56,742 nt of DNA from positions 1 through 56,742 of IMG/VR virus record IMGVR_UViG_3300042521_001523, one strand, 5' to 3'. Of the stretch, positions 1 through 56,742 are shown piece after piece (positions within the stretch are counted from its first letter, which is position 1; every line of letters begins with the position of its first letter). The notes below the pieces were generated by a model, which worked only from the letters and a program-made list of their open reading frames with translations, had not been told where the DNA came from and ran no database searches. The translations under genes were made by a program, and so were the position numbers. This DNA is from a virus.

Positions 1-127
1 TGAACATGCTGGAGCGTGAGCTTGGTAAGAAGTGGTCAGTGGCGGTGGTGAACGGTGCAGTGAGCGCATCAGAGCGCAACACGATCTTTCGCAACTTCCA
101 GGAGGCCAAGGACCCGCACGTGCTGAT
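1..127. repeat. Terminal direct overlap, copy 1 (circular-assembly overlap)
   Basis: Bases 1-127 are identical to 56616-56742. A 127-base exact overlap that falls inside a coding gene, with the frame preserved, is what a de Bruijn assembler using k=127 leaves when it closes a circle. It most likely means that the molecule is circular or circularly permuted, not that the phage has 127-base terminal repeats. Confidence 0.9.
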
Positions 128-380
128 TGCCCATCCGGCTACGATGGCGCATGGCTTGACATTGACCGCTGCCAGTACTGTGATCTGGTACGGTCCGATC
201 ACCAGCAACGAGCAGTACGTGCAGGCGAACGGTCGCGTCGAACGCATCGGCAAGCGCCATGTGTCGAACGTGATCCACATCGAGGCGACAGACCTTGAGG
301 CGCGGATCTATGACCGACTGAAGGGTAAGCAGAAGCTGCAAGGCTTGCTGCTCGACCTGATCCAACAACAAACGAGGTGA
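1..380 (+). CDS. SNF2-type DEAD-like helicase, C-terminal part (gene continues from the window end)
   Basis: This is the last part of the helicase whose start is at 55451; the reading frame is continuous across the exact 127-base overlap between the window ends. The fragment holds the second RecA-like lobe, including a motif VI-like stretch GRVERIGKRHVSNVIHI near residues 76-92 of the fragment, the usual arginine-finger segment of SNF2/Rad54-like helicases. The joined protein is about 514 residues. It ends in TGA inside GAGGTGAACAAATG, so its stop lies in the ribosome-binding leader of the next gene. In phages such helicases sit beside VRR-NUC and PolA genes, as here, and are inferred to act in replication or recombination. 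Confidence 0.9.
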   Translation, partial: NMLERELGKKWSVAVVNGAVSASERNTIFRNFQEAKDPHVLIAHPATMAHGLTLTAASTVIWYGPITSNEQYVQANGRVERIGKRHVSNVIHIEATDLEARIYDRLKGKQKLQGLLLDLIQQQTR

Positions 381-384
381 ACAA

Positions 385-792
385 ATGCCTGAACTAAACG
401 TGGATCAAGTGATCTCAGCGTACCTCAAGCTGAGGCACCAGAAGGATGCCGTGGAGAACGCGGCAAAGCAGGAGGTGCAGGTCATCAAGGATAAGATGGC
501 CAAGCTGGAGTCGTGGCTGCTGTCGCAGGCCAACGAGCAGAGCGTCACTTCCTTCAAGACCAAGAGCGGCACGGCCTTCGTCACCACGACGGACTACGCG
601 AACGTGGCTGACTGGGATGCGGTGCTCGCTTACGTGAAGGCGAACGAAGCCTTCGACATGCTGGAGCGGCGCGTCAGCAAGATCGCAGTGCGCGGCTACA
701 TCGAGAGCAAGGGCGCTGTGCCCGCTGGTGTGAACTACGGCACGAAGATCGAGATCAACGTGCGCAAGCCGACCGCCAGGGTGGATGACTGA
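385..792 (+). CDS. Conserved phage hypothetical protein, coiled-coil N-terminus
   Basis: The 135-residue protein starts behind GAGGTGAACAA. Residues about 15-50 are charged and helical (KDAVENAAKQEVQVIKDKM), suggesting a coiled coil. They are followed by a compact domain with FKTKSGTAFVTTTDYANVAD and a C-terminal segment around AVPAGVNYGTKIEINVRKP. I have seen this type next to replication genes in phages, but no function is established. It lies between the SNF2 helicase and the SSB-like gene, so a role in DNA replication or recombination is a guess from neighbourhood. Gam-like or Gp157-like nuclease-modulating roles are possible alternatives without direct support. Confidence 0.8.
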   Translation: MPELNVDQVISAYLKLRHQKDAVENAAKQEVQVIKDKMAKLESWLLSQANEQSVTSFKTKSGTAFVTTTDYANVADWDAVLAYVKANEAFDMLERRVSKIAVRGYIESKGAVPAGVNYGTKIEINVRKPTARVDD

Positions 793-1111
793 GATGATCA
801 AGGGGCTGGTAAGGAAGGTGGTCACCTGGGCGCTGAAGGATAAGTCCGCCGTGACGACCGAGTTTGGGGCACGCAATCTGACCGGCATGATCCGCGAGGG
901 CAGCGTACCGGTGATAACAGTGTGGCCGATCTCCAACGGCTACCTGATTGTGAACGGTTATAACCCTATGATGATGAACGACCCCACGATCATCTACGTC
1001 AAGGATATCGCAGAGATTGGTGAGCAGATCGCCACCATGCAGGCGCGTGTTGCGATTGGGGTGCCGAGCACTGTGAAGCTCCGCCCTACCTTCAACATCG
1101 GCAGCCCGTGA
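785..1111 (+). CDS. Hypothetical protein in replication operon
   Basis: The 108-residue ORF begins inside the last codons of the previous gene (8-base overlap, ATGACTGAGATG), so an alternative start at 794 is equally good. The protein is mixed, with hydrophobic beta-like stretches (VPVITVWPISNGYLIVNGY) and a C-terminal helix, and has no recognised motif. It runs into the SSB-like gene, whose ribosome-binding site lies just after its stop. Translational coupling with both neighbours supports it as a real gene. Its function is unknown. Confidence 0.7.
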   Translation: MTEMIKGLVRKVVTWALKDKSAVTTEFGARNLTGMIREGSVPVITVWPISNGYLIVNGYNPMMMNDPTIIYVKDIAEIGEQIATMQARVAIGVPSTVKLRPTFNIGSP

Positions 1112-1134
1112 CTACCAACCCAGAGGAGAGAACT

Positions 1135-2130
1135 GTGAGCAACATCGTTCCCGCTAACATCAAGGTTCCGGCGCACCTCGCGGCGCGCGTCGGCAAGCCG
1201 TCTGCCCTGGCTCAGGCCATGGCCGGTGGCATCACTGGAGGCTCGGACTTCCCGCGCATCTCCATCAAGGGTGCGCGCTTCCGCATCGTTGAGGATGGCA
1301 CCGAGACGGTGATCAACCAGACCAGCCTCGATGTGGTCGTGGTGGGCGCCAACCCGCGCCTGTCCAAGACGTGGTATGCCAAGGAGTGGAACAAGGATGC
1401 CGAGCCTTCGGCACCGGACTGCTACTCGCTCGATGGCGTCGGCCCGAACCCGGAGAGCACCAGCCCGCAGAGCGATCTGTGCGCGTCGTGCAAGTGGAAT
1501 GCCTGGGGCTCCAAGGTGGCTCCGAACGGTCAGCAGCTGAAGGCGTGCTCCGACAAGAAGCGCCTCGCGGTGGTGGCTGCCGATGACGCCACGGGTCCGG
1601 TGTATCTGCTGGAGGTGACCCCGGCTGCGCTGAAGGGCCTGAACGCCTATCAGAAGGAACTGTCGGTGCGGGGCATCGCCCCTGAGATCGTGCGCACGCG
1701 CATCTCCTTCGACACCGATGCGTCCTTCCCGAAGCTGATCTTCAGCTTTGGTGGCTTCCTCGATGAGGCTGCCATGGAGGCCATCGACAGCCTGTCGGGT
1801 TCCGATCAGGTGGCCGAGATCACGGGTGAGAAGGCGCAGGCCGTGCCGGTGCAGCCCGCTCCGGTTGAGGCTCCGCGTCGTGCGCCGCTGAAGACGGTGG
1901 CTGCTCCTGCCCCGGCTCCGGTCGAGGAAGAGGAGGCTCCTGCTCCCGCCCCGGCTGCGCCGAAGCGTGGATTTGGTGCGGCGAAGGCAGCCCCGGCTGC
2001 TCCTGCCCCGGCTCCGGCTGCTGCTCCGAAGCCTGCGGCGAAGGCGGCTGCTGTGGCCCCGGCGGGTGCGTCGTCGCTGGCCGACGAGATCGCTGGCCTG
2101 CTCGACGAGGTGGGAGCCGATGACGCCTAA
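1135..2130 (+). CDS. Single-stranded DNA-binding-like protein with Cys motif and acidic tail
   Basis: I chose GTG 1135 because AGAGGAGAG lies directly upstream; a longer GTG start at 1108 lacks a ribosome-binding site. The 331-residue protein has a folded N-terminal part of about 210 residues with a Cys cluster (DCYSL ... LCASCKW ... KACSDKK, roughly residues 98-142) that could bind zinc. It then has a long Ala/Pro-rich linker and ends in an acidic, hydrophobic tail (DEIAGLLDEVGADDA). An OB-like core plus flexible linker plus acidic tip is the plan of phage and bacterial SSBs, and the gene sits two genes before the primase-helicase. The SSB role is inferred from architecture and context. Confidence 0.6.
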   Translation: MSNIVPANIKVPAHLAARVGKPSALAQAMAGGITGGSDFPRISIKGARFRIVEDGTETVINQTSLDVVVVGANPRLSKTWYAKEWNKDAEPSAPDCYSLDGVGPNPESTSPQSDLCASCKWNAWGSKVAPNGQQLKACSDKKRLAVVAADDATGPVYLLEVTPAALKGLNAYQKELSVRGIAPEIVRTRISFDTDASFPKLIFSFGGFLDEAAMEAIDSLSGSDQVAEITGEKAQAVPVQPAPVEAPRRAPLKTVAAPAPAPVEEEEAPAPAPAAPKRGFGAAKAAPAAPAPAPAAAPKPAAKAAAVAPAGASSLADEIAGLLDEVGADDA

Positions 2131-2401
2131 GGCCATCGACTTCAACAAGGTCGAAGCCCTCCGTCAGCACTTGATGCTGACGGCAGGGCAGCTGGCACAA
2201 ATGCTTGGGGTCAGCCGCATGACTTACTACAACTGGTTGCGCGGCAAGCCCATCAGCAAGGCCAACGAGACCACCGCTCGTGCGGTGATCCGCAACCTGA
2301 TCTTCCTCATGCACGCGCACCAGTGGCCTTCGGAGGAGATCACCAAGATGACTTCTAAGCAGAGGCACGAACGCCTGCTTGCTCTGCTCGCTGAGCGTTA
2401 A
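2120..2401 (+). CDS. Helix-turn-helix DNA-binding protein
   Basis: This 93-residue protein starts at ATG 2120, overlapping the end of the SSB-like gene by 11 bases. Residues about 17-42 (LTAGQLAQMLGVSRMTYYNW) form a clear XRE-like helix-turn-helix, followed by a basic segment and two more helices. It could be a transcriptional regulator of the replication operon or a site-specific replication factor. A strong hairpin (2408-2433) follows its stop. No target site can be named from this window, though the repeats at 40.25-40.68 kb are a candidate. Confidence 0.8.
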   Translation: MTPKAIDFNKVEALRQHLMLTAGQLAQMLGVSRMTYYNWLRGKPISKANETTARAVIRNLIFLMHAHQWPSEEITKMTSKQRHERLLALLAER

Positions 2402-2407
2402 TACACT

Positions 2408-2433
2408 TGGGTGGGGAGTTGCCTCCCCACCCA
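2408..2433 (+). terminator. Perfect 11-bp stem hairpin between HTH gene and primase-helicase
   Basis: TGGGTGGGGAG (2408-2418) pairs perfectly with CTCCCCACCCA (2423-2433) around a TTGC loop. It lies 7 bases after the HTH stop codon. There is no U-tract after it, so it is more likely an attenuator, RNA-processing site or pause site than a full rho-independent terminator. It would lower or separate expression of the primase gene that starts 25 bases downstream. Confidence 0.6.
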
Positions 2434-2457
2434 CCATAAAACTAGGGTAGGGGAACC

Positions 2458-5325
2458 ATGGACACGGCAGAGTTCCTTGGGCGGGTGATGCCGCCGCAGG
2501 GGTATTATTCCGTCATTACCATCCAGGGTAGTGCACCGCGTCAGCGGTTCGTCGATGACATCGAGACCCTGGCGGAAGTTGTGCTGCGCCTCAGCGCGCG
2601 TGGCGAGAACGTCTACTATGCCGTGTCGTCGTTCCGAGACAGCACGAGCCGCACGCAGAAGAACGTCCTACTCACCAAGGCGCTCTATCTCGACATCGAC
2701 TGTGGCCCGGGTAAGCCCTTCGCCGACTGGAAGGAGGGGCTGCTGTGCCTACGTGACTTCATCGCTGGGAACGCGCTACCCAAGCCGACCATCGTATCAT
2801 CAGGCAACGGCCTGCATGTGTACTGGATCTTGGATGAAGCCATCCCACCCGAGGACTGGCAGCCCATGGCTGACCGCCTCAAGGCTCTGATCCCGCGCGA
2901 TCCCACCAGTGGCACGCCGATGTTCGATCCGGCGGTGCCTGCCGACAGTGCGCGTGTGCTGCGTGCTCCAGGCACGACGAACCCGAAGGGCAACAAGACC
3001 GTCCGAGTGCTGATCGAAGCACCAGAGGTGCCCGTCGCTGAGATGCGCCGCGTGCTGGGAAACCCCCAACCTCGCATAGTGCAGGCACAGAAGTCCAACG
3101 TGCTGGCATCGATGGCGGTGAAACAGGAGTTCCCGCCTTCCGACCCAGTGACCGTTGAGCGCAAGTGCGCGCAGGTTGGCTGGGCTGCGGGCCACCAAAC
3201 CGAGGTGGAGGAGCCGTTCTGGTACGCCCTGCTGGGCATCGCAGCTTTCTGCCAGCAACCTGAGGAGACGGCGCTCGCATGGAGCGAGCAGCACCCGGGC
3301 TTCGACGAAGCCAAGACCCTCAACAAGCTGGCTCAGTGGCGCTCCAGGGCCACGGGTCCTACCACCTGCAAGAAGTTTGAAGAGCTGCGACCTGAGGGCT
3401 GCAAGAAGTGCCCGCTGAAGGACCGCATCTCCACACCGGCTGCGCTGGGCATCCAGTACCAAGAGGTCGCCATCGCAGAGGACGCGCCAGATGAGGGCGC
3501 TGAAGCCATCCCCATGCCTCATGGGTTCAAGCGGGCGGCGCAGGGCATCGTGCTCAGCCTGGACGGTACGGACATCCCCCTGTGCAGCTTCGACATCTAT
3601 CCGCTGAGCTACGGGCGTGACGAGTCCCTGGGCTACGAGACCGTCCGCTACCGCTGGAAGCGTCCGCATGTGGGCTGGCAGACCCTGACCTTCCGGCAGG
3701 CGTACTTACCCGACAACGCAGCTCGGGAGTTTGCCAGCACCATCGCCGACCAGGGCATTGTCCTCACTACACGCAAGCAGACGGAGACATTTCAGCACAT
3801 GCTGCGCTCCTACATGGAAGAGCTGCGCAAGCTCCGCAGCGTGACCAACCTCTACTCCACGATGGGGTGGAAGGAAGACAACACCCAGTTCCTCATCGGC
3901 GACACTCTCATTCGACAGAACGTCGGTGGCTCCGTGGTGCACGACGATGCCACCACGGCATCGGCCATCCAGCGTAACTCCGAGGCCATGTTCACCTCAT
4001 CCGGGAGCGTGGAGGAGTGGGCATCGTTCACGGCGCTGTTGGAGAAGGCCAACATGCCGATCCATATGTTCGCCCTGTGCGTGTCGTTCTCAGCGCCCCT
4101 CTACCAGTTCTCCGGTCTCAAGGGCCTGACGATCAGCCTCTACGGGCAGACCGGTGCGGGCAAGACGCTGGCTCAGCTGTGGCAGCAGTCCATCTGGGGC
4201 GACCCAACCAAGCTCCACTTCACAGCGAAGTTCACTCAAAACGCCCTCTTCGCTCGCATGGGTCTCTACAACAACCTGCCGGTAACTATCGACGAGACCA
4301 CCATGCTGCCGCCCAAGGAGGTGGGTGACTTCCTCTACTGGGTGACACAGGGCCGGGACAAAGCCCGCCTTACCCGCGCTGCTGAGGAGCGCGACCACAA
4401 GACCTGGGCGACAGTGGTCATCACATCGGCCAACCGGTCCATGGCCTCCATGCTGGCGGCAACGGGGATGGAGTCCGACGCGCAGATGGCGCGCCTCCTC
4501 GAAGTCACGATGAACCCCCACCCCCTCTTCGTCCGCAGCACCGATGCAGGCAAGCGGATCTACGACTTCATCACCAGCCACCACGGCACTGTCGGTCAGG
4601 CGTTCCTAGATGCACTGGTCGCCATGGGTGAGGCGGGTATCCGGGCTGCGCTGGCCCACCACCGGGAGCGGTTCTTCCAGAAGTACAACTGCGCCTTCAC
4701 CGGCAATGAGCGGTTCTGGGAGCAGGGCATCGTCCTGGCCGACTTCGCTGGCGAGATGGCAGCATCGCTCGGCCTGATCCAATTCGACTACACCAAGGGC
4801 ATCAAGGTCGTCCTCACGCAGATCGGTGCCATGCGGAAGGTTGTGCAGGAAAACAGCCTGGATACTTTCGACCTCATCGCCGAGTACCTCAACGTCCATG
4901 CGGGCCAGACCCTCCAGGTGGTCCACAACGGCAACCCGAAGCCCTTCATCGACGAGAGCCGCCTGCCACGCGGCGAGGTGCATGTGCGCTACGATCTCTA
5001 CGGGCCGAAGGGTTCCATCGCTGGCCCCTTCGATGGCGGCACCGTCACGCTGGATCGGCGGCACTTCAAGCAGTGGGTGGCGAACAGAGGCGCTGACTAC
5101 CGCACCATCGTGCGCGACATCACCGATCAGGGCGTGAACGTCACGCCCACCAGCGAGAAGGCGTATCTGGGCAAGGACTCGCCCATCAAGATCGGCCAGC
5201 AGTACGTGCTGTCGATCAACCTCAAGCACGCCCGGCTTGAGGGCATCTTGCGCGACGTGGATATCGCCACGACCAACGCTGCCCTCGACACCGTGCCAAA
5301 GGTGGTACCGCTGCGGAAACCCTGA
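2458..5325 (+). CDS. Primase-helicase: AEP-type primase fused to P-loop (DUF927-like) helicase
   Basis: The 955-residue protein follows AGGGTAGGGG. The N-terminal part shows archaeo-eukaryotic primase signatures: YLDID (Asp79, Asp81) for metal binding, SGNGLHVYW (residues 115-123), and SARVLRAPGTTNPK near 165-177. A Cys group (Cys304, Cys315, Cys318) could bind zinc. The C-terminal half has a Walker A motif GQTGAGKT (563-570) and a Walker B-like PVTIDE (608-613), as in DUF927/superfamily 3-like phage helicases. It should lay RNA or DNA primers and unwind the fork for the PolA-type polymerase at 51770. Its stop codon is inside a hairpin shared with the convergent late operon. Confidence 0.85.
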   Translation: MDTAEFLGRVMPPQGYYSVITIQGSAPRQRFVDDIETLAEVVLRLSARGENVYYAVSSFRDSTSRTQKNVLLTKALYLDIDCGPGKPFADWKEGLLCLRDFIAGNALPKPTIVSSGNGLHVYWILDEAIPPEDWQPMADRLKALIPRDPTSGTPMFDPAVPADSARVLRAPGTTNPKGNKTVRVLIEAPEVPVAEMRRVLGNPQPRIVQAQKSNVLASMAVKQEFPPSDPVTVERKCAQVGWAAGHQTEVEEPFWYALLGIAAFCQQPEETALAWSEQHPGFDEAKTLNKLAQWRSRATGPTTCKKFEELRPEGCKKCPLKDRISTPAALGIQYQEVAIAEDAPDEGAEAIPMPHGFKRAAQGIVLSLDGTDIPLCSFDIYPLSYGRDESLGYETVRYRWKRPHVGWQTLTFRQAYLPDNAAREFASTIADQGIVLTTRKQTETFQHMLRSYMEELRKLRSVTNLYSTMGWKEDNTQFLIGDTLIRQNVGGSVVHDDATTASAIQRNSEAMFTSSGSVEEWASFTALLEKANMPIHMFALCVSFSAPLYQFSGLKGLTISLYGQTGAGKTLAQLWQQSIWGDPTKLHFTAKFTQNALFARMGLYNNLPVTIDETTMLPPKEVGDFLYWVTQGRDKARLTRAAEERDHKTWATVVITSANRSMASMLAATGMESDAQMARLLEVTMNPHPLFVRSTDAGKRIYDFITSHHGTVGQAFLDALVAMGEAGIRAALAHHRERFFQKYNCAFTGNERFWEQGIVLADFAGEMAASLGLIQFDYTKGIKVVLTQIGAMRKVVQENSLDTFDLIAEYLNVHAGQTLQVVHNGNPKPFIDESRLPRGEVHVRYDLYGPKGSIAGPFDGGTVTLDRRHFKQWVANRGADYRTIVRDITDQGVNVTPTSEKAYLGKDSPIKIGQQYVLSINLKHARLEGILRDVDIATTNAALDTVPKVVPLRKP

Positions 5326-5340
5326 CCTATTCGGTCAGGG
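5320..5340. terminator. Hairpin shared by the two convergent operon ends
   Basis: CCCTGACC (5320-5327) pairs with GGTCAGGG (5333-5340) around a 5-base loop. The TGA of the plus-strand primase-helicase (5323-5325) and the TAG of the minus-strand giant gene (5327-5329) both lie within it. Being a palindrome it can fold in either transcript. There is no T-run on either side, so termination efficiency is uncertain. Confidence 0.55.
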
Positions 5341-8300
5341 CGTCCATCAGCTGGCGGATGTCGTCCTGAGCACCACGCGGAGCGGCGCGCAATGCCCGCT
5401 CACCAGCGCCACGCTGGGCTTCGCGGAGTGCCCGGACGGAGTTCGGCACGAAGCGGGTGATCTCCAGGGGCGTGCCCCGGGCACCGTCGTTCCAGTTGTT
5501 GACCGCCTCGACGATATCGCGCGCACCCTGGTTATCGCCACGCATGGTGGCCTTGATCCACGCCTGCCGGTAAGCCGCGACGACCTCCTTCTGGTAGTCG
5601 GACTCGCGCTGCGCGATGCGGATGACATCGTACTGGGTAGCCGCCCGCTCAGGGTAGAAGCCCAGCAAGCGCGTGATGACCGTGCCCGCATCCATCTCCG
5701 GGCTGACCACATAGCCCCGGCGATCCACCACAGCCCCAGAAGAGAGGTAGGCCGAGGTGTCACCCATGATGCGCAGGAAGGTGATCGGCGAGCTACGAGC
5801 CACATCCTCCAGGGTCTTGGTCGAGGAGAACGGGAAGGTGACGACATCACGCGCCGTGCTCGCCAGACCCGTGACGAAGCCCGTTGCCGGACCCAGGATA
5901 TCCTGGAGTTCGCGGGTAACGTTGGCCCCGGCCAGTGCCACGCCAGTGCCCGGGAGGAAGTTGCCTGCCGAGGTGCGAGAGGCCACGTCAGCCGGGACGA
6001 TCTGGTTAACCACGCCGCGCAGGAACACCGCCGACATACCGGGGAAGCTGCCTTCGATGTGGCGGATGATCTCAGCCCGGATGCTGCCCTGGCGGAAGCC
6101 GAGGCCCTGGGCCAACGTGTCGATCAGATCCTCCAAATCCTCAGCGAATGGCAAGCCGGTGGCACCAGCCAGGAGCCACATGGCGCCCAAGGTGCTGAGC
6201 TGCGCCGGGCGAGAGAGGCGCGCCAGCATCTGGATGACCGTGGTCGGGTAGGTCTTGTACATATAGAGGAAGGATTGGATGCCGTTCCTCCACGCGGGCG
6301 GGCGGTTCAGAACCGAGTACTCGCCAAGCGTCAGGTCGATAGACCGAACTGCTTCCTCACGCGCCCGATCAGATGCCTTCGCCTCGCTCAGGCCAGCAGC
6401 AATGGCCCGCTCGCGGAAGAGCCGGTAGGCAGCGAGGAAGGCAGCCCGGCGAGCAGCTTGTTCGGACAGATTAAAGGGCGCCATCCAAGTATCAGCGAAC
6501 CGGCGCATCCAGCGATTGGTCATGTACCCACGCGCCGTGGCGACGAGGGCGTTCGACTGCGCCGGGATGAGTTTACCCTCACGGATTTCGCGGGCGACAA
6601 CCCGGGCTTCCTCAGCGGTCAGGCCATAGCGACGCTGGAGTTCAGGGCTTTGCGCCACGCCGGGCTTCCACGTCTTGGCCAGCGTCGGATCGGTAGGCTT
6701 CGCCCCGGCGTCGTAGAAGTCAGCCCGGTTCATATCCATGCTGGTGACGCCGCGAGCGCCGATCTTGGCGAAGGCTTTGTGGTACTCCGACTGCACTTGC
6801 CCGAGACCGAAGCCGCCACCGAAGGCGTTCTTGGTGTTGTAGGACGCCATGTAGGGCATCCAGTTGGTGTAGGGGCTGAGCAGGTTCAGCGCGCCCTGCG
6901 CCACCGAGGCACCAAGCTGCATCATGCTGGTGTAGGCACGCACGCGAGAGGCGACCGGCCCCGCGCCGAAGTTGGACTCATCCACGAACTGGCTGCCATC
7001 AAGGTAGCTCAGCGTGCCCGCAGCTTGATTGTAGTACACCATGCTGCGACCGGCCCGGCCCTCCGGGTTGGTCGTGCGGAACATATACTCTGCACGATCC
7101 AGTTGCCGCTGTGCGTCCTTCTTCGCTTCGCCGGTCAGGCGGGCGACCTCATTACGCATGCGCGTGACGTTGGCCTCGTCGCCCTCCCACAGCGCACGAG
7201 AGCTGGGCAGGTTGAGGTTCATCAGCTCGCGCAGCGGCTGACGCGTCGTGGTCTTAGCGATGGTGGAGGCCCGCGACTCGATGTGACGCGAGAGCGCGTA
7301 GATACCAGTAGTGTTGTCGAAGCCCGGGGTCTGCGAGAACTCCAGGCGCGTACGCGCCGCGTTCTCCTGGCGGGTCAGGGTGGTGACCAGTTTCTCCATG
7401 ACCTTCGGCGTGGCATCGATGCCGAAGAGGCTCATACCGTACAGGAAGTCCTGGAGGTTCAGCTGCGGATCAGCAGCAACAGCATCCAGCACCCGCCCAG
7501 TCGTTGCCCGGAGCGTCACCTTGGTAGGGACAAACTCACCGTTCGCGTTGCGCGCCAGCAGCTCAAAGGTCTTACCCTTCAGCTCGGTGTTGAACTGCTG
7601 CGCCATGGTGTTAGCGCCGCCTTCATTGTCGAACTGCGAGTAGGCGAGCAGCGCCTGATGGCTATCCTTAACCTCCACCGGCTTGTCACCGACGAACGCC
7701 TGGAGGCGCATCTGGTAGTTGCCCTCGCGCAGCACAGGGATGTAGCCAGTAGCCACACCGCGTCGGGCGATACGCTCGCGCACACCGAGGTTGTAGGTGT
7801 TCAGGTAGAACTGCTTGACCTGATTTTGCAGGTCGAACTTCATCTCCTCAGGGAGATCCTTCCGGCGACCCTTCATCGCCACCATCTTCTCGATGAAGGC
7901 ATCTGCCGCAGACTGGCTGTCGAAGAACTTGGCGACCTCCGCGTTGCGATCAGTGCCCCGCCCGATGAAGGCGGCGTTCACGGCGGCAAGGAACTTGTCG
8001 GCCTCAGCCATGGAGGCCGGGTTCAGCACCTGGATGCCCGCCGAGTTGATCTCAGCGTCCTTGCTGTAGAGATCGCCGTACTTCCTCACGTAGGCCGTGA
8101 CGAACGCCTTGTCGGCGTTGTCGAGCTTGGCGTCCTTCATCAGCTGCCCAAGCTCGCGGTAAGATACGCGACGGTTAGCCGCGAGGCTGGCGTACTCAGC
8201 CTGGAGCATCTCAAATTCAACATCCATGACCGCCCGGCGGGCGCGCACGTAGAGTTCGTAGTCGGCGTCGGAGAAATCCTTGAAGCCAGCAAACTTGCGA

Positions 8301-11300
8301 GAGATGGTTGCGGGCTTGCCGTCGAGCCCTTCATACGAGTGGGTGTAGGAGAACCCGTTGCGAATCTGCTCCTTCGTCAGCAACCCCGCCTTGAAGAGCC
8401 GCTCAGCCTCAGCGTTGTTGCGCACGATGTTGCCATCGTCGCTGACAGAGAACAGCTTCTCGCCGCGCAGCAGCTTGTTGTCGAAGTTGGCGATGGCATA
8501 GCTACGGCCCGCGTACATGGCTTCCGAGATGCGCGCCTGGGTCTTTTCCGGGGCATCCATCAGGGGGCGCAGGTACTCGTTGAGGCGGTCCTTTGTCGCC
8601 ATGGTAATCTGGTTGGCCAGACCCATCAGCCCGTCGAACTCCATCAGACCCGGGTTCTCCAGAGCGCGGTAGTTGGCGAGGCTGAAGAACTTGGCCTTGA
8701 TGTCGTCGAAGGTGTTGGCGAAGTCCTTCCCCTTCTCGAAGATGAAGTTCAACGTCTCACCAAGGTTGGCTGGCCATGCGCCAACCTGTGCCTGGAAGAT
8801 CTGAGCCCTGGTGCTTGCCGAGAAGGCCGCAGTTGGGCTGAAGCGACCCGTACCCGCCAGACCAGTCTCGACCGCGTGCAGGCGCTGCGCGACTGCCTCG
8901 GCATTGAAAGTCACACCCTGGCTCCCGTCGCGGACGTAGCGGCGGGACTGGTCTAGGAAGTAGCGCGTGGCGCTGTCGCCGAAGCGCACACCAAGGCTGC
9001 TCAGGATGTTCTTAATAGCATTCCACACCCGCATGACTGTGTTGGTCGCCAGGGTGGCAGCGTAGTCGGAGAGGTACTCCTCGACCGCTTCAGCCTTCGA
9101 CAGGCCACGCACTTCCATAGCAGCGTCGGCTGCTGCCTGTGCCTGCGGGTCGGTGTCGTAGATACGCTCCATAAGCGCGTCGAAGCGGTTGCCCGGCATG
9201 ATGCCGCGCATACCGAAGTGACCAAAGACCTCGTGCGCCAGTACGAAGCGGAGGTGCTGCTCGTTGGCGATGCGGTCGGTGAAGATGATGACGTTGCCGT
9301 CGCCAAAGGAGTAACCAGCAGCCTCTGCCGTGGCGAAGTCACCCTGCGAGCGAGCAGCATTGGCGCGAGCGTAGAGCGCAGGGTTGGTGCGGCGCAGCTC
9401 TTCCTGATTAGCGACGACCGTGACGTTGGGCCGTGTGGCCAACTTCGACAGGAAGGTCTGCACCAGCATCCGGGCGCGGCCCGCACCCAGTGGGCGCACT
9501 GGCGACCCATCCACGTTGCGCGCACCGGTCAGGGTGTTCCAGCTGTTCAGCGACCAGCGGCCTGCCTCGGGCGTCGCCTTCGACACCACGGGGCGAATGC
9601 CAGTCTGTTCATCACGAGGTCCGAAGTTGAAGAACTCCGGGCCTTCCTTGATGTAGTCGCTGAGCTTACCCGTGCCGTAAGCCGGGTCGGTGCCTGCCTT
9701 CTTCAGACGCGTCCATGCCTGCGACGCCTGGAGGCGCATCGCAGCGGTGAGTGGTGCACCCGCGTTGACCTGTTCGATGATGGTGCCCAGCGTGAGGAAG
9801 TCATCATCGAGCTGGAGCTTGTCGCCAGCCTCCTTCCCAAGCCGCTGCTGCCGGTCAACGACCTCAGCCGCCTTATACTCGAAGGAGTCAAACCCAACCT
9901 CATTCTCCAGGTAGTCCTTGGCAAACGCCTTGGCTTCCTTGGAACCATCCTTCGACCAGCCAATCAGAGCAGCAATCGCCTCGATACGGCGACGCCCTTC
10001 CGTCAGGTTGGCTTCAGTCGCCATGGCCTGCGCCTCTTCCAGTTCATTCTGCGGAAGGGCTTCAGGCTCCGGGGTCGGTGCAGCCGCGCGCTGCTCAGCG
10101 GCGGGGGTTGCGGATGTTGCTACTGGCGCCGCCACCGGGGCGGCGGGTGCCTCTAAAGGGCGCGGAGGGGCTGCCTCCGCAGCCGGGGCAGGTGCGGGTG
10201 TCGGGGTTACTTGGGGTTGCGCTGCCGTCCCGCCTTGGACAGGGCGATTGCGACGGCCTGCTTGACCGCCGCCTGCTTGTTCTTTGGCCTGCTTGAGCCG
10301 ATCCTGCCCTTCGCCTGCCAGTCGTCCACCAACGTCTGTACGTTGGCCGACACCACCTTGTTCGACTTCCCTCGCTTTAGCGGCACTGGCACGACCCCTC
10401 TTCAGATTGGTGGGAGTTGCGGGAGCAGCAGGGGCTGCGGGCTGCACCATGGCAGGCGCGGCCAGCGCAGGTGCGATCTCAGCAACAGGTGCAGGCAGAG
10501 CCGTGGGGATCGCCGCTTCACCCGGAGCCGTCTCGGCAACAGCGGCAAGCTCAGCCCGGAACCGGTTTGCCTGCGCAGGCGCCAGTGCCTGGACACGCTC
10601 AAGGAAGCTGGCTTCGCTGTTTCCGTACCCTACCAGGACCTCATCCTGCTGCGCCTTGGTCAGCTGGTTGAACTGACGCACCACGGCCCGGCGGGCGTTG
10701 TCGGCGATGCGGTTGCGCCCGGTGGCCACGGCTTCCGCATCCAGAGCGAGCGGCTGGTTGGCCGTAGCCTGAGCCAGCGCCGCTTCGTAGTCCCGCTCAG
10801 CCGCAGTCGGGGCAGGCGGTTGGGCCGCACGCTGAGCCTCAGCCTGCCGAAGTTCCATCTGGCGACGGAGCGCCAGCAGCTGGTTACCAGCCTGGGTCTC
10901 GCCAAGCTGTGCGGCGGGTGCTGCCTGAGGAGCAGGACGGCGCAGTGCCTCCTGACCCGGAGCCGTAGCCATACCAGGGACAACGAAGCTCGCAGGCGTG
11001 CGAGGGGCCGGGCGCTGAGGCACCACGGGCGGGGGCATAACCGGTCCCGGCGTCGGGATGAAGCCAAACAGATCACTCTGTCCGGCAGGCACCGGAGTTC
11101 CAGGTGCCGGTGCCTCAGGAGGCAACGCTGCGGTTGGCGGTGAGACGCCACCAAACAGGTCCAGCTGCCCAGGCTGGGTAAGGAACGGAAGCGTCAGCTG
11201 TTCGCTAGGCTGGGCAGGGGCAACCGTAGGCTGCGTAGCAAACAGATCACCCTGCGCGCCGGGTGGCGGCGGAGCAACTCCAAACGAAGCACCCTCACCC

Positions 11301-12745
11301 AACGGGAACAGTTCGCCCTGAGTACCGGGACGCTGCGCTGGAAGCGCAACGCGCCCTTCCAGAATAGGCGAAGCGCCGAGGTCAGCACCGGGGAACAACT
11401 CGCCCTGCGCAGCCGGGGGTGTAGCAGGAGGGGTTGGCTGCTGACCCTGGTTTTGGAGGATGTCGCGCGGCTCACGCCCGGTCTCGATGAACCGACCCGC
11501 ACCACCGAAGCCCGCACCCAGCAGAGCACCAGCACCAGCGGCGATCAGCGCGTTCTCGCCGTACCGCTCAACGGCATAAGGAGCGAGGGCCTTCCAATCG
11601 TTAGCCGTCAGCAAGCTACGGAACTGCGGGTCGAAAAGCGCCTGCTCCACCACCGTCTGGAGCGCCTCGGTCCCGGCTTCTTCCAGGCCACTGCGAACCG
11701 CAGCACCGCCCACCGACTTGGCCCGCGCCAAGCCCGTGACTGCACGCTGGCTGGCTTCTTCGATGGCACCGGACAGGGTGCGCGAGATGCTGCCCGCCAC
11801 ACGGCCAGGAGCGATGGCATCGATGAGGCTGGTCGCCAGGGCGCCGCCAGCAATCTGCAACTGGATCTGCGAATTGGTCACGTCATAGGCGGGCTGTCCA
11901 TCCGGGGTCCGCGCATCACGCGCCGCCTCATAGAAGGTGTTCAGCTGCTGCGGGAAGCTGGTGGCAAGGAGACCGCCCACCGCACCAATGGTGCGTGCAC
12001 GCGCCAGGGTAGCAGCCGTAGCTGCACCCGCAGCAGCACCTGCCGGACCGGCGACAAGACCACCCACAGCGCCACCGGCCAGGGCCGCCGCACCACTCGT
12101 CAGGACCGAGGGTACACCCTCAATCGCAGCGTCCACGATGTTGTTGAAGAGGGAGTTGCTGCGCTGGATCAGCGCCGACCGCTGCTGGTCGAACTCATCC
12201 TGACCCGTGATAGCTTCACCAACCCCGGCAATAGCACCGCCTATCTGGGGCGCACCCAGCATCTCAATACCACGACCCACGCCGCCAACGAGACCACCAA
12301 CAGCAGCACGACCGCCACGCGCCAGCAGCTCACCCGTACCCCGGCGCTCAGAAAACCCAGCAAGGTAGTCGGTGAAGCCGCGCTGTGTCAGCGGCTGCCA
12401 GCCAGCGCCCGAAGGCGGGGCAGAGGGGGTAAGCGACTGCGACGCCTGGAGCGCCGAACCCACATCACGGATATCGAACGCCCGCCCACCAGCGAACATC
12501 TGGTTGGTGACCGGGTTGTAGTAGGCCGAGGCCGCAGGAGCCGCAGGAGCCGCAGGAGCCGCAGGGGGGATGAGGCCGGGCGTGCCAGCACCCACCCGAC
12601 CCAAGGTCTGCTCCCGGAACGCAGCCCAATCCGCCTGTGACGGAGCAAGGTTGCCAAGGCCAGATGCCTGCGTGACGCTTCGCGGCGCCCCGGAGATCTC
12701 CAGCCCAAGCGCAATCTGGTCCGGGGTGGCGAAGAAATCAGACAT
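5327..12745 (-). CDS. Giant polyvalent internal virion protein (2472 aa) with zincin-like domain and clamp-motif array
   Basis: This is the last and largest late gene. Residues about 140-420 hold several Gly/Ala-rich hydrophobic segments, compatible with membrane insertion during genome ejection. Residues about 430-600 are a Pro-rich linker carrying six QxxLF-like motifs (447-560). Residues 600-900 are another low-complexity linker. Around 1170 the sequence LAHEVFGHFG with a following VEEYLSDYA (1221-1229) looks like the HExxxH...E zincin motif of phage polyvalent proteins. The C-terminal 350 residues, with FLYMYKTYPTTVIQM near 2130, resemble the large-polyvalent-protein-associated terminal domains of podophages. 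It is probably packaged in the head and injected. Family assignment is by motif and context. Confidence 0.75.
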   Translation of the reverse strand: MSDFFATPDQIALGLEISGAPRSVTQASGLGNLAPSQADWAAFREQTLGRVGAGTPGLIPPAAPAAPAAPAASAYYNPVTNQMFAGGRAFDIRDVGSALQASQSLTPSAPPSGAGWQPLTQRGFTDYLAGFSERRGTGELLARGGRAAVGGLVGGVGRGIEMLGAPQIGGAIAGVGEAITGQDEFDQQRSALIQRSNSLFNNIVDAAIEGVPSVLTSGAAALAGGAVGGLVAGPAGAAAGAATAATLARARTIGAVGGLLATSFPQQLNTFYEAARDARTPDGQPAYDVTNSQIQLQIAGGALATSLIDAIAPGRVAGSISRTLSGAIEEASQRAVTGLARAKSVGGAAVRSGLEEAGTEALQTVVEQALFDPQFRSLLTANDWKALAPYAVERYGENALIAAGAGALLGAGFGGAGRFIETGREPRDILQNQGQQPTPPATPPAAQGELFPGADLGASPILEGRVALPAQRPGTQGELFPLGEGASFGVAPPPPGAQGDLFATQPTVAPAQPSEQLTLPFLTQPGQLDLFGGVSPPTAALPPEAPAPGTPVPAGQSDLFGFIPTPGPVMPPPVVPQRPAPRTPASFVVPGMATAPGQEALRRPAPQAAPAAQLGETQAGNQLLALRRQMELRQAEAQRAAQPPAPTAAERDYEAALAQATANQPLALDAEAVATGRNRIADNARRAVVRQFNQLTKAQQDEVLVGYGNSEASFLERVQALAPAQANRFRAELAAVAETAPGEAAIPTALPAPVAEIAPALAAPAMVQPAAPAAPATPTNLKRGRASAAKAREVEQGGVGQRTDVGGRLAGEGQDRLKQAKEQAGGGQAGRRNRPVQGGTAAQPQVTPTPAPAPAAEAAPPRPLEAPAAPVAAPVATSATPAAEQRAAAPTPEPEALPQNELEEAQAMATEANLTEGRRRIEAIAALIGWSKDGSKEAKAFAKDYLENEVGFDSFEYKAAEVVDRQQRLGKEAGDKLQLDDDFLTLGTIIEQVNAGAPLTAAMRLQASQAWTRLKKAGTDPAYGTGKLSDYIKEGPEFFNFGPRDEQTGIRPVVSKATPEAGRWSLNSWNTLTGARNVDGSPVRPLGAGRARMLVQTFLSKLATRPNVTVVANQEELRRTNPALYARANAARSQGDFATAEAAGYSFGDGNVIIFTDRIANEQHLRFVLAHEVFGHFGMRGIMPGNRFDALMERIYDTDPQAQAAADAAMEVRGLSKAEAVEEYLSDYAATLATNTVMRVWNAIKNILSSLGVRFGDSATRYFLDQSRRYVRDGSQGVTFNAEAVAQRLHAVETGLAGTGRFSPTAAFSASTRAQIFQAQVGAWPANLGETLNFIFEKGKDFANTFDDIKAKFFSLANYRALENPGLMEFDGLMGLANQITMATKDRLNEYLRPLMDAPEKTQARISEAMYAGRSYAIANFDNKLLRGEKLFSVSDDGNIVRNNAEAERLFKAGLLTKEQIRNGFSYTHSYEGLDGKPATISRKFAGFKDFSDADYELYVRARRAVMDVEFEMLQAEYASLAANRRVSYRELGQLMKDAKLDNADKAFVTAYVRKYGDLYSKDAEINSAGIQVLNPASMAEADKFLAAVNAAFIGRGTDRNAEVAKFFDSQSAADAFIEKMVAMKGRRKDLPEEMKFDLQNQVKQFYLNTYNLGVRERIARRGVATGYIPVLREGNYQMRLQAFVGDKPVEVKDSHQALLAYSQFDNEGGANTMAQQFNTELKGKTFELLARNANGEFVPTKVTLRATTGRVLDAVAADPQLNLQDFLYGMSLFGIDATPKVMEKLVTTLTRQENAARTRLEFSQTPGFDNTTGIYALSRHIESRASTIAKTTTRQPLRELMNLNLPSSRALWEGDEANVTRMRNEVARLTGEAKKDAQRQLDRAEYMFRTTNPEGRAGRSMVYYNQAAGTLSYLDGSQFVDESNFGAGPVASRVRAYTSMMQLGASVAQGALNLLSPYTNWMPYMASYNTKNAFGGGFGLGQVQSEYHKAFAKIGARGVTSMDMNRADFYDAGAKPTDPTLAKTWKPGVAQSPELQRRYGLTAEEARVVAREIREGKLIPAQSNALVATARGYMTNRWMRRFADTWMAPFNLSEQAARRAAFLAAYRLFRERAIAAGLSEAKASDRAREEAVRSIDLTLGEYSVLNRPPAWRNGIQSFLYMYKTYPTTVIQMLARLSRPAQLSTLGAMWLLAGATGLPFAEDLEDLIDTLAQGLGFRQGSIRAEIIRHIEGSFPGMSAVFLRGVVNQIVPADVASRTSAGNFLPGTGVALAGANVTRELQDILGPATGFVTGLASTARDVVTFPFSSTKTLEDVARSSPITFLRIMGDTSAYLSSGAVVDRRGYVVSPEMDAGTVITRLLGFYPERAATQYDVIRIAQRESDYQKEVVAAYRQAWIKATMRGDNQGARDIVEAVNNWNDGARGTPLEITRFVPNSVRALREAQRGAGERALRAAPRGAQDDIRQLMDALTE
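11066..11407 (-). repeat. Array of six beta-clamp-binding-like motifs encoded in the giant virion gene
   Basis: Read on the minus strand, residues 447-560 contain QGELF (447), QGELF (476), QGDLF (498), QLTLPF (516), QLDLF (527) and QSDLF (556), separated by Pro/Ala/Gly-rich linkers. QL(S/D)LF is the classical pentapeptide by which bacterial proteins bind the DnaN sliding clamp, and QLTLPF resembles the Hda-type hexapeptide QLSLPL. The peptides are seen directly; binding is inferred. Confidence 0.6.
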
Positions 12746-12760
12746 ACGCCCGTCCTTTTA

Positions 12761-14569
12761 TCAGCGTTGCCCCACCGTCAGCGGCTCGATAGTGAACGTA
12801 GGCTGCGCACCAGCGGCACTACCAGGGGGCGGCGGTACCTGGATTATGCGGGAACCACCCACGACTTGACCAGTGCGCTTATCGACAACGACCAGAGACT
12901 GCTGACCGCTGGCATCAGTGATCCGCTGCACGTCCAGCTCGGGGGCCGACTGCCGCAGGCGCGCCTTGACCTCTTCGAGAACGCCTTCGGCGCTAACCCG
13001 AGCCCGCTGCTGGATAGCTTCGCGTGCGGCGAGGACAGCCAGCTCGATGCGCTGCTGACGCTCCTGCCGAACCTGCTGCTGGAAGTTGGTGTCGAAGAGC
13101 ATACGCGCCTGAACTTCAATCTCCTGGCGGGTCACACCCTGGCGCGACAACTGCCCATCAAGGAACACGTTAAACGTACCATCTGCGCGCGGTTGGAAAG
13201 CTAGACGATTCCTGGACTCCGTGTGGAGCATACCAGCCAAAGGCGCCACGTTCCCGTTCTGGAACTGGGTGATCGCTGACATACCGTTCAGATACGTCAT
13301 CTCCTGGTTGATCTGGTTCATGCGCGTGGTGATCTGATCCAGGGCTGCCCGATCCCGAGCCGCCAGGGCCGTCTGATAGCGGCGCTGAAGCTGACCATAC
13401 TCCGTGGTCAGCCTGTTCTGGTCAGACCCAACGCGAGCAGCATCGTAGATAAGTGAGAGCGGAGCGTTTTCCGTACGCGCGGTGGTCGTACCCGCAGTGC
13501 CTGCCGGACTCCGAGACTGTGCAGCCTCAAACCGCTCGATGGCCTGCTGGTCAGCCGTGGGAGGGACAAACGAAGCACCAGAAGTCGGTGCCTCGAAAGG
13601 CGCACCTACGCCATCAGCGGTATAGGTTGCACGCTCAGTAGGTGTGGCCTGGGCACGCTGCGCCAGAAGCAACCGAGCCTCACTTGCCAGGGCAACGGCA
13701 CCCGCACTTGGCGAACCGAAGAATGACCGCTCGCCACGCGCGATAATCTGCCGCAGCTGGGCATCCGATTGAGTCCTGAGAAAGTTAGTGGTTGCATTAG
13801 TTTCAGTGGCCGGTGCTCCACCCTCAGGCGTCGCGCCCTGTTCACCCTGCGCCCCGGGCGTCAGACCGGTGGGCAGGCCAGTGTAATCACTGACACCCGC
13901 GCTCGCCAGCTGCGGATTGCCCGGCATATTCACACCAGCGAAGCGCCGCTCGCCAAACTCGGGGCTCACCCACGAAGGAGCCTCAGCCCGAGGTGCCACG
14001 GGGAGTGGAGCCTGGGGACGGGCAGCTGGGGCGGGTGCCGCAGCGGCAGGAGGAGTAACAGTAGCGGGAGCAGCGGCAGGGGGCGGTGTCGTGGCCCCAC
14101 CCTCAGCTGGGATAAAGCCAGGGGTAGCACCGAGGGGGCCAGTACCGGGAACCACTGGCACGGGGGCGGCAGCAGCAACCGGCGGCGGCGCAACCTGAGC
14201 GCGGAGAGCCGCGATAGCGGCGTTCTGCTCCGCAATGGTACGCTCAAGACCCTGGATCGTCAGCTCGCCGCGACGAAGCTCCTGGGGCAGCAGCTGCTGC
14301 GAACGGCTAACCCCAAGGGCAGTCTGCTTCATAGTGAGCGGGAACTGCTCAGCAGTACGAGCTTCTAGTGCCTGAGCACGCTTCTCAGCCTGCTGCGCCC
14401 GCTGCTCTTGAAGCTCACGCATCTGCGCAAGCTGGCGCATCTCGTCCATACGCATCGCGTTGGTCTCGATGGCCTGACCGCCCACGAAGCCACTACGGAA
14501 CGCCTGACCCGGGGACTCCGGCTGCCCGGAACCCTGATACGGCGTGTACTGGTAGAGCGAACCGGACAT
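12761..14569 (-). CDS. Internal virion protein (602 aa), coiled-coil plus Pro/Ala-rich linker
   Basis: The protein begins MSGSLYQYTPYQ, with a strongly helical, Gln/Glu/Arg-rich segment at residues about 40-125 (MRELQEQRAQQAEKRAQ), then a Pro/Ala-rich linker (about 125-200), and a helical C-terminal half that ends near TGQVVGGSRIIQVPPPPG. It sits between the giant ejection protein and a Gly-rich virion protein, in the place of T7 gp15/gp16-like internal core proteins. No enzymatic motif is visible. It is probably part of the internal core or ejectosome; that role rests on gene order and composition. Confidence 0.65.
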   Translation of the reverse strand: MSGSLYQYTPYQGSGQPESPGQAFRSGFVGGQAIETNAMRMDEMRQLAQMRELQEQRAQQAEKRAQALEARTAEQFPLTMKQTALGVSRSQQLLPQELRRGELTIQGLERTIAEQNAAIAALRAQVAPPPVAAAAPVPVVPGTGPLGATPGFIPAEGGATTPPPAAAPATVTPPAAAAPAPAARPQAPLPVAPRAEAPSWVSPEFGERRFAGVNMPGNPQLASAGVSDYTGLPTGLTPGAQGEQGATPEGGAPATETNATTNFLRTQSDAQLRQIIARGERSFFGSPSAGAVALASEARLLLAQRAQATPTERATYTADGVGAPFEAPTSGASFVPPTADQQAIERFEAAQSRSPAGTAGTTTARTENAPLSLIYDAARVGSDQNRLTTEYGQLQRRYQTALAARDRAALDQITTRMNQINQEMTYLNGMSAITQFQNGNVAPLAGMLHTESRNRLAFQPRADGTFNVFLDGQLSRQGVTRQEIEVQARMLFDTNFQQQVRQERQQRIELAVLAAREAIQQRARVSAEGVLEEVKARLRQSAPELDVQRITDASGQQSLVVVDKRTGQVVGGSRIIQVPPPPGSAAGAQPTFTIEPLTVGQR

Positions 14570-14587
14570 TGAGACCCCCGGACTGCG

Positions 14588-15850
14588 TTAGGAGAAGAGA
14601 GACTTCTGCTGGGTGGACGACCGACCACCAAAGGCGCTCGCCAGACCGCCAAAGGCGCTCGCCAGATCCCGGTTGTACTCACGTTCGCGGCGCTCGACAT
14701 CACGGTAGGCAGGCAGCGCCAGAGTGGCAGCACCGGCAGGAGCTGTGGTGGGCATCGCGTTCAGACCCGCCGTCGTAGCCGTCGCCGCCCGAGCGTACTC
14801 AGCCGGGATAGCAGACGCACCAGCCTGACCACCAGCAATCTCACCACGACGGATGTCAGCGTCACTACGCAGACCAGCCTCACGGAAGCGGCGCTGCGTG
14901 CCAATGTTGGCCTGAGCAAACGCCTGCTCAGGATTGGCCGTGCCCTGCTGAAGCAGGCGCCGCGCCGCCGACACACGTTGGTCGAACATCTCGCGGTTGG
15001 TCCCCGCCAGACGGGAGGTCTCTTCAACGTAGGCGCGCTCCTCAGGGGTCAGCCCCTCGGGCGGCTTGTTGTACATGGTCATGGCAAGCTGACCAACGCT
15101 GGCAATACCAGACGGCGTAGTAAGACCAGAGGCAAGGTTACCCACAGCGCGACCCAGGCCCTCAGCCGAGAAGAAGCTCGGCGCAGCCGCACCAGCGACG
15201 CTACCACCAAAGCCCGGAGCAGCACCAGTTGCCAAGCCTGCACCGCCAGTAGCAGCGGCACCACCAGCAGGCTGGCCGGTCAGACCAGCCATGAACCCCT
15301 GCCCAAAGGAAGCCTCGGCTGGAACCGTCGCGCCACCAGCGGCACTACCGATGCCCGTGGTGGAGATCGGCGCTGTGGCAGCCTCGTAAGTCATGGCTGG
15401 AACGGGGGTATTGGCAAGCGTAGTACCAGCCTCTGGCACCCCCGGCGCCACACCAACGCCGCTCTCAATCGTCGTCGGGCCGTAATACCCAGCCTCACCA
15501 ACAGGCGCGACAGTAGCAACTTCAGGGCGGGTGTAGCTCACCGTAGTAGCCGTCTCTGTCGGAGCGCCGAAGAGAGCGTTCTGCGTAGCCTCGATACCGC
15601 CACCCTGGACGAAACCGCCCACAGCACCACCAGCGCCGCCGATCAGCGCGCCGCGACCCATATCGCCAGTGATTGAGCCGGACAAGGCGCCAGTGGCTGC
15701 GCCGTAAAGCGCGCCAGCTGCCGTCGAGGCCGCGACAGCCGTGCTGCCAAACACCGCAGTAGCGATAGCCGGAACGGCAAAGGGGAGTGCGACAGCGGCC
15801 ACAATGCCGATAGCTGCACCAAGAATGCCCTTGCTCTTCTTACCACCCAT
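14588..15850 (-). CDS. Internal virion protein with hydrophobic Gly/Ala N-terminus (420 aa)
   Basis: After a short basic start (MGGKKSKG), residues about 9-85 are Ala/Gly/Val-rich and hydrophobic (AAIGIVAAVALPFAVPAIAT), enough for one or two membrane spans and rich in GxxxG-like spacing. The rest is low-complexity Ala/Thr/Gly followed by a helical segment near residues 270-350 with regularly spaced Arg and Glu. A GGAGG ribosome-binding site precedes the ATG. This plan fits an ejected pore-forming internal protein (the T7 gp14 role). No catalytic motif is present. Assignment is by context. Confidence 0.65.
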   Translation of the reverse strand: MGGKKSKGILGAAIGIVAAVALPFAVPAIATAVFGSTAVAASTAAGALYGAATGALSGSITGDMGRGALIGGAGGAVGGFVQGGGIEATQNALFGAPTETATTVSYTRPEVATVAPVGEAGYYGPTTIESGVGVAPGVPEAGTTLANTPVPAMTYEAATAPISTTGIGSAAGGATVPAEASFGQGFMAGLTGQPAGGAAATGGAGLATGAAPGFGGSVAGAAAPSFFSAEGLGRAVGNLASGLTTPSGIASVGQLAMTMYNKPPEGLTPEERAYVEETSRLAGTNREMFDQRVSAARRLLQQGTANPEQAFAQANIGTQRRFREAGLRSDADIRRGEIAGGQAGASAIPAEYARAATATTAGLNAMPTTAPAGAATLALPAYRDVERREREYNRDLASAFGGLASAFGGRSSTQQKSLFS

Positions 15851-15859
15851 GACGGCCTC

Positions 15860-16288
15860 CTACAGTGCCATTCTAACGTATGAACAAGTTTCGGTGAACC
15901 CAAACTTGCGCAGGTAGATCTGAGCCAGTCGGGGCTCAGCATAGGCATCCACGTACTGTGCGCCGTTTTCCTTGAACCACGCAAGGATAGACGGCCAGAA
16001 CGCAGCCTTAAATGCAGTCAGGTCCCGACCTGCAACCGCCAGGATGGTGGCAGTCCGTACACCCTTGGAGCGCCCAAACTCAAACGCTAGGACCATGGCA
16101 AGGTCGTCGCCATCATAGAACGCCAGGACGTGACAGACCCCATGGATAGCAGCGTGCCAAATACCCTCAGCATTCAGGGGATCAGGAGCGTGACCACTAG
16201 ACTGAACCACCTGATTTATGAGCGGTTCAATGCTAGACCACAGCTCCTTAACCTGCCCAGGATCTAGCAGCTCAACTCGACGAGTCAT
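15860..16288 (-). CDS. GNAT-like acetyltransferase-fold virion-associated protein
   Basis: The 142-residue protein has the shape of the small GNAT-like proteins found among podophage internal virion genes: LAMVLAFEFGRSKGVRTATI around residues 63-82, FKAAFWPSILAWFKENGAQYVDAY, and the typical end RLAQIYLRKFGFTETCSYVRM. The last element matches the C-terminal beta-strand and helix of GNAT folds. Whether it is an active acetyltransferase cannot be told, because the usual acetyl-CoA loop (Q/RxxGxG/A) is only weakly recognisable. It overlaps the upstream gene by 17 bases. Confidence 0.65.
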   Translation of the reverse strand: MTRRVELLDPGQVKELWSSIEPLINQVVQSSGHAPDPLNAEGIWHAAIHGVCHVLAFYDGDDLAMVLAFEFGRSKGVRTATILAVAGRDLTAFKAAFWPSILAWFKENGAQYVDAYAEPRLAQIYLRKFGFTETCSYVRMAL

Positions 16289-17093
16289 CGCTGTATTCTT
16301 CGCTCTCGTAGCTCTCTTCCATCTTGTTCTTCGGCTTGCCGCTCTTGGTGTAGGACGCCAACATCTTGTCGAAGAACTCGGTGCCCTTGGCCTTCACGAT
16401 GTGCGCCGGGATGACGTACTCGCCCTCATGGAGCTTGGCGACCACAGGATCGCTCCTGCTATCGCCCTTGTTGGGGACCGGCCCGCCAGCCTTGAAGGAA
16501 GGGATGACCCCGCCCTGCATACCGCCCTGCATACCGCCCTGCATACCCGCCTGCATGGCCTCACCCATCAGCACCAGGATGAACACCAGGCCGGGGTCGA
16601 ACTGCTCGCTGATCTCGCCGGGTTCAGCCACGCCACGCTGGATGGCGATGCGCCGTAGCTGAGGATAGAGCGCCGGGTTCTGGGCTGCCGAACGGGCCAT
16701 CTGGATGACCATGTTCAGCTCTTCGCGGGTCAACTCGCCGGTCTGAAGCAGCCGCTGAAGCTCGGCCAGCATCTGCTGTACCTGCTGTGGATGCTGCTGC
16801 ACGAAGCGTTGAGCCTCGGGGATAATCTGCTCAGGGCGCAGCATCTGCTGCGACGCGCCGGGCGGGGCAAGACCAGGAGCGCCCATGCCGCTCAGCACAT
16901 CGGCACCCATCCCCGGGGGACGCATCGGCGTGCCGCCAGGGCCAACCATACCGCCCATTTGGAAGGAGGGCATCTGCGGTGCCATCGCAGCAGTGCCGAT
17001 CCCCATCGGCGGGGTGGGACCCATTGGCGTGGTGCCAACGTTGAGCAGGCTGGCCAGCGCCGGGGGCAGGTCAGCGGATGTGGTGTAGGCCAT
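16272..17093 (-). CDS. Virion structural/assembly protein with MQGG repeats and tape-measure-like motif
   Basis: The 273-residue protein starts with a Met/Pro/Gly-rich region, continues with a helical Gln-rich segment (residues about 85-165), then a tandem MQGG repeat encoded by 12-base DNA repeats. Next comes VAKLHEGEYVIPAHIVKAKG followed by TEFFDKM. This last motif (xKL.pGEyVip..vv...G..ff) recurs near the ends of many phage tape-measure or tail-associated proteins. The C-terminus is acidic and Ser-rich. It lies between internal virion genes and the nozzle-like gene. A tail or core assembly role is inferred. Confidence 0.65.
   Translation of the reverse strand: MAYTTSADLPPALASLLNVGTTPMGPTPPMGIGTAAMAPQMPSFQMGGMVGPGGTPMRPPGMGADVLSGMGAPGLAPPGASQQMLRPEQIIPEAQRFVQQHPQQVQQMLAELQRLLQTGELTREELNMVIQMARSAAQNPALYPQLRRIAIQRGVAEPGEISEQFDPGLVFILVLMGEAMQAGMQGGMQGGMQGGVIPSFKAGGPVPNKGDSRSDPVVAKLHEGEYVIPAHIVKAKGTEFFDKMLASYTKSGKPKNKMEESYESEEYSDDSSS
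16510..16557. repeat. Four tandem 12-bp repeats
   Basis: Three exact copies of CCGCCCTGCATA (16510-16545) and a fourth diverged copy CCCGCCTGCATG (16546-16557). They encode the repeated MQGG/MQAG tetrapeptides of the overlapping minus-strand gene. Unit length keeps the frame, so copy number could vary by slippage. Confidence 0.9.
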
Positions 17094-17443
17094 TACGACC
17101 CCCTCAGCTGGGAGATAAGGGACACAAGAGCGGACCGTAGCACGGCCACATCCTGTGAGAGCAACTGGAAGTCCCGCAGCAGAGCGGTGTAGTCATCTAG
17201 GGTGGGCACCTGAACACCTGAGATTGTAAAGCCATTGCCCTTGGCAGACAAGCCTTGGAACTGGGCTACAGCAGGTGGGCGCGTAGTAATGTTGGAGCGC
17301 AGCACAGCCGCACTCGCACCATCGGTTTCGTTGCGGATACCCGCCAGCAGCTCAATGTTCTGCTTGATAGCCTCAAGCGTACGGAACTGCCACTCATCCA
17401 CGCCGCTCTGCGGGATATCGGGGATACCGGTGAAGCGCGACAT
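17093..17443 (-). CDS. Hypothetical virion-region protein (116 aa)
   Basis: This small late protein is coupled at both ends: its start overlaps the stop of the nozzle-like gene (TGATG) and its stop overlaps the next start (TAATG). It has a helical N-terminal half (DEWQFRTLEAIKQNIELLAG), a beta-like middle (GLSAKGNGFTISGVQVP) and a C-terminal helix (LLSQDVAVLRSALVSLISQL) with heptad-like hydrophobics, so it may oligomerise. Position between tail nozzle and internal virion genes suggests a tail or connector accessory. No family is recognised. Confidence 0.65.
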   Translation of the reverse strand: MSRFTGIPDIPQSGVDEWQFRTLEAIKQNIELLAGIRNETDGASAAVLRSNITTRPPAVAQFQGLSAKGNGFTISGVQVPTLDDYTALLRDFQLLSQDVAVLRSALVSLISQLRGS

Positions 17444-19866
17444 CAGACCGTCCTCAGGCTGATCGGAGTGCCACCTAGATAGATCGCCCGCACGCGCACA
17501 AGGCTATCGAGACCAACCTCAAAGGTGTCGGACTTGTAGCCAGTGGGCAGGCGGAACACGCTGCTGTTCGACTGGGTGGTCGTGAAGATCAGCTGCTTGT
17601 TCACGTAGAGCCGAAAGGTGATGGGATCTGGCGCATCCCACAGCTCCTCGGTGACCTCCCAAAGCGTATCCACATCCTCCCAGATGGAGGACCCTGCTAA
17701 GCCGGTGTAGTCCGCTACGACTCGCGCAGCGCCCACATTGGTAAAGTCCTTGGTGATGAAGGTCTTGGACTTCCACGTCATCGTGGTGCTGGGCTGCGTC
17801 AGATCATCCCACTGGTAGATGTCACCAGAGGTCCCGGCAATGGCATATAGGTTGTTGGTTATTGAATCGTACCACGCCGCCGTGAAGGCGAAGTTGTTAT
17901 CCACGAAGGTCGGCTCAGAGCGCCCAACCCCGGGCTCAAAGGTGATTGACGCCGTGGCGTGTGAGGCGATGTAGGTGTCCTTATAGGACACACCTATCAG
18001 CGTATCTGGATTAAGCGCCGCGTTCCAAGTGTCGCTGCTGTGCACCAGACGAGTGAACAGCTGCGCTGCCGTCGAGGGCGCATAGAGCACAAGACCATCG
18101 TGAGTGGCGTAGACCACGCCGAAGCTGGTCTCCACGATGCTGCGCCGGTTCACGCAAGGATAGCGCGCAGAGAGCCGCGACTGCGACATGACCGCCGGGT
18201 TTGAACCCGAGAGGATGTAGGGAAAATCCTCGGTCAGCACGAGTAGCGAGCCGCCGATCTGCGCCAGCCCAACGATGTTGCTATCGAAGGAGCGTGCGTA
18301 ATCCTCAGGCCACGCATGGAAGATGCCGGGCTCAGAGAAGTACACCGTGTTGCCGACGAAGCCAGCCAGAATGCTATTCTGGATCAGCGTGAGACCTTGG
18401 AGCGCGGGCGGCGGTGCATCGTAGTTCGACGTGCGCAGAATATTGGTCAGCGAGCGGAAATCAAAATCGTCGGTAAAAGTGTAGTCACCACCATCGCCCC
18501 AGTAGCGCGCCGTCGTGGTCGGCGGGTTCTCCGACACATCATAGTAGAGGTCACCCGTCGCCGCCACGGAGGTCACGTTGGCCGCCGTCTGCGCGTAGCG
18601 GATGGTGTACTCATCCACCACCTCAGTGACGATGCCGCCTGTGATGTTGAAGGTGGCGTCGCTGCACCCGCTGATCTTGAACCGATCATCCTTGAAGAGC
18701 TGGTGAGGGTAGGTGAAGGTCACCGTCGAGACATTGGTGGCTCGCGCCACGCGGCTGATGCTGTTCGGGAACCATAGCGTGGACACGCGGAAGTACGCAG
18801 CATCGGTCGTGCCCGCAAGCGTGCGGTAGAGCCGGATGCCACGGATGAAGTTACTACCGCTAGGCGGCACGGTCGGAAGGGTCGCCACAGTGACGACCTG
18901 CCCTTCCTTGATGAAGAGCGGGTCAGAGGGTGAGGAGCCAATGGATTCCTCTTCCCAGCCTGTGTACCACGTATAGAGGTAGGTGCGCCCCTGGACCTGT
19001 CCACCAAGATCGATGCGACCATCGGTGTTGGCTGTCGTCGTCACGATGGGACCGGGCGAGAAGTAGCGCAGCGTCGTCGAATTGATGACCGTCACCTCGG
19101 CGGTCGTGTTGAGATCGCCGATATCCCAGCCGACATCGCCCGACGTGGAGCCGGATGCTGTGTCGTTGCAGGTGAAGGTGTCAGTGCCCGTCACCGTGAT
19201 GGTGTAGGTGTTCGAGGTCGCCGTGCCAGAGGTGAAGCGCAACAGCACATCAGCGCCACTACTCAGGCCATGGCTCGTGATGGTGACCGTGATGGTCGTG
19301 CCAGTGCGGCTGTAGGTACCGGTGCGAAAGGCGAAGCCCGAGACCGTGATCAGCGCACCAGACTTCAGATTGTGCGGCGTGCTGGTCACCAGGGTAACGT
19401 TGTTACCCGCTGAGCGAGCAAACGAGGTCGTGGAGACGACCGAGAACGCTGCTGCCGTGGTGGTCGGCTTCACCGTAGGGAGCGGGAGCCCAAGCTCGTA
19501 GTAGTTGGTCGGGTAGGGTGCCGTGCCCTGGGTAGCCAGTGCATAGGTGCTTACCTTCGGCACCCCATCCCCGGTGTAGTAGAACCGCTGCTCACCCAGA
19601 GAGTCCGTCGCAGGCGTTACGATATCGACGGTGTTGCTCCAGGTGAGCCAGACCAGAGCGTCAGTGTCCGGGTTCCGCAGCGCATAGAGCGTGCGGATAG
19701 TCCCAGTCCTCGCAGCGTTGGCAACAATCGTTGGCTGCGGGTACGGAATAAGATCACCAGAGTAGAGCTTGCAGTTGCGAGCAACCTGGGCAGCAGTATC
19801 CGCCAACAGCTCCGAAGCGTTCTTCGGTGCTGTCCCCAGGAACTTGGTGATCTTAATCGCGGTCAC
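17443..19866 (-). CDS. Tail nozzle-like protein (T7 gp12 / tail tubular protein B analogue)
   Basis: The 807-residue protein begins with GTG and the segment MTAIKITKFLGTAPKNASEL, followed by DTAAQVARNCKLYSGDL. The opening 'many genes -> K..KF.G..P......LL...AAQ.A.N..L..G.L' is the pattern I associate with podophage nozzle or tail-tube B proteins, which read as beta-propeller-like repeats over several hundred residues. The remainder is Thr/Ser/Gly-rich beta sequence, with IPLCSF-free, enzyme-free composition. Length is close to T7 gp12 (about 790 residues). It probably forms the distal tail tube below the connector. Assignment is by N-terminal pattern, size and position. Confidence 0.6.
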   Translation of the reverse strand: MTAIKITKFLGTAPKNASELLADTAAQVARNCKLYSGDLIPYPQPTIVANAARTGTIRTLYALRNPDTDALVWLTWSNTVDIVTPATDSLGEQRFYYTGDGVPKVSTYALATQGTAPYPTNYYELGLPLPTVKPTTTAAAFSVVSTTSFARSAGNNVTLVTSTPHNLKSGALITVSGFAFRTGTYSRTGTTITVTITSHGLSSGADVLLRFTSGTATSNTYTITVTGTDTFTCNDTASGSTSGDVGWDIGDLNTTAEVTVINSTTLRYFSPGPIVTTTANTDGRIDLGGQVQGRTYLYTWYTGWEEESIGSSPSDPLFIKEGQVVTVATLPTVPPSGSNFIRGIRLYRTLAGTTDAAYFRVSTLWFPNSISRVARATNVSTVTFTYPHQLFKDDRFKISGCSDATFNITGGIVTEVVDEYTIRYAQTAANVTSVAATGDLYYDVSENPPTTTARYWGDGGDYTFTDDFDFRSLTNILRTSNYDAPPPALQGLTLIQNSILAGFVGNTVYFSEPGIFHAWPEDYARSFDSNIVGLAQIGGSLLVLTEDFPYILSGSNPAVMSQSRLSARYPCVNRRSIVETSFGVVYATHDGLVLYAPSTAAQLFTRLVHSSDTWNAALNPDTLIGVSYKDTYIASHATASITFEPGVGRSEPTFVDNNFAFTAAWYDSITNNLYAIAGTSGDIYQWDDLTQPSTTMTWKSKTFITKDFTNVGAARVVADYTGLAGSSIWEDVDTLWEVTEELWDAPDPITFRLYVNKQLIFTTTQSNSSVFRLPTGYKSDTFEVGLDSLVRVRAIYLGGTPISLRTV

Positions 19867-19869
19867 TGA

Positions 19870-20019
19870 TTACTTCTTCTTACCGGCCATCGCGCAGGCA
19901 CCAGCAGCGCGGCACTTGGCGGGGGACGGGCAGTTCGCACACGGCTTGAAGCCCTTGACCATCCCACCCTTCTGGTAGGACGCCATCGCTGCCTTGGTCT
20001 TCGGCTTACCACGCATCAT
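19870..20019 (-). CDS. Small Cys-rich basic protein
   Basis: I start it at the ATGATG at 20019 because AGGAGAG sits just upstream; a longer ORF to 20073 lacks a ribosome-binding site. The 49-residue product is basic and ends GKKK. It has Cys in the series PCANCPSPAKCRAAGAC, a plausible small zinc-binding knuckle. Similar short Lys-rich, KGGMVKG-containing proteins occur between structural genes of other phages. Function is unknown. Confidence 0.65.
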   Translation of the reverse strand: MMRGKPKTKAAMASYQKGGMVKGFKPCANCPSPAKCRAAGACAMAGKKK

Positions 20020-20125
20020 CGGCTCTCTCCTAAATGACCGGCGTTGTGAAGGTGCCGGGGCAAATACTTTCATACCGCGAGGTCTAGTGAAAGGTCACTT
20101 ACAAACCGCACGGCTAAAAGCCGGA

Positions 20126-20641
20126 TCAGTGCTTGGCCATACGCACAGCGACCTCACCCACATCGACTACACGCCGGGTCCAGCCCTTGCCAAAGGTAGC
20201 GAAGGTCGGGAGGGCCTCAAGGAAGTGCTGCCGGGTACGCTGGTAGGTCTCAATCAGGGTGGCAGGGTCCTGCGCCTGCACGGCGGCCAGCGTCTTGGGG
20301 CCAATCGCGCCATCGGGCACTGCACCCACTGCCGACTGGAGCAACCGCACCGCCCGGCCAGGACCGCTGTTCACCGCCATGTCGAACACAACGTAGTCCA
20401 CGCCAGCGGGGAGGTCATCGCCACGTACAGCATCCCAATAGAGGGTCTTGTAGATCGCCTTGAGATGCTCGTCGGGGATAGCCCGAAGCTCTTCCTTCGA
20501 CGCCGGGCGACTTAGCCACGTCGAGTAGGTCTTGAGGGTGACGCCCTTCATGGTCGCGCCGCCAGGATCAGCAGGATGGTCAGCCCAACCACCTTCATGC
20601 TTCAGCACGTGGGGGAGGCTGGTGTCGAAGTTGCCCTTCAT
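20126..20641 (-). CDS. Endolysin, GH108-type N-acetylmuramidase
   Basis: The 171-residue lysis enzyme carries the GH108 signature KHEGGWADHPADPGGATMKG at residues 14-33; Glu16 is the expected catalytic acid. A C-terminal peptidoglycan-binding-3-like part (AVPDGAIGPKTLAAVQA, about residues 107-123) follows. It should cut the glycan strands of Gram-negative peptidoglycan. It has no signal peptide, so it depends on the holin encoded just upstream. The holin stop overlaps this start (ATGA), a normal lysis cassette arrangement. Confidence 0.92.
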   Translation of the reverse strand: MKGNFDTSLPHVLKHEGGWADHPADPGGATMKGVTLKTYSTWLSRPASKEELRAIPDEHLKAIYKTLYWDAVRGDDLPAGVDYVVFDMAVNSGPGRAVRLLQSAVGAVPDGAIGPKTLAAVQAQDPATLIETYQRTRQHFLEALPTFATFGKGWTRRVVDVGEVAVRMAKH

Positions 20642-21159
20642 CTGTCGCTCTTCAATACCTGATTGAGCTGCTGGGTCTTTTCGCGGGACCCAGCCGAGGA
20701 GCCGAAGTAGTAGCTGATGATAGCACCCCAGGCGGTCCCGAGGGTACCCAACATAACGAGCATAGCCTCACCGCCATTCGCGGGGAGCCCGTTGGCGATC
20801 ATCCATGAGAGGACACCGAAGAAACCGAACGTGACCGCCGCTGCCAGGGCACGCGGGGTCCAGTCGCCAGTCTTAATCTCGCGCTCGCGGGCGCTATTCC
20901 GATCCGCACTGGTGATGCGCTCAAGGTCGATATCAAGCTCGCGCATCCGCACAGCGAAGTCCTGTTCGGCCTGCTTCAATGCCAGCAGCTGCTCTGGCGT
21001 GGCGGTCTTCGCGGCCTCGATCAGCTCGTCCTCAGTACCGTCCGGTTTACCCAGCAGGGCCTCGGAGATCGCACGGGTCGCCATGCCCGCAAGCGGGCCG
21101 CCAACGGCGGTAGCGATGGACGGTGCGACCGTCCTAACGAGGTTGAGGAGCGGTTCCAT
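20638..21159 (-). CDS. Holin, three-helix type
   Basis: ATG 21159 is preferred because GGAG lies 8 bases upstream; the longer frame (to 21192) has no such site. The 173-residue protein has an N-terminal amphipathic or hydrophobic helix (residues about 8-33), a central acidic-basic helical stretch, and two strong membrane segments (about 103-123 and 131-152), with DWTPRALAAAVTFGFF typical of the 3TM holin family. It should permeabilise the inner membrane to release the endolysin. It overlaps the upstream spanin-like gene by 26 bases. Confidence 0.85.
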   Translation of the reverse strand: MEPLLNLVRTVAPSIATAVGGPLAGMATRAISEALLGKPDGTEDELIEAAKTATPEQLLALKQAEQDFAVRMRELDIDLERITSADRNSAREREIKTGDWTPRALAAAVTFGFFGVLSWMIANGLPANGGEAMLVMLGTLGTAWGAIISYYFGSSAGSREKTQQLNQVLKSDR

Positions 21160-21625
21160 TCCGGGACTCCAAGAGGGCCACACGACGCTCAAGTTCGGTA
21201 ATCATGCGCGTCAGGTCAGCGCGAATGGATGCACGAGCAGCAGCCGCGTCAGCGGTTATCTCAAGTCGGCCACGCTCTATACCCGCCATGCTGCGCTCAC
21301 GGTCCAGCGTCATGTTGCCACGGGCAATGGAAGCGTCGCGCTCCACCTGCTCGATCCGGTTCGACAGTTGCTCGCGGATCTGGGCCATGTCGATGGTCGT
21401 GCCCTGCGGCGGGATCGCCCGGTTGTCCTGCGTCACAACCACGGCAATGCGGGACTTGAGGATGGTGATCTCGTTGTTCGCCGACGACAGGGAGGTCATC
21501 AGGTACACAACGCAGCTGAACAGGATCGGGATAGCGGCGAAAACGACCTTCTCGATCAGCGCGCCCTTCGAGGCGTTAGCTGCCATCTGCTCCGACATTT
21601 GTGCCTGCTTTGCGGCATCCGACAT
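21134..21625 (-). CDS. Spanin-like or lysis-accessory membrane protein
   Basis: The 163-residue protein has one membrane segment (residues about 24-46, VVFAAIPILFSCVVYLMTSL) and a long periplasmic helical region rich in Glu, Arg and Ala (residues about 85-155), compatible with a coiled coil. One N-terminal span plus coiled coil, in a lysis cassette next to holin and endolysin, fits an inner-membrane spanin. I did not find a separate outer-membrane lipoprotein spanin partner, so another lysis-control role remains possible. Confidence 0.6.
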   Translation of the reverse strand: MSDAAKQAQMSEQMAANASKGALIEKVVFAAIPILFSCVVYLMTSLSSANNEITILKSRIAVVVTQDNRAIPPQGTTIDMAQIREQLSNRIEQVERDASIARGNMTLDRERSMAGIERGRLEITADAAAARASIRADLTRMITELERRVALLESRNGTAPQPR

Positions 21626-21637
21626 GGCGCTGATCCC

Positions 21638-21805
21638 CTAGTGCAGCTTGAAGGCTATACCGGCCAAGCCGGTAATGATGGCACCTGCCGCGACCATCAG
21701 GATGGTCTCAAGCCGCTTTAGTCGCGCATTGATGGCCTCATAGCGCAACTGACACACGGCCTCGTGGGATTGCAGGCGGGCCTCAGTTTCGCTGATCTGG
21801 ACCAT
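21638..21805 (-). CDS. Small single-span membrane protein
   Basis: This 55-residue ORF starts MVQISETEARLQSHEAV and ends GLAGIAFKLH before TAG. Residues 1-33 are a charged helix; residues about 35-52 (ILMVAAGAIITGLAGIAF) form one membrane span. Its ATG overlaps the stop of the preceding small gene (TGATG). A charged helix followed by a short span is the layout of small phage proteins found beside holins, so it may be a lysis accessory. It is too short for confident family assignment. Confidence 0.7.
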   Translation of the reverse strand: MVQISETEARLQSHEAVCQLRYEAINARLKRLETILMVAAGAIITGLAGIAFKLH

Positions 21806-21981
21806 CAACCAGCTTCAGCATCAGCAATCGTGAGTTCACCCGCCGCCACCAGCGCCATGATGTTCTGGTAGTCGGTGTTGGCTGGGTCGAGCGGAACATA
21901 GCTCGTCACGCCGTTAATGTCGCACCGGATGCTAGCCGGGTTGCCGATGGGATCATTGTAGTATTGGGCGTTGGTGTACAT
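21805..21981 (-). CDS. XkdW-like small protein paired with the upstream fibre gene (copy 1)
   Basis: The 58-residue product starts MYTNAQYYNDPIGN and contains DPANTDYQNIMALVAAGELT. It is a clear paralogue of the protein at 24022-24201 (shared MY-NA start, D-NGVT, and DPANTDYQ-IMALVA-G-L-IA). The NTDYQ..MALVAEG end resembles the C-terminal motif of XkdW-like or tail-fibre-assembly proteins. It starts four bases after the fibre gene stop, as its paralogue does. A chaperone or fibre-tip role is inferred. Confidence 0.75.
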   Translation of the reverse strand: MYTNAQYYNDPIGNPASIRCDINGVTSYVPLDPANTDYQNIMALVAAGELTIADAEAG

Positions 21982-21984
21982 GGC

Positions 21985-23037
21985 TCAGAGTTCCGCGCTA
22001 AAGCTTGCGTAAGGTTGGTTGGCGGTACTGTTGCTTAGTGCCCGCATCAATTTACCGCGACCATCACCATCGGTCAGGCAGAAAAAGTAAAATCTTTGGG
22101 AGTCGAGAATAACGGCGGTAAGTGTCGTCGATGTCCAGACTCCTGCGTAGGAATAATACTCCACTGTTGTGTTTGATATTGACGCCGTTGGCGTTGCGCG
22201 CATTTGTTCAAAGAACATTTGAATGCCGCTGACTGCACCGGTTCCACCAAAGTACGATATAAACGCATCAAAGGTGGAGCCACAAAACGCAGAGAACCTT
22301 TGAAAATACCTCTGGCATAGCGCCAGTTCCTGCCCGTACTGCCTGCGTTCAAACGGCGTTGCGACGGTGCCGGGCTCAAACTGCACGTTTCCGACGTCCC
22401 AAGTGCCGCTCGTCTGCGCGCCCACGGTGAACAGGATCTCAACGCCGGTCGTCGCCGCCGCAGGCACCGCAATGTTGACGGAGTAGCGCGTCAGCGTGCT
22501 GGTGACCGTAAAGGTGCCGGTGGCAATCTGCGTCTTGGTCGGCGTACCAATGGTGCCGAAGGTGTCGTCGGTCGTAGCGTAGCTTGCCGTCCACGTCACC
22601 GTCGTCAGGAGCGAATTGGCAAGATCGACGGACAGCGTGCAGGTCTGGCCAGCAAGATCATAGCTGTTAAGCGCCTCAATGCGCTGGCCAATACCGACCG
22701 CCGTAACAGATGCGGCGCCCGTGATGCGAAGCAGGTTGCGGTTCGCCCCGGCGCCCGACACCTGTGCTGCCGTGACGTTTGCGCCTGTGCTGTAGACGAA
22801 GAAGCGGTCCACGCAGGGGTAGCCTGTGCTGGCCGTAGGCACGCCCGTACCAGCCGTCACGGTGGCCGACGTTGCCCGCTGAGCAATGTACATATTGCCG
22901 TTGATCAGCCGGTTTCGCAGGAAGCTGCTCGCCATCGCCGCAGTGCCCGCGAACGTCGCGTTGCCCGAGGCGTCGAGGACGATGTTGTTGCTCGCAGAGG
23001 CGGCGGACTTGAGGTTCGTGGCTTGAATTGTGGACAT
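21985..23037 (-). CDS. Tail fibre/receptor-binding protein with carbohydrate-binding-like fold (copy 1)
   Basis: The 350-residue protein has SSFLRNRLINGNMYIAQR at about residue 37, a jelly-roll-like Thr/Ala/Val-rich centre, and VQFEPGTVATPFERRQYGQE followed by LCQRYFQ near residue 240. The NGNM.i.QR ... e.G..atpFerr....El..cqryf series is a hallmark of phage fibre proteins with a carbohydrate-binding-like module. It is a paralogue of the 24204-25388 protein but diverges in the last 100 residues, the likely receptor-contact part. Its ATG overlaps the previous stop (TGATG). Confidence 0.8.
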   Translation of the reverse strand: MSTIQATNLKSAASASNNIVLDASGNATFAGTAAMASSFLRNRLINGNMYIAQRATSATVTAGTGVPTASTGYPCVDRFFVYSTGANVTAAQVSGAGANRNLLRITGAASVTAVGIGQRIEALNSYDLAGQTCTLSVDLANSLLTTVTWTASYATTDDTFGTIGTPTKTQIATGTFTVTSTLTRYSVNIAVPAAATTGVEILFTVGAQTSGTWDVGNVQFEPGTVATPFERRQYGQELALCQRYFQRFSAFCGSTFDAFISYFGGTGAVSGIQMFFEQMRATPTASISNTTVEYYSYAGVWTSTTLTAVILDSQRFYFFCLTDGDGRGKLMRALSNSTANQPYASFSAEL

Positions 23038-23276
23038 CAGCCGGGCATCCCCAGAGCGGTCTTGATCTCGTCGGGCGTCGCCGCCGCGTCGATATCGGTT
23101 TGCATGGCAGCGTACTTGGCCCGGATGGCAGCGCGAGCCGCTTCGGCTTCAGCCTCAACCGTGCCGGGCAGGCGCTTGGCGATTACCTCGTCATGTGGAG
23201 CGAACTCAGCAGCGCGCATCTGGCGGCGCATGTCGTGCGCGATGGCCTTGGCCTTGTTCACGTTGATCGTGATCAT
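23037..23276 (-). CDS. Small tail-assembly-region protein (79 aa)
   Basis: I use ATG 23276 (MITINVNKAKAIAHD) because GGGAG lies 8 bases upstream. The protein is a single helical unit with VNKAKAIAHDMRRQMRAAEF and PDEIKTALG at the end. This kind of protein regularly sits beside phage tail-fibre genes and resembles C-terminal parts of fibre-assembly proteins. Its stop overlaps the start of the fibre gene (TGATG), so the two are probably made together. Function is inferred from context only. Confidence 0.75.
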   Translation of the reverse strand: MITINVNKAKAIAHDMRRQMRAAEFAPHDEVIAKRLPGTVEAEAEAARAAIRAKYAAMQTDIDAAATPDEIKTALGMPG

Positions 23277-23467
23277 TCTGCGTACTCCCAAGCAGCGCGG
23301 AACGTCCGGTCGGTCGGGATGTCCGCGACGCTGACGATCTTCCAGGGCTTGCCAGACGGCACGTCCTTGGCGGCAATCTGCTCAATGGTTAGGCCGCACT
23401 CAGGAGCCGGGATGATGACGGCCACGCCGCCTTCGTCGGTCTTATAGATGATGCGCTGATCGGTCAT
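23273..23467 (-). CDS. Small conserved tail-region protein (64 aa)
   Basis: The product begins MTDQRIIYKTDEGGVAVIIP and contains LTIEQIAAKDVPSGKPWKIV and FRAAWEYAE at the end. I recognise this as a small protein that commonly accompanies the preceding helical gene (23037-23276) near phage tail fibres; the pair is often annotated hypothetical. The beta-rich N-terminus and short C-terminal helix give no enzymatic motif. The 4-base overlap with the next gene indicates translational coupling. Confidence 0.75.
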   Translation of the reverse strand: MTDQRIIYKTDEGGVAVIIPAPECGLTIEQIAAKDVPSGKPWKIVSVADIPTDRTFRAAWEYAE

Positions 23468-23482
23468 GGTTTTTAGCTCCTA

Positions 23483-24022
23483 TCAGCGGAAGACAGCGAC
23501 ACTGATGTAATCACTATCGCGCAAGATGCCATCCTCGTAGTGCCGAAGCTCTACACTTCCAGTAGCAGCGGAAATAGGGAACGTATCAGAGCCGTTGTTA
23601 GTCACACTCGGCGTCATATCTAAAAAAGTTGCATAGTTTGCGTCGACAATAGCATTTGTGTAGTTCACCCTGTAGGCTCCGACACCCAAATCAGTAATGC
23701 TGCTGACGTTCCCGCTCGCCTTAATTGTAACAGTTCCTCCGGTTCTACCGTCGAAACTCACCCAAGCCCGACAACCATATGCCACGGCTGCCGAACCATA
23801 GCCGGAGTTGAACGACAAGTTGCCGCTGATGGACTGGGTCCCGGTGATGGTCACGCCTGTCGAAGTGCCCAGCAGCACCTGAGTGCCGTTGGCAGCCAGC
23901 GCCACTTGGTCGGCCGCAGGGAAGAACATCCCGGTGTTGGTGTCAGTGCCCTGCACGGCAGGCGTTCCGGCAGAGCCGTCCGTGCCAGAGATGCCGGTGG
24001 AGCCGTTGATGATCACGGGCAT
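23483..24022 (-). CDS. Tail fibre-like protein (179 aa)
   Basis: The protein has a glycine/threonine-rich N-terminal repeat region (GSTGISGTDGSAGTPAVQGT), then a compact C-terminal domain beginning AYGCRAWVSFDGRTGGTVTI with ASGNVSSITDLGVGAYRVNY. This C-terminal type is widespread at the end of phage fibres and probably forms a trimeric tip. It lies between two small genes and two fibre paralogues, so it may be an alternative or accessory receptor-binding module. The start overlaps the stop of the upstream small gene. Confidence 0.75.
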   Translation of the reverse strand: MPVIINGSTGISGTDGSAGTPAVQGTDTNTGMFFPAADQVALAANGTQVLLGTSTGVTITGTQSISGNLSFNSGYGSAAVAYGCRAWVSFDGRTGGTVTIKASGNVSSITDLGVGAYRVNYTNAIVDANYATFLDMTPSVTNNGSDTFPISAATGSVELRHYEDGILRDSDYISVAVFR

Positions 24023-24201
24023 CAGGGGGTCTCCGAAGGGGCGATGACAAGCTTACCTTCTGCCACCAGCGCCATGATGCGCTGATAATCGGTGTTGGCT
24101 GGGTCGGTTGGGATGGAGTGCGTCACCCCGTTGATGTCAACCAGAAAATCCAAAAGCCGGTTTGTGGCCGGGTCCAGGATGCGCCTTGCGTTGCTGTACA
24201 T
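24022..24201 (-). CDS. XkdW-like small protein paired with the upstream fibre gene (copy 2)
   Basis: The start is placed at ATG 24201 (MYSNARRILDPATN), two bases after the fibre stop; a longer frame would run into the fibre gene. The 59-residue product shares IPTDPANTDYQRIMALVAEG with copy 1 at 21805-21981. Both copies follow directly behind paralogous fibre genes, indicating duplication of a two-gene fibre module. The role is probably fibre assembly or tip decoration, from resemblance to XkdW-like proteins. Confidence 0.75.
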   Translation of the reverse strand: MYSNARRILDPATNRLLDFLVDINGVTHSIPTDPANTDYQRIMALVAEGKLVIAPSETP

Positions 24202-24203
24202 GA

Positions 24204-25388
24204 TCAAAGCTCCGAAGATGCGGCAGAGCGATAGCCAATAACCTGACATGTTCCAGCGGCGGCAGCTACCAAACTTGCAAATCCAGAATTAACGGATGAG
24301 TACGTTGAGTTAAACGCGTTTGCAGAATTGTTAACAACAATTTGCGTGCTGTTTGGGTCAGCGCCTAGAGCACTAAACGACGGCACAGCCCTCATCTGAA
24401 CTTGAAATGGGGTTTGTATTTGCAAAACATTGCCGCCGCCAGCGGCGCTAAAGCTCATGCTAAACGGAACATGCTGAAAGTACCTCTGGCACAGATCTAG
24501 TTCCTGCCCGAACTGCCGACGCTCAAAAGGTGTGGCTACAGAGCCAACCTCAAGCTGAGCGCCGGTCAGGAGCCAAGTCGCATTGAGTGTGCCGATGACC
24601 GAAACAGCGCCGGTCGCGGATACGAAGTTGCTAGAAGCCCATGCGCCTGCCGTGCCGCTATAAGTAGAGCCGACGCCCAAGCCAAACTGAACGCGAATGC
24701 CGATTCCTGTGTCCGTTAGCCAAGTGCCCGACGTGTCTCCGGGAATGGTAACGGTTTTGTATTCCCAAGTGTTGGCGGCACTGATGCTGTAGGTATATGG
24801 GTAGCTACGATTACCCGCTGAGTTTTTTAGGACGCCGCCGAAAGTACCCGTTAGGGACGAGCGCACCCAAAACGAGAGCGTGACAGTCTGAGCCGATGCG
24901 GTTCCCCAGCCCAAATCTGAGATGTTGGAGCCTTCAATAACCTGCTCCATAATGCAATACTGTAATGCGCTCAAAGAAGCGTCTGCGGTGGTGGTTGTGA
25001 ACTGAAGGGAGTTAACGAAGCCGGTGGGCGCCGTAGTGACCCGTTGTGCGGTCATCGCACCGTCGGTGTCTTCATATCCCCTAAAGCGATCAATAGTGTA
25101 CAGACCGCCGGCATCAAGAGTGACGCTCGCCCCAGCATTCCGCTGGTCGATCCGCATGTCGCCATTGATGATGCGGTTCCGCAGGAAGCTGCTTGACGGC
25201 ACAAGCCCCGCATTGAAGGTCGCGTTACCCGAGAAGGTCGTCGTGCCAGAGTAGGTGACGTTGCCGCTGCCATCGGCAGCCACCACCGTACCCGAAGTGG
25301 CGGGGAGGTTCAGCGTGAAGGTGCTGGCCGTGCTGGGCACGTCGAGGGTGACAGAGCCGCCACCGGAGCTGTTCAGGCGTACAGGCAT
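24204..25388 (-). CDS. Tail fibre/receptor-binding protein with carbohydrate-binding-like fold (copy 2)
   Basis: The 394-residue protein opens with VTLDVPSTASTFTLNLPATS, then SSSFLRNRIINGDMRIDQRN (about residue 67), a jelly-roll-like middle with FWVRSSLTGTFGG, and LEVGSVATPFERRQFGQELD followed by LCQRYFQ. It matches copy 1 (21985-23037) at all landmark motifs, including the FERRQ.GQEL.LCQRYFQ segment, and differs at the C-terminus. It probably binds a host surface glycan. The downstream small gene is duplicated with it. Confidence 0.8.
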   Translation of the reverse strand: MPVRLNSSGGGSVTLDVPSTASTFTLNLPATSGTVVAADGSGNVTYSGTTTFSGNATFNAGLVPSSSFLRNRIINGDMRIDQRNAGASVTLDAGGLYTIDRFRGYEDTDGAMTAQRVTTAPTGFVNSLQFTTTTADASLSALQYCIMEQVIEGSNISDLGWGTASAQTVTLSFWVRSSLTGTFGGVLKNSAGNRSYPYTYSISAANTWEYKTVTIPGDTSGTWLTDTGIGIRVQFGLGVGSTYSGTAGAWASSNFVSATGAVSVIGTLNATWLLTGAQLEVGSVATPFERRQFGQELDLCQRYFQHVPFSMSFSAAGGGNVLQIQTPFQVQMRAVPSFSALGADPNSTQIVVNNSANAFNSTYSSVNSGFASLVAAAAGTCQVIGYRSAASSEL

Positions 25389-25389
25389 C

Positions 25390-26169
25390 TCAAACCACCG
25401 TCCATGTGCTGCCAGAGGGCACGGTCACGACTGCCCCACTCGCCACGGTGACCGGTCCAAAGGTACCGGCGTTCTGTCCGCTCGGAATGGAGTAGTTCGT
25501 GGTGACGGTCTGGTCATTAAGGTGGAAGATCTTATCCGACGAACCGCCGGTCGCACCGCCGCCGATGCTACCCCAGGCCGTGCCGTTGTGGCCCTCGAAG
25601 CTGTTGAGCGAACTGTTATAGCGGAGGTAGCCGGTCGCACCTGTGGGGCGCTCGCCGGTCGTACCAACAGGCACCAGGATCGCATCGGTGCTGCTGATAG
25701 CCAACTTCACCGCCGGGGTGGGCGTACCCACACCAACGTTACCGGTCCCCGTCACGACGAAGGGGGTGGAGTCCGTGCTGGCCGCATCCTCAACAACCAG
25801 AGCATTGCCAGCGCCGGTCTGCGTGATGCGAAGCGCATCCGAAGAGGAGTTGTCGGTGATCGCCGCTGCGCCCACCACATCAAGGCGCACACCCGGCGAG
25901 TTCGTACCGATACCAACGTTCCCGCTCGCATTGACGATGAGCGGTGTGGAGTCGGGGTTAGCCTCATCCTCGACGAGGAGTGCAGCACCGGTACCCACCT
26001 GCGTGATCCGCAGAGCGGTTGAGGTGCTGTTGACGTTAACGACCGTAGGACCAGTGAGGGTACCCCCACCGGTCTCCAACTTGTCGCTGTTCAGGTTGGT
26101 AAAGTTCGCATCCACCTCAGCATTTGTGAGGGGTGAGCCCTTACCAGCCCGGGTGATGATCGTTGCCAT
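25390..26169 (-). CDS. Tail fibre-like protein with internal 50-residue repeat
   Basis: The N-terminus MATIITRAGKGSPLTNAEVD plus ANFTNLN is typical of phage fibre proteins that attach to the tail. Two tandem copies of about 50-60 residues follow, each with ALRITQ.G.G.AL.VEDEA..DSTP and a GNVGIGT-like turn; such repeats form beta-structured shafts. The C-terminal domain (GATGYLRYNSSLNSFEGHNG) resembles the common 'fegy.ng.W' tip found before S74 peptidases, but no peptidase domain is present. It should be a fibre or fibre adaptor. Confidence 0.8.
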   Translation of the reverse strand: MATIITRAGKGSPLTNAEVDANFTNLNSDKLETGGGTLTGPTVVNVNSTSTALRITQVGTGAALLVEDEANPDSTPLIVNASGNVGIGTNSPGVRLDVVGAAAITDNSSSDALRITQTGAGNALVVEDAASTDSTPFVVTGTGNVGVGTPTPAVKLAISSTDAILVPVGTTGERPTGATGYLRYNSSLNSFEGHNGTAWGSIGGGATGGSSDKIFHLNDQTVTTNYSIPSGQNAGTFGPVTVASGAVVTVPSGSTWTVV

Positions 26170-26179
26170 CTAAACCTCG

Positions 26180-26638
26180 TCAGGCCGAGATCGTCACAGT
26201 CCAGGTAACCTGGAGCGTGTCGGAGGCGCCCTTGTTCACCACCGAGAACACCGTGCGGCAGAGCATGGTACCAGAGGTAGAGGCATTGAAGATACCAGCT
26301 TCGGTCACCGCGCCAGTGGCTTCGCCCGCGTTGAAGGTAGTGACATAGACGATGTTCTCGTTGTTCGAGCCGGTGCGGTTGGCGCTATCGAACGTCTTGC
26401 GCGAACCAAGCGCAGAACCAAGAGCGGTATCACCGGCAGCAGCAGGCGACGTACCAGCGCCAAGACCCATGTGGCTCATCACGTTCTGTGAGGTGCCCAC
26501 CATGCGGGAGGTGATGTGGTCAAGGCCGGTGTTCACAACGAGGTTCTTCACCTCGCGCACATCCTTCACCTTCCCATCTGCGCCCTTCAGCACGATGGTC
26601 AGGCGGCCTGTCATCCCCAACTTCTCAACCGGTCCCAT
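26180..26638 (-). CDS. Phage structural protein, tail/fibre region (152 aa)
   Basis: The protein begins MGPVEKLGMTGRLTIVLKGA with KNLVVNTGLDHITSRM; it has GLGAGTSPAAAGDTALGSAL in the middle and ends NKGASDTLQVTWTVTISA. This is a familiar small phage structural protein ('k.v.NlVvn.G...l...l.g.......igvGtg...a...dt.L......r') that lies near tail-fibre genes and probably forms a beta-sandwich. Function is unknown beyond a virion association inferred from position. Confidence 0.75.
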   Translation of the reverse strand: MGPVEKLGMTGRLTIVLKGADGKVKDVREVKNLVVNTGLDHITSRMVGTSQNVMSHMGLGAGTSPAAAGDTALGSALGSRKTFDSANRTGSNNENIVYVTTFNAGEATGAVTEAGIFNASTSGTMLCRTVFSVVNKGASDTLQVTWTVTISA

Positions 26639-26647
26639 GGTGTCCTC

Positions 26648-27286
26648 CTAGGTAAAGGCGCGAGAGACGCCCACGTAATCCTCGGCGAAGTAGCTGAAGT
26701 CGCAGTAGTCCTGCATCCGCAAGCTACCGCTATCCGAGGCTACCGGCTGGTCTATGATAACAAGCCTGGGCGCCAAAGCAACGACATCTAGCAAGCTGGC
26801 CGTATCCGTGGGTAGCTTACCCACGGAGCGCACGGATGTATCAGCCAGGGCAGCAGTGTCAGCAAAGCCCTTGGTTATAGAGCGAGTAGCAGCATCCGCC
26901 GCCGTCGCGGTATCGCTTAGGTTCTTCCCAACCCGGCGAACTGCGGTATCCGCTACAGAGAAGCTATCGCTAAAGCTCCTCGGAGCAAAGAACGCTAGTA
27001 CATCCCTAGCTAGGGCAGTATCAGCAAGAACCTTACCAACACTTAGAGCAAACGGGACACCGACATACCCCGGATCGGTATAGTCCTCAGCGAAGTAGGT
27101 CTCACCTTCTGACACCCGTGCGGTGTCAGTGAGAAACTTTAATTTAAAAAACTCACCGAGGGCGTAGCGAAACCTTATGTAGGGTACGACAACCGCCGAC
27201 CCGATAACCCCAGCCTTGTAGGCAGCATTGACCGCTGCGGTGCGAATGACCGCCCGGATGCGCCTAAGGGTAGGGTCTATCCTCAC
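26648..27286 (-). CDS. Tail-region protein with DTA-repeat (212 aa)
   Basis: The GTG start overlaps the previous stop. After a basic N-terminus the protein carries successive 20-25-residue units of the type LxDTAxxxDxxxRSVGK (residues about 85-180: LADTALARD, FSDSFSVADTAVRRVGK, LSDTATAADAATRSITK, FADTAALADTSVRSVGK, PTDTASLLD). The end reads MQDYCDFSYFAEDYVG, and a related YFAEDYTDPGYVG occurs near residue 65. The repeats suggest an elongated or beta-helical structural protein. No relatives can be named. Confidence 0.65.
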   Translation of the reverse strand: MRIDPTLRRIRAVIRTAAVNAAYKAGVIGSAVVVPYIRFRYALGEFFKLKFLTDTARVSEGETYFAEDYTDPGYVGVPFALSVGKVLADTALARDVLAFFAPRSFSDSFSVADTAVRRVGKNLSDTATAADAATRSITKGFADTAALADTSVRSVGKLPTDTASLLDVVALAPRLVIIDQPVASDSGSLRMQDYCDFSYFAEDYVGVSRAFT

Positions 27287-27633
27287 GCAAACTGGTCTCG
27301 GAGCCTGAACTTCAGCACGTCGTAGACCGTCTGCCGCATACCCGTGGCAAACAGCACCTCAACCTCGCCATCGTAGTCACCCGGCGTCTGGTTTAGATCC
27401 GAGGCTCCCCAGATGATCAGGGCAACCCCCTGGCTGGCAGTGCCGGTAGGGATGGTCAATGGGCGGCTAACCACCACGGTCCCGGTCGTAAGGGACTTCA
27501 TATACAACGTGGCCGTTGCGCCGCTCAGGTTGATGGGCGATCCGGTGCTCTCATCCGTCAAGGTGAGCTGGATCTGCGGCCCAGTGTCGTTCTTGACCAG
27601 TCGGATACGGTTGTCGGTGATGCGAGGGTCCAC
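27283..27633 (-). CDS. Baseplate/fibre-upper-type beta-sandwich protein (116 aa)
   Basis: GTG 27633 follows AGGAGG. The sequence RLVKNDTGPQIQLTLTDEST with GSPINLSGATATLYMKS and PGDYDGEVEVLF near the end matches the small beta-sandwich domain seen in BppU-like (DUF2479-type) upper baseplate proteins, which read 'kgDt.p.i.f.l.d.dg..vdltga.v.f'. It probably helps to attach fibres to the tail. The family link is by pattern only. Confidence 0.6.
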   Translation of the reverse strand: MDPRITDNRIRLVKNDTGPQIQLTLTDESTGSPINLSGATATLYMKSLTTGTVVVSRPLTIPTGTASQGVALIIWGASDLNQTPGDYDGEVEVLFATGMRQTVYDVLKFRLRDQFA

Positions 27634-27642
27634 GGCTACCTC

Positions 27643-28314
27643 CTAAGCAAACGGCGGGAACCGCACGGAGAGGGACCCCCGGAACACACCAAGGTTGGCC
27701 TGCGCCCGCGCCTCGTTCAGCGTGAAGATGAACTGCTTGGCGTGGTAGGTGGCCAACTCACGATCAGCCCACTCTACCTTCGGCATCACCAGGAGGTTCT
27801 GGAGCGCCGAGTGCATGATGGGCAACTCGTACTCATCGAACACACCCTCATCCATCTCCAGCGCACTGCGCGAGGGCTTGAGGGCGTAGATCATCCGCAG
27901 GGTGTAGGTCACCGCTGCGTCAGGCGCGGGGAGCACGATGTAGCGGTGCACATCGACCTGCGCGACCGAACGCGGCTCCGTGCCGTTCTCCTCGATATCC
28001 TGGCTCGTCGTCGAGGTGACCGGCCACGTCGGGTAGAGGTTCCGCGCGTCGTCGAGAGTGAGGATCTCAAGCGGCGAGTTATTCAGCGTCGCCAGCAGCA
28101 CCGCCTGCACCTGCGTGTCAGCGGGCTTGTTGAAGGTGTACTGGTACTGCCCAGGCGTCAGGTTGAACACGGGCTGCTCGTAGCGCCAAATGAGGGCGCG
28201 CTCGCACACCCGGATCGCAGCATCACGGATGTACTGAACGATCAGCGGATAGGGGCAACCCGGCACACTGGCGCTGACCTTAGCTGAGAGGGTGGAGAAG
28301 GCACGAGATGCCAT
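27643..28314 (-). CDS. Head-tail connector / tail tubular protein A-like (223 aa)
   Basis: I prefer ATG 28314 (MASRAFSTLSAKV) over an overlapping GTG at 28320. The protein has VQYIRDAAIRVCERALIWRY at residues about 27-46, a beta-rich middle, and EYELPIMHSALQNLLVMPK near residue 165, typical of podophage connector proteins with a helical bundle and a beta-sandwich. It follows another connector-like gene directly. It probably links portal to nozzle, as T7 gp11 does. Assignment by pattern and gene order. Confidence 0.65.
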   Translation of the reverse strand: MASRAFSTLSAKVSASVPGCPYPLIVQYIRDAAIRVCERALIWRYEQPVFNLTPGQYQYTFNKPADTQVQAVLLATLNNSPLEILTLDDARNLYPTWPVTSTTSQDIEENGTEPRSVAQVDVHRYIVLPAPDAAVTYTLRMIYALKPSRSALEMDEGVFDEYELPIMHSALQNLLVMPKVEWADRELATYHAKQFIFTLNEARAQANLGVFRGSLSVRFPPFA

Positions 28315-28316
28315 GA

Positions 28317-28952
28317 TCACCTACCCCTGCTCGGCATACGCTCGTTGTCGAGGATCGCCTGCTGTTGGAGATCCACGCCGAGCGCGCTGGTGAAGGACTC
28401 AAGGAACAGCTTGGCGCGGTTGGAGTTCACATGCTCATCGTCGATGGATGAGGCGAGGAACACCACGCCATCCACCACCACGCCGAGGTAGGTGTCCTTC
28501 AGATACAGGATCGTCTGGTTGATGGTGTAGGCAATCGGCTCCACCACATACTCAACCGTCGCCGTCAGGTTGGCGATGGGGCGCGGATAGAGGAAGAACT
28601 TGGTCGCGTTGCGCGGGTGGCGGATGAAGTTGAACGGAATGCCAGAAGGGTCGGACACCCACTGCGGGTAGGCCCGCTCCAGCACCTCGCGCTCAACCTC
28701 GTTGACCGAGTTGTAGTTGTCGATGAAGAACACCTGCACCAGCCGATGCGCATCGGAAGGCAGATCCTGGATCACCGTATTGGCCGTGAGCGGCACGCTA
28801 ACGATGTTCGTGAACAGCGTCGGACGGAAGACAGCCATCCGCTTCAGCGTCTGGTTCACATACCCCACGAGGTCTGTGTCGCTGTAGCGGTAGGGTGCCT
28901 GGGTATCCTGGAGGAGCTTACGCGCCTCCACGATCACGTCCGAAGGTGTCAC
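28317..28952 (-). CDS. Head-tail adaptor (DUF6682-like) protein (211 aa)
   Basis: The GTG start overlaps the previous stop (GTGA). The N-terminal pattern DVIVEARKLLQDTQAPYRYS followed by DTDLVGYVNQTLKRM is the common opening of phage connector proteins that I know as DUF6682-like ('i...ar..LnD....RwsD.eLl.ylN.a...m'). A beta domain with YPQWVSDPSGIPFNF follows, then a helical C-terminus (NSNRAKLFLESFTSALG). It is likely part of the connector complex between portal and tail. Confidence 0.7.
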   Translation of the reverse strand: MTPSDVIVEARKLLQDTQAPYRYSDTDLVGYVNQTLKRMAVFRPTLFTNIVSVPLTANTVIQDLPSDAHRLVQVFFIDNYNSVNEVEREVLERAYPQWVSDPSGIPFNFIRHPRNATKFFLYPRPIANLTATVEYVVEPIAYTINQTILYLKDTYLGVVVDGVVFLASSIDDEHVNSNRAKLFLESFTSALGVDLQQQAILDNERMPSRGR

Positions 28953-29215
28953 GGGAGCCCCCTCGAAGCCTCAGCGTTGAGCGCCTCGTTTGTATAGCCG
29001 GGCTCTTCCGGGATGTCAGCCGTGAACAGGTCCACAGGCTCCCGCTTCTTCCGGCCACGCTTGGCGGCAATAGCTTCGATGGCAGCAACAGGGATGAAAC
29101 GTTCAGGGTACGCCTCTTCCTCCGTCACCTCATAGAGATGCGGGTTGTTCGCCAGGATGGGGTCCCACTCGAAGATCCACCCGTCCTTCCGGCTCTTGAG
29201 GTAGCGAATGGTCAT
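28949..29215 (-). CDS. Small head/connector-region protein (88 aa)
   Basis: ATG 29215 (MTIRYLKSRKDGWIFEWDPI) is taken instead of the longer ORF, since the longer start has no ribosome-binding site. LANNPHLYEVTEEEAYPERF is a motif I associate with short phage proteins near capsid genes ('mr.l.....GwiF.w...La.np....vt.eea'). A basic patch AAKRGRKKREP follows. Its stop overlaps the GTG of the adaptor gene. Function is unknown. Confidence 0.65.
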   Translation of the reverse strand: MTIRYLKSRKDGWIFEWDPILANNPHLYEVTEEEAYPERFIPVAAIEAIAAKRGRKKREPVDLFTADIPEEPGYTNEALNAEASRGLP

Positions 29216-29217
29216 GG

Positions 29218-29451
29218 TCAGACCTTCTTCTTCCGCCCAGAGGGCGTAACGGGCCAAGACTGCCGGGCAGGCCCAGTCTTGCGCGCAGCCACAGATCGCT
29301 TCTCAGCAGTGGTCATTTTAGCAGCAGCGGCCTTCGGGCGGCAAGCAGGATAGCCCCGGCGGTCCTTATCGCCCGAGCGCCCGCACTCCTTGCCGGTCTT
29401 CACATCAACCCACTTCTCACCGAACCACTTGCCGAGCCCGCCCTTAGCCAC
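29218..29451 (-). CDS. DUF5872-like small basic protein (77 aa)
   Basis: I place the start at GTG 29451 (VAKGGLGKWFGEKWVDVKTG) inside the overlap with the previous gene; the longer frame reads through unrelated sequence. The signature KWFGEKWVDVKTGKECGR with YPACRPKAAA and SVAARKTGPARQ belongs to a family of small phage proteins that I recognise as DUF5872-like. It is very basic and has two Cys. It forms a three-gene, end-to-start-overlapping cassette with the next two genes. Function is unknown. Confidence 0.65.
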   Translation of the reverse strand: MAKGGLGKWFGEKWVDVKTGKECGRSGDKDRRGYPACRPKAAAAKMTTAEKRSVAARKTGPARQSWPVTPSGRKKKV

Positions 29452-29620
29452 GAGGTTTCTTGACCCGGTTGTCCGGGCCTCCCCAGGTTCCACCGCGCTT
29501 CTTGTACTCCTTGGCAGCCCAAGCGTTAGCGTAGGCCGAAGGGTACACGTCGAACTTGGCCTTGGCCGCCGCCTTCACGCGGGACCAAAGGGCAGGGTTC
29601 TTGGGGGTCGAGGCAGCCAT
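29444..29620 (-). CDS. Small basic protein of the capsid region (58 aa)
   Basis: ATG 29620 is chosen because it overlaps the upstream stop as TGATG; a TTG 12 bases earlier is less likely. The sequence STPKNPALWSRVKAAAKAKF with AWAAKEYKKRGGTWGG is a known style of small phage protein ('p.lw.rvk..akakf.vypsAyAna.ayk.Yk..Gg.w'). Net charge is strongly positive, so DNA or scaffold contact is possible. No function is established. Confidence 0.65.
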   Translation of the reverse strand: MAASTPKNPALWSRVKAAAKAKFDVYPSAYANAWAAKEYKKRGGTWGGPDNRVKKPRG

Positions 29621-29874
29621 CAGCAGTTCCAAGCCCGGAGGGACTTGTTGATCCGGCTGTTCGGATCATTCGCCGTCTTGGCGCTGGTCAGCTTCTTTTT
29701 CATCCCCTTCATCCGGGCACAGAAGCTGTCGCGGCGCGGGCCACCCTCAGGCTGTGGCGCCTTCAGGCCGGGTTTCCCAGGGTTGGCGCGGTTGTAGGAA
29801 GCACGCCCCTTGGCGTTCAGGCCACCTTCAGGGTCCTTACCTTCCTTGCGCTGCCAAGCAGGCGTCTTAGCCAT
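29620..29874 (-). CDS. DUF6321-like small basic protein (84 aa)
   Basis: ATG 29874 (MAKTPAWQRKEGKDPEGGLN) overlaps the upstream stop (TGATG). The opening TPAWQRKEGKDPEGGLNAKG with RASYNRANPGKPGLKAPQPE and DSFCARMKGM is recognisable from short phage proteins I know as DUF6321-like. The C-terminus holds SLRAWNC, which is usual for the family. It lies with two other small basic proteins between decoration and connector genes. Function is unknown. Confidence 0.7.
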   Translation of the reverse strand: MAKTPAWQRKEGKDPEGGLNAKGRASYNRANPGKPGLKAPQPEGGPRRDSFCARMKGMKKKLTSAKTANDPNSRINKSLRAWNC

Positions 29875-30719
29875 CAGGCATTCACCCCCTTGATCACGAC
29901 GAAGTTGAGCACGGGCGTATCGGACGGGGTAGCGGAATTGCTGTGGTTGGAGACCGTGATCTTGCACGAACCCGCTGAGACCGCAGTGACGGTTACATCA
30001 TAGCTCGCCCCGGTCAGGCCAGAGGCGAAGCAAACGTACACCACATCGGTCGCATCGATGAAGCTGTTGGTTAAGGTAAACTCGTTAGATCCATGCCCAG
30101 AAATCGCCGTAGATGCGAACAGCGTGATCTGACCACTCAGCTTGTTGAGCGTCACCCCAGTCGTGCGGCTCGTTAGCTGCGTGACCGTACCGCCGGTACC
30201 TGAGCCACCATAACCAAACGGAGCAGTAGCAACAATCTCACCAGTACCGTTAGGTGAAAGGGTCAGGTTCTGGTTTGTAGTAGTGGTAGAGATCACACCG
30301 CCATTTATACCAACGCCGTCAGCGACAACCTTACCGGTCCCCTTGGGAACCAGGGTGATACTGATATTGGTATCTGTGCCATCGGCGGTAAACGTGGCGC
30401 CCGTAAGATCAATATGTGCTGCCGCAGCAGTAGTGCTGAAAGTAGTTGCGTTTAAGGTTGTAAACGTAGCAGTCGGGATAACAACTGCACCTGTACCGTT
30501 GGGGGTGATGTTGATGTTGCCGTTGGTGTCGGTCGAGGAGATCGTGTTGCCGTCGATCTTGATGTTATCGACCGAGGCAGAACCCGTACCGAGCGACAGC
30601 GCCGTAGCAACACCGGTCCCGCTATGGACCACCTTCTCAGCACCCGCAGGGCCGCCGTCGATGTGCAGCAGCTGGCTGTAGGTATCCTTGATCTTGTTGC
30701 CAGTCAGATTGATAGGCAC
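29874..30719 (-). CDS. Head-fibre or decoration-like beta-structured protein (281 aa)
   Basis: GTG 30719 lies behind CAGGAG. The protein opens MPINLTGNKIKDTYSQLLHI and has repeated short units of the type GNINITPNGTGAVVIPTATF and NLTLSPNGTGEIVATAPFG, with DGN/TGT turns about every 25 residues. This is a parallel-beta or trimeric-fibre pattern. The C-terminal domain GQITLFASTAISGHGSNEFT reads as a compact beta-sandwich. Located beside the capsid gene, it may be a head fibre or decoration protein; a tail fibre cannot be excluded. Confidence 0.65.
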   Translation of the reverse strand: MPINLTGNKIKDTYSQLLHIDGGPAGAEKVVHSGTGVATALSLGTGSASVDNIKIDGNTISSTDTNGNINITPNGTGAVVIPTATFTTLNATTFSTTAAAAHIDLTGATFTADGTDTNISITLVPKGTGKVVADGVGINGGVISTTTTNQNLTLSPNGTGEIVATAPFGYGGSGTGGTVTQLTSRTTGVTLNKLSGQITLFASTAISGHGSNEFTLTNSFIDATDVVYVCFASGLTGASYDVTVTAVSAGSCKITVSNHSNSATPSDTPVLNFVVIKGVNA

Positions 30720-30733
30720 AGCGGGCTCCTGAG

Positions 30734-30766
30734 TAAAAAGGAGAATAGGGGCCTAAGCCCCTATTC
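30734..30766 (-). terminator. Rho-independent terminator (minus strand)
   Basis: GAATAGGGGC (30743-30752) pairs perfectly with GCCCCTATTC (30757-30766) around a 4-base loop. On the minus strand the stem is followed by TCCTTTTT (plus 30735-30742), a good U-tract. It lies right after the stop of the 30768-31283 gene, so it should reduce transcription from abundant capsid-region messages into downstream late genes. Confidence 0.8.
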
Positions 30767-30767
30767 A

Positions 30768-31283
30768 TTAAGACACGGTTGCGCTGAACGGCGTAGCTTC
30801 AGAACCGGTAGCGATAACAGTGCCAGTGACGCTGAAATAACCAGCAGCCACATCAACAATGTTGATACGCTCACCAATCTTCACCGAGCCGGTCGTGGTG
30901 CGGTTCAATGTAATCGTATCGCTCGCAGCCACGGTCCCAAACGTCGTGGCAGTGCCATCGGCGTTATCAACCACGGTCAACGACCCAGACAACACATCGG
31001 TCGCATTGGCCACCTTGATCACATGGCTGTTGCTGGTAGCAAGAGCCTTGGTCACAAAGGTGTACACGTTACCCGTACCGGTTGCCGCAGGAAGCGTCAC
31101 AGTGGAGCCCGCAGCGGCATCCAAAGCGATAATCTTCCCGGCATGGGAAGCAGCGGTCACAGTCAAAGTTGATCCGGCGGAAACCGGAACAGCAATGCTG
31201 GTAACCGTACCAACCACGAGGCTATCAACCTTCGCTTCAATAGCGCGTAGGTTAGACTGCGTAATACCCGTATAGAGAGCCAT
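30768..31283 (-). CDS. Capsid decoration-like protein (171 aa)
   Basis: The protein begins MALYTGITQSNLRAIEAKVD and has GSTLTVTAASHAGKIIALDA, TVTLPAATGTGNVYTFVT and SVKIGERINIVDVAAGYFSV. The 'G.tlTvt.a.haGkti.ldaa.GstvtLPaatGtG..y.f.v' series is a frequent beta-sandwich in phage head-decoration or minor capsid proteins. It has a good AGGAG site and is followed by a strong terminator, consistent with high-level production. It probably coats or stabilises the head. Confidence 0.7.
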   Translation of the reverse strand: MALYTGITQSNLRAIEAKVDSLVVGTVTSIAVPVSAGSTLTVTAASHAGKIIALDAAAGSTVTLPAATGTGNVYTFVTKALATSNSHVIKVANATDVLSGSLTVVDNADGTATTFGTVAASDTITLNRTTTGSVKIGERINIVDVAAGYFSVTGTVIATGSEATPFSATVS

Positions 31284-31304
31284 GATCTATCTCCTGTGAG
31301 GAGA

Positions 31305-31324
31305 TGGGGGGCCGAAGCCCCCCA
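31305..31324 (-). ncRNA. UUCG-capped mRNA hairpin between decoration-type genes
   Basis: TGGGGGGC (31305-31312) pairs with GCCCCCCA (31317-31324). On the minus-strand transcript the loop is UUCG closed by C-G, one of the most stable RNA tetraloops. There is no U-tract, so this is better read as an mRNA-stabilising or processing hairpin between two late genes than as a terminator. The start codon of the next gene follows about 22 bases later. Confidence 0.55.
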
Positions 31325-31329
31325 CCGGG

Positions 31330-31806
31330 TTATGCGCTTGGGATGCTACCCTGATCGGCGCCCATGTCGATCACAGCGAGCTGGATCTTCACGCGGGCGA
31401 CATCAACGTTGTTGCTGTTCATGGTCAGCAGCACGTTGGTAGCAGCCGTAGCAAGATAAGCCGCAGTATCGGCATAACCGCCAACCGTGCCGACCGTGCC
31501 GTTCAGGTCGAAACCGTCGATCCAGAAGTCGGTGGTGCCGCCACCGATGCCGACATCGATGTTGGCCGACGCGCCCTCAGCCTTCACAAGCACCGCAGAG
31601 CCGTTCAGAACGAACGTACCCTTTGGCAGCGTGCAAAGGACCAGGGTATCGGTAGAGGCCAGGGCAGCCACACCCGCCGCCGAACGCGCAGCCGCAATCT
31701 TAGCAAAGTCGAGATCAATCTCGATCACCGAGAGGCGGTTGGCGTAGTTCGACGGATAGGACGTGGAGCCCTTATTGAACCCAAGGGAGTCCGTGTAAGC
31801 AGCCAT
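31330..31806 (-). CDS. Capsid-region structural protein (158 aa)
   Basis: It follows the major capsid gene by 12 bases with AAGGAGAGATAGAC before ATG. Sequence: MAAYTDSLGFNKGSTSYPSN then a beta-rich body with SVIEIDLDFAKIAAARSAAG, VLCTLPKGTFVLNGSAVLV and DGFDLNGTVGTVGGYADTAA. The 'l.vieidldfakia.ar....' segment is typical of small phage proteins that accompany capsid proteins and are found in virions. A minor capsid or decoration role is inferred. Confidence 0.7.
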   Translation of the reverse strand: MAAYTDSLGFNKGSTSYPSNYANRLSVIEIDLDFAKIAAARSAAGVAALASTDTLVLCTLPKGTFVLNGSAVLVKAEGASANIDVGIGGGTTDFWIDGFDLNGTVGTVGGYADTAAYLATAATNVLLTMNSNNVDVARVKIQLAVIDMGADQGSIPSA

Positions 31807-31818
31807 GTCTATCTCTCC

Positions 31819-32748
31819 TTAGGCGAAGGTCACAACGGACTGGGCCAGAGCTTCCGGCTTCACCACCTTGTAGCCATAGACCTGAAGGCCACGGATGACG
31901 TTACCGAAAGTGCTCTCCGAGCGGATGGTCTCCATCTCCGTCATCTGCGACGCGAAGGTGAGGCCCATCTTGGTCCCAGCGACGATGTTGTACTTCCCAC
32001 CCGTGTCAACCTTCAGGTTGTGGCTGACATAGAGCGTGAAGCGATCCACCATGCCCAGGCGGCCATTGCGGATCATCGAGGTGCCGTCACCGACCAGCGA
32101 CGCATCCTTCAGCTCGGACTTCTTGATGAGGCCAGCCATGCGGGCCGGGATCACCAGGAAGCGACCGGCTTCCGGGCAGTTCGCCTCGTCGAGCACGGTA
32201 CCCAGATCGACGATCAGGTCCACCACCGAAGCGGTGCCGCCAGCGCCGTCCTTCGTCACCGTCAGCGGAGAAGCCGTGGTGCCGAGGTTGAACGCGCCGG
32301 AAACTGCACCCGCCGCCGTGCCCTTGTTCAGAGCAGCGATGTCGGGGAGCATGTCGGTCAGCACGCGCTGGTCGATCTTGATCTTCATCTGCTCGGACGC
32401 ATCCTTGGACCACATGTCCATCAGCTTGATGTCCGACTGAACGCGATCAATGTCATCCTCAACGCAGGCGAAGTACTCGCCCTTGTCGATGACCAGCTGG
32501 AGCTTCGGCTTGTCGGGGTTCTCCACGACAATGCCCTGACCCTTCACGTACTCACGGATCGTGATGTTCGGGGTCGTACGGATGTTCACCGTATCACCCT
32601 GGTTGCGGATCTCACCCTCATAGTCGGTGTTCGAGATCGCAGCCAGAACGGTGGCATCGTAGAAGTTTTCGATCAGCTTGCCGGACCAAATCTCGGGGAT
32701 GAAGTTACCCGAGTAGTTGGGGCGGCCAGGAGCAACAGGGTAGCCCAT
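31819..32748 (-). CDS. Major capsid protein (P22-coat-like HK97 fold)
   Basis: ATG 32748 (MGYPVAPGRPNYSGNFIPEI) has GGAGAG upstream, so I reject the start at 32760. The 309-residue protein has WSGKLIENFYDATVLAAISN, RTTPNITIREYVKGQGI, and KLQLVIDKGEYFACVEDDID, a series typical of P22-gp5-type and related HK97-fold coat proteins, and ends QVYGYKVVKPEALAQSVVTF. It follows the scaffold gene by 12 bases. It should form the icosahedral shell. No maturation protease is seen nearby, which agrees with a scaffold-based, P22/T7-like assembly. Confidence 0.88.
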   Translation of the reverse strand: MGYPVAPGRPNYSGNFIPEIWSGKLIENFYDATVLAAISNTDYEGEIRNQGDTVNIRTTPNITIREYVKGQGIVVENPDKPKLQLVIDKGEYFACVEDDIDRVQSDIKLMDMWSKDASEQMKIKIDQRVLTDMLPDIAALNKGTAAGAVSGAFNLGTTASPLTVTKDGAGGTASVVDLIVDLGTVLDEANCPEAGRFLVIPARMAGLIKKSELKDASLVGDGTSMIRNGRLGMVDRFTLYVSHNLKVDTGGKYNIVAGTKMGLTFASQMTEMETIRSESTFGNVIRGLQVYGYKVVKPEALAQSVVTFA

Positions 32749-32760
32749 GGTTCTCTCCAC

Positions 32761-33768
32761 TTAACCGTTGGCGACAATGCGATTTTCGCGCTGTGCGGCG
32801 AAGATATCGCGTTCGATCCGGTCGCGCTCGGCTTCCTTCCCCCGATAGGCACCACGGCGAACATCGTCAAAGAACTTGGCGATGTCCTTCGAGGAGTAGG
32901 TCTTGTTGGCAGTACCCGTAGCGGGGACAGACCCCCCACGGCTACGTCCAGGGGCGACCTGCTTATCGAGTTGGGAGTCCGACGCACTCCGATGGGGCTG
33001 AGCAACAGGTTGGCCGTTCAGACCCTGCCAAGCAGTGAAGAAAGCAGCAACACGCCGAACATCGAGATTGCGCTGAGCATCTTCCAGATACGTCTGGCGG
33101 GTCAGACCCGTCAGCGGATCAACGTCGAGGAGCCACCTGTGGAAGTCCTGGCTGGTGTTGATATCGCGCCATTCAGGAACCGCCGTAGTCAGCTCACTCC
33201 AGAAAGCCTGCTCAGCCGTCACGGCCTGTCGTTGAGCGACCTGCTCAACGCGCGGGAGAACACTGGTCTGCACCTGCTTCAGCATGTGCTCCAGCTCAGC
33301 GATCTTACGCTGGTATGCCGAGGACTCCTCACGGGAGACGCGCCGCATAACCTCGATGGAATCGCCGTACTCCTCAACATCCTTCTCGGTCACCAGCTTC
33401 TCTGCCGCCGTAGCGGGGACCTGCTGTGGAGCCGCAGAAAGAGTGGCCAGCAACTGCTCTAGTTGCGTAACCCTGCTATTCAGTTGCTGATTGTCCGCAC
33501 GAAGGCGGGCAGTGTCAGCGTTGTACATCCCTTGGAGCGTGCGATACCGCTGCTCAAAGGTCTGTGCGTCACTATTGGTGTCCGGTCGCCGTTGCTCACT
33601 CGGCGCGGACTCAGGCGCAGCATCGGTCGCACTGTCGGCGGGCGCAGGCTGATCAGCAACAACGCCCGTAGCATCCGCCGCATCGGCAGGTGCTTCATTG
33701 GCAGCGTTATCCTGGTACAGCTTGGCAATCGCCTCAGACTGACGACGGACCTGCTCGGGAATGGCCAC
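32761..33768 (-). CDS. Capsid scaffolding protein (335 aa)
   Basis: GTG 33768 follows AAGGAG. The N-terminal 75 residues are Ala/Asp/Pro-rich and acidic. Residues about 70-180 are strongly helical and coiled-coil-like (RYRTLQGMYNADTARLRADN, KIAELEHMLKQVQTSVLPRV), and the C-terminus is basic (DDVRRGAYRGKEAERDRIER), as expected for contact with coat protein. Position between portal and major capsid genes is standard for scaffolds. Identification rests on context and composition. Confidence 0.8.
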   Translation of the reverse strand: MAIPEQVRRQSEAIAKLYQDNAANEAPADAADATGVVADQPAPADSATDAAPESAPSEQRRPDTNSDAQTFEQRYRTLQGMYNADTARLRADNQQLNSRVTQLEQLLATLSAAPQQVPATAAEKLVTEKDVEEYGDSIEVMRRVSREESSAYQRKIAELEHMLKQVQTSVLPRVEQVAQRQAVTAEQAFWSELTTAVPEWRDINTSQDFHRWLLDVDPLTGLTRQTYLEDAQRNLDVRRVAAFFTAWQGLNGQPVAQPHRSASDSQLDKQVAPGRSRGGSVPATGTANKTYSSKDIAKFFDDVRRGAYRGKEAERDRIERDIFAAQRENRIVANG

Positions 33769-33816
33769 AATACGCTCCTTATCGGTGTGCGTGGTTAAGC
33801 AGCTGCTACTTGCGCA

Positions 33817-34047
33817 CTACCCCTTATGGGGGTCCGCACGAAGTTTTGCGGCTACGTCGGGGGCATCCTGTACCAAGCGGTACAGCTCTGTCAACATTTG
33901 ACACCTACCCTGAGCGACCGCGACACTAGCGGGGGCTACAAAGGGTAGTTGCTCTAGTTCGCGCTGCCGCCATTCGGTCAGCCAGGGCAGGATCATGTTA
34001 CTTGCCCGGGCAAGTGCCATCACGACCTCGGGCGGGGGCCGGGTCAT
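33817..34047 (-). CDS. Small protein between portal and scaffold (76 aa)
   Basis: The ATG overlaps the portal stop (TAATG). The product is helical: RPPPEVVMALARASNMILPW, ELEQLPFVAPASVAVAQGRC, LTELYRLVQDAPDVAAKLRA. Comparable short helical proteins are found between portal and scaffold genes in podophages and are unnamed. It may help portal or scaffold assembly. No motif is recognised. Confidence 0.65.
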   Translation of the reverse strand: MTRPPPEVVMALARASNMILPWLTEWRQRELEQLPFVAPASVAVAQGRCQMLTELYRLVQDAPDVAAKLRADPHKG

Positions 34048-36089
34048 TAGGCTTGGCCCGTCATCTGGTTGGCGACCACGTTCATCTGCGAGCCTGGACC
34101 GCCGCCCTCAGGCGAAGGCGCCGGGGCCTGACCCTGCGGAGCCGCTAGCTGGGCCTGCTGCTGGGTACGGATCATGTAGTCGAGCTTCTCGCGCGACGGG
34201 ATAATCTCATCGACCGGCATCTGGAGGCCCTTGGCCACCTCACGCAGCAGCGCCGCACGGCCATCGATGCCGACGATCTGCATATCCACTGGGTTGGCGG
34301 TCGCGTTGAGGAACTCGACGCGCCGAACGTTGACCGTCTCGCGCACAGCGAGGTTGATCGCGCCACGCGGGATGATCTCGGCGTCACCCTTGATCGCCTC
34401 ATCCGGGTCATAGCGCATGTTATAAACAAACTGACGCTTAACGACCGGCTTGATAACGTCGTTATCGATGTGCATGACAACCTGTCGGATGCCCTTGCCC
34501 GCCGAGCCCATCAGCATCGATAGACCAGAAGCAGTGCGGCCCGCGCCGCGCACATCCACGTCGCCGTAGATGTAGGCCGGGATGCCCGAGTGGTCGTCGG
34601 CGAGGCGGGAAAACCGCTCGTAGACCGCCATCAGCGTGCTGGCATTGTCGCTCGGCTGGTTGAAGCGCACCGCCGGGGCCGACGACCCGAGCGGATCATT
34701 CAGCGTCTGCCAGATCTTCCAGGGGTACATCTGGGTGATGTCTTCGTTCGGCGGGATGCGGTCGAGATTCACCTCAACCTGCGGGCCGGACGCCACCGCC
34801 ATGTTGTTCACCAGAGCCCGCGCCGCCGCGTTGCAGACGTTCTGCAAGTCCTCGATGATCTCGGGGATGCCACGGCCCCAGAAGGCACCCGGCGTCTTGA
34901 TGAAGGAGGTCTTGGCGTAGGGCTTCTCGCCCAGCGGGTCGTAGTTTAGCACCGCCTTGATGATGTAGTTACCCACCATCCAGACGTTCGCGTCGTACTC
35001 ACGCATCTCATCCGGCACCTCGGTAGGGTCCATACCCCACTCGCGGAGCATCTTGCCGCTGACCTTGCCCCAGAACTCCAGGGCATCGAAGAGGTCGGTC
35101 GGGCGCATCTCCGTGAAGTACTTGCGCTCCTCCTCTTCGCGCTGCATCTCGATGGTCTCCGAGACCCAGCTCTGGCCCGGACCAGCCTCGATGGCCTTGC
35201 GAATGGCCGCATCGTCGTAGCCCGGCACGCCGATCAGATCGGCCATGGCCGAACGGCTAAGGCGATGGTGCTCGAACAGGTAGCCGTCGTTGAGGCGCGT
35301 GATGCCCGGCTCGGGGTAGATGTTGAACGGGCTAACCCGCTCGAACTCAGGCGCCAGCCGCTCGCTAGCCTCGACCGTGGTGCGGCCATCTGGCCCCTTT
35401 ACCCAGCCCAGGTGACGCTGACGCCGGACAATCGGCCCCTTCACAAAGGCGCAGGGGAAGGTCACCAGATCGGTGATGAACTCGTTGAACGCATCAGCCC
35501 ATCCACCCTGAGCGAACTGGTCGTCGATGCGGATCTTCATCCCATCCACCCGGGCCTGGGCAGCCTGGAGGATTTTGAAACGGTACTCCTGAGCGACGAT
35601 CTCCTTCATCTCCAGCATCTGAGCCGGGCTGGGGGCTTGCCCGGTCTGCTGGATCATCTCAACGACCCGCTCGGCAAAGCCTTGCTGGATCTCTCCTGTG
35701 TGGTCGGGCGAGAGGTCAGGGATAGGCGTGGGCTGCATATCCCACGGGGGGAAGCCAGTATCGAGGAGGATGTCGCGCAGCCAGCTCTCAGCCGCCCGGC
35801 ACTTCACCTCGGTGAGCATCATATAAACTTCGGAGCCACCCTGCTTGCGAATGGCTTGCAGCTTGTCGGCCTCGTACTCGCCATTGCGCTGGCGCATGGC
35901 CTTCAGCATGAGGTCGTTGATGGGGTCCTTGGCGATGCGCGCGGCATCCCAGCACTCGCGCATGTAGGCCGACAGGCCAAGGATCAGGTCACTATTCTGC
36001 CGAGCCTGAACCTCCGCATCCAGCCGTTCCTTCTCGGCCCGCTCGATCTCGGAGTTACTGACGACGCGGAGAATGGTGAGGCCCGGCAT
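34047..36089 (-). CDS. Portal protein (680 aa)
   Basis: The protein has the podophage portal layout: SAYMRECWDAARIAKDPIND with LKAMRQRNGEYEADKLQAIR near the start, VYMMLTEVKCRAAESWLRDI, a core with GYLFEHHRLSRSAMADLIGV, KTSFIKTPGAFWGRGIPEII (about residue 390), and a C-terminal region GRTASGLSMLMGSAGKGIRQ that is highly typical. It should form the dodecameric vertex through which terminase packages DNA and to which the connector binds. Its length is on the long side (T7 gp8 is 536). The C-terminus is Gln/Pro-rich. Confidence 0.88.
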   Translation of the reverse strand: MPGLTILRVVSNSEIERAEKERLDAEVQARQNSDLILGLSAYMRECWDAARIAKDPINDLMLKAMRQRNGEYEADKLQAIRKQGGSEVYMMLTEVKCRAAESWLRDILLDTGFPPWDMQPTPIPDLSPDHTGEIQQGFAERVVEMIQQTGQAPSPAQMLEMKEIVAQEYRFKILQAAQARVDGMKIRIDDQFAQGGWADAFNEFITDLVTFPCAFVKGPIVRRQRHLGWVKGPDGRTTVEASERLAPEFERVSPFNIYPEPGITRLNDGYLFEHHRLSRSAMADLIGVPGYDDAAIRKAIEAGPGQSWVSETIEMQREEEERKYFTEMRPTDLFDALEFWGKVSGKMLREWGMDPTEVPDEMREYDANVWMVGNYIIKAVLNYDPLGEKPYAKTSFIKTPGAFWGRGIPEIIEDLQNVCNAAARALVNNMAVASGPQVEVNLDRIPPNEDITQMYPWKIWQTLNDPLGSSAPAVRFNQPSDNASTLMAVYERFSRLADDHSGIPAYIYGDVDVRGAGRTASGLSMLMGSAGKGIRQVVMHIDNDVIKPVVKRQFVYNMRYDPDEAIKGDAEIIPRGAINLAVRETVNVRRVEFLNATANPVDMQIVGIDGRAALLREVAKGLQMPVDEIIPSREKLDYMIRTQQQAQLAAPQGQAPAPSPEGGGPGSQMNVVANQMTGQA

Positions 36090-36099
36090 GGGTTCCCCG

Positions 36100-36453
36100 T
36101 TAGCTCACAGGTCCGCGAAGGACGAGGTACACATCGACCGCATCGCTCGTCCCGCCCGCCACGCTGGGGCGAAAGTAGATCGAGGAGCGTCCAATCTCGA
36201 AGTGGGCCGCCGCCGTGGCGCTAACCGTCGTGCCGTGCACGTCCTTGATGTCGGCGTAGGTGGTACCGTCATTCGACACCTGGAGCTTGGCCGTCGCACC
36301 GCCAAAGGTACCAGCAAACTGCACCGCCGCGTTCAGCCCCAGCCGACCCTGCACAGCGTAGGGCAGCACCGTATCGCCAGTGGCGATGTTCTCCCAAAGC
36401 AGATAGGGAACACCCTCAGCGGTGCGGGAGAGAACCGGAGCAACCGTCGCCAT
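36100..36453 (-). CDS. Small beta-structured structural protein upstream of portal (117 aa)
   Basis: ATG 36453 has AGGGGG upstream; the longer TTG-start frame would include a terminator hairpin, so I reject it. The protein (MATVAPVLSRTAEGVPYLLW, GRLGLNAAVQFAGTFGGATA, KLQVSNDGTTYADIKDVHGT, SIYFRPSVAGGTSDAVDVYL) is one beta-sandwich of the 'q..GtfGgAt..lq.SnDG.ty..l' type often found as small phage head or neck proteins. It is the first gene after two tandem terminators, so it is the first gene of a separately transcribed head operon. Confidence 0.75.
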   Translation of the reverse strand: MATVAPVLSRTAEGVPYLLWENIATGDTVLPYAVQGRLGLNAAVQFAGTFGGATAKLQVSNDGTTYADIKDVHGTTVSATAAAHFEIGRSSIYFRPSVAGGTSDAVDVYLVLRGPVS

Positions 36454-36472
36454 ACCAACCCCCTCGCTGCCC

Positions 36473-36512
36473 AAAAAACCCCTGTCGGGAGCCGGGGGGC
36501 TCAACCGACAGG
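36473..36512 (-). terminator. Rho-independent terminator upstream of the head gene cluster (minus strand)
   Basis: CCTGTCGG (36481-36488) pairs with CCGACAGG (36505-36512), with a GC-rich loop (minus strand) that can itself fold. On the minus strand the stem is followed by GGTTTTTT (plus 36473-36480). It is 28 bases in front of the ATG at 36453, so it is an attenuator-like terminator ahead of the structural genes. Confidence 0.75.
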
Positions 36513-36532
36513 GAAGTTTGGGAGGTGAACAC

Positions 36533-36552
36533 GGGTACAGAGGCGTGTACCC
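36533..36552. repeat. 7-bp inverted repeat in terminase-to-head intergenic region
   Basis: GGGTACA (36533-36539) and TGTACCC (36546-36552), separated by 6 bases. It lies between two minus-strand terminators. It could be an operator or a weak third hairpin. Confidence 0.4.
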
Positions 36553-36607
36553 ACCAGGACCCTAACACGCTAAATCTTGGGGGTGCAAGGCCCTTCTCCC
36601 CATGGCT

Positions 36608-36636
36608 AAAAACCCCCCGCCTAGTGGGGCGGGGGG
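36608..36636 (-). terminator. Rho-independent terminator after large terminase gene (minus strand)
   Basis: CCCCCCGCC (36613-36621) pairs with GGCGGGGGG (36628-36636); loop of 6. On the minus strand it is followed by TTTTT (plus 36608-36612). It lies about 50 bases beyond the terminase stop, so it ends a small-terminase to large-terminase transcript. Confidence 0.8.
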
Positions 36637-36688
36637 CAGGCGGGGGAGAGTGAATGGAATCCGCACCATGCGGTCCACCCAGAAGGTA

Positions 36689-38077
36689 TCAGGTCCACCC
36701 CACGGCGGCAATCGGCACGATGTCCCGCTTGACCCTAACCATCGCCCCCTCACCCGCATTTCCGATGTGCAGCATCAGGTACTGGAGCGCCTCAGCGATG
36801 TGGCTGTGCTTGTTCTTGTCGATGCCGCCATCCCCCCGGTTCTTGTACCGGTAGCCCCCCATCATGGCCGCCTTGAGCTGCGTGCAGCTGGGGTCCATCA
36901 GGAAGGCCGGGTCGCCATCGACCTGCCGCATCAGGAAGTCATCGACCGCGTTGACCCGGGCCGAGATGCTGTTGGTCCTAGCCGAGATGACCCTGAACCC
37001 CTCAGCCTTGATGATATCGACCGCGCTCCGCTCGTCGGTCTGGGCGCGCTGCACACCCGCCGGGTCGGTCACTATGAGGACCGGCGCCCCTGGGAACCGC
37101 TCGAAGAGCAGCGGCTTGAGCACCGTTCGCACGAACCGCTGGATGCCCATGTCGAAGCTGACCGCCTCAGCCAGGATCAGTGCCCGCCCACGCGGGTCCT
37201 GCTGCCCGATGGCCGCCGCAGGCGTAAGCCCAAGGTCCATCCCCACAACGATGGGCCGCACCCCGTTGGTAATCGCCCGGAGCGGCGCCTTGGCCATGTG
37301 GTAGTCCGGCTTGAAGTACTTGTAGACCGGCGTGCCTGCCAGCGAGAGCCCGTACTCGCCGTCGATGTAGACCCGGACGTACTCATCCGACCGGCCCTGG
37401 GTGTCGTAGTACCCGTCCGGCAGGTTCTCCAGGTTCTCGGCGTAGGGGCTCCGGCCTGACGGCTGCTTGAACACATCCCAGCCGTTCTCGTTCAGCGAGA
37501 CGCCATCGACCGGGCTCAACTTCTCCATCTGGTAGTACCACCACGTGTCCATGGTGGGTGGGTTGGTATCACCCCACATCCCGAACCACGTCGGCCCGCC
37601 GTCCTTGGCAGACGGAAAGCGCCCAATGCGCTTCGACATGGCGTCCACGATGTCAGGGTGGATGTCGCGGCACTCGTTGAACCACGCGAAGGTCAGCTCC
37701 AGCGAGTTCAGGTTGGCCACATCGTCCGCGTCGTCGAGCGCGCGGAACATGATCTCGCACTCCACGTCGCCCACCCTGAAGAAGTAGGTCTTGGTGGTGC
37801 GCATGTACTCCCCGCACTGGCCCGGTGGGAACCAATCGAGGAAGGTCTTGATCGTGGTGTCCTGCAACTGCCTCGCAGTCTCACGTACAATGGCCGCGCG
37901 CGAGCGCCTACGCCCCTGAGCGTCGGGTTTCTGCATGGTAGCGCGCCGCACCACCTCAAAGGAGCAGGTCACGCTCTTACCAGAGCCGACTGGACCCATC
38001 AGGACCCGCATCCGCCGGTTAGAGTGCATGAACCGCTTACCTGTCGGCGGCGGTGTGTAGTCAATTTCGAGTGCCAT
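36689..38077 (-). CDS. terL: Terminase large subunit
   Basis: ATG 38077 (MALEIDYTPPPTGKRFMHSN) is used instead of a TTG 21 bases upstream. The 462-residue protein has Walker A GPVGSGKS (residues 28-35), a Walker B-like LTFAWFNE (128-135), coupling motif GDTNPP (169-174), and the RNase-H-like nuclease Asp in IVVGMDLGLTPAA (Asp281), followed by LIVTDPAG. It packages DNA into procapsids through the portal. It is followed by a strong terminator. Podophage terminases of this shape often work by headful or pac-type packaging, which would agree with a circularly permuted genome. Confidence 0.93.
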   Translation of the reverse strand: MALEIDYTPPPTGKRFMHSNRRMRVLMGPVGSGKSVTCSFEVVRRATMQKPDAQGRRRSRAAIVRETARQLQDTTIKTFLDWFPPGQCGEYMRTTKTYFFRVGDVECEIMFRALDDADDVANLNSLELTFAWFNECRDIHPDIVDAMSKRIGRFPSAKDGGPTWFGMWGDTNPPTMDTWWYYQMEKLSPVDGVSLNENGWDVFKQPSGRSPYAENLENLPDGYYDTQGRSDEYVRVYIDGEYGLSLAGTPVYKYFKPDYHMAKAPLRAITNGVRPIVVGMDLGLTPAAAIGQQDPRGRALILAEAVSFDMGIQRFVRTVLKPLLFERFPGAPVLIVTDPAGVQRAQTDERSAVDIIKAEGFRVISARTNSISARVNAVDDFLMRQVDGDPAFLMDPSCTQLKAAMMGGYRYKNRGDGGIDKNKHSHIAEALQYLMLHIGNAGEGAMVRVKRDIVPIAAVGWT

Positions 38078-38079
38078 GG

Positions 38080-38310
38080 TCAGTGTGGCTTGCGCCAACC
38101 CTCCTCGTACGCCTCGCGGCCATCGGCGCTATGGTGAATGTGGTAGCCCGAGGTTTCGTCGTAGTAGGGATCGCACCAGCAGGGCGGATCTTCGGTGAAA
38201 ATGTGCTCTCGGATGTCATCCGCAGGCACCACATGCCACGACCCATCGGTCGTGTAGCTCTCATCGTCGTCGTACTCGCCGTGGGTGGGCTCTTTGCGAG
38301 TGTTGCTCAC
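38080..38310 (-). CDS. Small hypothetical between terminase subunits (76 aa)
   Basis: GTG 38310 overlaps the previous stop (GTGA). The protein is acidic at first (EPTHGEYDDDESYTTDGSWH) and contains PCWCDPYYDETSGYHIHHSA followed by DGREAYEEG. Cys-x-Cys plus paired His suggest a small metal-binding fold. The stop codon is followed two bases later by the large terminase ATG, so production is probably coupled. A packaging accessory or HNH-like remnant is possible, but catalytic residues are not clear. Confidence 0.65.
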   Translation of the reverse strand: MSNTRKEPTHGEYDDDESYTTDGSWHVVPADDIREHIFTEDPPCWCDPYYDETSGYHIHHSADGREAYEEGWRKPH

Positions 38311-38438
38311 TGGAAAACCTCCACGAGGTAGCGCAATCCACGCTTGCGGGTGTTGGTTATCCGCGTCCGGTAGGACGCTCCACGTGCCATCAGCTCCTGC
38401 TCGACCCTTTTGACCTCTACCGGGCTCTCCAGCTCAAT
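38307..38438 (-). CDS. Very small basic protein (about 43 aa; start uncertain)
   Basis: The reading frame ends YRTRITNTRKRGLRYLVEVF and stops with TGA overlapping the next GTG. The part ELESPVEVKRVEQELMARGA reads well as the N-terminus. No ATG or GTG with a ribosome-binding site lies there: options are ATT 38438, right behind the small terminase stop, or ATG 38390, which gives 28 residues. I keep the longer form. The gene is credible because of its tight stop-start overlap and clean sequence. Function is unknown. Confidence 0.45.
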   Translation of the reverse strand: MELESPVEVKRVEQELMARGASYRTRITNTRKRGLRYLVEVFQ

Positions 38439-38922
38439 CAGATTCGCTGTCGTCGGAGTCGGACTCGATCTGCTGTGGCGTCGCGTCGATGACCGTCGCT
38501 GTTCCAAGCTCCTGACCCCCCAGGTTGATGGTAATTCTGACGCCGCCAGCGGCAGCGCCGTCGCCCACGTCGTTCTTGGGCTCCAGTCCCGCCCACTTCA
38601 CGGTGGATTTGATGAGGTCGGCCTTCACCGCAGGGCTCACCACGGGGTCGTGGATGAGCATCCATGAGGTTTTGAGCAGCTCTTCAGCCTGCGTGCGGGC
38701 CTTGAGGCGGAAGGTGACCCCCTTATCGCGGATCTCGTCACGGAAATCCGAGACCTTGCGAAGGAAAACTGGGTCTTTGTTGAACACCAGCAGGTCGCCA
38801 GCGACGATCTGGTGCCGCGTGACGATCTCATCGAGGTCCTCACCGCTACCTTCGAGGCGAAGGGCGATGTCGAACGCCAGCCGATTGGTCCATTTGGTCG
38901 GTGAGACGGTCGAAAGGTCCAT
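38434..38922 (-). CDS. Terminase small subunit-like protein
   Basis: The 162-residue first gene of the late arm starts MDLSTVSPTKWTNRLAFDIA, with an HTH-like N-terminal helix pair (DLDEIVTRHQIVAGDLLVFN) and a helical middle, then GVRITINLGGQELGTATVID and an acidic Ser/Asp-rich tail. An N-terminal DNA-binding region, helical oligomerisation region and small C-terminal beta-strand are usual in small terminases, and the gene is upstream of terL. It should recognise the packaging site. Identification is by plan and position. Confidence 0.75.
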   Translation of the reverse strand: MDLSTVSPTKWTNRLAFDIALRLEGSGEDLDEIVTRHQIVAGDLLVFNKDPVFLRKVSDFRDEIRDKGVTFRLKARTQAEELLKTSWMLIHDPVVSPAVKADLIKSTVKWAGLEPKNDVGDGAAAGGVRITINLGGQELGTATVIDATPQQIESDSDDSESD

Positions 38923-38949
38923 CTGTACTGCTCAGATCCCTGGGTTCTT

Positions 38950-38978
38950 AGCGTATGTGCCTGAGATGTGGGCGTCAA
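38950..38978 (-). promoter_or_regulatory. Candidate promoter for the late (minus) operon
   Basis: On the minus strand TTGACG (plus 38973-38978) and TACGCT (plus 38950-38955) are 17 bases apart. The -35 matches 5 of 6, the -10 only 3 of 6, so it would need activation or be weak. It lies 28 bases before the small terminase ATG. Confidence 0.35.
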
Positions 38979-39156
38979 GGCGAGCTTTTTGCTGGATATT
39001 TCATTACGAAAAGTTAATCTTTGGTATTTTTAGGTCGTGGTTTACGGGGCTTACGCATGTGAGGGGGGGCCTGGATTTTGCCAGTCCAGGTGGGGCCGGT
39101 CCAAGCCGCGAAGCAAGCGCGGCGCAGCGCGCTGCGAGGCCGGAAACGGGCGGCAT

Positions 39157-39188
39157 TTGACATTTCCGGGCGAATATGTCCTAATAAT
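39157..39188 (+). promoter_or_regulatory. Candidate sigma70-type early promoter
   Basis: A perfect TTGACA (39157-39162) is followed after 19-20 bases by TAATAAT (39182-39188). It is the only such AT-rich -10 in the divergent region and points to the gene starting at 39263. The spacing is longer than ideal. An 8-bp hairpin directly follows in the would-be 5' leader. Confidence 0.5.
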
Positions 39189-39189
39189 T

Positions 39190-39210
39190 GGGCCAGCAGC
39201 GAGCTGGCCC
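39190..39210 (+). ncRNA. 5'-leader hairpin of first early gene
   Basis: GGGCCAGC (39190-39197) pairs perfectly with GCTGGCCC (39203-39210), loop AGCGA. It begins right behind the candidate -10 box, so it would be at the very 5' end of the early transcript. That position suggests protection of the 5' end. Confidence 0.5.
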
Positions 39211-39262
39211 CGGCGGCGGGATGGCCCCCACGGGTTGCTCTTTCAAACTGAGGATCAGAACC

Positions 39263-39547
39263 ATGGCTAAGACCGATGATCTCGTGTGGGTCGAGCTGAA
39301 TGTTGCCAGCCTCCCGGCTGAGCTTCAGAAGACGCTGGCGGAAGCGCGAGAGCACACCAAGAAGGCTAAGGAGCTGAAGGAAAAGGCTCGCAAGGCCCTC
39401 GAAAAGCGGTGGATCGACGCGAAGCGGATGCCTGCCACTGAGGAAGTGGTGATCGCGTTCTCCCGCTTCGGCGATGACAAGGTGAACGTGGCGCGGAAGG
39501 AGCGAAAGACTCCCAAGGCGAGCACCAAGCCGACCGTCGCTTGGTAA
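39263..39547 (+). CDS. Small early protein, charged and helical (94 aa)
   Basis: The first plus-strand gene. ATG 39263 follows GAGGATCAGAACC. Residues 20-60 are Lys/Glu/Ala-rich and helical (TLAEAREHTKKAKELKEKAR, KALEKRWIDAKRM), followed by VVIAFSRFGDDKVNVARKER and a basic Thr/Lys/Pro tail. It may be a nucleic-acid-binding or host-takeover protein. No known family is recognised. A perfect GCAA-loop hairpin follows its stop. Confidence 0.75.
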   Translation: MAKTDDLVWVELNVASLPAELQKTLAEAREHTKKAKELKEKARKALEKRWIDAKRMPATEEVVIAFSRFGDDKVNVARKERKTPKASTKPTVAW

Positions 39548-39553
39548 CACAAC

Positions 39554-39577
39554 GGGAGGCGCCGCAAGGCGCCTCCC
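39554..39577 (+). terminator. GCAA-tetraloop hairpin after first early gene
   Basis: GGGAGGCGCC (39554-39563) pairs perfectly with GGCGCCTCCC (39568-39577) around GCAA, a GNRA loop. TCCTTC follows, a weak U-tract. It may act as attenuator or 3'-end stabiliser before the next gene. Confidence 0.65.
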
Positions 39578-39594
39578 TCCTTCGGAGAAGAACC

Positions 39595-39822
39595 ATGATC
39601 ATGAACGCTGAGGCGCTGAGCATTGCGCCGACCACCTCGGAACTGCAAACCGCGCTTTCCATCCTGCGCCGCAAGGCGATGGCAGATGCGCAGTGCGCCC
39701 GAGAAGCCGAGGCCCAGGAACAGTGGACCACGGCGGATGCCTACTGGGCGCGGGAACTGGGACTGCGCTGCGCCGCCGAACTGGTGCACGACTGCATGGA
39801 AGGCATCCTGCGAGACATTTGA
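39595..39822 (+). CDS. Small early helical protein (75 aa)
   Basis: ATG 39595 follows GGAGAAGAACC; the longer frame from 39541 would run through the hairpin and is rejected. The sequence MIMNAEALSIAPTTSELQTA, RRKAMADAQCAREAEAQEQW, CAAELVHDCMEGIL is wholly helical and has three Cys. No family is recognised. Its TGA overlaps a TTGACA, and a second GCAA hairpin follows. Position at the start of the early arm suggests a host-takeover or regulatory role. Confidence 0.7.
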   Translation: MIMNAEALSIAPTTSELQTALSILRRKAMADAQCAREAEAQEQWTTADAYWARELGLRCAAELVHDCMEGILRDI

Positions 39823-39826
39823 CACC

Positions 39827-39848
39827 AGGAGGGGCGCAAGCCCCTCCT
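39827..39848 (+). terminator. GCAA-tetraloop hairpin after second early gene
   Basis: AGGAGGGGC (39827-39835) pairs perfectly with GCCCCTCCT (39840-39848) around GCAA. CCTTT follows. Same design as the hairpins at 39554 and 40091. Confidence 0.65.
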
Positions 39849-39865
39849 CCTTTGGGAGAGTGAAC

Positions 39866-40084
39866 ATGACACCGGGTTACAAGGCTGGTTGGGCTGCCTT
39901 CCAGCAGTACGTCCTCACTATACAGGCATTCGGGGACGAGGATGCACTTTACGACGAGCTGCCGCAGCTGCGGCGGGAACTGGAGCGAGTACGCGACCAC
40001 GGCATCGACTACATGACGGACTTCCAGGAGGGTTGGGACGACGCCGCCGACCTCGCCGAGGACCAGGACCTCAGCCTCGCTTGA
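39866..40084 (+). CDS. Small acidic early protein (72 aa)
   Basis: ATG 39866 follows GGGAGAGTGAAC, the operon's common leader. The sequence MTPGYKAGWAAFQQYVLTIQ, DEDALYDELPQLRRELERVR, GWDDAADLAEDQDLSLA is helical and very acidic at the end. Small acidic early proteins are common phage inhibitors or DNA mimics, but nothing specific can be claimed. A canonical terminator follows its stop, so it ends the first early transcript. Confidence 0.75.
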   Translation: MTPGYKAGWAAFQQYVLTIQAFGDEDALYDELPQLRRELERVRDHGIDYMTDFQEGWDDAADLAEDQDLSLA

Positions 40085-40090
40085 CACTGA

Positions 40091-40114
40091 CCCCGCCGCA
40101 AGGCGGGGTTTTTT
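40091..40114 (+). terminator. Canonical rho-independent terminator with GCAA loop
   Basis: CCCCGCC (40091-40097) pairs with GGCGGGG (40102-40108) around GCAA and is followed by TTTTTT (40109-40114). It lies 6 bases after the stop of the third early gene and should stop the short early transcript before the AT-rich region. Confidence 0.88.
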
Positions 40115-40252
40115 ATTGCCTTGACACCAGGGCTGTGCGCCGCCTCCGCGTGCTCGCTGCGCTCGCCATACGTCGGGGGCCTCTAGGTCAGCAAAGTGCG
40201 CGCATAATGGCGTTCTATAGGTCTGACGGCCTATGGATAGGAAAACAAGTAC

Positions 40253-40673
40253 AACAATCTGTAAAAATAGCCTGTTTTTTTACATTTTATACGTTTGTCT
40301 CCGTATACTGTAAAGTTAGATCTTTACAGATTGTAGGCTAGTTGACACGTAAACACCATGGAAAACCAATGGGTTCCAGGATCTCTCTCTCTATCTATAA
40401 TCTATATTTTCTAACAATCCGTAAAAAAGGAATTTTAACCCTTTCCTCATGCGCGAGGCCCCTGGTGGATACGTAAAGCATGTACAGTGCATTCCCCTTT
40501 ACACCCCCCAACTCTCTTCTAATTTGTGGCGCTCTTTACGAATATTTTTTAGATTATTAGATTGTTGACAGATCCTGCCTCGTAACCCACTAATTTTCCA
40601 CCCTTTTAACAATCTGTGCGCTACCGCGACGTTATACATACAAAATAGATCACGACATCATAATAGATTGTTG
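40253..40673. repeat. Six dispersed copies of AACAATCT / AGATTGTT core
   Basis: Forward copies: 40253-40265 (AACAATCTGTAAA), 40413-40425 (AACAATCCGTAAA, one mismatch), 40608-40617 (AACAATCTGT). Reverse copies: 40323-40334 (TTTACAGATTGT, exact complement of the first), 40559-40566 (AGATTGTT), 40665-40672 (AGATTGTT). Both orientations and irregular spacing suggest binding sites for an initiator or regulator. Confidence 0.7.
40308..40329. promoter_or_regulatory. Perfect 8-bp palindrome (operator-like)
   Basis: CTGTAAAG (40308-40315) and CTTTACAG (40322-40329) flank 6 bases. The right arm overlaps the reverse AACAATCT repeat. The 14-base centre spacing fits a dimeric HTH protein on one DNA face. 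Confidence 0.5.
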
Positions 40674-40694
40674 CGACCATTGATGGGGCCGGAC

Positions 40695-40723
40695 TTGACA
40701 CGGCGGGGCCGCCGGGCTAGCCT
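40695..40723 (+). promoter_or_regulatory. Candidate promoter of the long plus-strand operon
   Basis: Perfect TTGACA (40695-40700), 17-base spacer, then TAGCCT (40718-40723); the -10 matches only 3 of 6. The expected start point would give a 5' leader of about 45 bases before ATG 40776. It lies immediately after the repeat cluster. Confidence 0.4.
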
Positions 40724-40775
40724 GGGAACCGGGTCGGCGCTCCGCCGATGCCCCACAACAGAGGTGAATGGACAG

Positions 40776-42290
40776 ATGTTCCAGCTCATTGATGTGTCCA
40801 CTGGCGTTCCTGTCAATGGCGACCTTTACATTACCGCCGATGCTGCCCTTGCAGCTCGTGTCAACTACCCTGGTGTAAAGACCCGTATCCAGCAGCTGGT
40901 TGACGACAGCTGGATGGAGCGAGAAGCGTCCCGTCTGGCCACTGGCCACCACGCGGTGCTGCCGAGCTACATCATTGGCTATACCAAGGATGGCCACTTC
41001 GCTCATGTGTCTAAGGACCGTACCAAGATTGCCTTTACAGAGTCCCCTGAGAAGGGGATGCGTGACATCCAGACCGTGGTGCCTGCCTCCACTTACCTTG
41101 CCCGCTTTGCTAGTGATCGGCTTACCCCCGACAAGATCCGTGATCTGGCGGCACGCTACGAGTCTCGGCTTGTTGTCAACTCTAGTACCCTGGTGATCAG
41201 CCACGCCAGGGATGCCTTCCGGTTTGCGTACAACGATCAGCCTGTCAAGTCTGAGTCTTCCGACCATGTGTCCTGCATGGCCCGTGCTGCTCGTAGCTAT
41301 ACCGGTTCCCTCAACCTCCACCCTGCTGAAGCCTATGCCACTGATCAGGATGGACTGGCGATTGCCTACACCACCGACCCTCAGAACCCCAACAGCGTCA
41401 CTGCCCGAGCTGTGCTGTGGCCCCGTGAGAAGACCTTCGTCCGGGTCTACGGCCTCACCGATCAGTACCGCATTGCCCTGACTGCGATGCTCAGGGAGCG
41501 TGAGTACGAACGGACCACCAGCTTCGCTGGTGCACCACTGAACCGTATCCCCGCTGAGACTGAACTCGATGCCGATGATGAGGATGGCACCTTCCTGATG
41601 CCCTACCTCGATGGTGAGGATAAGGCCGTCGATGACCACCCGGCCAAGCGTAGGTTCTTCATCTGCGACAGCGGCGATTACGCTGCTGATGAGACTGGCG
41701 GCACCATCGAGGTTGGCAACTATTCCCGTACCCAGTGCGGTTGCTGTGGTGACCGTATGCACCGCGACGACGATCAGTACTCGGTGGACGGCGAGACGTG
41801 GTGCCTCAACTGCTATGACAACGAAGCCTTCACCTGTGCCTACTCCGGTGACAGCTACAGCCACAACAATGGCGACCCTACGACAGTGTGGCGCCGTGCC
41901 CGTCGCTCCACTCACAACGGCATTGGTAGCCCCTGGCGTACCTGGGAGGAGCTGTGGAGCGGTGACGCTGCACAGTCCTATGCCTTCCACTGCGAGAACA
42001 CGGACCAGTGGTACGCCGATAGCGACTACACGGCGATGGAAGTCATCGTGAACACCCGTGCTGGTACCCAGACGTGGTGCCAGGAGGAGACTGAGGGCGA
42101 GTACTTCCGCTGCCCGGACTGCGAGGAGATCTTCTCCAACGACATGGTGCATCCCGACAGCATCTACACCAACACCATGCGCTGCCATGACTGCCACAAC
42201 GCTTACGTCGCCGATCAGGAGGAGCGTGGATACCCGATGCCTACCTTCGTCGCTGACGCCAACCAGCTTGAACTCCCCGTCAACCTCTAA
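40776..42290 (+). CDS. Multi-zinc-ribbon protein (504 aa)
   Basis: ATG 40776 (MFQLIDVSTGVPVNGDLYIT) has GAGGTGAA upstream. The first 270 residues show no known motif. After about residue 310 there are several Cys pairs: RTQCGCCGDRM, GETWCLNCYDN, FTCAYSGDSY, later YFRCPDCEEIF and MRCHDCHNAY. These look like two or three LIM-like or zinc-ribbon modules. The extreme C-terminus QLELPVNL resembles a clamp-binding hexapeptide. It opens the operon next to the repeat region, so DNA or RNA binding is plausible. No family is recognised. Confidence 0.75.
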   Translation: MFQLIDVSTGVPVNGDLYITADAALAARVNYPGVKTRIQQLVDDSWMEREASRLATGHHAVLPSYIIGYTKDGHFAHVSKDRTKIAFTESPEKGMRDIQTVVPASTYLARFASDRLTPDKIRDLAARYESRLVVNSSTLVISHARDAFRFAYNDQPVKSESSDHVSCMARAARSYTGSLNLHPAEAYATDQDGLAIAYTTDPQNPNSVTARAVLWPREKTFVRVYGLTDQYRIALTAMLREREYERTTSFAGAPLNRIPAETELDADDEDGTFLMPYLDGEDKAVDDHPAKRRFFICDSGDYAADETGGTIEVGNYSRTQCGCCGDRMHRDDDQYSVDGETWCLNCYDNEAFTCAYSGDSYSHNNGDPTTVWRRARRSTHNGIGSPWRTWEELWSGDAAQSYAFHCENTDQWYADSDYTAMEVIVNTRAGTQTWCQEETEGEYFRCPDCEEIFSNDMVHPDSIYTNTMRCHDCHNAYVADQEERGYPMPTFVADANQLELPVNL

Positions 42291-42304
42291 CCCAGGAGAT
42301 ACCT

Positions 42305-43303
42305 ATGACCCGCAAGACCAACGTCAGCGCCATGCCCAGCAAGGTGCGAGAACTCAACCTCAGCAACCCCATCATCAACGAGCTGCTCCAGATGCACACT
42401 TACTGCCGCCCTGCTGGCAGTGAGACCGAGGCGCTGTTCGTCAAGCGTTACCTCGACAGCATCCCCGACATGCGCAGTGACGCCAAGGGCAACCGCTACA
42501 TCAACATCCCCAACAGGGATGGATCGCTGTCACGTATCCTGTGGTCCTCCCATACCGACACTGTGCACGCCAAGGGCGGCAGGCAGCGTATCACCTACGG
42601 TGGCGGTATGCTCTCCCTCTCACCCAACGCTGACAGCTCGTGCCTTGGTGCTGACTGCACGGCAGGTGTGTGGCTGATGCGCCAGATGATCCTCCGCGAG
42701 GTCCCTGGCCTCTACATCTTCCATGCTGCTGAGGAGATCGGTGGCATCGGTTCTCACCACATCGCCGTTGAGACACCCGAGCTGCTCGATGGCATTGACT
42801 ACGCTATTGCGCTTGATCGGCGTGGCACCACCAGTGTCATCACCCATCAGGGTGCACGCTGTGCGTCAGATGCGTTTGGTAGGGCGCTGGCTGATCAGCT
42901 CAGCACCAAGGGCCACACGTTCCAGCTCGACTCCGGTGGCACCTTCACCGATACGGCCAACTACACCGACATCGTGCCTGAGTGCACCAACCTCAGCGTT
43001 GGGTACTACAACGCTCACCAAGCCACAGAGTACCTCGATGTGCCCTTCCTGGTGCATCTGCTGGAGCGGCTGTGTCAGGTCGATCCGGTCACCCTGCCTG
43101 TGGTGCGCAAGGCTGGCGACAGTGACTTCCCCTGGGGCAACTCGGCGTCGTGGCGCAGTGGTGGCACTGCCTCCTACGCTTCGTCCAAGGGCAGCACCCT
43201 GGAGGATCTTGTGTACGACTACCCCAAGGCCGCAGCGCAGCTGCTGGAGGACCTTGGCATCTCTGCTGATGACTTCCAGCAGTACCTGTACGGCGTTCAC
43301 TGA
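42305..43303 (+). CDS. M20/M42/M28-like zinc peptidase (332 aa)
   Basis: ATG 42305 follows AGGAGATACCT. All co-catalytic zinc ligands of the M20/M28/M42 superfamily can be placed: SSHTDTVH (His83, Asp85), LGADCTAG (Asp117), HAAEEIGGIGS (catalytic Glu143, ligand Glu144), ALDRRG (Asp171) and YYNAHQATEYLD (His238). It should be a di-zinc aminopeptidase or dipeptidase/deacylase. Such an enzyme is unusual in phages. It has no signal peptide, so it acts in the cytoplasm. It is upstream of the MoxR/VWA module with several small genes between. Substrate is unknown. Confidence 0.8.
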   Translation: MTRKTNVSAMPSKVRELNLSNPIINELLQMHTYCRPAGSETEALFVKRYLDSIPDMRSDAKGNRYINIPNRDGSLSRILWSSHTDTVHAKGGRQRITYGGGMLSLSPNADSSCLGADCTAGVWLMRQMILREVPGLYIFHAAEEIGGIGSHHIAVETPELLDGIDYAIALDRRGTTSVITHQGARCASDAFGRALADQLSTKGHTFQLDSGGTFTDTANYTDIVPECTNLSVGYYNAHQATEYLDVPFLVHLLERLCQVDPVTLPVVRKAGDSDFPWGNSASWRSGGTASYASSKGSTLEDLVYDYPKAAAQLLEDLGISADDFQQYLYGVH

Positions 43304-43314
43304 GGAGGATGAAC

Positions 43315-43545
43315 ATGCGTAGGTATCGGTACGTCGAGCGGGATAGTGCGACCGGCACTACCCTCTACGAGGCGACTGGTAACAGCATCGAGGAGACCGC
43401 CGATAAGGTGGGCTTCGATTGGGATGATGCCGCCAATCTCTGGGCTGGTGTTCAGCCTGGGTCGCCGGTCATCGACCGCGACATGGATGGCAAGGGTGGC
43501 ATCACATACAGCCGAGAGTTCCACATTGATATTGCGGAGGGATGA
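43315..43545 (+). CDS. Small hypothetical (76 aa)
   Basis: ATG 43315 is chosen over 43309 since AGGAGG needs the extra spacing. The product MRRYRYVERDSATGTTLYEA with SIEETADKVGFDWDDAANLW and SREFHIDIAEG is one small alpha/beta domain with no family recognised. The leader GGAGGATGAACATGCGTAGG is almost repeated before the next gene, suggesting local duplication of the translation start region. Confidence 0.65.
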   Translation: MRRYRYVERDSATGTTLYEATGNSIEETADKVGFDWDDAANLWAGVQPGSPVIDRDMDGKGGITYSREFHIDIAEG

Positions 43546-43547
43546 AC

Positions 43548-43856
43548 ATGCGTAGGACCATCAAGACCCGTCCCGTAGAGGACCACATCGCGCTCATCGA
43601 GGTTCCGGCCTCGGCTCAGGCGTACACCAAGTGGATGCACTACGAGTACCTGTCGTGCCGACAGGCCGCCATTCTGGAGGTCGTCAAGGCCAACCCTGGT
43701 GCGACCATTGGGGCCATTGCTGCGGTGCTCAACGTCAACAAGCCGTCAGTCACCAGGGCTGCGGATAAGCTGTCCAAGTGGAACCTGCTCCACCGCAGTA
43801 CCGACCTGATGGATAGGCGGCTGATGCTGCTCTGGCCCGGACCTAACAAGGGCTAG
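43548..43856 (+). CDS. MarR-like winged-helix regulator (102 aa)
   Basis: ATG 43548 follows GGAGGGATGAAC. Residues 40-85 form a winged HTH: CRQAAILEVVKANPGATIGA, IAAVLNVNKPSVTRAADKLS, KWNLLHRSTDLMDRRLMLLW. 'Nv.kpsvtRaadkL...Gll.R..d..DrR' is the MarR recognition-helix and wing pattern. It lies between the zinc peptidase and the MoxR gene, so it may control the module or the adjoining operon. Ligand and targets are unknown. Confidence 0.8.
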   Translation: MRRTIKTRPVEDHIALIEVPASAQAYTKWMHYEYLSCRQAAILEVVKANPGATIGAIAAVLNVNKPSVTRAADKLSKWNLLHRSTDLMDRRLMLLWPGPNKG

Positions 43857-43946
43857 GCCGAAACGTAGGGTCCGACCCCCTGCGTCCAGCGGTAACGCCG
43901 CTGCTGATGAGGCCACTTGTCAGAAACAAACTTACAAGAGGTGAAC

Positions 43947-43970
43947 ATGCAATGCGTCCGACTCTTTTAA
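43947..43970 (+). other. Seven-codon micro-ORF (MQCVRLF) overlapping the MoxR start
   Basis: The operon's usual leader GAGGTGAAC is followed by ATG 43947, which opens only MQCVRLF before TAA. The MoxR ATG at 43952 is inside it in another frame. The micro-ORF may be a leader that sets MoxR translation by termination-reinitiation, or the ribosome may simply use the second ATG. It is a prediction from start-codon layout alone. Confidence 0.3.
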
Positions 43971-44944
43971 AAGATACACTCGCTGCGCTGATCCGTGTGG
44001 GCCGCACGGTCTGCGTTGAGGGGGCACCCGGTGGCGGCAAGACCACCATCGCCCGAGAGGTCGCCTCTGATCTAGGTCGGGGCTACATCGAGATGCACCT
44101 GCCCACCATGCTGGTGGAGGACTTCGGCATCCCGGAGATCAGTGGCTCCACGCTGAGCTACAAGCTGCCTGACTGGTACCCTGCGCAGGGCAGCCGCCAC
44201 GATACCCCTGAGGGTGGGTTGCTGTGCTTCGACGACCGCAATCAAGCCGGTGCGGACATCCAGAAGGTTCTGGCCAACATCTGTCAGGCAAGGACGCTGC
44301 ACGGCGTACCCATGGCTAACGGCTGGAGCGTCATCTCCACCGGCAACAGGCAGAGTGACCGGGCAGGGGCTAACCGTGTGCTGGGCCACCTCCGCAACCG
44401 TGAGACGGTGCTGGAGATGGAGACGCACCTCGACGACAGCTCGGCCTGGATGATTGCCAACGGTGTACGGCCTGAGGTGGTGAGCTTCCTGCGCTTCCGG
44501 CCTGGGTTGCTCCATGACTACGACCCGCAGCGTGATCAGAACCCCACGCCACGGTCCTGGGTGGAGGGTGTCTCGGCTGTGCTGGGCGTGGTGCCTGCTG
44601 ATGCTGAGTTCGAGTGCTTCAAGGGCGCTGTGGGTGAGGGCGCTGCGGCTGAGTTCGTGGGGTTCCTGCGCATCTTCCGCAAGCTGCCCAACCCTGACGC
44701 CATCCTGCTCGACCCCAAGGGGTCGGTGGTGCCGACCGATCCGGCGACGCTCTACGCCCTGTCTGGTGCCTTGTCTGCCCGTGCAAGTTCGGGCAACCTT
44801 GACCGTGTTGTGGCGTACTGTGAGCGGATGCCGCCCGAGTTCAGCGTGCTGACCGTCTCCATCGCAGCGCGCCGTGACCCGTCACTGGCCAGCACCCAGG
44901 CATTCACGACCTGGGCCGTAAAGCACCACGAAGTGCTGTTCTGA
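43952..44944 (+). CDS. MoxR-type AAA+ ATPase (330 aa)
   Basis: The protein has Walker A EGAPGGGKT (23-31), the MoxR-like insert GYIEMHLPTMLVEDFGIPEI, Walker B GGLLCFDD (88-95), sensor I VISTGNRQSDRAG (127-139), and a lid domain. The Walker B ends DD instead of the usual DE, which could weaken ATP hydrolysis. MoxR ATPases work as chaperones for VWA-domain partners or metal chelatase-like complexes. The next two genes encode such a partner set, so a three-protein machine is likely. ATG 43952 is in frame; an overlapping micro-ORF is noted separately. Confidence 0.85.
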   Translation: MRPTLLKDTLAALIRVGRTVCVEGAPGGGKTTIAREVASDLGRGYIEMHLPTMLVEDFGIPEISGSTLSYKLPDWYPAQGSRHDTPEGGLLCFDDRNQAGADIQKVLANICQARTLHGVPMANGWSVISTGNRQSDRAGANRVLGHLRNRETVLEMETHLDDSSAWMIANGVRPEVVSFLRFRPGLLHDYDPQRDQNPTPRSWVEGVSAVLGVVPADAEFECFKGAVGEGAAAEFVGFLRIFRKLPNPDAILLDPKGSVVPTDPATLYALSGALSARASSGNLDRVVAYCERMPPEFSVLTVSIAARRDPSLASTQAFTTWAVKHHEVLF

Positions 44945-44957
44945 GGAGGATAGAACA

Positions 44958-45809
44958 ATGCAGCTCAACGACCGCGCCCTGCTGGTGCAGCTCTCCGTCT
45001 CTCAGTGGACGGCCCGCAAGTACGACAAGCGCGTCTCGCAGCAGGCGACGACGCTCTACCATGCCAGTGCTGAGGCAGGGCGCTTCAACAAGTCCCTGCT
45101 GCCGCTCAACGACTACCTTGAGCGGGTGCACGCCAAGAGCAACGCCATCCGGCAGGACTTCTACTCCAACACCCTGCCCTGGGCGATGGAGGGGGCGCAG
45201 CTGCTGCCTACCTCCAACTACCTCAGCTTCATCACGTCCTTCCGCAAGGCCAAGGCTGAGTGGGAGGCCCTGGTGGCTGACTTCGTGTACAACTACCCGG
45301 CACTGAAGGTGCAGGCTGCCCGGCTGCTGGGTGGCATGTACTCGGACAGTGACTACCCGGCGGATGACGAGATCGCCAACCGGTTTAGGATGGATATCGC
45401 CATCTTCCCGGTGCCTACCAACGACTTCCGGGTGGAGCTGAGTGGGTCGGAGATGTCCCGCATCCAGCAGGACATCACGGCGCGGCTGGTGCAGGCTCAC
45501 ACCCTGGCGACCAAGGATGTCTGGCAGCGGCTGTATGAGCGGGTGGAGACCATCTCCCGCCAGTGCAGCAACCCCAAGGGGCGCATCTACGACAGCATGT
45601 TGGAGCACGCACGGGAACTGTGTGACCTGCTGCCTCGCCTCAACATCGGCGATGACCCCAACCTTGAGAACATGCGGCAGGAGGTGGAGGGCAAGCTGGC
45701 ATCCCTCAGCACCGACGCCATCCGCAATGATCCCACGGTGCGCCAGAGTGCAGCGGACGACGCTGCTGCCATCATGGATAAGATGCGCGCCTTCATGGGA
45801 GGGCTGTGA
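44958..45809 (+). CDS. MoxR-VWA partner protein, DUF3150-like (283 aa)
   Basis: It follows the MoxR stop with GAGGAGGATAGAACA. The protein is helical throughout: LVQLSVSQWTARKYDKRVSQ, FNKSLLPLNDYLERVHAKSN, SFRKAKAEWEALVADFVYNY, then FPVPTNDFRVELSGSEMSRI and a C-terminal helical bundle. This composition, plus location between MoxR and the VWA metallopeptidase, matches the DUF3150 type. No enzymatic motif is present; an adaptor or scaffold role in the ATPase-VWA complex is inferred. Confidence 0.65.
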   Translation: MQLNDRALLVQLSVSQWTARKYDKRVSQQATTLYHASAEAGRFNKSLLPLNDYLERVHAKSNAIRQDFYSNTLPWAMEGAQLLPTSNYLSFITSFRKAKAEWEALVADFVYNYPALKVQAARLLGGMYSDSDYPADDEIANRFRMDIAIFPVPTNDFRVELSGSEMSRIQQDITARLVQAHTLATKDVWQRLYERVETISRQCSNPKGRIYDSMLEHARELCDLLPRLNIGDDPNLENMRQEVEGKLASLSTDAIRNDPTVRQSAADDAAAIMDKMRAFMGGL

Positions 45810-45810
45810 C

Positions 45811-46923
45811 ATGGACCTCATGAAACGCTTGGCCAAGGCCAAGACCAACCTGATCCTTCAGCACCCCTTCATCGGGACCGTGGCACTCAACATGCCCATG
45901 GTGCTGGACGAGCGTGTCCCCACAGCGGCGACCGATGGGAAGACCGTGTGGTACAACCCGCACTTCCTCAAGGATCTGACTGACGAGGAGGTCACCTTCC
46001 TCGTGGCGCACGAGTGCTTCCACCCCATGCTGGAGCATATGTACCGCCTCAAGGGCCGCGACCACGGCAAGTGGAACAAGGCGGCTGACTACGTAATCAA
46101 CCAGCTCCTGGTGGATGAGCGCATCGGCAAGTTCATCAAGGGCGGCTGCCTCGACAGGACGCTGTACGACGCAGGCAAGGGTACGTCTGAGGGTATCTAC
46201 GCCATCCTGCCGGACAGCGACGGCAGGGACGGTGCCAAGGGTGATGGCCCTGGCGGTATCGGCAACGATCTGCTGGAGCCGGAAGGCTCCCCTGCTGAGC
46301 AGGCACAGGCTCAGGCCGAGTGGCGAGTGAAGGTCGCCCAGGCAGCGCAGGCTGCCAAGATGATGGGCAAGATGTCAGCCAACATGCAGCGCCTCGTCGA
46401 TGAGGTGTTGCAACCCAAGGTGCGCTGGCAGGATGTGCTGCGTAGGTTCATGCACCGGGCCAAGACCAGCACCCGGAGCTGGGCACGACCCAACCGACGC
46501 TTCCTGGCGCAGGGTCTCTATCTGCCGAGCGTATCCGGTGAGGCGCTGGGTGAGGTGGTGGTAGCGGTGGACTGCTCAGGCTCCATCAGCCCCCGTGTGG
46601 TGGCTGAGTTCGCTGCGGAGATCAGGGCGATCCATGAGGACACCAACCCGGTCATGCTGCACATCGTCTACTTCGACAGTGAGGTGTGCCACTACGACCG
46701 CTACGCACCCACTGACACGGTGACCATCACGGCACGTGGCGGTGGAGGCACGGCCTTCTCGCCGATCTTCAAACACGTTGCAGACAACTCGGTGGCACCG
46801 GTCGCCTGTGTGGTGCTGACCGATCTGTACTGCGACGACTTCGGCCCGGCACCGGATTACCCGGTGATGTGGGTAACCAACGGTGCGACCAAGGCACCCT
46901 GGGGTGAGGTGGTCAAGCTGTGA
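45811..46923 (+). CDS. Metallopeptidase-VWA fusion protein, DUF2201-like (370 aa)
   Basis: ATG 45811 lies right behind the partner gene stop. An N-terminal zincin-like domain has VAHECFHPMLEH (HExxH at 67-71) with a later ADYVINQLL (Asp93) as a possible third ligand. The C-terminal domain has the MIDAS-like VAVDCSGSIS (Asp254, Ser256, Ser258) and a VWA fold (VMLHIVYFDSEV, ITARGGGGTAF, CVVLTDLYCDDFG). This is the DUF2201 layout. With MoxR and the helical partner it forms a three-gene module. Substrate is unknown: host protein remodelling or degradation is possible. Confidence 0.85.
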   Translation: MDLMKRLAKAKTNLILQHPFIGTVALNMPMVLDERVPTAATDGKTVWYNPHFLKDLTDEEVTFLVAHECFHPMLEHMYRLKGRDHGKWNKAADYVINQLLVDERIGKFIKGGCLDRTLYDAGKGTSEGIYAILPDSDGRDGAKGDGPGGIGNDLLEPEGSPAEQAQAQAEWRVKVAQAAQAAKMMGKMSANMQRLVDEVLQPKVRWQDVLRRFMHRAKTSTRSWARPNRRFLAQGLYLPSVSGEALGEVVVAVDCSGSISPRVVAEFAAEIRAIHEDTNPVMLHIVYFDSEVCHYDRYAPTDTVTITARGGGGTAFSPIFKHVADNSVAPVACVVLTDLYCDDFGPAPDYPVMWVTNGATKAPWGEVVKL

Positions 46924-47111
46924 GCGAGGGCACGCTCATCACCATCGGCCTCACCCTCTGCTTCTGGGTGGGCTGGCTGGAGTGGAGGCTGCGTCGTGCT
47001 GATGAGAAGTGCGACCAGCTCTGCCACCTTCTCGTACACATCGCCTACGGTCGGCTCACCATCCGGGTGGACCGTGACCGCAAGGTGCACATAACACCAA
47101 CTGGGAGATGA
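46920..47111 (+). CDS. Small membrane-anchored protein (63 aa)
   Basis: GTG 46920 overlaps the VWA stop (GTGA). Residues 5-21 (TLITIGLTLCFWVGWLE) form one membrane span, followed by RLRRADEKCDQLCHLLVH and a short basic beta tail. It is coupled to the VWA gene, so it could anchor or regulate the MoxR/VWA complex at the membrane, but that is only a guess. No family is recognised. Confidence 0.65.
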   Translation: MSEGTLITIGLTLCFWVGWLEWRLRRADEKCDQLCHLLVHIAYGRLTIRVDRDRKVHITPTGR

Positions 47112-47113
47112 AC

Positions 47114-47755
47114 ATGGGTACCGTTCGTATTGGCGTTGACCTCAAGCAGCACATCATCCGCATGGCGACGCTCACCTACTTCAAGCGCATCGAGATTGCG
47201 GAGCGTAGCCTCAAGTTCCCGTTCGACGGGCCGACGCTCTACTCCATGCTGTTCGGTGAGTGGGAGAAGCAGATGGAGGCGCTACCCAATGGGTTCCTTC
47301 CTCTGCGCCCTGCCATCCAGATCCGCAATGTAGGCGGCGTCGTGCCTCCCCCGTTCACGTTCTCCTGCGGCGTGAAGCGGTTCCCGTTCAACCTGCCATC
47401 CGCTGGGCGGGACTTCGTGCTGAGCATGTCGTTCACTGAGTACGCCTCTGTCACCCTGCTACCGTCCGAGCGGTGGGAGCCGACCATCAAGGCAGTGCAC
47501 GACTGGAAGCAGCAGCACGACAACATCATCGCTGAGCGCGATGCGTTCATCATGGGGGTGAACAGGGTGCTCGATGCCCACGCTACGCTGGGTGCTGCGG
47601 TCAAGACATGGCCCGCACTGTGGGAGCTGGTTCCTGAGAACGTGAAGGAGCGCCAGCGCAGCACCACCAAGCCTGAGAAAAAGAAGGAGGCTGCACCCTT
47701 GGATATCGATGTTGACCGCATGACGGCGGTTGTTGCGATGAGCAAGATCCTGTGA
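47114..47755 (+). CDS. Hypothetical protein, Nmad5-like pattern (213 aa)
   Basis: ATG 47114 lies after GGGAGATGAAC. The sequence has an N-terminal helix (RMATLTYFKRIEIAERSLKF), then ALPNGFLPLRPAIQIRNVGG, a beta section, and NRVLDAHATLGAAVKTWPAL with WELVPENV. The 'lp.gflp....i.i.vgg ... v...l....tl..l...wpel..lvP' pattern reminds me of the proposed nucleotide-modification-associated domain 5. That family's activity is predicted only. The tail is basic (KPEKKKEAAP). Treat the assignment as tentative. Confidence 0.5.
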   Translation: MGTVRIGVDLKQHIIRMATLTYFKRIEIAERSLKFPFDGPTLYSMLFGEWEKQMEALPNGFLPLRPAIQIRNVGGVVPPPFTFSCGVKRFPFNLPSAGRDFVLSMSFTEYASVTLLPSERWEPTIKAVHDWKQQHDNIIAERDAFIMGVNRVLDAHATLGAAVKTWPALWELVPENVKERQRSTTKPEKKKEAAPLDIDVDRMTAVVAMSKIL

Positions 47756-47997
47756 CCCGCTATCAGCCTCAGAAGTGCGCTGTCGATTTCGCACACCCGT
47801 TCGTTGATCTCATCTGGTTCGAGATCAACAAGAGCAAGCTGTCGCAGGCTGATGTCGCCAAGGCTGCGGGTGTCGATGCCCGTAGCCTGCGCCGTTGGCG
47901 TGATGGTGTGGCTGTGCCTTCACTCGATGCCCTGGAGCGTGTGCTCTCAGTGCTGGGCTTCGAGCTGATCGTGCGGCCTCAGACGTTCGACAAGTAA
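47752..47997 (+). CDS. XRE-type HTH protein (81 aa)
   Basis: GTG 47752 overlaps the previous stop (GTGA). Residues about 28-70 read NKSKLSQADVAKAAGVDARS followed by LRRWRDGVAVPSLDALERVL, a full five-helix XRE domain with recognition helix at DARSLRRW. It should bind DNA as a dimer. It might be one of several regulators of the plus-strand arm. Target is unknown. Confidence 0.85.
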   Translation: MTRYQPQKCAVDFAHPFVDLIWFEINKSKLSQADVAKAAGVDARSLRRWRDGVAVPSLDALERVLSVLGFELIVRPQTFDK

Positions 47998-48014
47998 CCA
48001 ACCGGAGAGTGAAC

Positions 48015-48503
48015 ATGACGAAGATCCTTGCGACCCTGAAGCACGACCTGACCGCCAAGGCTGGACAGGTGCTGATCCTGCACGACAACGGCAAAATCTA
48101 CGCTGTTGATGGAGACATCGTGGAGCTTGTGGTGCGCAGTGTGCCTGCTACCCCCGCTCCTGAACCCGTCTGGACTGCCAAGGTGGTGACCCCTGAGCCT
48201 GCTCCTGCCCCGGCACCTGAGGTGGATATCCAGTCGGCACGTGAACGGCGGAACCGGCTGGCCGAGGCGAACGCGCTGCTGTTGCAGGGCATGACGATCC
48301 GCATGGTGTCGCACAAGACCGGCATCCCGCGTGGCACGCTGGGCAACTACCGCACCAACCTCGTGCGGGCCGGACTGCTGGAGGGCAGCGCCAAGCCGCG
48401 CAAGAGCCACTTCTTCAAGAACGACAAGACCCTGGAGGCGGCGCGTGAACGTGGCCGCAAGCTGGCCGAGGCCAAGAAGGCGAAGCGGGATGCGTCCGCG
48501 TGA
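48015..48503 (+). CDS. DNA-binding regulatory-type protein (162 aa)
   Basis: ATG 48015 follows GGAGAGTGAAC. The N-terminal part (KAGQVLILHDNGKIYAVDGD) is a small beta domain; a Pro/Ala linker (about residues 48-70) follows; then a helical domain with NALLLQGMTIRMVSHKTGIP and RGTLGNYRTNLVRAGLLEG, a helix-turn-helix; and a Lys/Arg-rich C-terminus. It likely binds nucleic acid and may be a regulator. No family name can be given. Confidence 0.7.
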   Translation: MTKILATLKHDLTAKAGQVLILHDNGKIYAVDGDIVELVVRSVPATPAPEPVWTAKVVTPEPAPAPAPEVDIQSARERRNRLAEANALLLQGMTIRMVSHKTGIPRGTLGNYRTNLVRAGLLEGSAKPRKSHFFKNDKTLEAARERGRKLAEAKKAKRDASA

Positions 48504-48706
48504 GTGACCACTGCTGGTGCGATCCTCATGGGGATAACGCCACTTGCGACCGGCCTTGTTGCCGGTCGCAAGACCAGCGCCGTGCAGAGGCAGAGGCTAT
48601 CGTCGAAGCAGCGCGCCAAGCGCGCCTGAAGTGGGAGAAAGAACGTGACAACAACTGTGAGCAAGCTACCGCCCGTGGTGCCGCACAAGATCGGCAACAT
48701 CCCTGA
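48500..48706 (+). CDS. Small Cys-rich hypothetical (68 aa)
   Basis: GTG 48500 overlaps the previous stop. The product begins MSDHCWCDPHGDNATCDRPC, giving five Cys and a His in the first 21 residues (a possible zinc knuckle), followed by a charged helix. A perfect 11-bp inverted repeat (48544-48571) lies inside its coding sequence, and its 3' end overlaps the next gene by 62 bases, so it is only moderately sure to be a gene. Confidence 0.5.
   Translation: MSDHCWCDPHGDNATCDRPCCRSQDQRRAEAEAIVEAARQARLKWEKERDNNCEQATARGAAQDRQHP
48544..48571. repeat. Perfect 11-bp inverted repeat
   Basis: TTGCGACCGGC (48544-48554) and GCCGGTCGCAA (48561-48571) flank CTTGTT. It lies 41 bases after the stop of the previous gene and within a predicted small gene. 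It can fold as a strong hairpin in either strand's RNA. There is no U-tract. It may be an attenuator or a protein-binding site. Confidence 0.6.
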
Positions 48707-48878
48707 GACGCTGCGCGTCCTGCTGGGTGCGATGGATATCCGGCGGCAGTTCATCAAGCAGGCGTACTCGGACAGCGAGGAGTACTGGCAGTGTCAGCGA
48801 GACCTTGCCAATCTGGAGCGGCGCTGGGCTGAGGCCGAGGCGCTGTGGGCGAAGCATGTGGCGAAGGAGGGCAAGTGA
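48645..48878 (+). CDS. Small helical hypothetical (77 aa)
   Basis: GTG 48645 follows GGGAGAAAGAAC, a good site inside the end of the previous frame. The product MTTTVSKLPPVVPHKIGNIP, TLRVLLGAMDIRRQFIKQAY, CQRDLANLERRWAEAEALWA is helical and charged, probably a coiled coil. Its stop overlaps the next ATG (TGATG). Function is unknown. Confidence 0.65.
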   Translation: MTTTVSKLPPVVPHKIGNIPETLRVLLGAMDIRRQFIKQAYSDSEEYWQCQRDLANLERRWAEAEALWAKHVAKEGK

Positions 48879-49741
48879 TGAAGCTCATGCTGCCCGACCT
48901 CCTGGAGCATATCAGGAGCAGGAAGATGCCGCTCGTCTCCATGGACGGGAAGATCACACCGACCAAGCCGGGAGATAAGCGGAGAGAGCAGCTGCTGCGC
49001 CCGCTGTTGCCGCTCATTCACCAAGCCGAGAAGTTTATCTTCGACAGCGGGACTGACCAGGATGAGGAGACCACAACGGCGGTGAAGTCCACGGTGCAGG
49101 CCATGTTTGACTTCGGCCTCTACCATCTGCCCGCACCGGTCATATGGATCGAAGATCCGTTCAGCGACGACCAGCGAGGCCCAGCGGATCGTAACTACTA
49201 CCTATGTACAGAGCGTGATGGCATAATAAATGTTTACTTCCTTCAAAGTATTGACCCCACCAAGTTTGGTAAGCCGCGCTTCTACACCGTCTTTGCTGCT
49301 GAGTTAGTTCTTGACCTTGCGCGACCTACCTACTTCGCTGTCGCTGGTGACAGTGATTATTGCGCCCCCTCTGTGGAGAAGATCCTCGGCGAGGTTATCT
49401 ACTCCGTAAACAAGTTCATCGTCACGATGGCCGCACCGCAGACCATCCGTGAGCGTGTCGGTATGCCTAAAGATCGCGCCAGTAGGATCGGTCGGCGCAG
49501 TTACGAGCACACCATCATCCGTGTGCCGAGCTACACGCCCGAGCCCGGTTCAGGCTCAGCGAACGGGCCGCAGGGTAAGCGCCGTATGGGCCTCGTCGCG
49601 GGTTATGTGTGGGGCAAGAACACACGCCCGGTCAGTGAGCAACGCTGGATCGCCCCCCACTGGCGAGGTGACGCAACACTTGGTTTAGTTCCCGCCAAGG
49701 TGCGAGTTGTTGAAACCCGGGAGCTGAAGGAGAGCAAGTGA
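48878..49741 (+). CDS. Hypothetical protein (287 aa)
   Basis: ATG 48878 overlaps the previous stop and follows AAGGAGGGCAAGTG. The protein is mixed alpha/beta, with QAEKFIFDSGTDQDEETTTA, VQAMFDFGLYHLPAPVIWIE, NYYLCTERDGIINVYFLQSI, and a basic C-terminal quarter (MPKDRASRIGRRSYEHTIIR, WIAPHWRGDATLGLVPAKVR). I recognise the style as a conserved phage hypothetical, with no motif that shows function. Local base composition (49190-49340) is a little AT-richer than its neighbours. Confidence 0.7.
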   Translation: MKLMLPDLLEHIRSRKMPLVSMDGKITPTKPGDKRREQLLRPLLPLIHQAEKFIFDSGTDQDEETTTAVKSTVQAMFDFGLYHLPAPVIWIEDPFSDDQRGPADRNYYLCTERDGIINVYFLQSIDPTKFGKPRFYTVFAAELVLDLARPTYFAVAGDSDYCAPSVEKILGEVIYSVNKFIVTMAAPQTIRERVGMPKDRASRIGRRSYEHTIIRVPSYTPEPGSGSANGPQGKRRMGLVAGYVWGKNTRPVSEQRWIAPHWRGDATLGLVPAKVRVVETRELKESK

Positions 49742-49908
49742 TGTCTGACGAAACCAAGGTGTGGCTGGCGATCTGCGGTGTGGTAGGCGTGATCGTGCTG
49801 GTCGGTGGGCTGCTGATCCTCAGCTACAACACCCATCAGGCTGAGCTGCGCAAAGCAGCCTGCGTGAACCCCGACACTGTGGCCTGTGCCCTGGCGGTAC
49901 GGCGATGA
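49741..49908 (+). CDS. Small membrane protein (55 aa)
   Basis: ATG 49741 overlaps the previous stop (TGATG). The product has one membrane span at residues about 8-28 (WLAICGVVGVIVLVGGLLIL) and a short, Cys-containing C-terminal part (AACVNPDTVACALAVRR). Its stop overlaps the next ATG (ATGA). Too short for family assignment; the coupled position in the operon makes it credible. Confidence 0.65.
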   Translation: MSDETKVWLAICGVVGVIVLVGGLLILSYNTHQAELRKAACVNPDTVACALAVRR

Positions 49909-50081
49909 GTGAAGAGGCCATCGCCCAGGCTCGGCGGTTGCATCACCATGTGATGAACGGCGGAAACGTCACAGCCCTCGACCTATCCAGGCTAGTACAG
50001 GCGATGGAGCGGATGCAGGCTGAGCAGTTGAAGTGCGCAGCCTGTAACCTTCTTACCGGTCTCGAATACAGGGGAGGATAG
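49905..50081 (+). CDS. Small hypothetical with His and Cys pairs (58 aa)
   Basis: ATG 49905 overlaps the stop of the small membrane gene. The product MSEEAIAQARRLHHHVMNGG, LSRLVQAMERMQAEQLKCAA, CNLLTGLEYRGG is helical, with a CAAC pair near the end and three His in a row. The next gene begins 4 bases after its stop with GTG, using GGGGAGG within its last codons. Function is unknown. Confidence 0.65.
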   Translation: MSEEAIAQARRLHHHVMNGGNVTALDLSRLVQAMERMQAEQLKCAACNLLTGLEYRGG

Positions 50082-50084
50082 CGC

Positions 50085-50444
50085 GTGACACCGGAGGAGT
50101 GGGCGGAAGCCATCTACGATGCGACCGGCTGGACCATCGGCGAGAGTATGGCGAAGGCCATCGGCACCCTCGTGGAGACCCAGGCCAAGGGTGAGATCGT
50201 CCTACTGCGTGCGGAAGTAGAGTGGCTGCGCGATGAGAGGGAGCGGCTGGCTAAGGAGATGGCCAAGGCGCAGCTCGCTGTGCTGCCGTGGATGGATCAG
50301 GTGGGGTTCCTCAACGCTGAGTACGCCTACCTGACAGATGCGCTGAAGAAGATCAGCGCAGCATCCACTGACGAGACTGGTGTGTACGCCCGGCGCATTG
50401 CGCGTGAGGCGCTTGAGGGGAGCAAGCAACGCTGTGAGCAGTGA
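50085..50444 (+). CDS. Coiled-coil hypothetical (119 aa)
   Basis: GTG 50085 follows GGGGAGGATAGCGC. Residues about 30-65 (KGEIVLLRAEVEWLRDERER, LAKEMAKAQLAVLPW) form a long charged helix with heptad spacing. The remaining C-terminal region is also helical. Nothing in the sequence shows an enzymatic function. It overlaps the next gene's GTG. Confidence 0.65.
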   Translation: MTPEEWAEAIYDATGWTIGESMAKAIGTLVETQAKGEIVLLRAEVEWLRDERERLAKEMAKAQLAVLPWMDQVGFLNAEYAYLTDALKKISAASTDETGVYARRIAREALEGSKQRCEQ

Positions 50445-50700
50445 TCAGAGCAACGCCGCTGCGGAGCGCAGCGCGCATGTCACCAGGGGTGATACACGCT
50501 CCATCCCTGGTGAGAGCTTCCTCGTGGAGGTGAAGCCCGGTGTGTTCCAGATCAAGGCACTCGCCGAGGCCAACCAGATCGTCGCCGAGTTGCAGGATGC
50601 GCTGCGTGCGGCCATCCTCGTGCTGGAGGTGAACGGCATGTCGGCGGGTGACTTCCGTGATGTGCTGAAGCGGAGCCGTCGTGCCCAGACCCAAGCATGA
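50434..50700 (+). CDS. Small hypothetical (88 aa)
   Basis: GTG 50434 is inside the end of the previous gene; the longer frame to 50380 is a run-in. The product has SFLVEVKPGVFQIKALAEAN, QIVAELQDALRAAILVLEVN and RDVLKRSRRAQTQA, a beta-hairpin followed by helices with a basic end. The pattern is not assigned to a known family. It overlaps the next HTH gene by 20 bases. Confidence 0.55.
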   Translation: MSSDQSNAAAERSAHVTRGDTRSIPGESFLVEVKPGVFQIKALAEANQIVAELQDALRAAILVLEVNGMSAGDFRDVLKRSRRAQTQA

Positions 50701-51007
50701 CGAGGAAGCCCTGAGGCTGGCGAAGGCGGTCGGCACGGTTCTCCGTGTCGCCCGCAAGCAGAAGGGCATGAAGGCAGAGAACCTAGCCTACGACATCGGC
50801 GTGGCAGCGCAGACGCTATCCAACTGGGAGACCGGTAAGTTTCTGCCCTACACGCCGCACCTCATGGCTGCGTGCAACATCCTGGGGCTACGCATGTCGA
50901 AGGTGTACGCCGCAGCGGAGAAGATGCTGTGGATGCAGGATGTGATGAAGGCGTCAGCCAAGCAAGCGAAGGAGCGAGCGAAGAGTGAGCGAGGGGAGGA
51001 AGGATGA
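50681..51007 (+). CDS. XRE-type HTH protein (108 aa)
   Basis: GTG 50681 (MPRPKHDEEALRLAKAVGTV). Residues 18-65 (LRVARKQKGMKAENLAYDIG, VAAQTLSNWETGKFLPYTPH) form an XRE HTH with recognition helix AQTLSNWE, then a helical Lys-rich C-terminus. It is the third HTH regulator in the plus-strand arm. It could be a repressor or activator of phage genes; no lysogeny genes are seen, so early-to-late control is more likely. Confidence 0.85.
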   Translation: MPRPKHDEEALRLAKAVGTVLRVARKQKGMKAENLAYDIGVAAQTLSNWETGKFLPYTPHLMAACNILGLRMSKVYAAAEKMLWMQDVMKASAKQAKERAKSERGEEG

Positions 51008-51311
51008 TGCGGGCAAGCTGCCATACCAGCTGCTGCCATCCGACGCAGTGGAGGAGATCCTCCGCGTGCTGGACTTCGGTGCGCAGAAGTACGAGCCGCG
51101 CAACTGGGAGAAGGGCATGGCGTGGAGCCGTCCGTTCTCTGCATTGATGCGCCATATGTGGGCGTGGTGGCGCGGCGAGCGCACGGACCCTGAGACTGGC
51201 ATCTCGCACCTAGCACATGCAGGATGCTGCATCCTGTTCCTGCTATCGTACGAGCTGCGCAAGGTCGGTGCCGATGACCGACCGGGAGGAGGCGATGAAA
51301 CTCGACCCTGA
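50985..51311 (+). CDS. dATP/dGTP pyrophosphohydrolase-like protein (DUF5664-type, 108 aa)
   Basis: GTG 50985 lies inside the previous gene's end. The sequence DDAGKLPYQLLPSDAVEEIL, RVLDFGAQKYEPRNWEKGMA, FSALMRHMWAWWRGERTDPE and GISHLAHAGCCILFLLSYE is a full match in style to the 'dATP/dGTP diphosphohydrolase N-terminal' family, an all-alpha NTP pyrophosphatase relative. It may hydrolyse dNTPs to adjust pools for phage DNA synthesis. In some phages related enzymes serve 2-aminoadenine synthesis, but PurZ and DatZ are not present here. Catalytic E/D residues look retained. Confidence 0.8.
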   Translation: MSEGRKDDAGKLPYQLLPSDAVEEILRVLDFGAQKYEPRNWEKGMAWSRPFSALMRHMWAWWRGERTDPETGISHLAHAGCCILFLLSYELRKVGADDRPGGGDETRP

Positions 51312-51498
51312 GGTCAGAAAGGCTCTGGACGATCTCGGTGTTGGCTATACCATCGAGAAGAGCCGGGACCACTACTTCGCCAGGGTAGCTGGGTACCCGC
51401 GCATCATCGTCGCGGGTAACCACGGCAAAAACAAACACGGTGAACGCAAGGGCACGCTGCGAGATATCCGGCGGCTCAAAGAGCGACTGGAGAGGTGA
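51295..51498 (+). CDS. Small dsRBD-like/HicA-like fold protein (67 aa)
   Basis: ATG 51295 follows GGGAGGAGGCG. The sequence LGVGYTIEKSRDHYFARVAG, YPRIIVAGNHGKNKHGERKG, TLRDIRRLKERLER resembles the HicA-type small domain (helix, three strands with a conserved His, then a terminal helix). HicA is an mRNA interferase; no HicB partner is seen. It might be a nucleic acid-binding protein. The link is by pattern only. Confidence 0.5.
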   Translation: MKLDPEVRKALDDLGVGYTIEKSRDHYFARVAGYPRIIVAGNHGKNKHGERKGTLRDIRRLKERLER

Positions 51499-51503
51499 AC
51501 CAA

Positions 51504-51770
51504 ATGCCAAAGACCACGTTCAACGCAACCAACACTGTCTACACTGTCACCACTCCGAGAACAGCAACCGGCACCTTCAGTACTGCTGAGTGGAATCAAC
51601 TCGCCGATATGCGAGACATCGCCAGGACGAATGTAAGAGATGTGCTCGACCGCGAGTTCCCGCCCGAGCTGCGGGAGTTCCTGATCTGGCTGGTCAACAA
51701 CGACGCGCACATCAACGCCAAGTTCATGGCGTTCAGGGCGTGCAAGCGGATCGGCGTGGAGATCAAGTGA
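51504..51770 (+). CDS. Small hypothetical before DNA polymerase (88 aa)
   Basis: ATG 51504 (MPKTTFNATNTVYTVTTPRT) follows GGAGAGGTGAACCAA. The product has a Thr-rich beta N-terminus and a helical remainder (LADMRDIARTNVRDVLDREF, PPELREFLIWLVNNDAHINA). The last base of its TGA is shared with the polymerase ATG (TGATG). It could be a polymerase accessory protein because of this coupling, but there is no motif to show that. Confidence 0.6.
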   Translation: MPKTTFNATNTVYTVTTPRTATGTFSTAEWNQLADMRDIARTNVRDVLDREFPPELREFLIWLVNNDAHINAKFMAFRACKRIGVEIK

Positions 51771-53653
51771 TGGATATCGTCACCATCGATCTGGAGACCT
51801 ACTACGACCGCGAGTATTCGCTGTCGAAGATGACGACCGAAGCCTACGTGCGCGATCCGCGCTTCGAGGTGGTCGGTGTTGCCATCAAGGTGAACGGGTT
51901 CCCGACTGACTGGTACAGCGGCTCCGACCCGGGCAAGTTCCTGCGCCAACTCAACTACCGAGATAAGGCGATCCTCTGCCACAACACCGCCTTCGACGGT
52001 GCGATCCTGTCGTGGCACTACGGCATCCGCCCGAAGCTCTGGCTCGACACTCTGTCGATGGCGCGGCCACTGCATGGCAGCACGATTGGTGTGTCGCTCA
52101 AGGCGCTCGCCACGCACTACGGCCTTGGTGAGAAGGGCGACGAGGTGCTGCGCACGCTCGGGATGCGAAGGGCTGACTTCACGCCCGACGCGATGGCACG
52201 CTACGCTGAGTACTGCGTGAAGGATGTGGACCTCACCTACGCGCTGTTCCGCAAGCTGGCCAAAGGGTTTCCCTCGCAGGAGATCCATCTCATCGACACC
52301 ATCCTGCGCATGTACACAGAGCCTTCGCTGGTTCTGGATACCGATCTGCTGAACAAGCACCTCGACGAAGTGGTGACGCGCAAGCAGGCGCTGTTGGATT
52401 CCTTCGGTCAGGCTGGTGACGACGACACAAAGTCCCTGCTGATGTCGAACGAGAAGTTCGCAGCATACCTACGCGATTGTGGTGTGACGCCGCCGACCAA
52501 GATCAGCAAGACCACGGGCAAGCCCACTTACGCCTTCAGCAAAACCGACAACGTGTTCACCTCAATGGTGGAGCATCCTGATGAGCGTGTCTCCACAGCG
52601 GTCGCTGCTCGCCTTGGTGTGAAGTCCACCATAGAGGAGAGCCGCACGCGCTCTCTGCTCAGTGTCGCGTCGCGTGGGCCGCTGCCCATCATGCTCAACT
52701 ACTACGGTGCGCACACTGGTCGCCTGAGCGGTGGCGACAAGATGAACCTCCAGAACCTGCCGCGTGGCGGTGCGCTGCGACGTTCCTTGTGTGCGCCCGA
52801 TGGCAAGCTGTTGGTGGCGTGCGACTCGTCGCAGATCGAAGCGCGTGTGGTGGCGTGGCTGGCAGGGCAGAGCGATCTGCTTGAAGCCTTCGCACAGGGG
52901 CGTGATGTCTACAGCGAATTTGCCAGTGCGGTGTACCAGCGCAAGGTCAGCAAGAGCGACAAGCTCGAACGCTTCGTTGGTAAGACCTGCATTCTTGGCC
53001 TGGGCTACGGCATGGGTGCGGCGAAGTTCCGCGACACGCTGGCGCTCGGCATGGGCGGCATCAAGGTGGAGATCGAGGAGGTCGAAGCCTTGCGCATCGT
53101 GAAGCTCTACCGTGAGAAGAACTCTCGCATCGCCATGCTGTGGACCCGCTGCTCCAGTGCGCTCAACAGCATCGCAGGCGGCATGGAGTTCGACATCGCG
53201 CCGAAGGTGCTGGCGTCGCTGGTCACCACGAAGGAAGGCATCCGCCTGCCTAACAACCTCGCTATCCGCTACCCGGCGCTGCAAGAGACCGACCAGAACG
53301 GGTACGTGTATGCCAGCGACCAGCGTCAGTTCCGCGAGGCGCTGAGGGCGCGCGTGGTGGGCGAGCCTGTAGAGGCCGACAAGATGACCCGCATCTACGG
53401 CGGCAAGGTTGTTGAGAACATCGTGCAGGCCGTGGCGCGCATCGTCGTCACCGACCAGCTGGTGGAGATCAGCAAGCGGTACAAGGTCGTGCTTCAGGTG
53501 CACGACGAAGTGGTCATCGTGTGCGACGAGGATGAGGCCGAGGAGGCCAAGGCGTTCGTGATGGGCGTGATGTCCACACCGCCTGAGTGGGCCAAGGGCC
53601 TGCCCGTCGCGTGCGAAGCTGACGTTGGTAAGACCTACGGAGATGCGAAGTGA
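51770..53653 (+). CDS. polA: DNA polymerase I-like (family A) with 3'-5' exonuclease; Leu at 762-equivalent
   Basis: The 627-residue protein has Exo I VTIDLET (Asp7, Glu9), Exo II HNTAFDGAI, Exo III YAEYCVKDVD, polymerase motif A ACDSSQIEAR (Asp352), O-helix RFVGKTCILGLGYG (Arg401, Lys405, Leu409) and motif C LQVHDEV (578-580, HDE). There is no 5'-3' exonuclease domain, as usual for replicative phage PolA. The residue aligned with E. coli Phe762 is Leu409. Leu at this site is known to give slower, more accurate synthesis and is frequent in uncultured viruses. It should be the phage replicase, with the helicase-primase, SSB and nucleases around it. Confidence 0.95.
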   Translation: MDIVTIDLETYYDREYSLSKMTTEAYVRDPRFEVVGVAIKVNGFPTDWYSGSDPGKFLRQLNYRDKAILCHNTAFDGAILSWHYGIRPKLWLDTLSMARPLHGSTIGVSLKALATHYGLGEKGDEVLRTLGMRRADFTPDAMARYAEYCVKDVDLTYALFRKLAKGFPSQEIHLIDTILRMYTEPSLVLDTDLLNKHLDEVVTRKQALLDSFGQAGDDDTKSLLMSNEKFAAYLRDCGVTPPTKISKTTGKPTYAFSKTDNVFTSMVEHPDERVSTAVAARLGVKSTIEESRTRSLLSVASRGPLPIMLNYYGAHTGRLSGGDKMNLQNLPRGGALRRSLCAPDGKLLVACDSSQIEARVVAWLAGQSDLLEAFAQGRDVYSEFASAVYQRKVSKSDKLERFVGKTCILGLGYGMGAAKFRDTLALGMGGIKVEIEEVEALRIVKLYREKNSRIAMLWTRCSSALNSIAGGMEFDIAPKVLASLVTTKEGIRLPNNLAIRYPALQETDQNGYVYASDQRQFREALRARVVGEPVEADKMTRIYGGKVVENIVQAVARIVVTDQLVEISKRYKVVLQVHDEVVIVCDEDEAEEAKAFVMGVMSTPPEWAKGLPVACEADVGKTYGDAK

Positions 53654-54051
53654 TCACCCGTACGATCTGGTGCTGCGCATGTCTCAAGGATGTGGAAGCC
53701 CGCCTCACCGATGGCCGGGAGATATACCCACACCGCCCTGACCTAGCCGACCACCCACGCTGGAAGTGCGATACCTGCGGTAACCATGTGGGGTGCCACA
53801 ACCAAGCGAAGATACGCAACCCTCGCCCCTTGGGTAATATACCCACCCCGGAGCTAAGTAACGCTAGGCGACACATCCACGCGATCTTAGATCCCCTGTG
53901 GCAGTCGAAGCGGATGACGCGGAGTGAAGTCTATACCGCCATCTCAAATAGACTTGGGTATCGCTACCATACAGCCGAGATCAAAACTTTATATGAAGCT
54001 CGCTGCATATATTTCATCGTAAAGGAGCTGAGCCGTGAGCAGCTGGCATAA
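53650..54051 (+). CDS. Zinc-finger-containing protein, DUF3268-like (133 aa)
   Basis: GTG 53650 overlaps the polymerase stop (GTGA). The N-terminus has CCACLKDVEARLTDGREIYP, DHPRWKCDTCGNHVGCH, a zinc-finger pattern (two CxxC pairs and a His) found in the DUF3268-like family of phage and plasmid proteins. The C-terminal part is helical (NARRHIHAILDPLWQSKRMT). It may bind DNA or RNA near the replication fork. No activity is established. Confidence 0.75.
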   Translation: MITRTIWCCACLKDVEARLTDGREIYPHRPDLADHPRWKCDTCGNHVGCHNQAKIRNPRPLGNIPTPELSNARRHIHAILDPLWQSKRMTRSEVYTAISNRLGYRYHTAEIKTLYEARCIYFIVKELSREQLA

Positions 54052-54481
54052 CTACTTCATGGACCTCGCGCACAAGACGGCCTCCCGGTCCAAGGACCCC
54101 ACCACCAAGGTGGGTTGCATCGTCACCTCCAAGGACAAGGTGGTCGTGGCGTCGGGCTACAACGGCATCCCCCAGGGGGTGGCTGATCTGCCTGAGCGCA
54201 TGGAGCGTCCGGCTAAGTACCTCTGGACTGCCCACGCTGAGGAGAACGCGGTGGCCCTGGCGGCCCGCGTTGGGGCATCGCTGCGCGATGGCTCGGCCTA
54301 CGTCACCCACCACCCGTGCAGCCGCTGCGCGCGGAGCCTGATCCAGGCCGGGATCAAGGTGGTCTACATCGGCGATGGCACCACGAGTATGCCCGCAGAG
54401 GAGTTCGACGTAGCCCGGATGATGTTTACAGAGGCGGGTGTGGAGCTGCTACACTTGCCTCCCGAACCAGACGAAGGCTGA
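54035..54481 (+). CDS. Deoxycytidylate (dCMP) deaminase-like protein (148 aa)
   Basis: GTG 54035 overlaps the previous gene by 17 bases. Active-site motifs are HAEENAV (His67, Glu69) and HHPCSRCARSL (Cys95, Cys98), so zinc and the proton-shuttle Glu are present. NYFMDLAHKTASRSKDPTTK and GYNGIPQG are typical of dCMP/dCTP deaminase family members. It should make dUMP for dTMP synthesis or supply a modified-base route. No thymidylate synthase or hydroxymethylase is seen in the window. Confidence 0.9.
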   Translation: MSSWHNYFMDLAHKTASRSKDPTTKVGCIVTSKDKVVVASGYNGIPQGVADLPERMERPAKYLWTAHAEENAVALAARVGASLRDGSAYVTHHPCSRCARSLIQAGIKVVYIGDGTTSMPAEEFDVARMMFTEAGVELLHLPPEPDEG

Positions 54482-54483
54482 CC

Positions 54484-55149
54484 ATGGCTACGACGCTCTC
54501 TCACTCGTTCTCATCCATCAAGATGTATGAGAACTGCCCCTTCCGGTACTACCACCAGCGTATCGCCAGGACGGTAACCGACCAGGGGGGTGAGGCGAGC
54601 GCCCATGGCGAGCGCATCCACAAGTACATCGAGGACCGGCTGAAGGGGACGCACACCCCCGGCGAGATCGCCGACATCGCTAACCTTGAGCCGGTCATCG
54701 CCAGTGTGGAGAAGCTGGCAGCGGGTGGTACGCTCGCCACTGAGCAGCAGTTGACACTTACGCAGGAACTGAAGCCCACCTCTTGGTTCGCCAAGGATGC
54801 GTGGCTCCGGTCCATCCTCGATGTCATGGTGGTGCAGGGTTCCAAGGCCGTGGTGCTGGACTGGAAGACCGGCAAGCGGCGGCCTGACTTTACGCAGTTG
54901 GAGCTGTTCGCTTTACAGGTGTTCGCGCATCAGCCGGACGTGCAGGAGGTCAGCACCGGGTTCATCTGGACCAAGGATCTGGCCTTCGACCGGGAGACCT
55001 ACAAGCGCGCGGATGCACCCGCGCTATGGGCGAAGCTGCTGGAGCGCATCCACCGGATCGAGCAGTCCGTGGAGACCAACGTGTGGCCGATGAAGCCGAG
55101 CGGCCTGTGCCGCTTCTGCCCGTGCAACCACTTTTGTGATGCGGCCTGA
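54484..55149 (+). CDS. PD-(D/E)XK nuclease, Cas4/RecB-like, with four-Cys signature (221 aa)
   Basis: ATG 54484 lies just behind the deaminase stop. Motifs: His45 (AHGERIHKYIE), Asp113 (RSILDVM), VVLDWKTGK (Asp126, Lys128), Gln138. Cys18 in ENCPFRYY together with Cys209, Cys212, Cys214 and Cys218 (CRFCPCNHFC) matches the split cluster of Cas4/AddB-type exonucleases that hold a 4Fe-4S cluster. It should be a 5'-3' or bidirectional exonuclease used in DNA repair, recombination or host DNA breakdown. It has no CRISPR context. Confidence 0.85.
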   Translation: MATTLSHSFSSIKMYENCPFRYYHQRIARTVTDQGGEASAHGERIHKYIEDRLKGTHTPGEIADIANLEPVIASVEKLAAGGTLATEQQLTLTQELKPTSWFAKDAWLRSILDVMVVQGSKAVVLDWKTGKRRPDFTQLELFALQVFAHQPDVQEVSTGFIWTKDLAFDRETYKRADAPALWAKLLERIHRIEQSVETNVWPMKPSGLCRFCPCNHFCDAA

Positions 55150-55155
55150 CTTGAC

Positions 55156-55488
55156 ATGAGCACGCCAGAAGGTAAAGTGAAGGCCAAGGTTGACAGGATG
55201 CTCAACCAGTTTGGGGTGTGGTTCTTCTCCCCCCAGGCTGGTCCTTATGGGCGGGCTGGCATCCCTGACAGGATCGCCTGTGTAGACGGGCGATTTGTCG
55301 GTATCGAGGTGAAGGCAGACGAAACCCGGAAGCCCACTAAGCTCCAGGTCCAGTGCATGGAAAAGATAGAGGCGTCAGGTGGAAAGTGCTTCGTCGTGTA
55401 TGACGAGGCCACACTTGACAAAGCAAGAATGTACATTGCGGAGGTACTAGGTGTTAGTAGTCGAACAGGCAAAGGCCCTAGCCCTTAA
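55156..55488 (+). CDS. VRR-NUC domain nuclease (110 aa)
   Basis: ATG 55156 follows TTGAC. Motifs: FSPQAGPYGRAGIPDRIACV (Asp38) and VGIEVKADETRKPTKLQVQ (Glu51, Lys53), then a helix pair. This is a stand-alone VRR-NUC, as commonly found next to SNF2-like helicases in phages. It likely cleaves branched DNA. It overlaps the helicase start by 38 bases, and both are probably translated together. Residues match the family length (about 90-110). Confidence 0.92.
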   Translation: MSTPEGKVKAKVDRMLNQFGVWFFSPQAGPYGRAGIPDRIACVDGRFVGIEVKADETRKPTKLQVQCMEKIEASGGKCFVVYDEATLDKARMYIAEVLGVSSRTGKGPSP

Positions 55489-56742
55489 ACTGAACAACCC
55501 TGCCCGCGTTCTGGAGTCCGTCCCCACGGCGCGGATGCTGCGCCCGGATGTGCTGGTGCTGCCGCACCGGCTGGATGAGACCCAAGTCCTGCGGAACCTG
55601 GGCTTCGATGCACCCTCGCCGATCCTCCACTACTACGGCTGGCCGGGTCGCTTTAAGCCCTACGAACACCAGCGCCAGACGGCAGCCTTCCTGACGCTGC
55701 ACAAGAAGGCCCTGGTGCTAAACGAGATCGGCACCGGCAAGTCCATGAGTGCGCTGTGGGCGGCTGACTACCTGCTCTCCACGCGCAAGGTATCGAAGGT
55801 GCTGATCCTCTCGCCCCTCTCCACGCTGGAGCGGGTGTGGAACGACGCCATCTTTATGAACTTCGTGGGCCGTCGCGCCGTGGTGCTGCACGGCACCGCA
55901 GAGAAGCGGAAGAAGCTGCTGAACAGCGACGCTGACTACTACATCATCAACCACGATGGCTTTGAGATCATCGCTGAGGAGGCCATCGGCAAGTTCGATC
56001 TGGTGATCGTCGATGAGGCGGCAGTGCTGCGCAACCCGGGCACGCGCCGGTTCAAGGTGATGCGCAAGTGGATGAGCCAGAACCCCGATGCACGGCTCTG
56101 GTTGATGACGGGCACACCGACGCCGAACGAACCGACTGATGCGTGGGCGCTAGCGAAGCTGGTGGATAGCCCGTTCTGCACATCAACCTACACGGCGTTC
56201 CGTGATCAGGTGATGATGAAGATCGGTCAGTACAAATGGCTGCCGCGCACAACCTCCATCGAGACTGTGCAGCACATCCTTCAGCCATCGGTGAGGTACA
56301 CGCGCGACGAGTGCTTCGATCTGCCCGATACCGTGGTGCAGCATCGCCGCGTGGAGCTGACACCAGATCAGCGCAAGCACTATGATCGCATGATGCGCCA
56401 CCTCGTCTCCGAGGTGCAGGGAAGTGAGGCAACGATCACGGCGGTGAACGAAGCCGTGAAGATGCAGAAGCTCGTACAGATCGCTTGCGGTGTCGCGTAC
56501 GACGACGATGGCCGCAATGTGGAACTCGACTGCTCGCCGCGTGTAAGCCTCGTGTCGGAGATCATCGAGGAGGCTGGGCAGAAGGTTATCATCTTCGTAC
56601 CGCTCACAGGCACACTGAACATGCTGGAGCGTGAGCTTGGTAAGAAGTGGTCAGTGGCGGTGGTGAACGGTGCAGTGAGCGCATCAGAGCGCAACACGAT
56701 CTTTCGCAACTTCCAGGAGGCCAAGGACCCGCACGTGCTGAT
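55451..56742 (+). CDS. SNF2-type DEAD-like helicase, N-terminal part (gene continues at base 1)
   Basis: GTG 55451 is chosen because GGAGG lies 8 bases upstream; it overlaps the VRR-NUC gene. The protein has a Q-motif-like FKPYEHQRQTAAFLTLHKK, Walker A NEIGTGKS (91-98), LILSPLSTLERVW (motif Ia), DLVIVDEAAVLRNPGT (DEAA box, about 188-191), LWLMTGTPTPNEPTDAWALA (motif III), and then motif IV-VI in the wrapped end. The full 514 residues are a compact SNF2 helicase. It should remodel DNA or protein-DNA complexes with the adjoining nucleases. The frame runs through 56615/1 without interruption. Confidence 0.92.
   Translation, partial: MLVVEQAKALALKLNNPARVLESVPTARMLRPDVLVLPHRLDETQVLRNLGFDAPSPILHYYGWPGRFKPYEHQRQTAAFLTLHKKALVLNEIGTGKSMSALWAADYLLSTRKVSKVLILSPLSTLERVWNDAIFMNFVGRRAVVLHGTAEKRKKLLNSDADYYIINHDGFEIIAEEAIGKFDLVIVDEAAVLRNPGTRRFKVMRKWMSQNPDARLWLMTGTPTPNEPTDAWALAKLVDSPFCTSTYTAFRDQVMMKIGQYKWLPRTTSIETVQHILQPSVRYTRDECFDLPDTVVQHRRVELTPDQRKHYDRMMRHLVSEVQGSEATITAVNEAVKMQKLVQIACGVAYDDDGRNVELDCSPRVSLVSEIIEEAGQKVIIFVPLTGTLNMLERELGKKWSVAVVNGAVSASERNTIFRNFQEAKDPHVL
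56616..56742. repeat. Terminal direct overlap, copy 2 (identical to 1-127)
   Basis: These 127 bases are identical to the window's beginning and lie inside the helicase gene. Read as an assembly overlap, unique genome length is 56,615 bp. Confidence 0.9.

What the first reader, a model, noticed from the sequence alone, without database searches (positions are those of the whole stretch)
11066..11407. Cluster of six sliding-clamp-binding-like motifs in a virion protein
The linker of the 2472-residue late protein holds QGELF, QGELF, QGDLF, QLTLPF, QLDLF and QSDLF within 114 residues. QL(S/D)LF and QLSLPL are established DnaN-binding peptides; QLDLF is an exact match. The surrounding linker is almost only Pro/Ala/Gly/Thr, so these conserved islands stand out. 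If this protein is injected, it could recruit or titrate the host clamp as DNA enters. I know of no described ejected protein with a clamp-motif array. The binding is an inference.
Basis: partly seen in the sequence, partly recalled or inferred. Interest (0 to 1): 0.85.

Follow-up and report, generated by a model that had tools for sequence, protein, structure and literature searches.

The report
Clamp-motif array in phage ejection-type protein

Summary
In detail: six motifs (QGELF, QGELF, QGDLF, QLTLPF, QLDLF, QSDLF) lie at 11066-11407 in the linker of a 2472-aa protein. Shuffling the linker 200,000 times never gave more than three. Against an array-bearing relative, 27 of 29 motif residues are kept although 16 codons differ silently; elsewhere in the linker 69 of 130 residues changed. 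About 13 of 39 relatives with complete linkers carry arrays of both clamp-motif lengths, and a homology-free DNA scan found arrays in other giant phage proteins. Host UmuC/DinB polymerases use QGDLF, QSDLF, QGDMF and QLELPF in their clamp-binding region, so the QG/QS forms are credible clamp motifs. No beta-clamp gene was found in 12 phage records, so the partner would be host DnaN. The protein is polyvalent-type with an HExxGH metallopeptidase, in the T7 gene-16 position. Arrays come and go: some close relatives and all ten cultured relatives checked lack them. Binding, ejection and effect are inferred. Best reading: a multivalent host-clamp docking segment; wholesale titration of the clamp pool by ejected copies alone is unlikely.

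The parts
5327..12745 (-). ORF, 2472 aa giant polyvalent-type protein, last gene of the late operon (T7 gene-16 position)
   Evidence: relatives over full length; C-terminal match to phrog_11358/phrog_21376
10946..11473 (-). Pro/Ala/Gly-rich linker, residues 425-600, highly variable among relatives
11393..11407 (-). motif 1 QGELF (residues 447-451)
11306..11320 (-). motif 2 QGELF (476-480)
11240..11254 (-). motif 3 QGDLF (498-502); same peptide found in the clamp-binding region of host UmuC-type polymerases
11183..11200 (-). motif 4 QLTLPF (516-521), hexapeptide clamp-motif form
11153..11167 (-). motif 5 QLDLF (527-531), exact consensus clamp-binding peptide
11066..11080 (-). motif 6 QSDLF (556-560); same peptide found in a host UmuC-type polymerase
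8699..9658 (-). zincin-like metallopeptidase domain region (invariant HExxGH at 9218-9235, EEYL at 9071-9082)
   Evidence: invariant residues in 24 relatives; AlphaFold2 model mean pLDDT 68, core above 80; BFVD matches to polyvalent proteins, best E 2.7e-10
5348..6946 (-). C-terminal region (residues 1934-2466) shared with F116/H66-like virion proteins
   Evidence: H66 gp60 record notes mass-spectrometric detection in the virion
12761..14569 (-). upstream neighbour, 602 aa, in the T7 gp15 position; homologues lie beside the giant gene in many relatives
14588..15850 (-). upstream neighbour, 420 aa with hydrophobic N-terminus, in the T7 gp14 position

Best explanation
The linker is a multivalent docking segment for the host DNA polymerase III beta clamp (DnaN), inside a giant polyvalent-type protein that sits in the ejection-protein position of a T7-like phage. 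Each Qxx[L/M]F or QxxLP[F/L] island is a clamp-binding motif (CBM); the Pro/Ala-rich spacers keep the motifs extended and independent, so one chain can hold both pockets of a clamp dimer or several clamps with avidity. I think the most likely use is that the protein, ejected with the DNA and/or freshly made late in infection, parks itself (and its metallopeptidase and C-terminal domains) on host clamps and competes with host clamp clients, disturbing host replication or repair near the incoming genome. Shown: the motifs, their excess over chance, amino-acid-level conservation, recurrence in several giant-protein families, equivalence to host CBMs, and absence of a detected phage clamp. Inferred: binding, ejection, disorder of the linker, and effect on the host.
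For: Motif excess: in pooled linkers of 43 relatives 46 motifs against 1.4 expected, Q..LF being 31 times over expectation. Selection: motif codons 11 identical, 16 silent, 2 replacing; rest of linker 20/41/69; peptidase 98/84/68 (Fisher P 2e-6 against linker, 0.02 against peptidase). Both pentapeptide and hexapeptide forms occur in the same arrays (L053: QGELF QMELPF QGELF QLNLPL QLELPL QLPLF QMEMF; L049: QGELF QMELPF QMELPL QGDLF QVEMF QQEMF QMDLF). Of 57 motifs in 15 relatives 45 are pentapeptides and 12 hexapeptides; position 2 (mostly G/L/M) and position 3 (mostly E/D) of the pentapeptides were left free by the search pattern. Host polymerases carry QGDLF (3), QGDMF, QSDLF, QADLF, QPELF, QLELPF, QLPLPL, the UmuC-type ones at the place of E. 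coli UmuC QLNLF. Homology-free DNA scan: 16 of 16 new hits in frame, 15 in ORFs of 500 aa or more; scrambled control 8 of 16 in frame, none of 500 aa. No PF02768 clamp in 12 records while control genomes ring. Overexpressed QLDLF peptide inhibits E. coli growth (PMC11139829).
Against: No binding data; the complex with DnaN could not be predicted here. About 23 of 39 complete relatives have no array, among them near neighbours (L008; L042 beside L049; L033 beside L034), and ten cultured relatives' giant proteins have essentially none. Other relatives hold different repeated peptides in the same slot (L046, L031, L008), so the slot may tolerate any repeat. Four of six window motifs have Gly or Ser at position 2, and Gly there weakens binding in E. 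coli peptides (PMC11139829). The phage encodes its own PolA-type polymerase, so it has no obvious need of the host clamp.
Confidence: 0.62

Rival explanations
1. The QxxLF islands are assembly or packing stickers: they bind a partner inside the virion (portal, core or a neighbouring ejection protein) and have nothing to do with the clamp.
For: The upstream virion-type protein 14588-15850 also ends in QKSLFS, kept in L008, L015 and L018. Linkers of other relatives carry unrelated repeats, such as QFGPF in L008, as if any sticky repeat would do.
Against: In other relatives the neighbour keeps a terminal LF but not the Q. The alternation of pentapeptide and LPF/LPL hexapeptide forms is the signature of CBMs, and the same arrays occur in other giant proteins with LPD38, LPD39 or RadC/PBECR5 domains.
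Confidence: 0.15
2. The array recruits host clamps to help phage DNA replication or repair (for example bringing clamp to the entering genome), rather than to block the host.
For: Polyvalent proteins are proposed to jump-start transcription or replication (PMC5512222 abstract). Other mobile elements use the host clamp, such as transposases of many IS families (PMC4549789).
Against: These phages carry a PolA-type polymerase in 11 of 12 records, a type that in T7 does not use a sliding clamp (own knowledge); clamp loading needs primed DNA and the clamp loader.
Confidence: 0.2
3. The array is a clamp-titrating poison released when the metallopeptidase cuts the polyprotein.
For: Zincin-like peptidases of polyvalent proteins are thought to process the polypeptide (PMC5512222). 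The array lies between the N-terminal domain and the peptidase. A CBM peptide inhibits E. coli (PMC11139829).
Against: No cleavage site identified. A few ejected copies (about 4 in T7, own knowledge) times six sites is small against several hundred clamp dimers per cell (own knowledge); only late-made protein could titrate.
Confidence: 0.15
4. Low-complexity accident: Q, L and F islands arise by chance or slippage in a Pro/Ala/Gly-rich linker.
For: The linker is compositionally biased and turns over fast.
Against: Never more than 3 motifs in 200,000 shuffles; copies use different codons; conserved by silent change almost only; recurrent across families.
Confidence: 0.03

Closest known systems
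Beta-clamp-binding motifs of bacterial clamp clients (Pol III alpha, UmuC, DinB, Hda, MutS)
   Same: Same pentapeptide and hexapeptide patterns; QLDLF is the consensus peptide, QGDLF and QSDLF occur in host UmuC-type polymerases.
   Different: Host clients carry one or two motifs; here six to seven lie in one linker of a phage virion-type protein.
Phage DnaN inhibitors Twort gp168 and G1 gp240 of S. aureus phages
   Same: Phage proteins that target the host sliding clamp and shut off host replication (PMC3594737).
   Different: Those are listed among phage early growth-inhibitory proteins; no sequence relation was tested here; the present protein is a giant late protein with canonical CBM arrays.
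Polyvalent proteins of phages and conjugative elements (Iyer et al. 2017, PMC5512222)
   Same: Giant multidomain protein, HExxxH-type zincin peptidase, proposed to enter with DNA; closest predicted folds are 'large polyvalent protein associated' proteins.
   Different: That paper does not contain the word clamp; ten cultured DarB/PLxRFG-type members checked lack arrays.
T7 gp16 ejection protein
   Same: Same place at the end of the internal-virion-protein gene block of a T7-like podophage.
   Different: No sequence similarity shown; almost twice as long; carries the CBM linker and a peptidase.

Membership tests
Beta-clamp-binding motif proteins | Sequence fits Q-phi-x-[L/M]-[F/L] or Q-phi-x-[L/M]-x-[F/L] | tested here: met
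   QLDLF and QLTLPF fit strictly; QGELF, QGDLF and QSDLF depart at position 2 but QGDLF and QSDLF are found in host polymerases
Beta-clamp-binding motif proteins | Motif in an accessible disordered segment or tail | tested here: inconclusive
   Pro/Ala/Gly-rich variable linker by composition and alignment; no disorder predictor run
Beta-clamp-binding motif proteins | Motif conserved above its surroundings | tested here: met
   2 of 29 motif residues changed against 69 of 130 around them, in one pair of relatives; arrays absent in other relatives
Beta-clamp-binding motif proteins | Physical binding to DnaN | not testable with these tools
   needs peptide or pull-down assay or a complex prediction with DnaN
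Polyvalent proteins | Giant multidomain protein with zincin-like peptidase, including HExxxH type | tested here: met
   2472 aa, invariant HExxGH and EE; BFVD polyvalent matches, E 2.7e-10
Polyvalent proteins | Match to a curated LPD or other polyvalent Pfam domain | tested here: not met
   no Pfam match even at E 10, so it is called polyvalent-type, not a member of a named LPD family; array-bearing proteins of other families do match LPD38/LPD39
T7 gp16-type ejection protein | Position after gp14/gp15-like genes in a T7-like late operon | tested here: met
   order of portal, capsid, tail tubes, internal virion protein, two further genes, giant gene; gp14/gp15 equivalence by position only
T7 gp16-type ejection protein | Present in virion and ejected into the cell | not testable with these tools
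   only indirect: homologue of the C-terminal region in Pseudomonas phage H66 noted as found in the virion by mass spectrometry
Twort gp168-type DnaN inhibitors | Sequence or structural homology | not tested
   not compared; cited only as functional analogue

The most novel reading that the evidence does not exclude
Virion-borne giant proteins of several uncultured phage lineages carry an evolvable slot into which arrays of host-protein-binding peptides are swapped; one recurrent filling of that slot is a multivalent clamp-binding array that docks ejected effector domains on the host replisome at the moment of entry, a form of clamp targeting by a structural protein not described before.
Probability: 0.35. 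Interest if true: 0.88.

Novelty: new variant of a known kind. Interest (0 to 1): 0.72.

Why it matters
The phage attacks on the sliding clamp that I found described are small early inhibitors. A virion-type protein with six to seven clamp motifs would place clamp targeting at entry or in late assembly and would explain part of the unknown sequence of giant polyvalent proteins. It gives a concrete, cheap test (peptides against DnaN) for proteins otherwise annotated as function unknown, and a natural library of multivalent clamp ligands.

Tried and rejected
Chance or repeat slippage: rejected by shuffles and codons. Phage-encoded clamp as partner: no DNA_pol3_beta_3 match in 12 records, several of them fragments. 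Clamp motif at the end of the neighbour 14588-15850 (QKSLFS): not kept with its Q in most relatives, so not counted. Generality for all polyvalent proteins: rejected, ten cultured giant proteins have no array. A QL[DE]LF-first DNA pattern gave mostly noise: 12 of 25 in frame, few in large ORFs. The total number of DNA pattern hits alone does not differ from the scrambled control (19 against 16); only frame and ORF length do, a comparison chosen after seeing the data. L031's QGPMPL hits belong to a GPMQGPAPLGE repeat and were not counted as clamp motifs. Pfam, PDB sequence and PDB fold searches gave no confident match for the whole protein or its peptidase; the C-terminal model was poor (pLDDT 55) and was not used. 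The UmuC scan of genome contigs returned only enterobacteria at the top and was replaced by a phylum-wide sample.

Full report
Observation. The ORF 5327-12745 (minus strand, 2472 aa) contains QGELF, QGELF, QGDLF, QLTLPF, QLDLF and QSDLF at residues 447 to 560, exactly window 11066-11407. Shuffled versions of linker 425-600 never reached four motifs in 200,000 trials. The copies use different synonymous codons, so they are not a fresh duplication.

Setting. The window is most of a T7-like podophage genome: portal, capsid, tail-tube proteins, fibres, endolysin, internal virion protein, terminase, a PolA-type DNA polymerase at 51590-53653 and a primase/helicase. The giant gene ends the late block, after a 420-aa and a 602-aa gene in the positions of T7 gp14 and gp15; those neighbours travel with it in relatives. 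Its C-terminal region is related to giant proteins of Pseudomonas phages F116 and H66; the H66 record says its protein was verified by mass spectrometry as part of the virion. Virion presence and ejection of the window protein itself are inferred. The middle of the protein has an invariant HExxGH plus a downstream EE pair in 24 relatives, a zincin-type peptidase of the HExxxH kind described in polyvalent proteins (PMC5512222); an AlphaFold2 model with a confident core matches predicted polyvalent proteins best. PDB matches were weak.

Are the motifs kept while the linker varies? Between the window and the array-bearing relative L002 (61% identical overall) the same order is kept: QGELF, QGELF, QGDLF, QLTLPF, a fifth motif shifted by two residues, Q[S/R]DLF. 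In aligned codons, motif positions show 11 identical, 16 silent and 2 replacing differences; the rest of the linker 20, 41 and 69; the peptidase domain 98, 84 and 68. So the motifs are held at the amino-acid level at least as firmly as the catalytic domain, inside the fastest part of the protein.

How widespread? Fifty-two loci with relatives were fetched. Of 39 with complete linkers in the tree set, about 13 have two or more convincing motifs, 3 have one, 23 none (after setting aside L031). Pooled linkers hold 46 motifs against 1.4 expected, and Q..LF is 31 times over expectation, the strongest ratio among the frequent three-position patterns listed. Distant members have full arrays in both motif lengths, for example L053, L049, L060 and L061. 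On a tree of the peptidase domain the array label needs at least 8 changes on well-supported branches: L049 has seven motifs and its sister L042 none; L034 three and its sister L033 none. L009 has the array half of the L002 type and a later part close to L003/L005, so mosaic exchange occurs. Array-less members often hold other repeats in the same place (QFGPF in L008, LRPSERV/LAPSQRV in L046, GPMQGPAPLGE in L031). The linker therefore looks like an exchangeable slot, one of whose fillings is the clamp-motif array.

Search without homology. A DNA pattern for QG[DE]LF followed after 15-45 bases by Qx[DE]LF found 19 contigs in the viral collection; three repeat relatives already in hand, and all 16 others encode both motifs in one frame, 15 of them in ORFs of at least 500 aa. 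A scrambled control of equal base composition found 16, of which 8 are in frame and none lies in an ORF of 500 aa. The wider-spaced pattern added more large ORFs with arrays (L199, L206, L208, L210). These proteins include ones with LPD38, LPD39, or RadC plus PBECR5 domains, families other than that of the window. By contrast ten giant proteins of cultured phages have at most a stray motif, so arrays are not a general property of such proteins.

What do the motifs bind? The published canonical beta-clamp motif is Q-phi-x-[L/M]-[F/L] or Q-phi-x-[L/M]-x-[F/L], QLDLF being the strongest pentapeptide; position 2 tolerates Gly, Ala or Val with weaker binding (PMC11139829). QLDLF and QLTLPF fit fully. 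To judge the QG and QS forms I read the clamp-motif region of 72 Y-family polymerases from a phylum-wide genome sample: QGDLF (3), QGDMF, QSDLF, QADLF, QAELF, QPELF, QLDMF, QLNLF, QLELPF, QLPLPL and QLSLPL occur there, at the place of E. coli UmuC QLNLF in the UmuC-type proteins. Two of the window's own non-canonical variants are thus in use by hosts. I know of no other bacterial peptide code with alternating QxxLF and QxxLP[F/L] forms (own knowledge). None of 12 phage records has a detectable beta-clamp domain while 11 of 14 control genomes ring, so the target would be host DnaN; several records are fragments, which limits this.

Mechanism. I favour multivalent docking on host clamps. Overexpressed QLDLF peptide inhibits E. 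coli growth (PMC11139829) and phage proteins that bind DnaN shut off host replication (PMC3594737), so clamp competition is a workable phage strategy. From T7-like copy numbers (own knowledge) a handful of ejected chains could not titrate the whole pool; local capture near the entering genome, or action of late-made protein, is more plausible. Recruitment in favour of phage replication is possible but these phages carry PolA-type polymerases. Self-cleavage by the peptidase, releasing the array, is an open variant.

Novelty. The polyvalent-protein paper has no mention of a clamp, and no paper in the library pairs clamp-binding with internal virion proteins; most subscription papers are not in it. 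Clamp motifs, clamp-targeting phage proteins and polyvalent proteins are each known; their combination as an array in a virion-type giant protein is, as far as I could find, not. I file it as a new variant of a known kind.

Limits. No binding, structure of the complex, ejection or phenotype was tested. Hosts are unknown. The frame and ORF-length comparison was chosen after seeing the hits. The conservation test rests on one well-aligned pair. The sample of relatives is metagenomic and uneven.

Noticed in passing
window:40668-42290:+: 540-aa protein of unknown function (phrog_6980) ends in ...ANQLELPVNL, a C-terminal tail that resembles the hexapeptide clamp motif (QLELPV); no relatives in the fetched loci.
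   Followed up: partly
window:14588-15850:-: gp14-position virion-type protein ends in QKSLFS; the LF is kept in several relatives but the Q only in close ones, so it is probably not a clamp motif.
   Followed up: yes
window:7532-7568: A 37-base stretch of the giant gene is identical or nearly so to stretches in five Klebsiella phage records (PP882722, PQ133005, PQ133615, PP934444, PQ133006), two of which hold 6 and 9 matching places, without wider similarity; contamination or a read artefact in those records is possible.
   Followed up: no
L046, L045, L048, L030 linkers (about residues 480-640): Different repeated peptides (LxLRPSERV / LLAPSQRVQP type) fill the linker slot of array-less relatives; their partner is unknown.
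   Followed up: partly
L060, L061, L067, L071, L073, L199, L208: Many QGELF copies are followed by a longer shared tail, about P-x-x-DLG-x-AP (for example QGELFPDADLGTAP, QMELFPGADLGTAP, QGELFEGEDLGQAP), across different protein families; either extended contacts or shared descent of the cassette.
   Followed up: partly
L009:8995-16258: Mosaic giant gene, array half like L002 and a later part like L003/L005, with its reading frame broken near the C-terminal part.
   Followed up: partly

What the first reader, a model, noticed from the sequence alone, without database searches (positions are those of the whole stretch)
43952..46923. MoxR ATPase / helical partner / metallopeptidase-VWA module in a phage
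Three adjoining genes encode a MoxR AAA+ ATPase, a DUF3150-like helical protein and a HExxH plus MIDAS VWA protein. MoxR-VWA pairs are known in bacteria as chaperone- or chelatase-like machines. Here a protease domain is fused to the VWA partner, which implies an ATP-driven peptidase or remodeller. The Walker B ends in DD. A small one-span membrane protein is translationally coupled to the end. The whole unit may act on a host target early in infection.
Basis: partly seen in the sequence, partly recalled or inferred. Interest (0 to 1): 0.75.

Follow-up and report, generated by a model that had tools for sequence, protein, structure and literature searches.

The report
Phage AAA+ ATPase–metallopeptidase-VWA three-gene module
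Three neighbouring phage genes encode the likely parts of an ATP-driven protein-remodelling and protein-cutting machine; two parts were already known from other phages, but this three-part form is a fixed part of an uncultured phage lineage and is also carried by conjugative plasmids of bacteria, so it probably serves mobile DNA in general rather than building the virus particle.

Summary
A MoxR-like (AAA_5) ATPase at 43952-44944, a helical protein at 44958-45809, and a DUF2201_N zincin metallopeptidase fused to a DUF2201 VWA domain at 45811-46923 form a tight cluster on the + strand. HExxHxxxxH and the MIDAS motif are intact, and Walker B reads DD. 'DUF3150-like' is right only through intermediates and predicted fold. 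The small membrane protein (46920-47111) is not part of the module; a Nmad5-like gene (47108-47755) is more often conserved beside it.

The ATPase + metallopeptidase-VWA pair is already known: phage N4 gp24/gp25 (Schitoviridae core genes) and a pair reported in jumbo phages in 2021. What looks undescribed is the three-gene form. It is present in 42 of 42 DNA-polymerase-anchored relatives, lies with replication genes rather than virion genes, and recurs with permuted gene order in bacteria, on conjugative plasmids next to PRTRC and type IV secretion genes.

Phages with related virion genes lack it, and N4, which has no detectable virion kinship, carries the pair. My best reading is a NorQD/midasin-like remodelling ATPase with its own peptidase, acting on protein complexes during replication or establishment of the mobile element. 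The substrate is unknown. New variant of a known kind.

The parts
43952..44944 (+). MoxR-like AAA+ ATPase (AAA_5 / phrog_1297), 330 aa; Shine-Dalgarno-like AGAGGTG upstream
   Evidence: AAA_5 1.8e-6; phrog_1297 'ATPase' 2.9e-62; profile's best PDB relative is midasin, 1.1e-11; sequence read directly
44021..44044 (+). Walker A motif GAPGGGKT
   Evidence: translation; Walker A pattern in 126 of 126 complete viral homologues
44228..44236 (+). Walker B end FDD (Asp in place of the usual catalytic Glu)
   Evidence: FDDR in 126 of 126 complete viral homologues; DD also in 28 bacterial/plasmid homologues that carry the middle gene, DE in the 25 scored pairs without it
44958..45809 (+). Middle helical subunit, 283 aa, divergent DUF3150-type protein
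   Evidence: tblastn homologues on plasmids down to 2e-59; DUF3150 reached through relatives and predicted fold; no solved fold matches
45811..46923 (+). DUF2201_N zincin metallopeptidase fused to a DUF2201 VWA domain, 370 aa
   Evidence: Pfam 6e-48 and 1.9e-25; fold matches to selecase MJ1213 and to VWA domains
46009..46038 (+). HExxHxxxxH zinc-site motif HECFHPMLEH
   Evidence: in 156 of 156 viral homologues and 65 of 80 bacterial ones; a downstream Asp (residue 93) is invariant
46570..46584 (+). MIDAS motif DCSGS (with T314 and D338 of the protein downstream)
   Evidence: invariant in 55 aligned viral relatives; DxSxS in all 80 bacterial homologues

Best explanation
The three genes encode a three-subunit protein-remodelling and proteolytic machine of mobile elements. 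The AAA+ ATPase is inferred to form a ring that engages the VWA domain of the third protein, as shown for NorQ-NorD and midasin. A substrate bound at the MIDAS metal is then strained or pulled by ATP turnover, and the fused zinc peptidase domain cuts it or, in lineages that lost the catalytic Glu, only holds it. The DUF3150-type middle protein is the third subunit, most likely an adaptor that selects or positions the substrate. In this phage the machine is probably expressed with the replication genes. I think its substrate is a protein complex that limits replication or establishment of the element's DNA (its own or the host's DNA-bound complex), not a virion protein. Shown by sequence, profile or model: domain identities, motif conservation, linkage, core status, distribution. 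Inferred: ring and complex formation, peptidase activity, adaptor role, substrate class.
For: Domains and motifs. Fixed linkage: trio in order in 149 of 159 IMG/VR loci and, independently, in 42 of 42 DNA-polymerase-anchored loci with enough upstream sequence (ATPase cut off by the contig end in 2). In bacteria 49 of 80 loci hold all three, with permuted order in Bacteroidota and Pseudovibrio, so linkage outlives gene order. Same strand as DNA polymerase, exonuclease and primase; portal and other virion genes are on the other strand. Conjugative plasmids carry the trio between PRTRC and type IV secretion genes and make no virion. Phages with related capsid and portal (CRP-2; HTVC115P by portal) lack it, while N4, with no detectable virion kinship, has the pair. 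Mechanism template: NorQD finger-in-pore with the VWA C-terminus contacting the AAA ring (PMC13036017); here an aromatic-Gly tail (mostly FGEVV) ends 156 of 156 viral VWA proteins.
Against: No experiment. Proximity to replication genes is not a function; in a jumbo phage the pair lies near structural genes. Walker B DD might mean slow ATP turnover. Distance-matrix correlation between the three proteins (0.64-0.78) is about as high as with the neighbouring fourth gene (0.61-0.74), so it does not show contact. The middle protein has no solved relative. Some relatives lost the peptidase Glu, so cutting is not the universal task.
Confidence: 0.42

Rival explanations
1. Virion-assembly chaperone and processing protease: the ATPase-VWA pair assembles and trims structural proteins, as proposed for jumbo phages in 2021 by analogy with the Acidianus two-tailed virus pair.
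For: Published proposal (PMC7824862); in Salmonella phage PHA46 the pair lies next to genes annotated virion structural.
Against: Same module on conjugative plasmids without virions; related-virion phages CRP-2 and HTVC115P lack it; in the window it is on the opposite strand from virion genes; N4 gp24/25 are middle transcripts and not among the virion proteins listed for the N4-like phages RPP1/RLP1 (PMC4193335).
Confidence: 0.2
2. Host takeover or counter-defence: the machine unfolds and cuts a host factor (defence protein, transcription or replication factor) during infection or after plasmid entry.
For: Found on phages and conjugative plasmids, both of which meet host defences on entry; PRTRC and type IV secretion neighbours on plasmids; grouped by position with replication rather than virion genes.
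Against: Counter-defence genes are usually patchy, but this set is present in 42 of 42 relatives and strongly conserved (67-74% mean column identity); no defence-library hit beyond weak generic AAA matches.
Confidence: 0.22
3. Defence or superinfection-exclusion system of the MoxR-vWA ternary (conflict) kind carried by the phage against competitors.
For: MoxR-vWA-plus-third-protein ternary systems are known conflict systems (PMC7159879); bacterial relatives lie near integrases, RES-domain and conjugation genes.
Against: Third component has no VMAP, iSTAND or FtsH hit; no variable effector domain was seen; core status in the phage lineage.
Confidence: 0.08
4. A different reading of the chemistry, compatible with any of the roles above: the peptidase domain is not the working part, and the machine is a pure MIDAS-dependent remodeller (chelatase-like or midasin-like) with zinc only structural.
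For: 15 of 80 bacterial relatives and a Variovorax plasmid lack an intact HExxHxxxxH while MIDAS is always kept.
Against: Catalytic Glu kept in 156 of 156 viral relatives, including N4 and a Thermus phage.
Confidence: 0.2

Closest known systems
Phage N4 gp24/gp25 (Schitoviridae core genes; phrog_1297/phrog_1314)
   Same: Homologous ATPase and metallopeptidase-VWA genes, adjacent, transcribed in the middle phase; tblastn of N4 gp24/gp25 finds the window proteins at 3e-30 and 1e-35.
   Different: No middle DUF3150-type gene; Walker B is DE; the rest of the phage is unrelated (no RNAP1/2, vRNAP, portal, capsid or terminase match).
MoxR + metallopeptidase-vWA pair of group 2.2 jumbo phages (Iyer et al. 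2021, PMC7824862)
   Same: Same domain fusion and ATPase partner.
   Different: Described as a pair and assigned to virion assembly; no middle-subunit homologue detected in the jumbo loci checked.
MoxR-vWA ternary conflict systems (VMAP, iSTAND, FtsH types; PMC7159879)
   Same: MoxR ATPase, VWA protein and a third linked protein.
   Different: Third component and VWA architecture differ; no effector domains; no VMAP or iSTAND domain found by Pfam.
NorQD, CbbQO, RavA-ViaA, midasin (Rea1/MDN1)
   Same: Works like: AAA+ ring with MIDAS-VWA partner; the ATPase profile's best PDB hit is midasin; the VWA model matches the MDN1 MIDAS domain among many VWA folds.
   Different: To my knowledge none of these carries a fused zinc peptidase or a DUF3150 partner.
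DUF3150 / VWA-like / MoxR trio on Burkholderiales plasmids and in cyanophage MinM2
   Same: Same three genes; MinM2 is annotated MoxR, DUF3150, VWA-like; plasmid trios at about 30-40% identity.
   Different: On plasmids the neighbours are PRTRC and type IV secretion genes; MinM2 has small genes inserted between.

Membership tests
DUF2201_N metallopeptidase + DUF2201 VWA (PF13203 + PF09967) | Both Pfam domains over their curated cut-offs in one protein | tested here: met
   164.2 and 89.8 bits against cut-offs 23.2 and 26.4
DUF2201_N metallopeptidase + DUF2201 VWA (PF13203 + PF09967) | Intact HExxH and MIDAS DxSxS...T...D | tested here: met
   H67 E68 H71 and D254 S256 S258 T314 D338 present and invariant in 55 rows
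MoxR AAA+ family | AAA_3/MoxR Pfam or NCBIfam model match | tested here: not met
   AAA_5 (1.8e-6) is over its cut-off, AAA_3 is not listed; no MoxR NCBIfam match. Called MoxR-like because of the VWA partner and the names of homologues in the records
MoxR AAA+ family | Helix-2 insert and hexameric ring | not tested
MoxR AAA+ family | Linked VWA-domain partner gene | tested here: met
DUF3150 (PF11348) | Window protein over the curated cut-off (24.9 bits) | tested here: not met
   no match at E<=10
DUF3150 (PF11348) | Homology to proteins that do pass the cut-off, or same fold | tested here: met
   Tannerella homologue in the same trio passes with 35.4 bits and is found by the middle-protein profile at 1.7e-72; best viral fold match is a DUF3150 protein, 2e-16
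Schitoviridae (N4-like phages) | vRNAP, RNAP1/RNAP2, and related portal, capsid and terminase | tested here: not met
   tblastn of these N4 proteins on the window gives no match at E<=0.01; only gp24 and gp25 match
MoxR-vWA ternary conflict systems | VMAP, iSTAND or FtsH third component with effector domains on the VWA protein | tested here: not met
   no such domain by Pfam, NCBIfam or PADLOC on the three proteins
NorQD/CbbQO/midasin-type remodelling machine | Physical AAA-VWA complex with ATP-dependent remodelling | not testable with these tools
   needs co-purification, cryo-EM or complex prediction

The most novel reading that the evidence does not exclude
The ATPase, DUF3150-type and metallopeptidase-VWA trio is a previously undescribed general machine of mobile DNA, shared by phages and conjugative plasmids of several phyla. 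It would use ATP to extract, and its own peptidase to destroy, proteins that block the entry, replication or establishment of the element's DNA.
Probability: 0.3. Interest if true: 0.72.

Novelty: new variant of a known kind. Interest (0 to 1): 0.46.

Why it matters
N4 gp24/gp25 have been listed as core genes for years with no stated function; many GenBank records call the second one an 'HNH endonuclease', which does not fit its DUF2201_N and VWA domains. Showing that the same pair, with a third subunit, is a fixed replication-region gene set of an unrelated phage lineage and sits on conjugative plasmids narrows the possible functions: it weighs against a virion-specific role and gives a testable common role. 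Phage N4 in E. coli K-12 is a ready laboratory model for the pair, and a Cupriavidus plasmid is one for the trio.

Tried and rejected
Direct DUF3150 hit on the window: none. DNA-level relatives in cultured phages: none. Mirror-tree test of interaction: not decisive, correlations similar to a neighbouring gene. The membrane protein as part of the module: rejected, found in 5 loci only. The 498-aa gene in jumbo phage 30-3 as a hidden middle subunit: rejected. Middle gene in N4, Thermus, Vibrio D466, pSYSA, jumbo and Desulfobacterota loci: none found by profile. Mycobacterium phage Dylan gp94 as a middle-subunit homologue: weak fold match only (1.9e-3), no sequence support. Sigma-70-type promoter scan: nothing. 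Literature: no paper in the library names DUF3150; the CRISPRi-ART paper's main text has no N4 gp24/gp25 result.

Full report
The observation. The ATPase starts at ATG 43952 behind AGAGGTG, the middle gene at 44958 behind GGAGG, and the third gene at 45811, one base after the middle gene's stop. Pfam gives AAA_5 (1.8e-6) for the first, and DUF2201_N metallopeptidase (6e-48) plus DUF2201 VWA (1.9e-25) for the third; PHROGs gives phrog_1297 and phrog_1314. Walker A, the DD form of Walker B, HExxHxxxxH and the MIDAS residues are read directly from the sequence and are invariant in aligned relatives.

The middle protein. No Pfam, PHROG or NCBIfam family is recognised directly, and DUF3150 does not hit the window. 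Relatives close the gap: a Cupriavidus plasmid homologue in the same gene position matches DUF3150 at 1.1e-4, just under the cut-off; a Tannerella homologue in a rearranged trio passes the cut-off (found by our profile); and the predicted fold (pLDDT 82) matches a viral DUF3150 protein at 2e-16. No solved structure matches. It is a divergent DUF3150-type protein. The literature library has no paper that names DUF3150.

Linkage. In 159 IMG/VR loci chosen by similarity to the middle or third protein, 149 hold ATPase, middle and third gene in that order. Because that choice is biased, I repeated the test with DNA polymerase as the anchor: of 42 loci with at least 7 kb upstream, all 42 hold the middle and third genes, and 40 the ATPase, which is cut off by the contig end in the other two. 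The module is therefore a core gene set of this lineage. The one-span protein at 46920-47111 was found in only 5 loci. The next gene, 47108-47755, was found in 37 of the 42 and is related to the Nmad5 protein YuA gp15 (profile comparison 1.2e-10; YuA gp15 is Nmad5 at 4e-56). It evolves much faster than the trio and was not found in bacterial loci.

Distribution. Phage N4 gp24/gp25 and over 700 other phage records hold the third protein's homologue, but only MinM2-like cyanophages among cultured phages hold a detectable middle protein. Plasmids of Burkholderiales, Rhodovastum and others hold the full trio. Among 80 genome loci, 49 hold all three, 26 only the pair (mostly Desulfobacterota), and the order is changed in Bacteroidota and Pseudovibrio. 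In Burkholderiales the trio lies between a PRTRC cassette and VirB-type secretion genes; in Acidobacteria PRTRC ThiF is again within roughly 10 kb for two genomes. Other bacterial neighbours include integrase, single-strand binding protein, DnaB, RadC, conjugative-transposon and RES-domain genes. The module is most often seen on mobile DNA.

Which role? Three roles were weighed. Virion assembly (the published proposal for jumbo phages) fits poorly: plasmids have no virions; phages that share the capsid (CRP-2, 2e-28) or portal (CRP-2, HTVC115P) with the window lack the genes; N4, with no detectable relation in portal, capsid, terminase or RNA polymerases, has the pair; in the window the trio is with replication genes and opposite to virion genes; and N4 gp24/25 are middle transcripts, not among the virion proteins listed for RPP1/RLP1. 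Counter-defence fits the range of elements but not the core status. A role in replication or establishment of the element's DNA fits both phages and plasmids and is my choice, at moderate confidence; the substrate is unknown.

How it may work. NorQ-NorD shows the general mode: a finger of the VWA protein enters the ATPase pore and its C-terminus binds the ring, so ATP turnover twists and stretches the partner (PMC13036017). Midasin, the best solved relative of our ATPase profile, also brings a MIDAS domain to its ring (PMC13036017). Here an aromatic-Gly tail, mostly FGEVV, ends 156 of 156 viral VWA proteins, and the VWA carries a zincin domain whose nearest solved fold is the minimal peptidase selecase MJ1213. 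In the viral branch the catalytic Glu is always kept; in 15 of 80 bacterial relatives, mostly pairs without the middle gene, the zinc motif is broken while MIDAS stays. The remodelling function is thus probably the constant part and peptide cutting the added part. DD in Walker B occurs only in homologues that carry the middle gene (28 of 43 scored; 0 of 25 without), which hints at tuned ATP turnover; this is a correlation within related sequences, not a test.

Comparison and novelty. The pair is known, the N4 core status is known, and MoxR-vWA ternary conflict systems with other third components are known. The three-gene form with the DUF3150-type subunit, its core status in an uncultured podovirus-like lineage, and its link to PRTRC and conjugation genes appear undescribed in the searchable literature, so I class it as a new variant of a known kind. 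Limits: no experiment; genes were called by ORF and homology; the host of the window phage is unknown; the literature library lacks most subscription journals.

Noticed in passing
window 47108-47755 (+): Conserved fourth gene beside the trio, related to the Nmad5 DNA-modification-associated protein YuA gp15; fast evolving, not found in the bacterial trios.
   Followed up: partly
window 5327-12745 (-): 2472-aa protein at the end of the late genes, placed like the N4 virion RNA polymerase but without detectable similarity to it; only its C-terminus matches phrog_11358.
   Followed up: partly
window 42305-43303 (+): A second peptidase-like gene (phrog_4191; weak M28/PepT-like) about 650 bases upstream of the trio, not found next to the trio in nearly all relatives.
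   Followed up: no
public records, phrog_1314: Many phage records and PHROGs label this metallopeptidase-VWA family 'HNH endonuclease'; the domains found here (DUF2201_N, VWA) do not support that name.
   Followed up: yes
L205, L215, L218, L224, L225, L228, L230 and similar Desulfobacterota loci: ATPase/VWA pairs without the middle gene in which the catalytic Glu of HExxH is replaced (HTVMH, HLVMH, HVILH) while MIDAS is kept: a likely pseudo-peptidase branch.
   Followed up: partly
L340:32933-35525 (Mycobacterium phage Dylan gp94-gp95): A classical AAA ATPase followed by a 275-aa protein whose predicted fold weakly resembles the middle subunit (1.9e-3), near ParB-like and Ku genes; no sequence support.
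   Followed up: partly
window 34047-36089 (-) and about 31819-32760 (-): Portal and capsid related to HMO-2011-type marine podoviruses (CRP-2, HTVC115P) and, for portal and DNA polymerase, to Rhizobium phages RHph_TM; of the three checked only RHph_TM3_14A carries the ATPase/VWA pair.
   Followed up: yes
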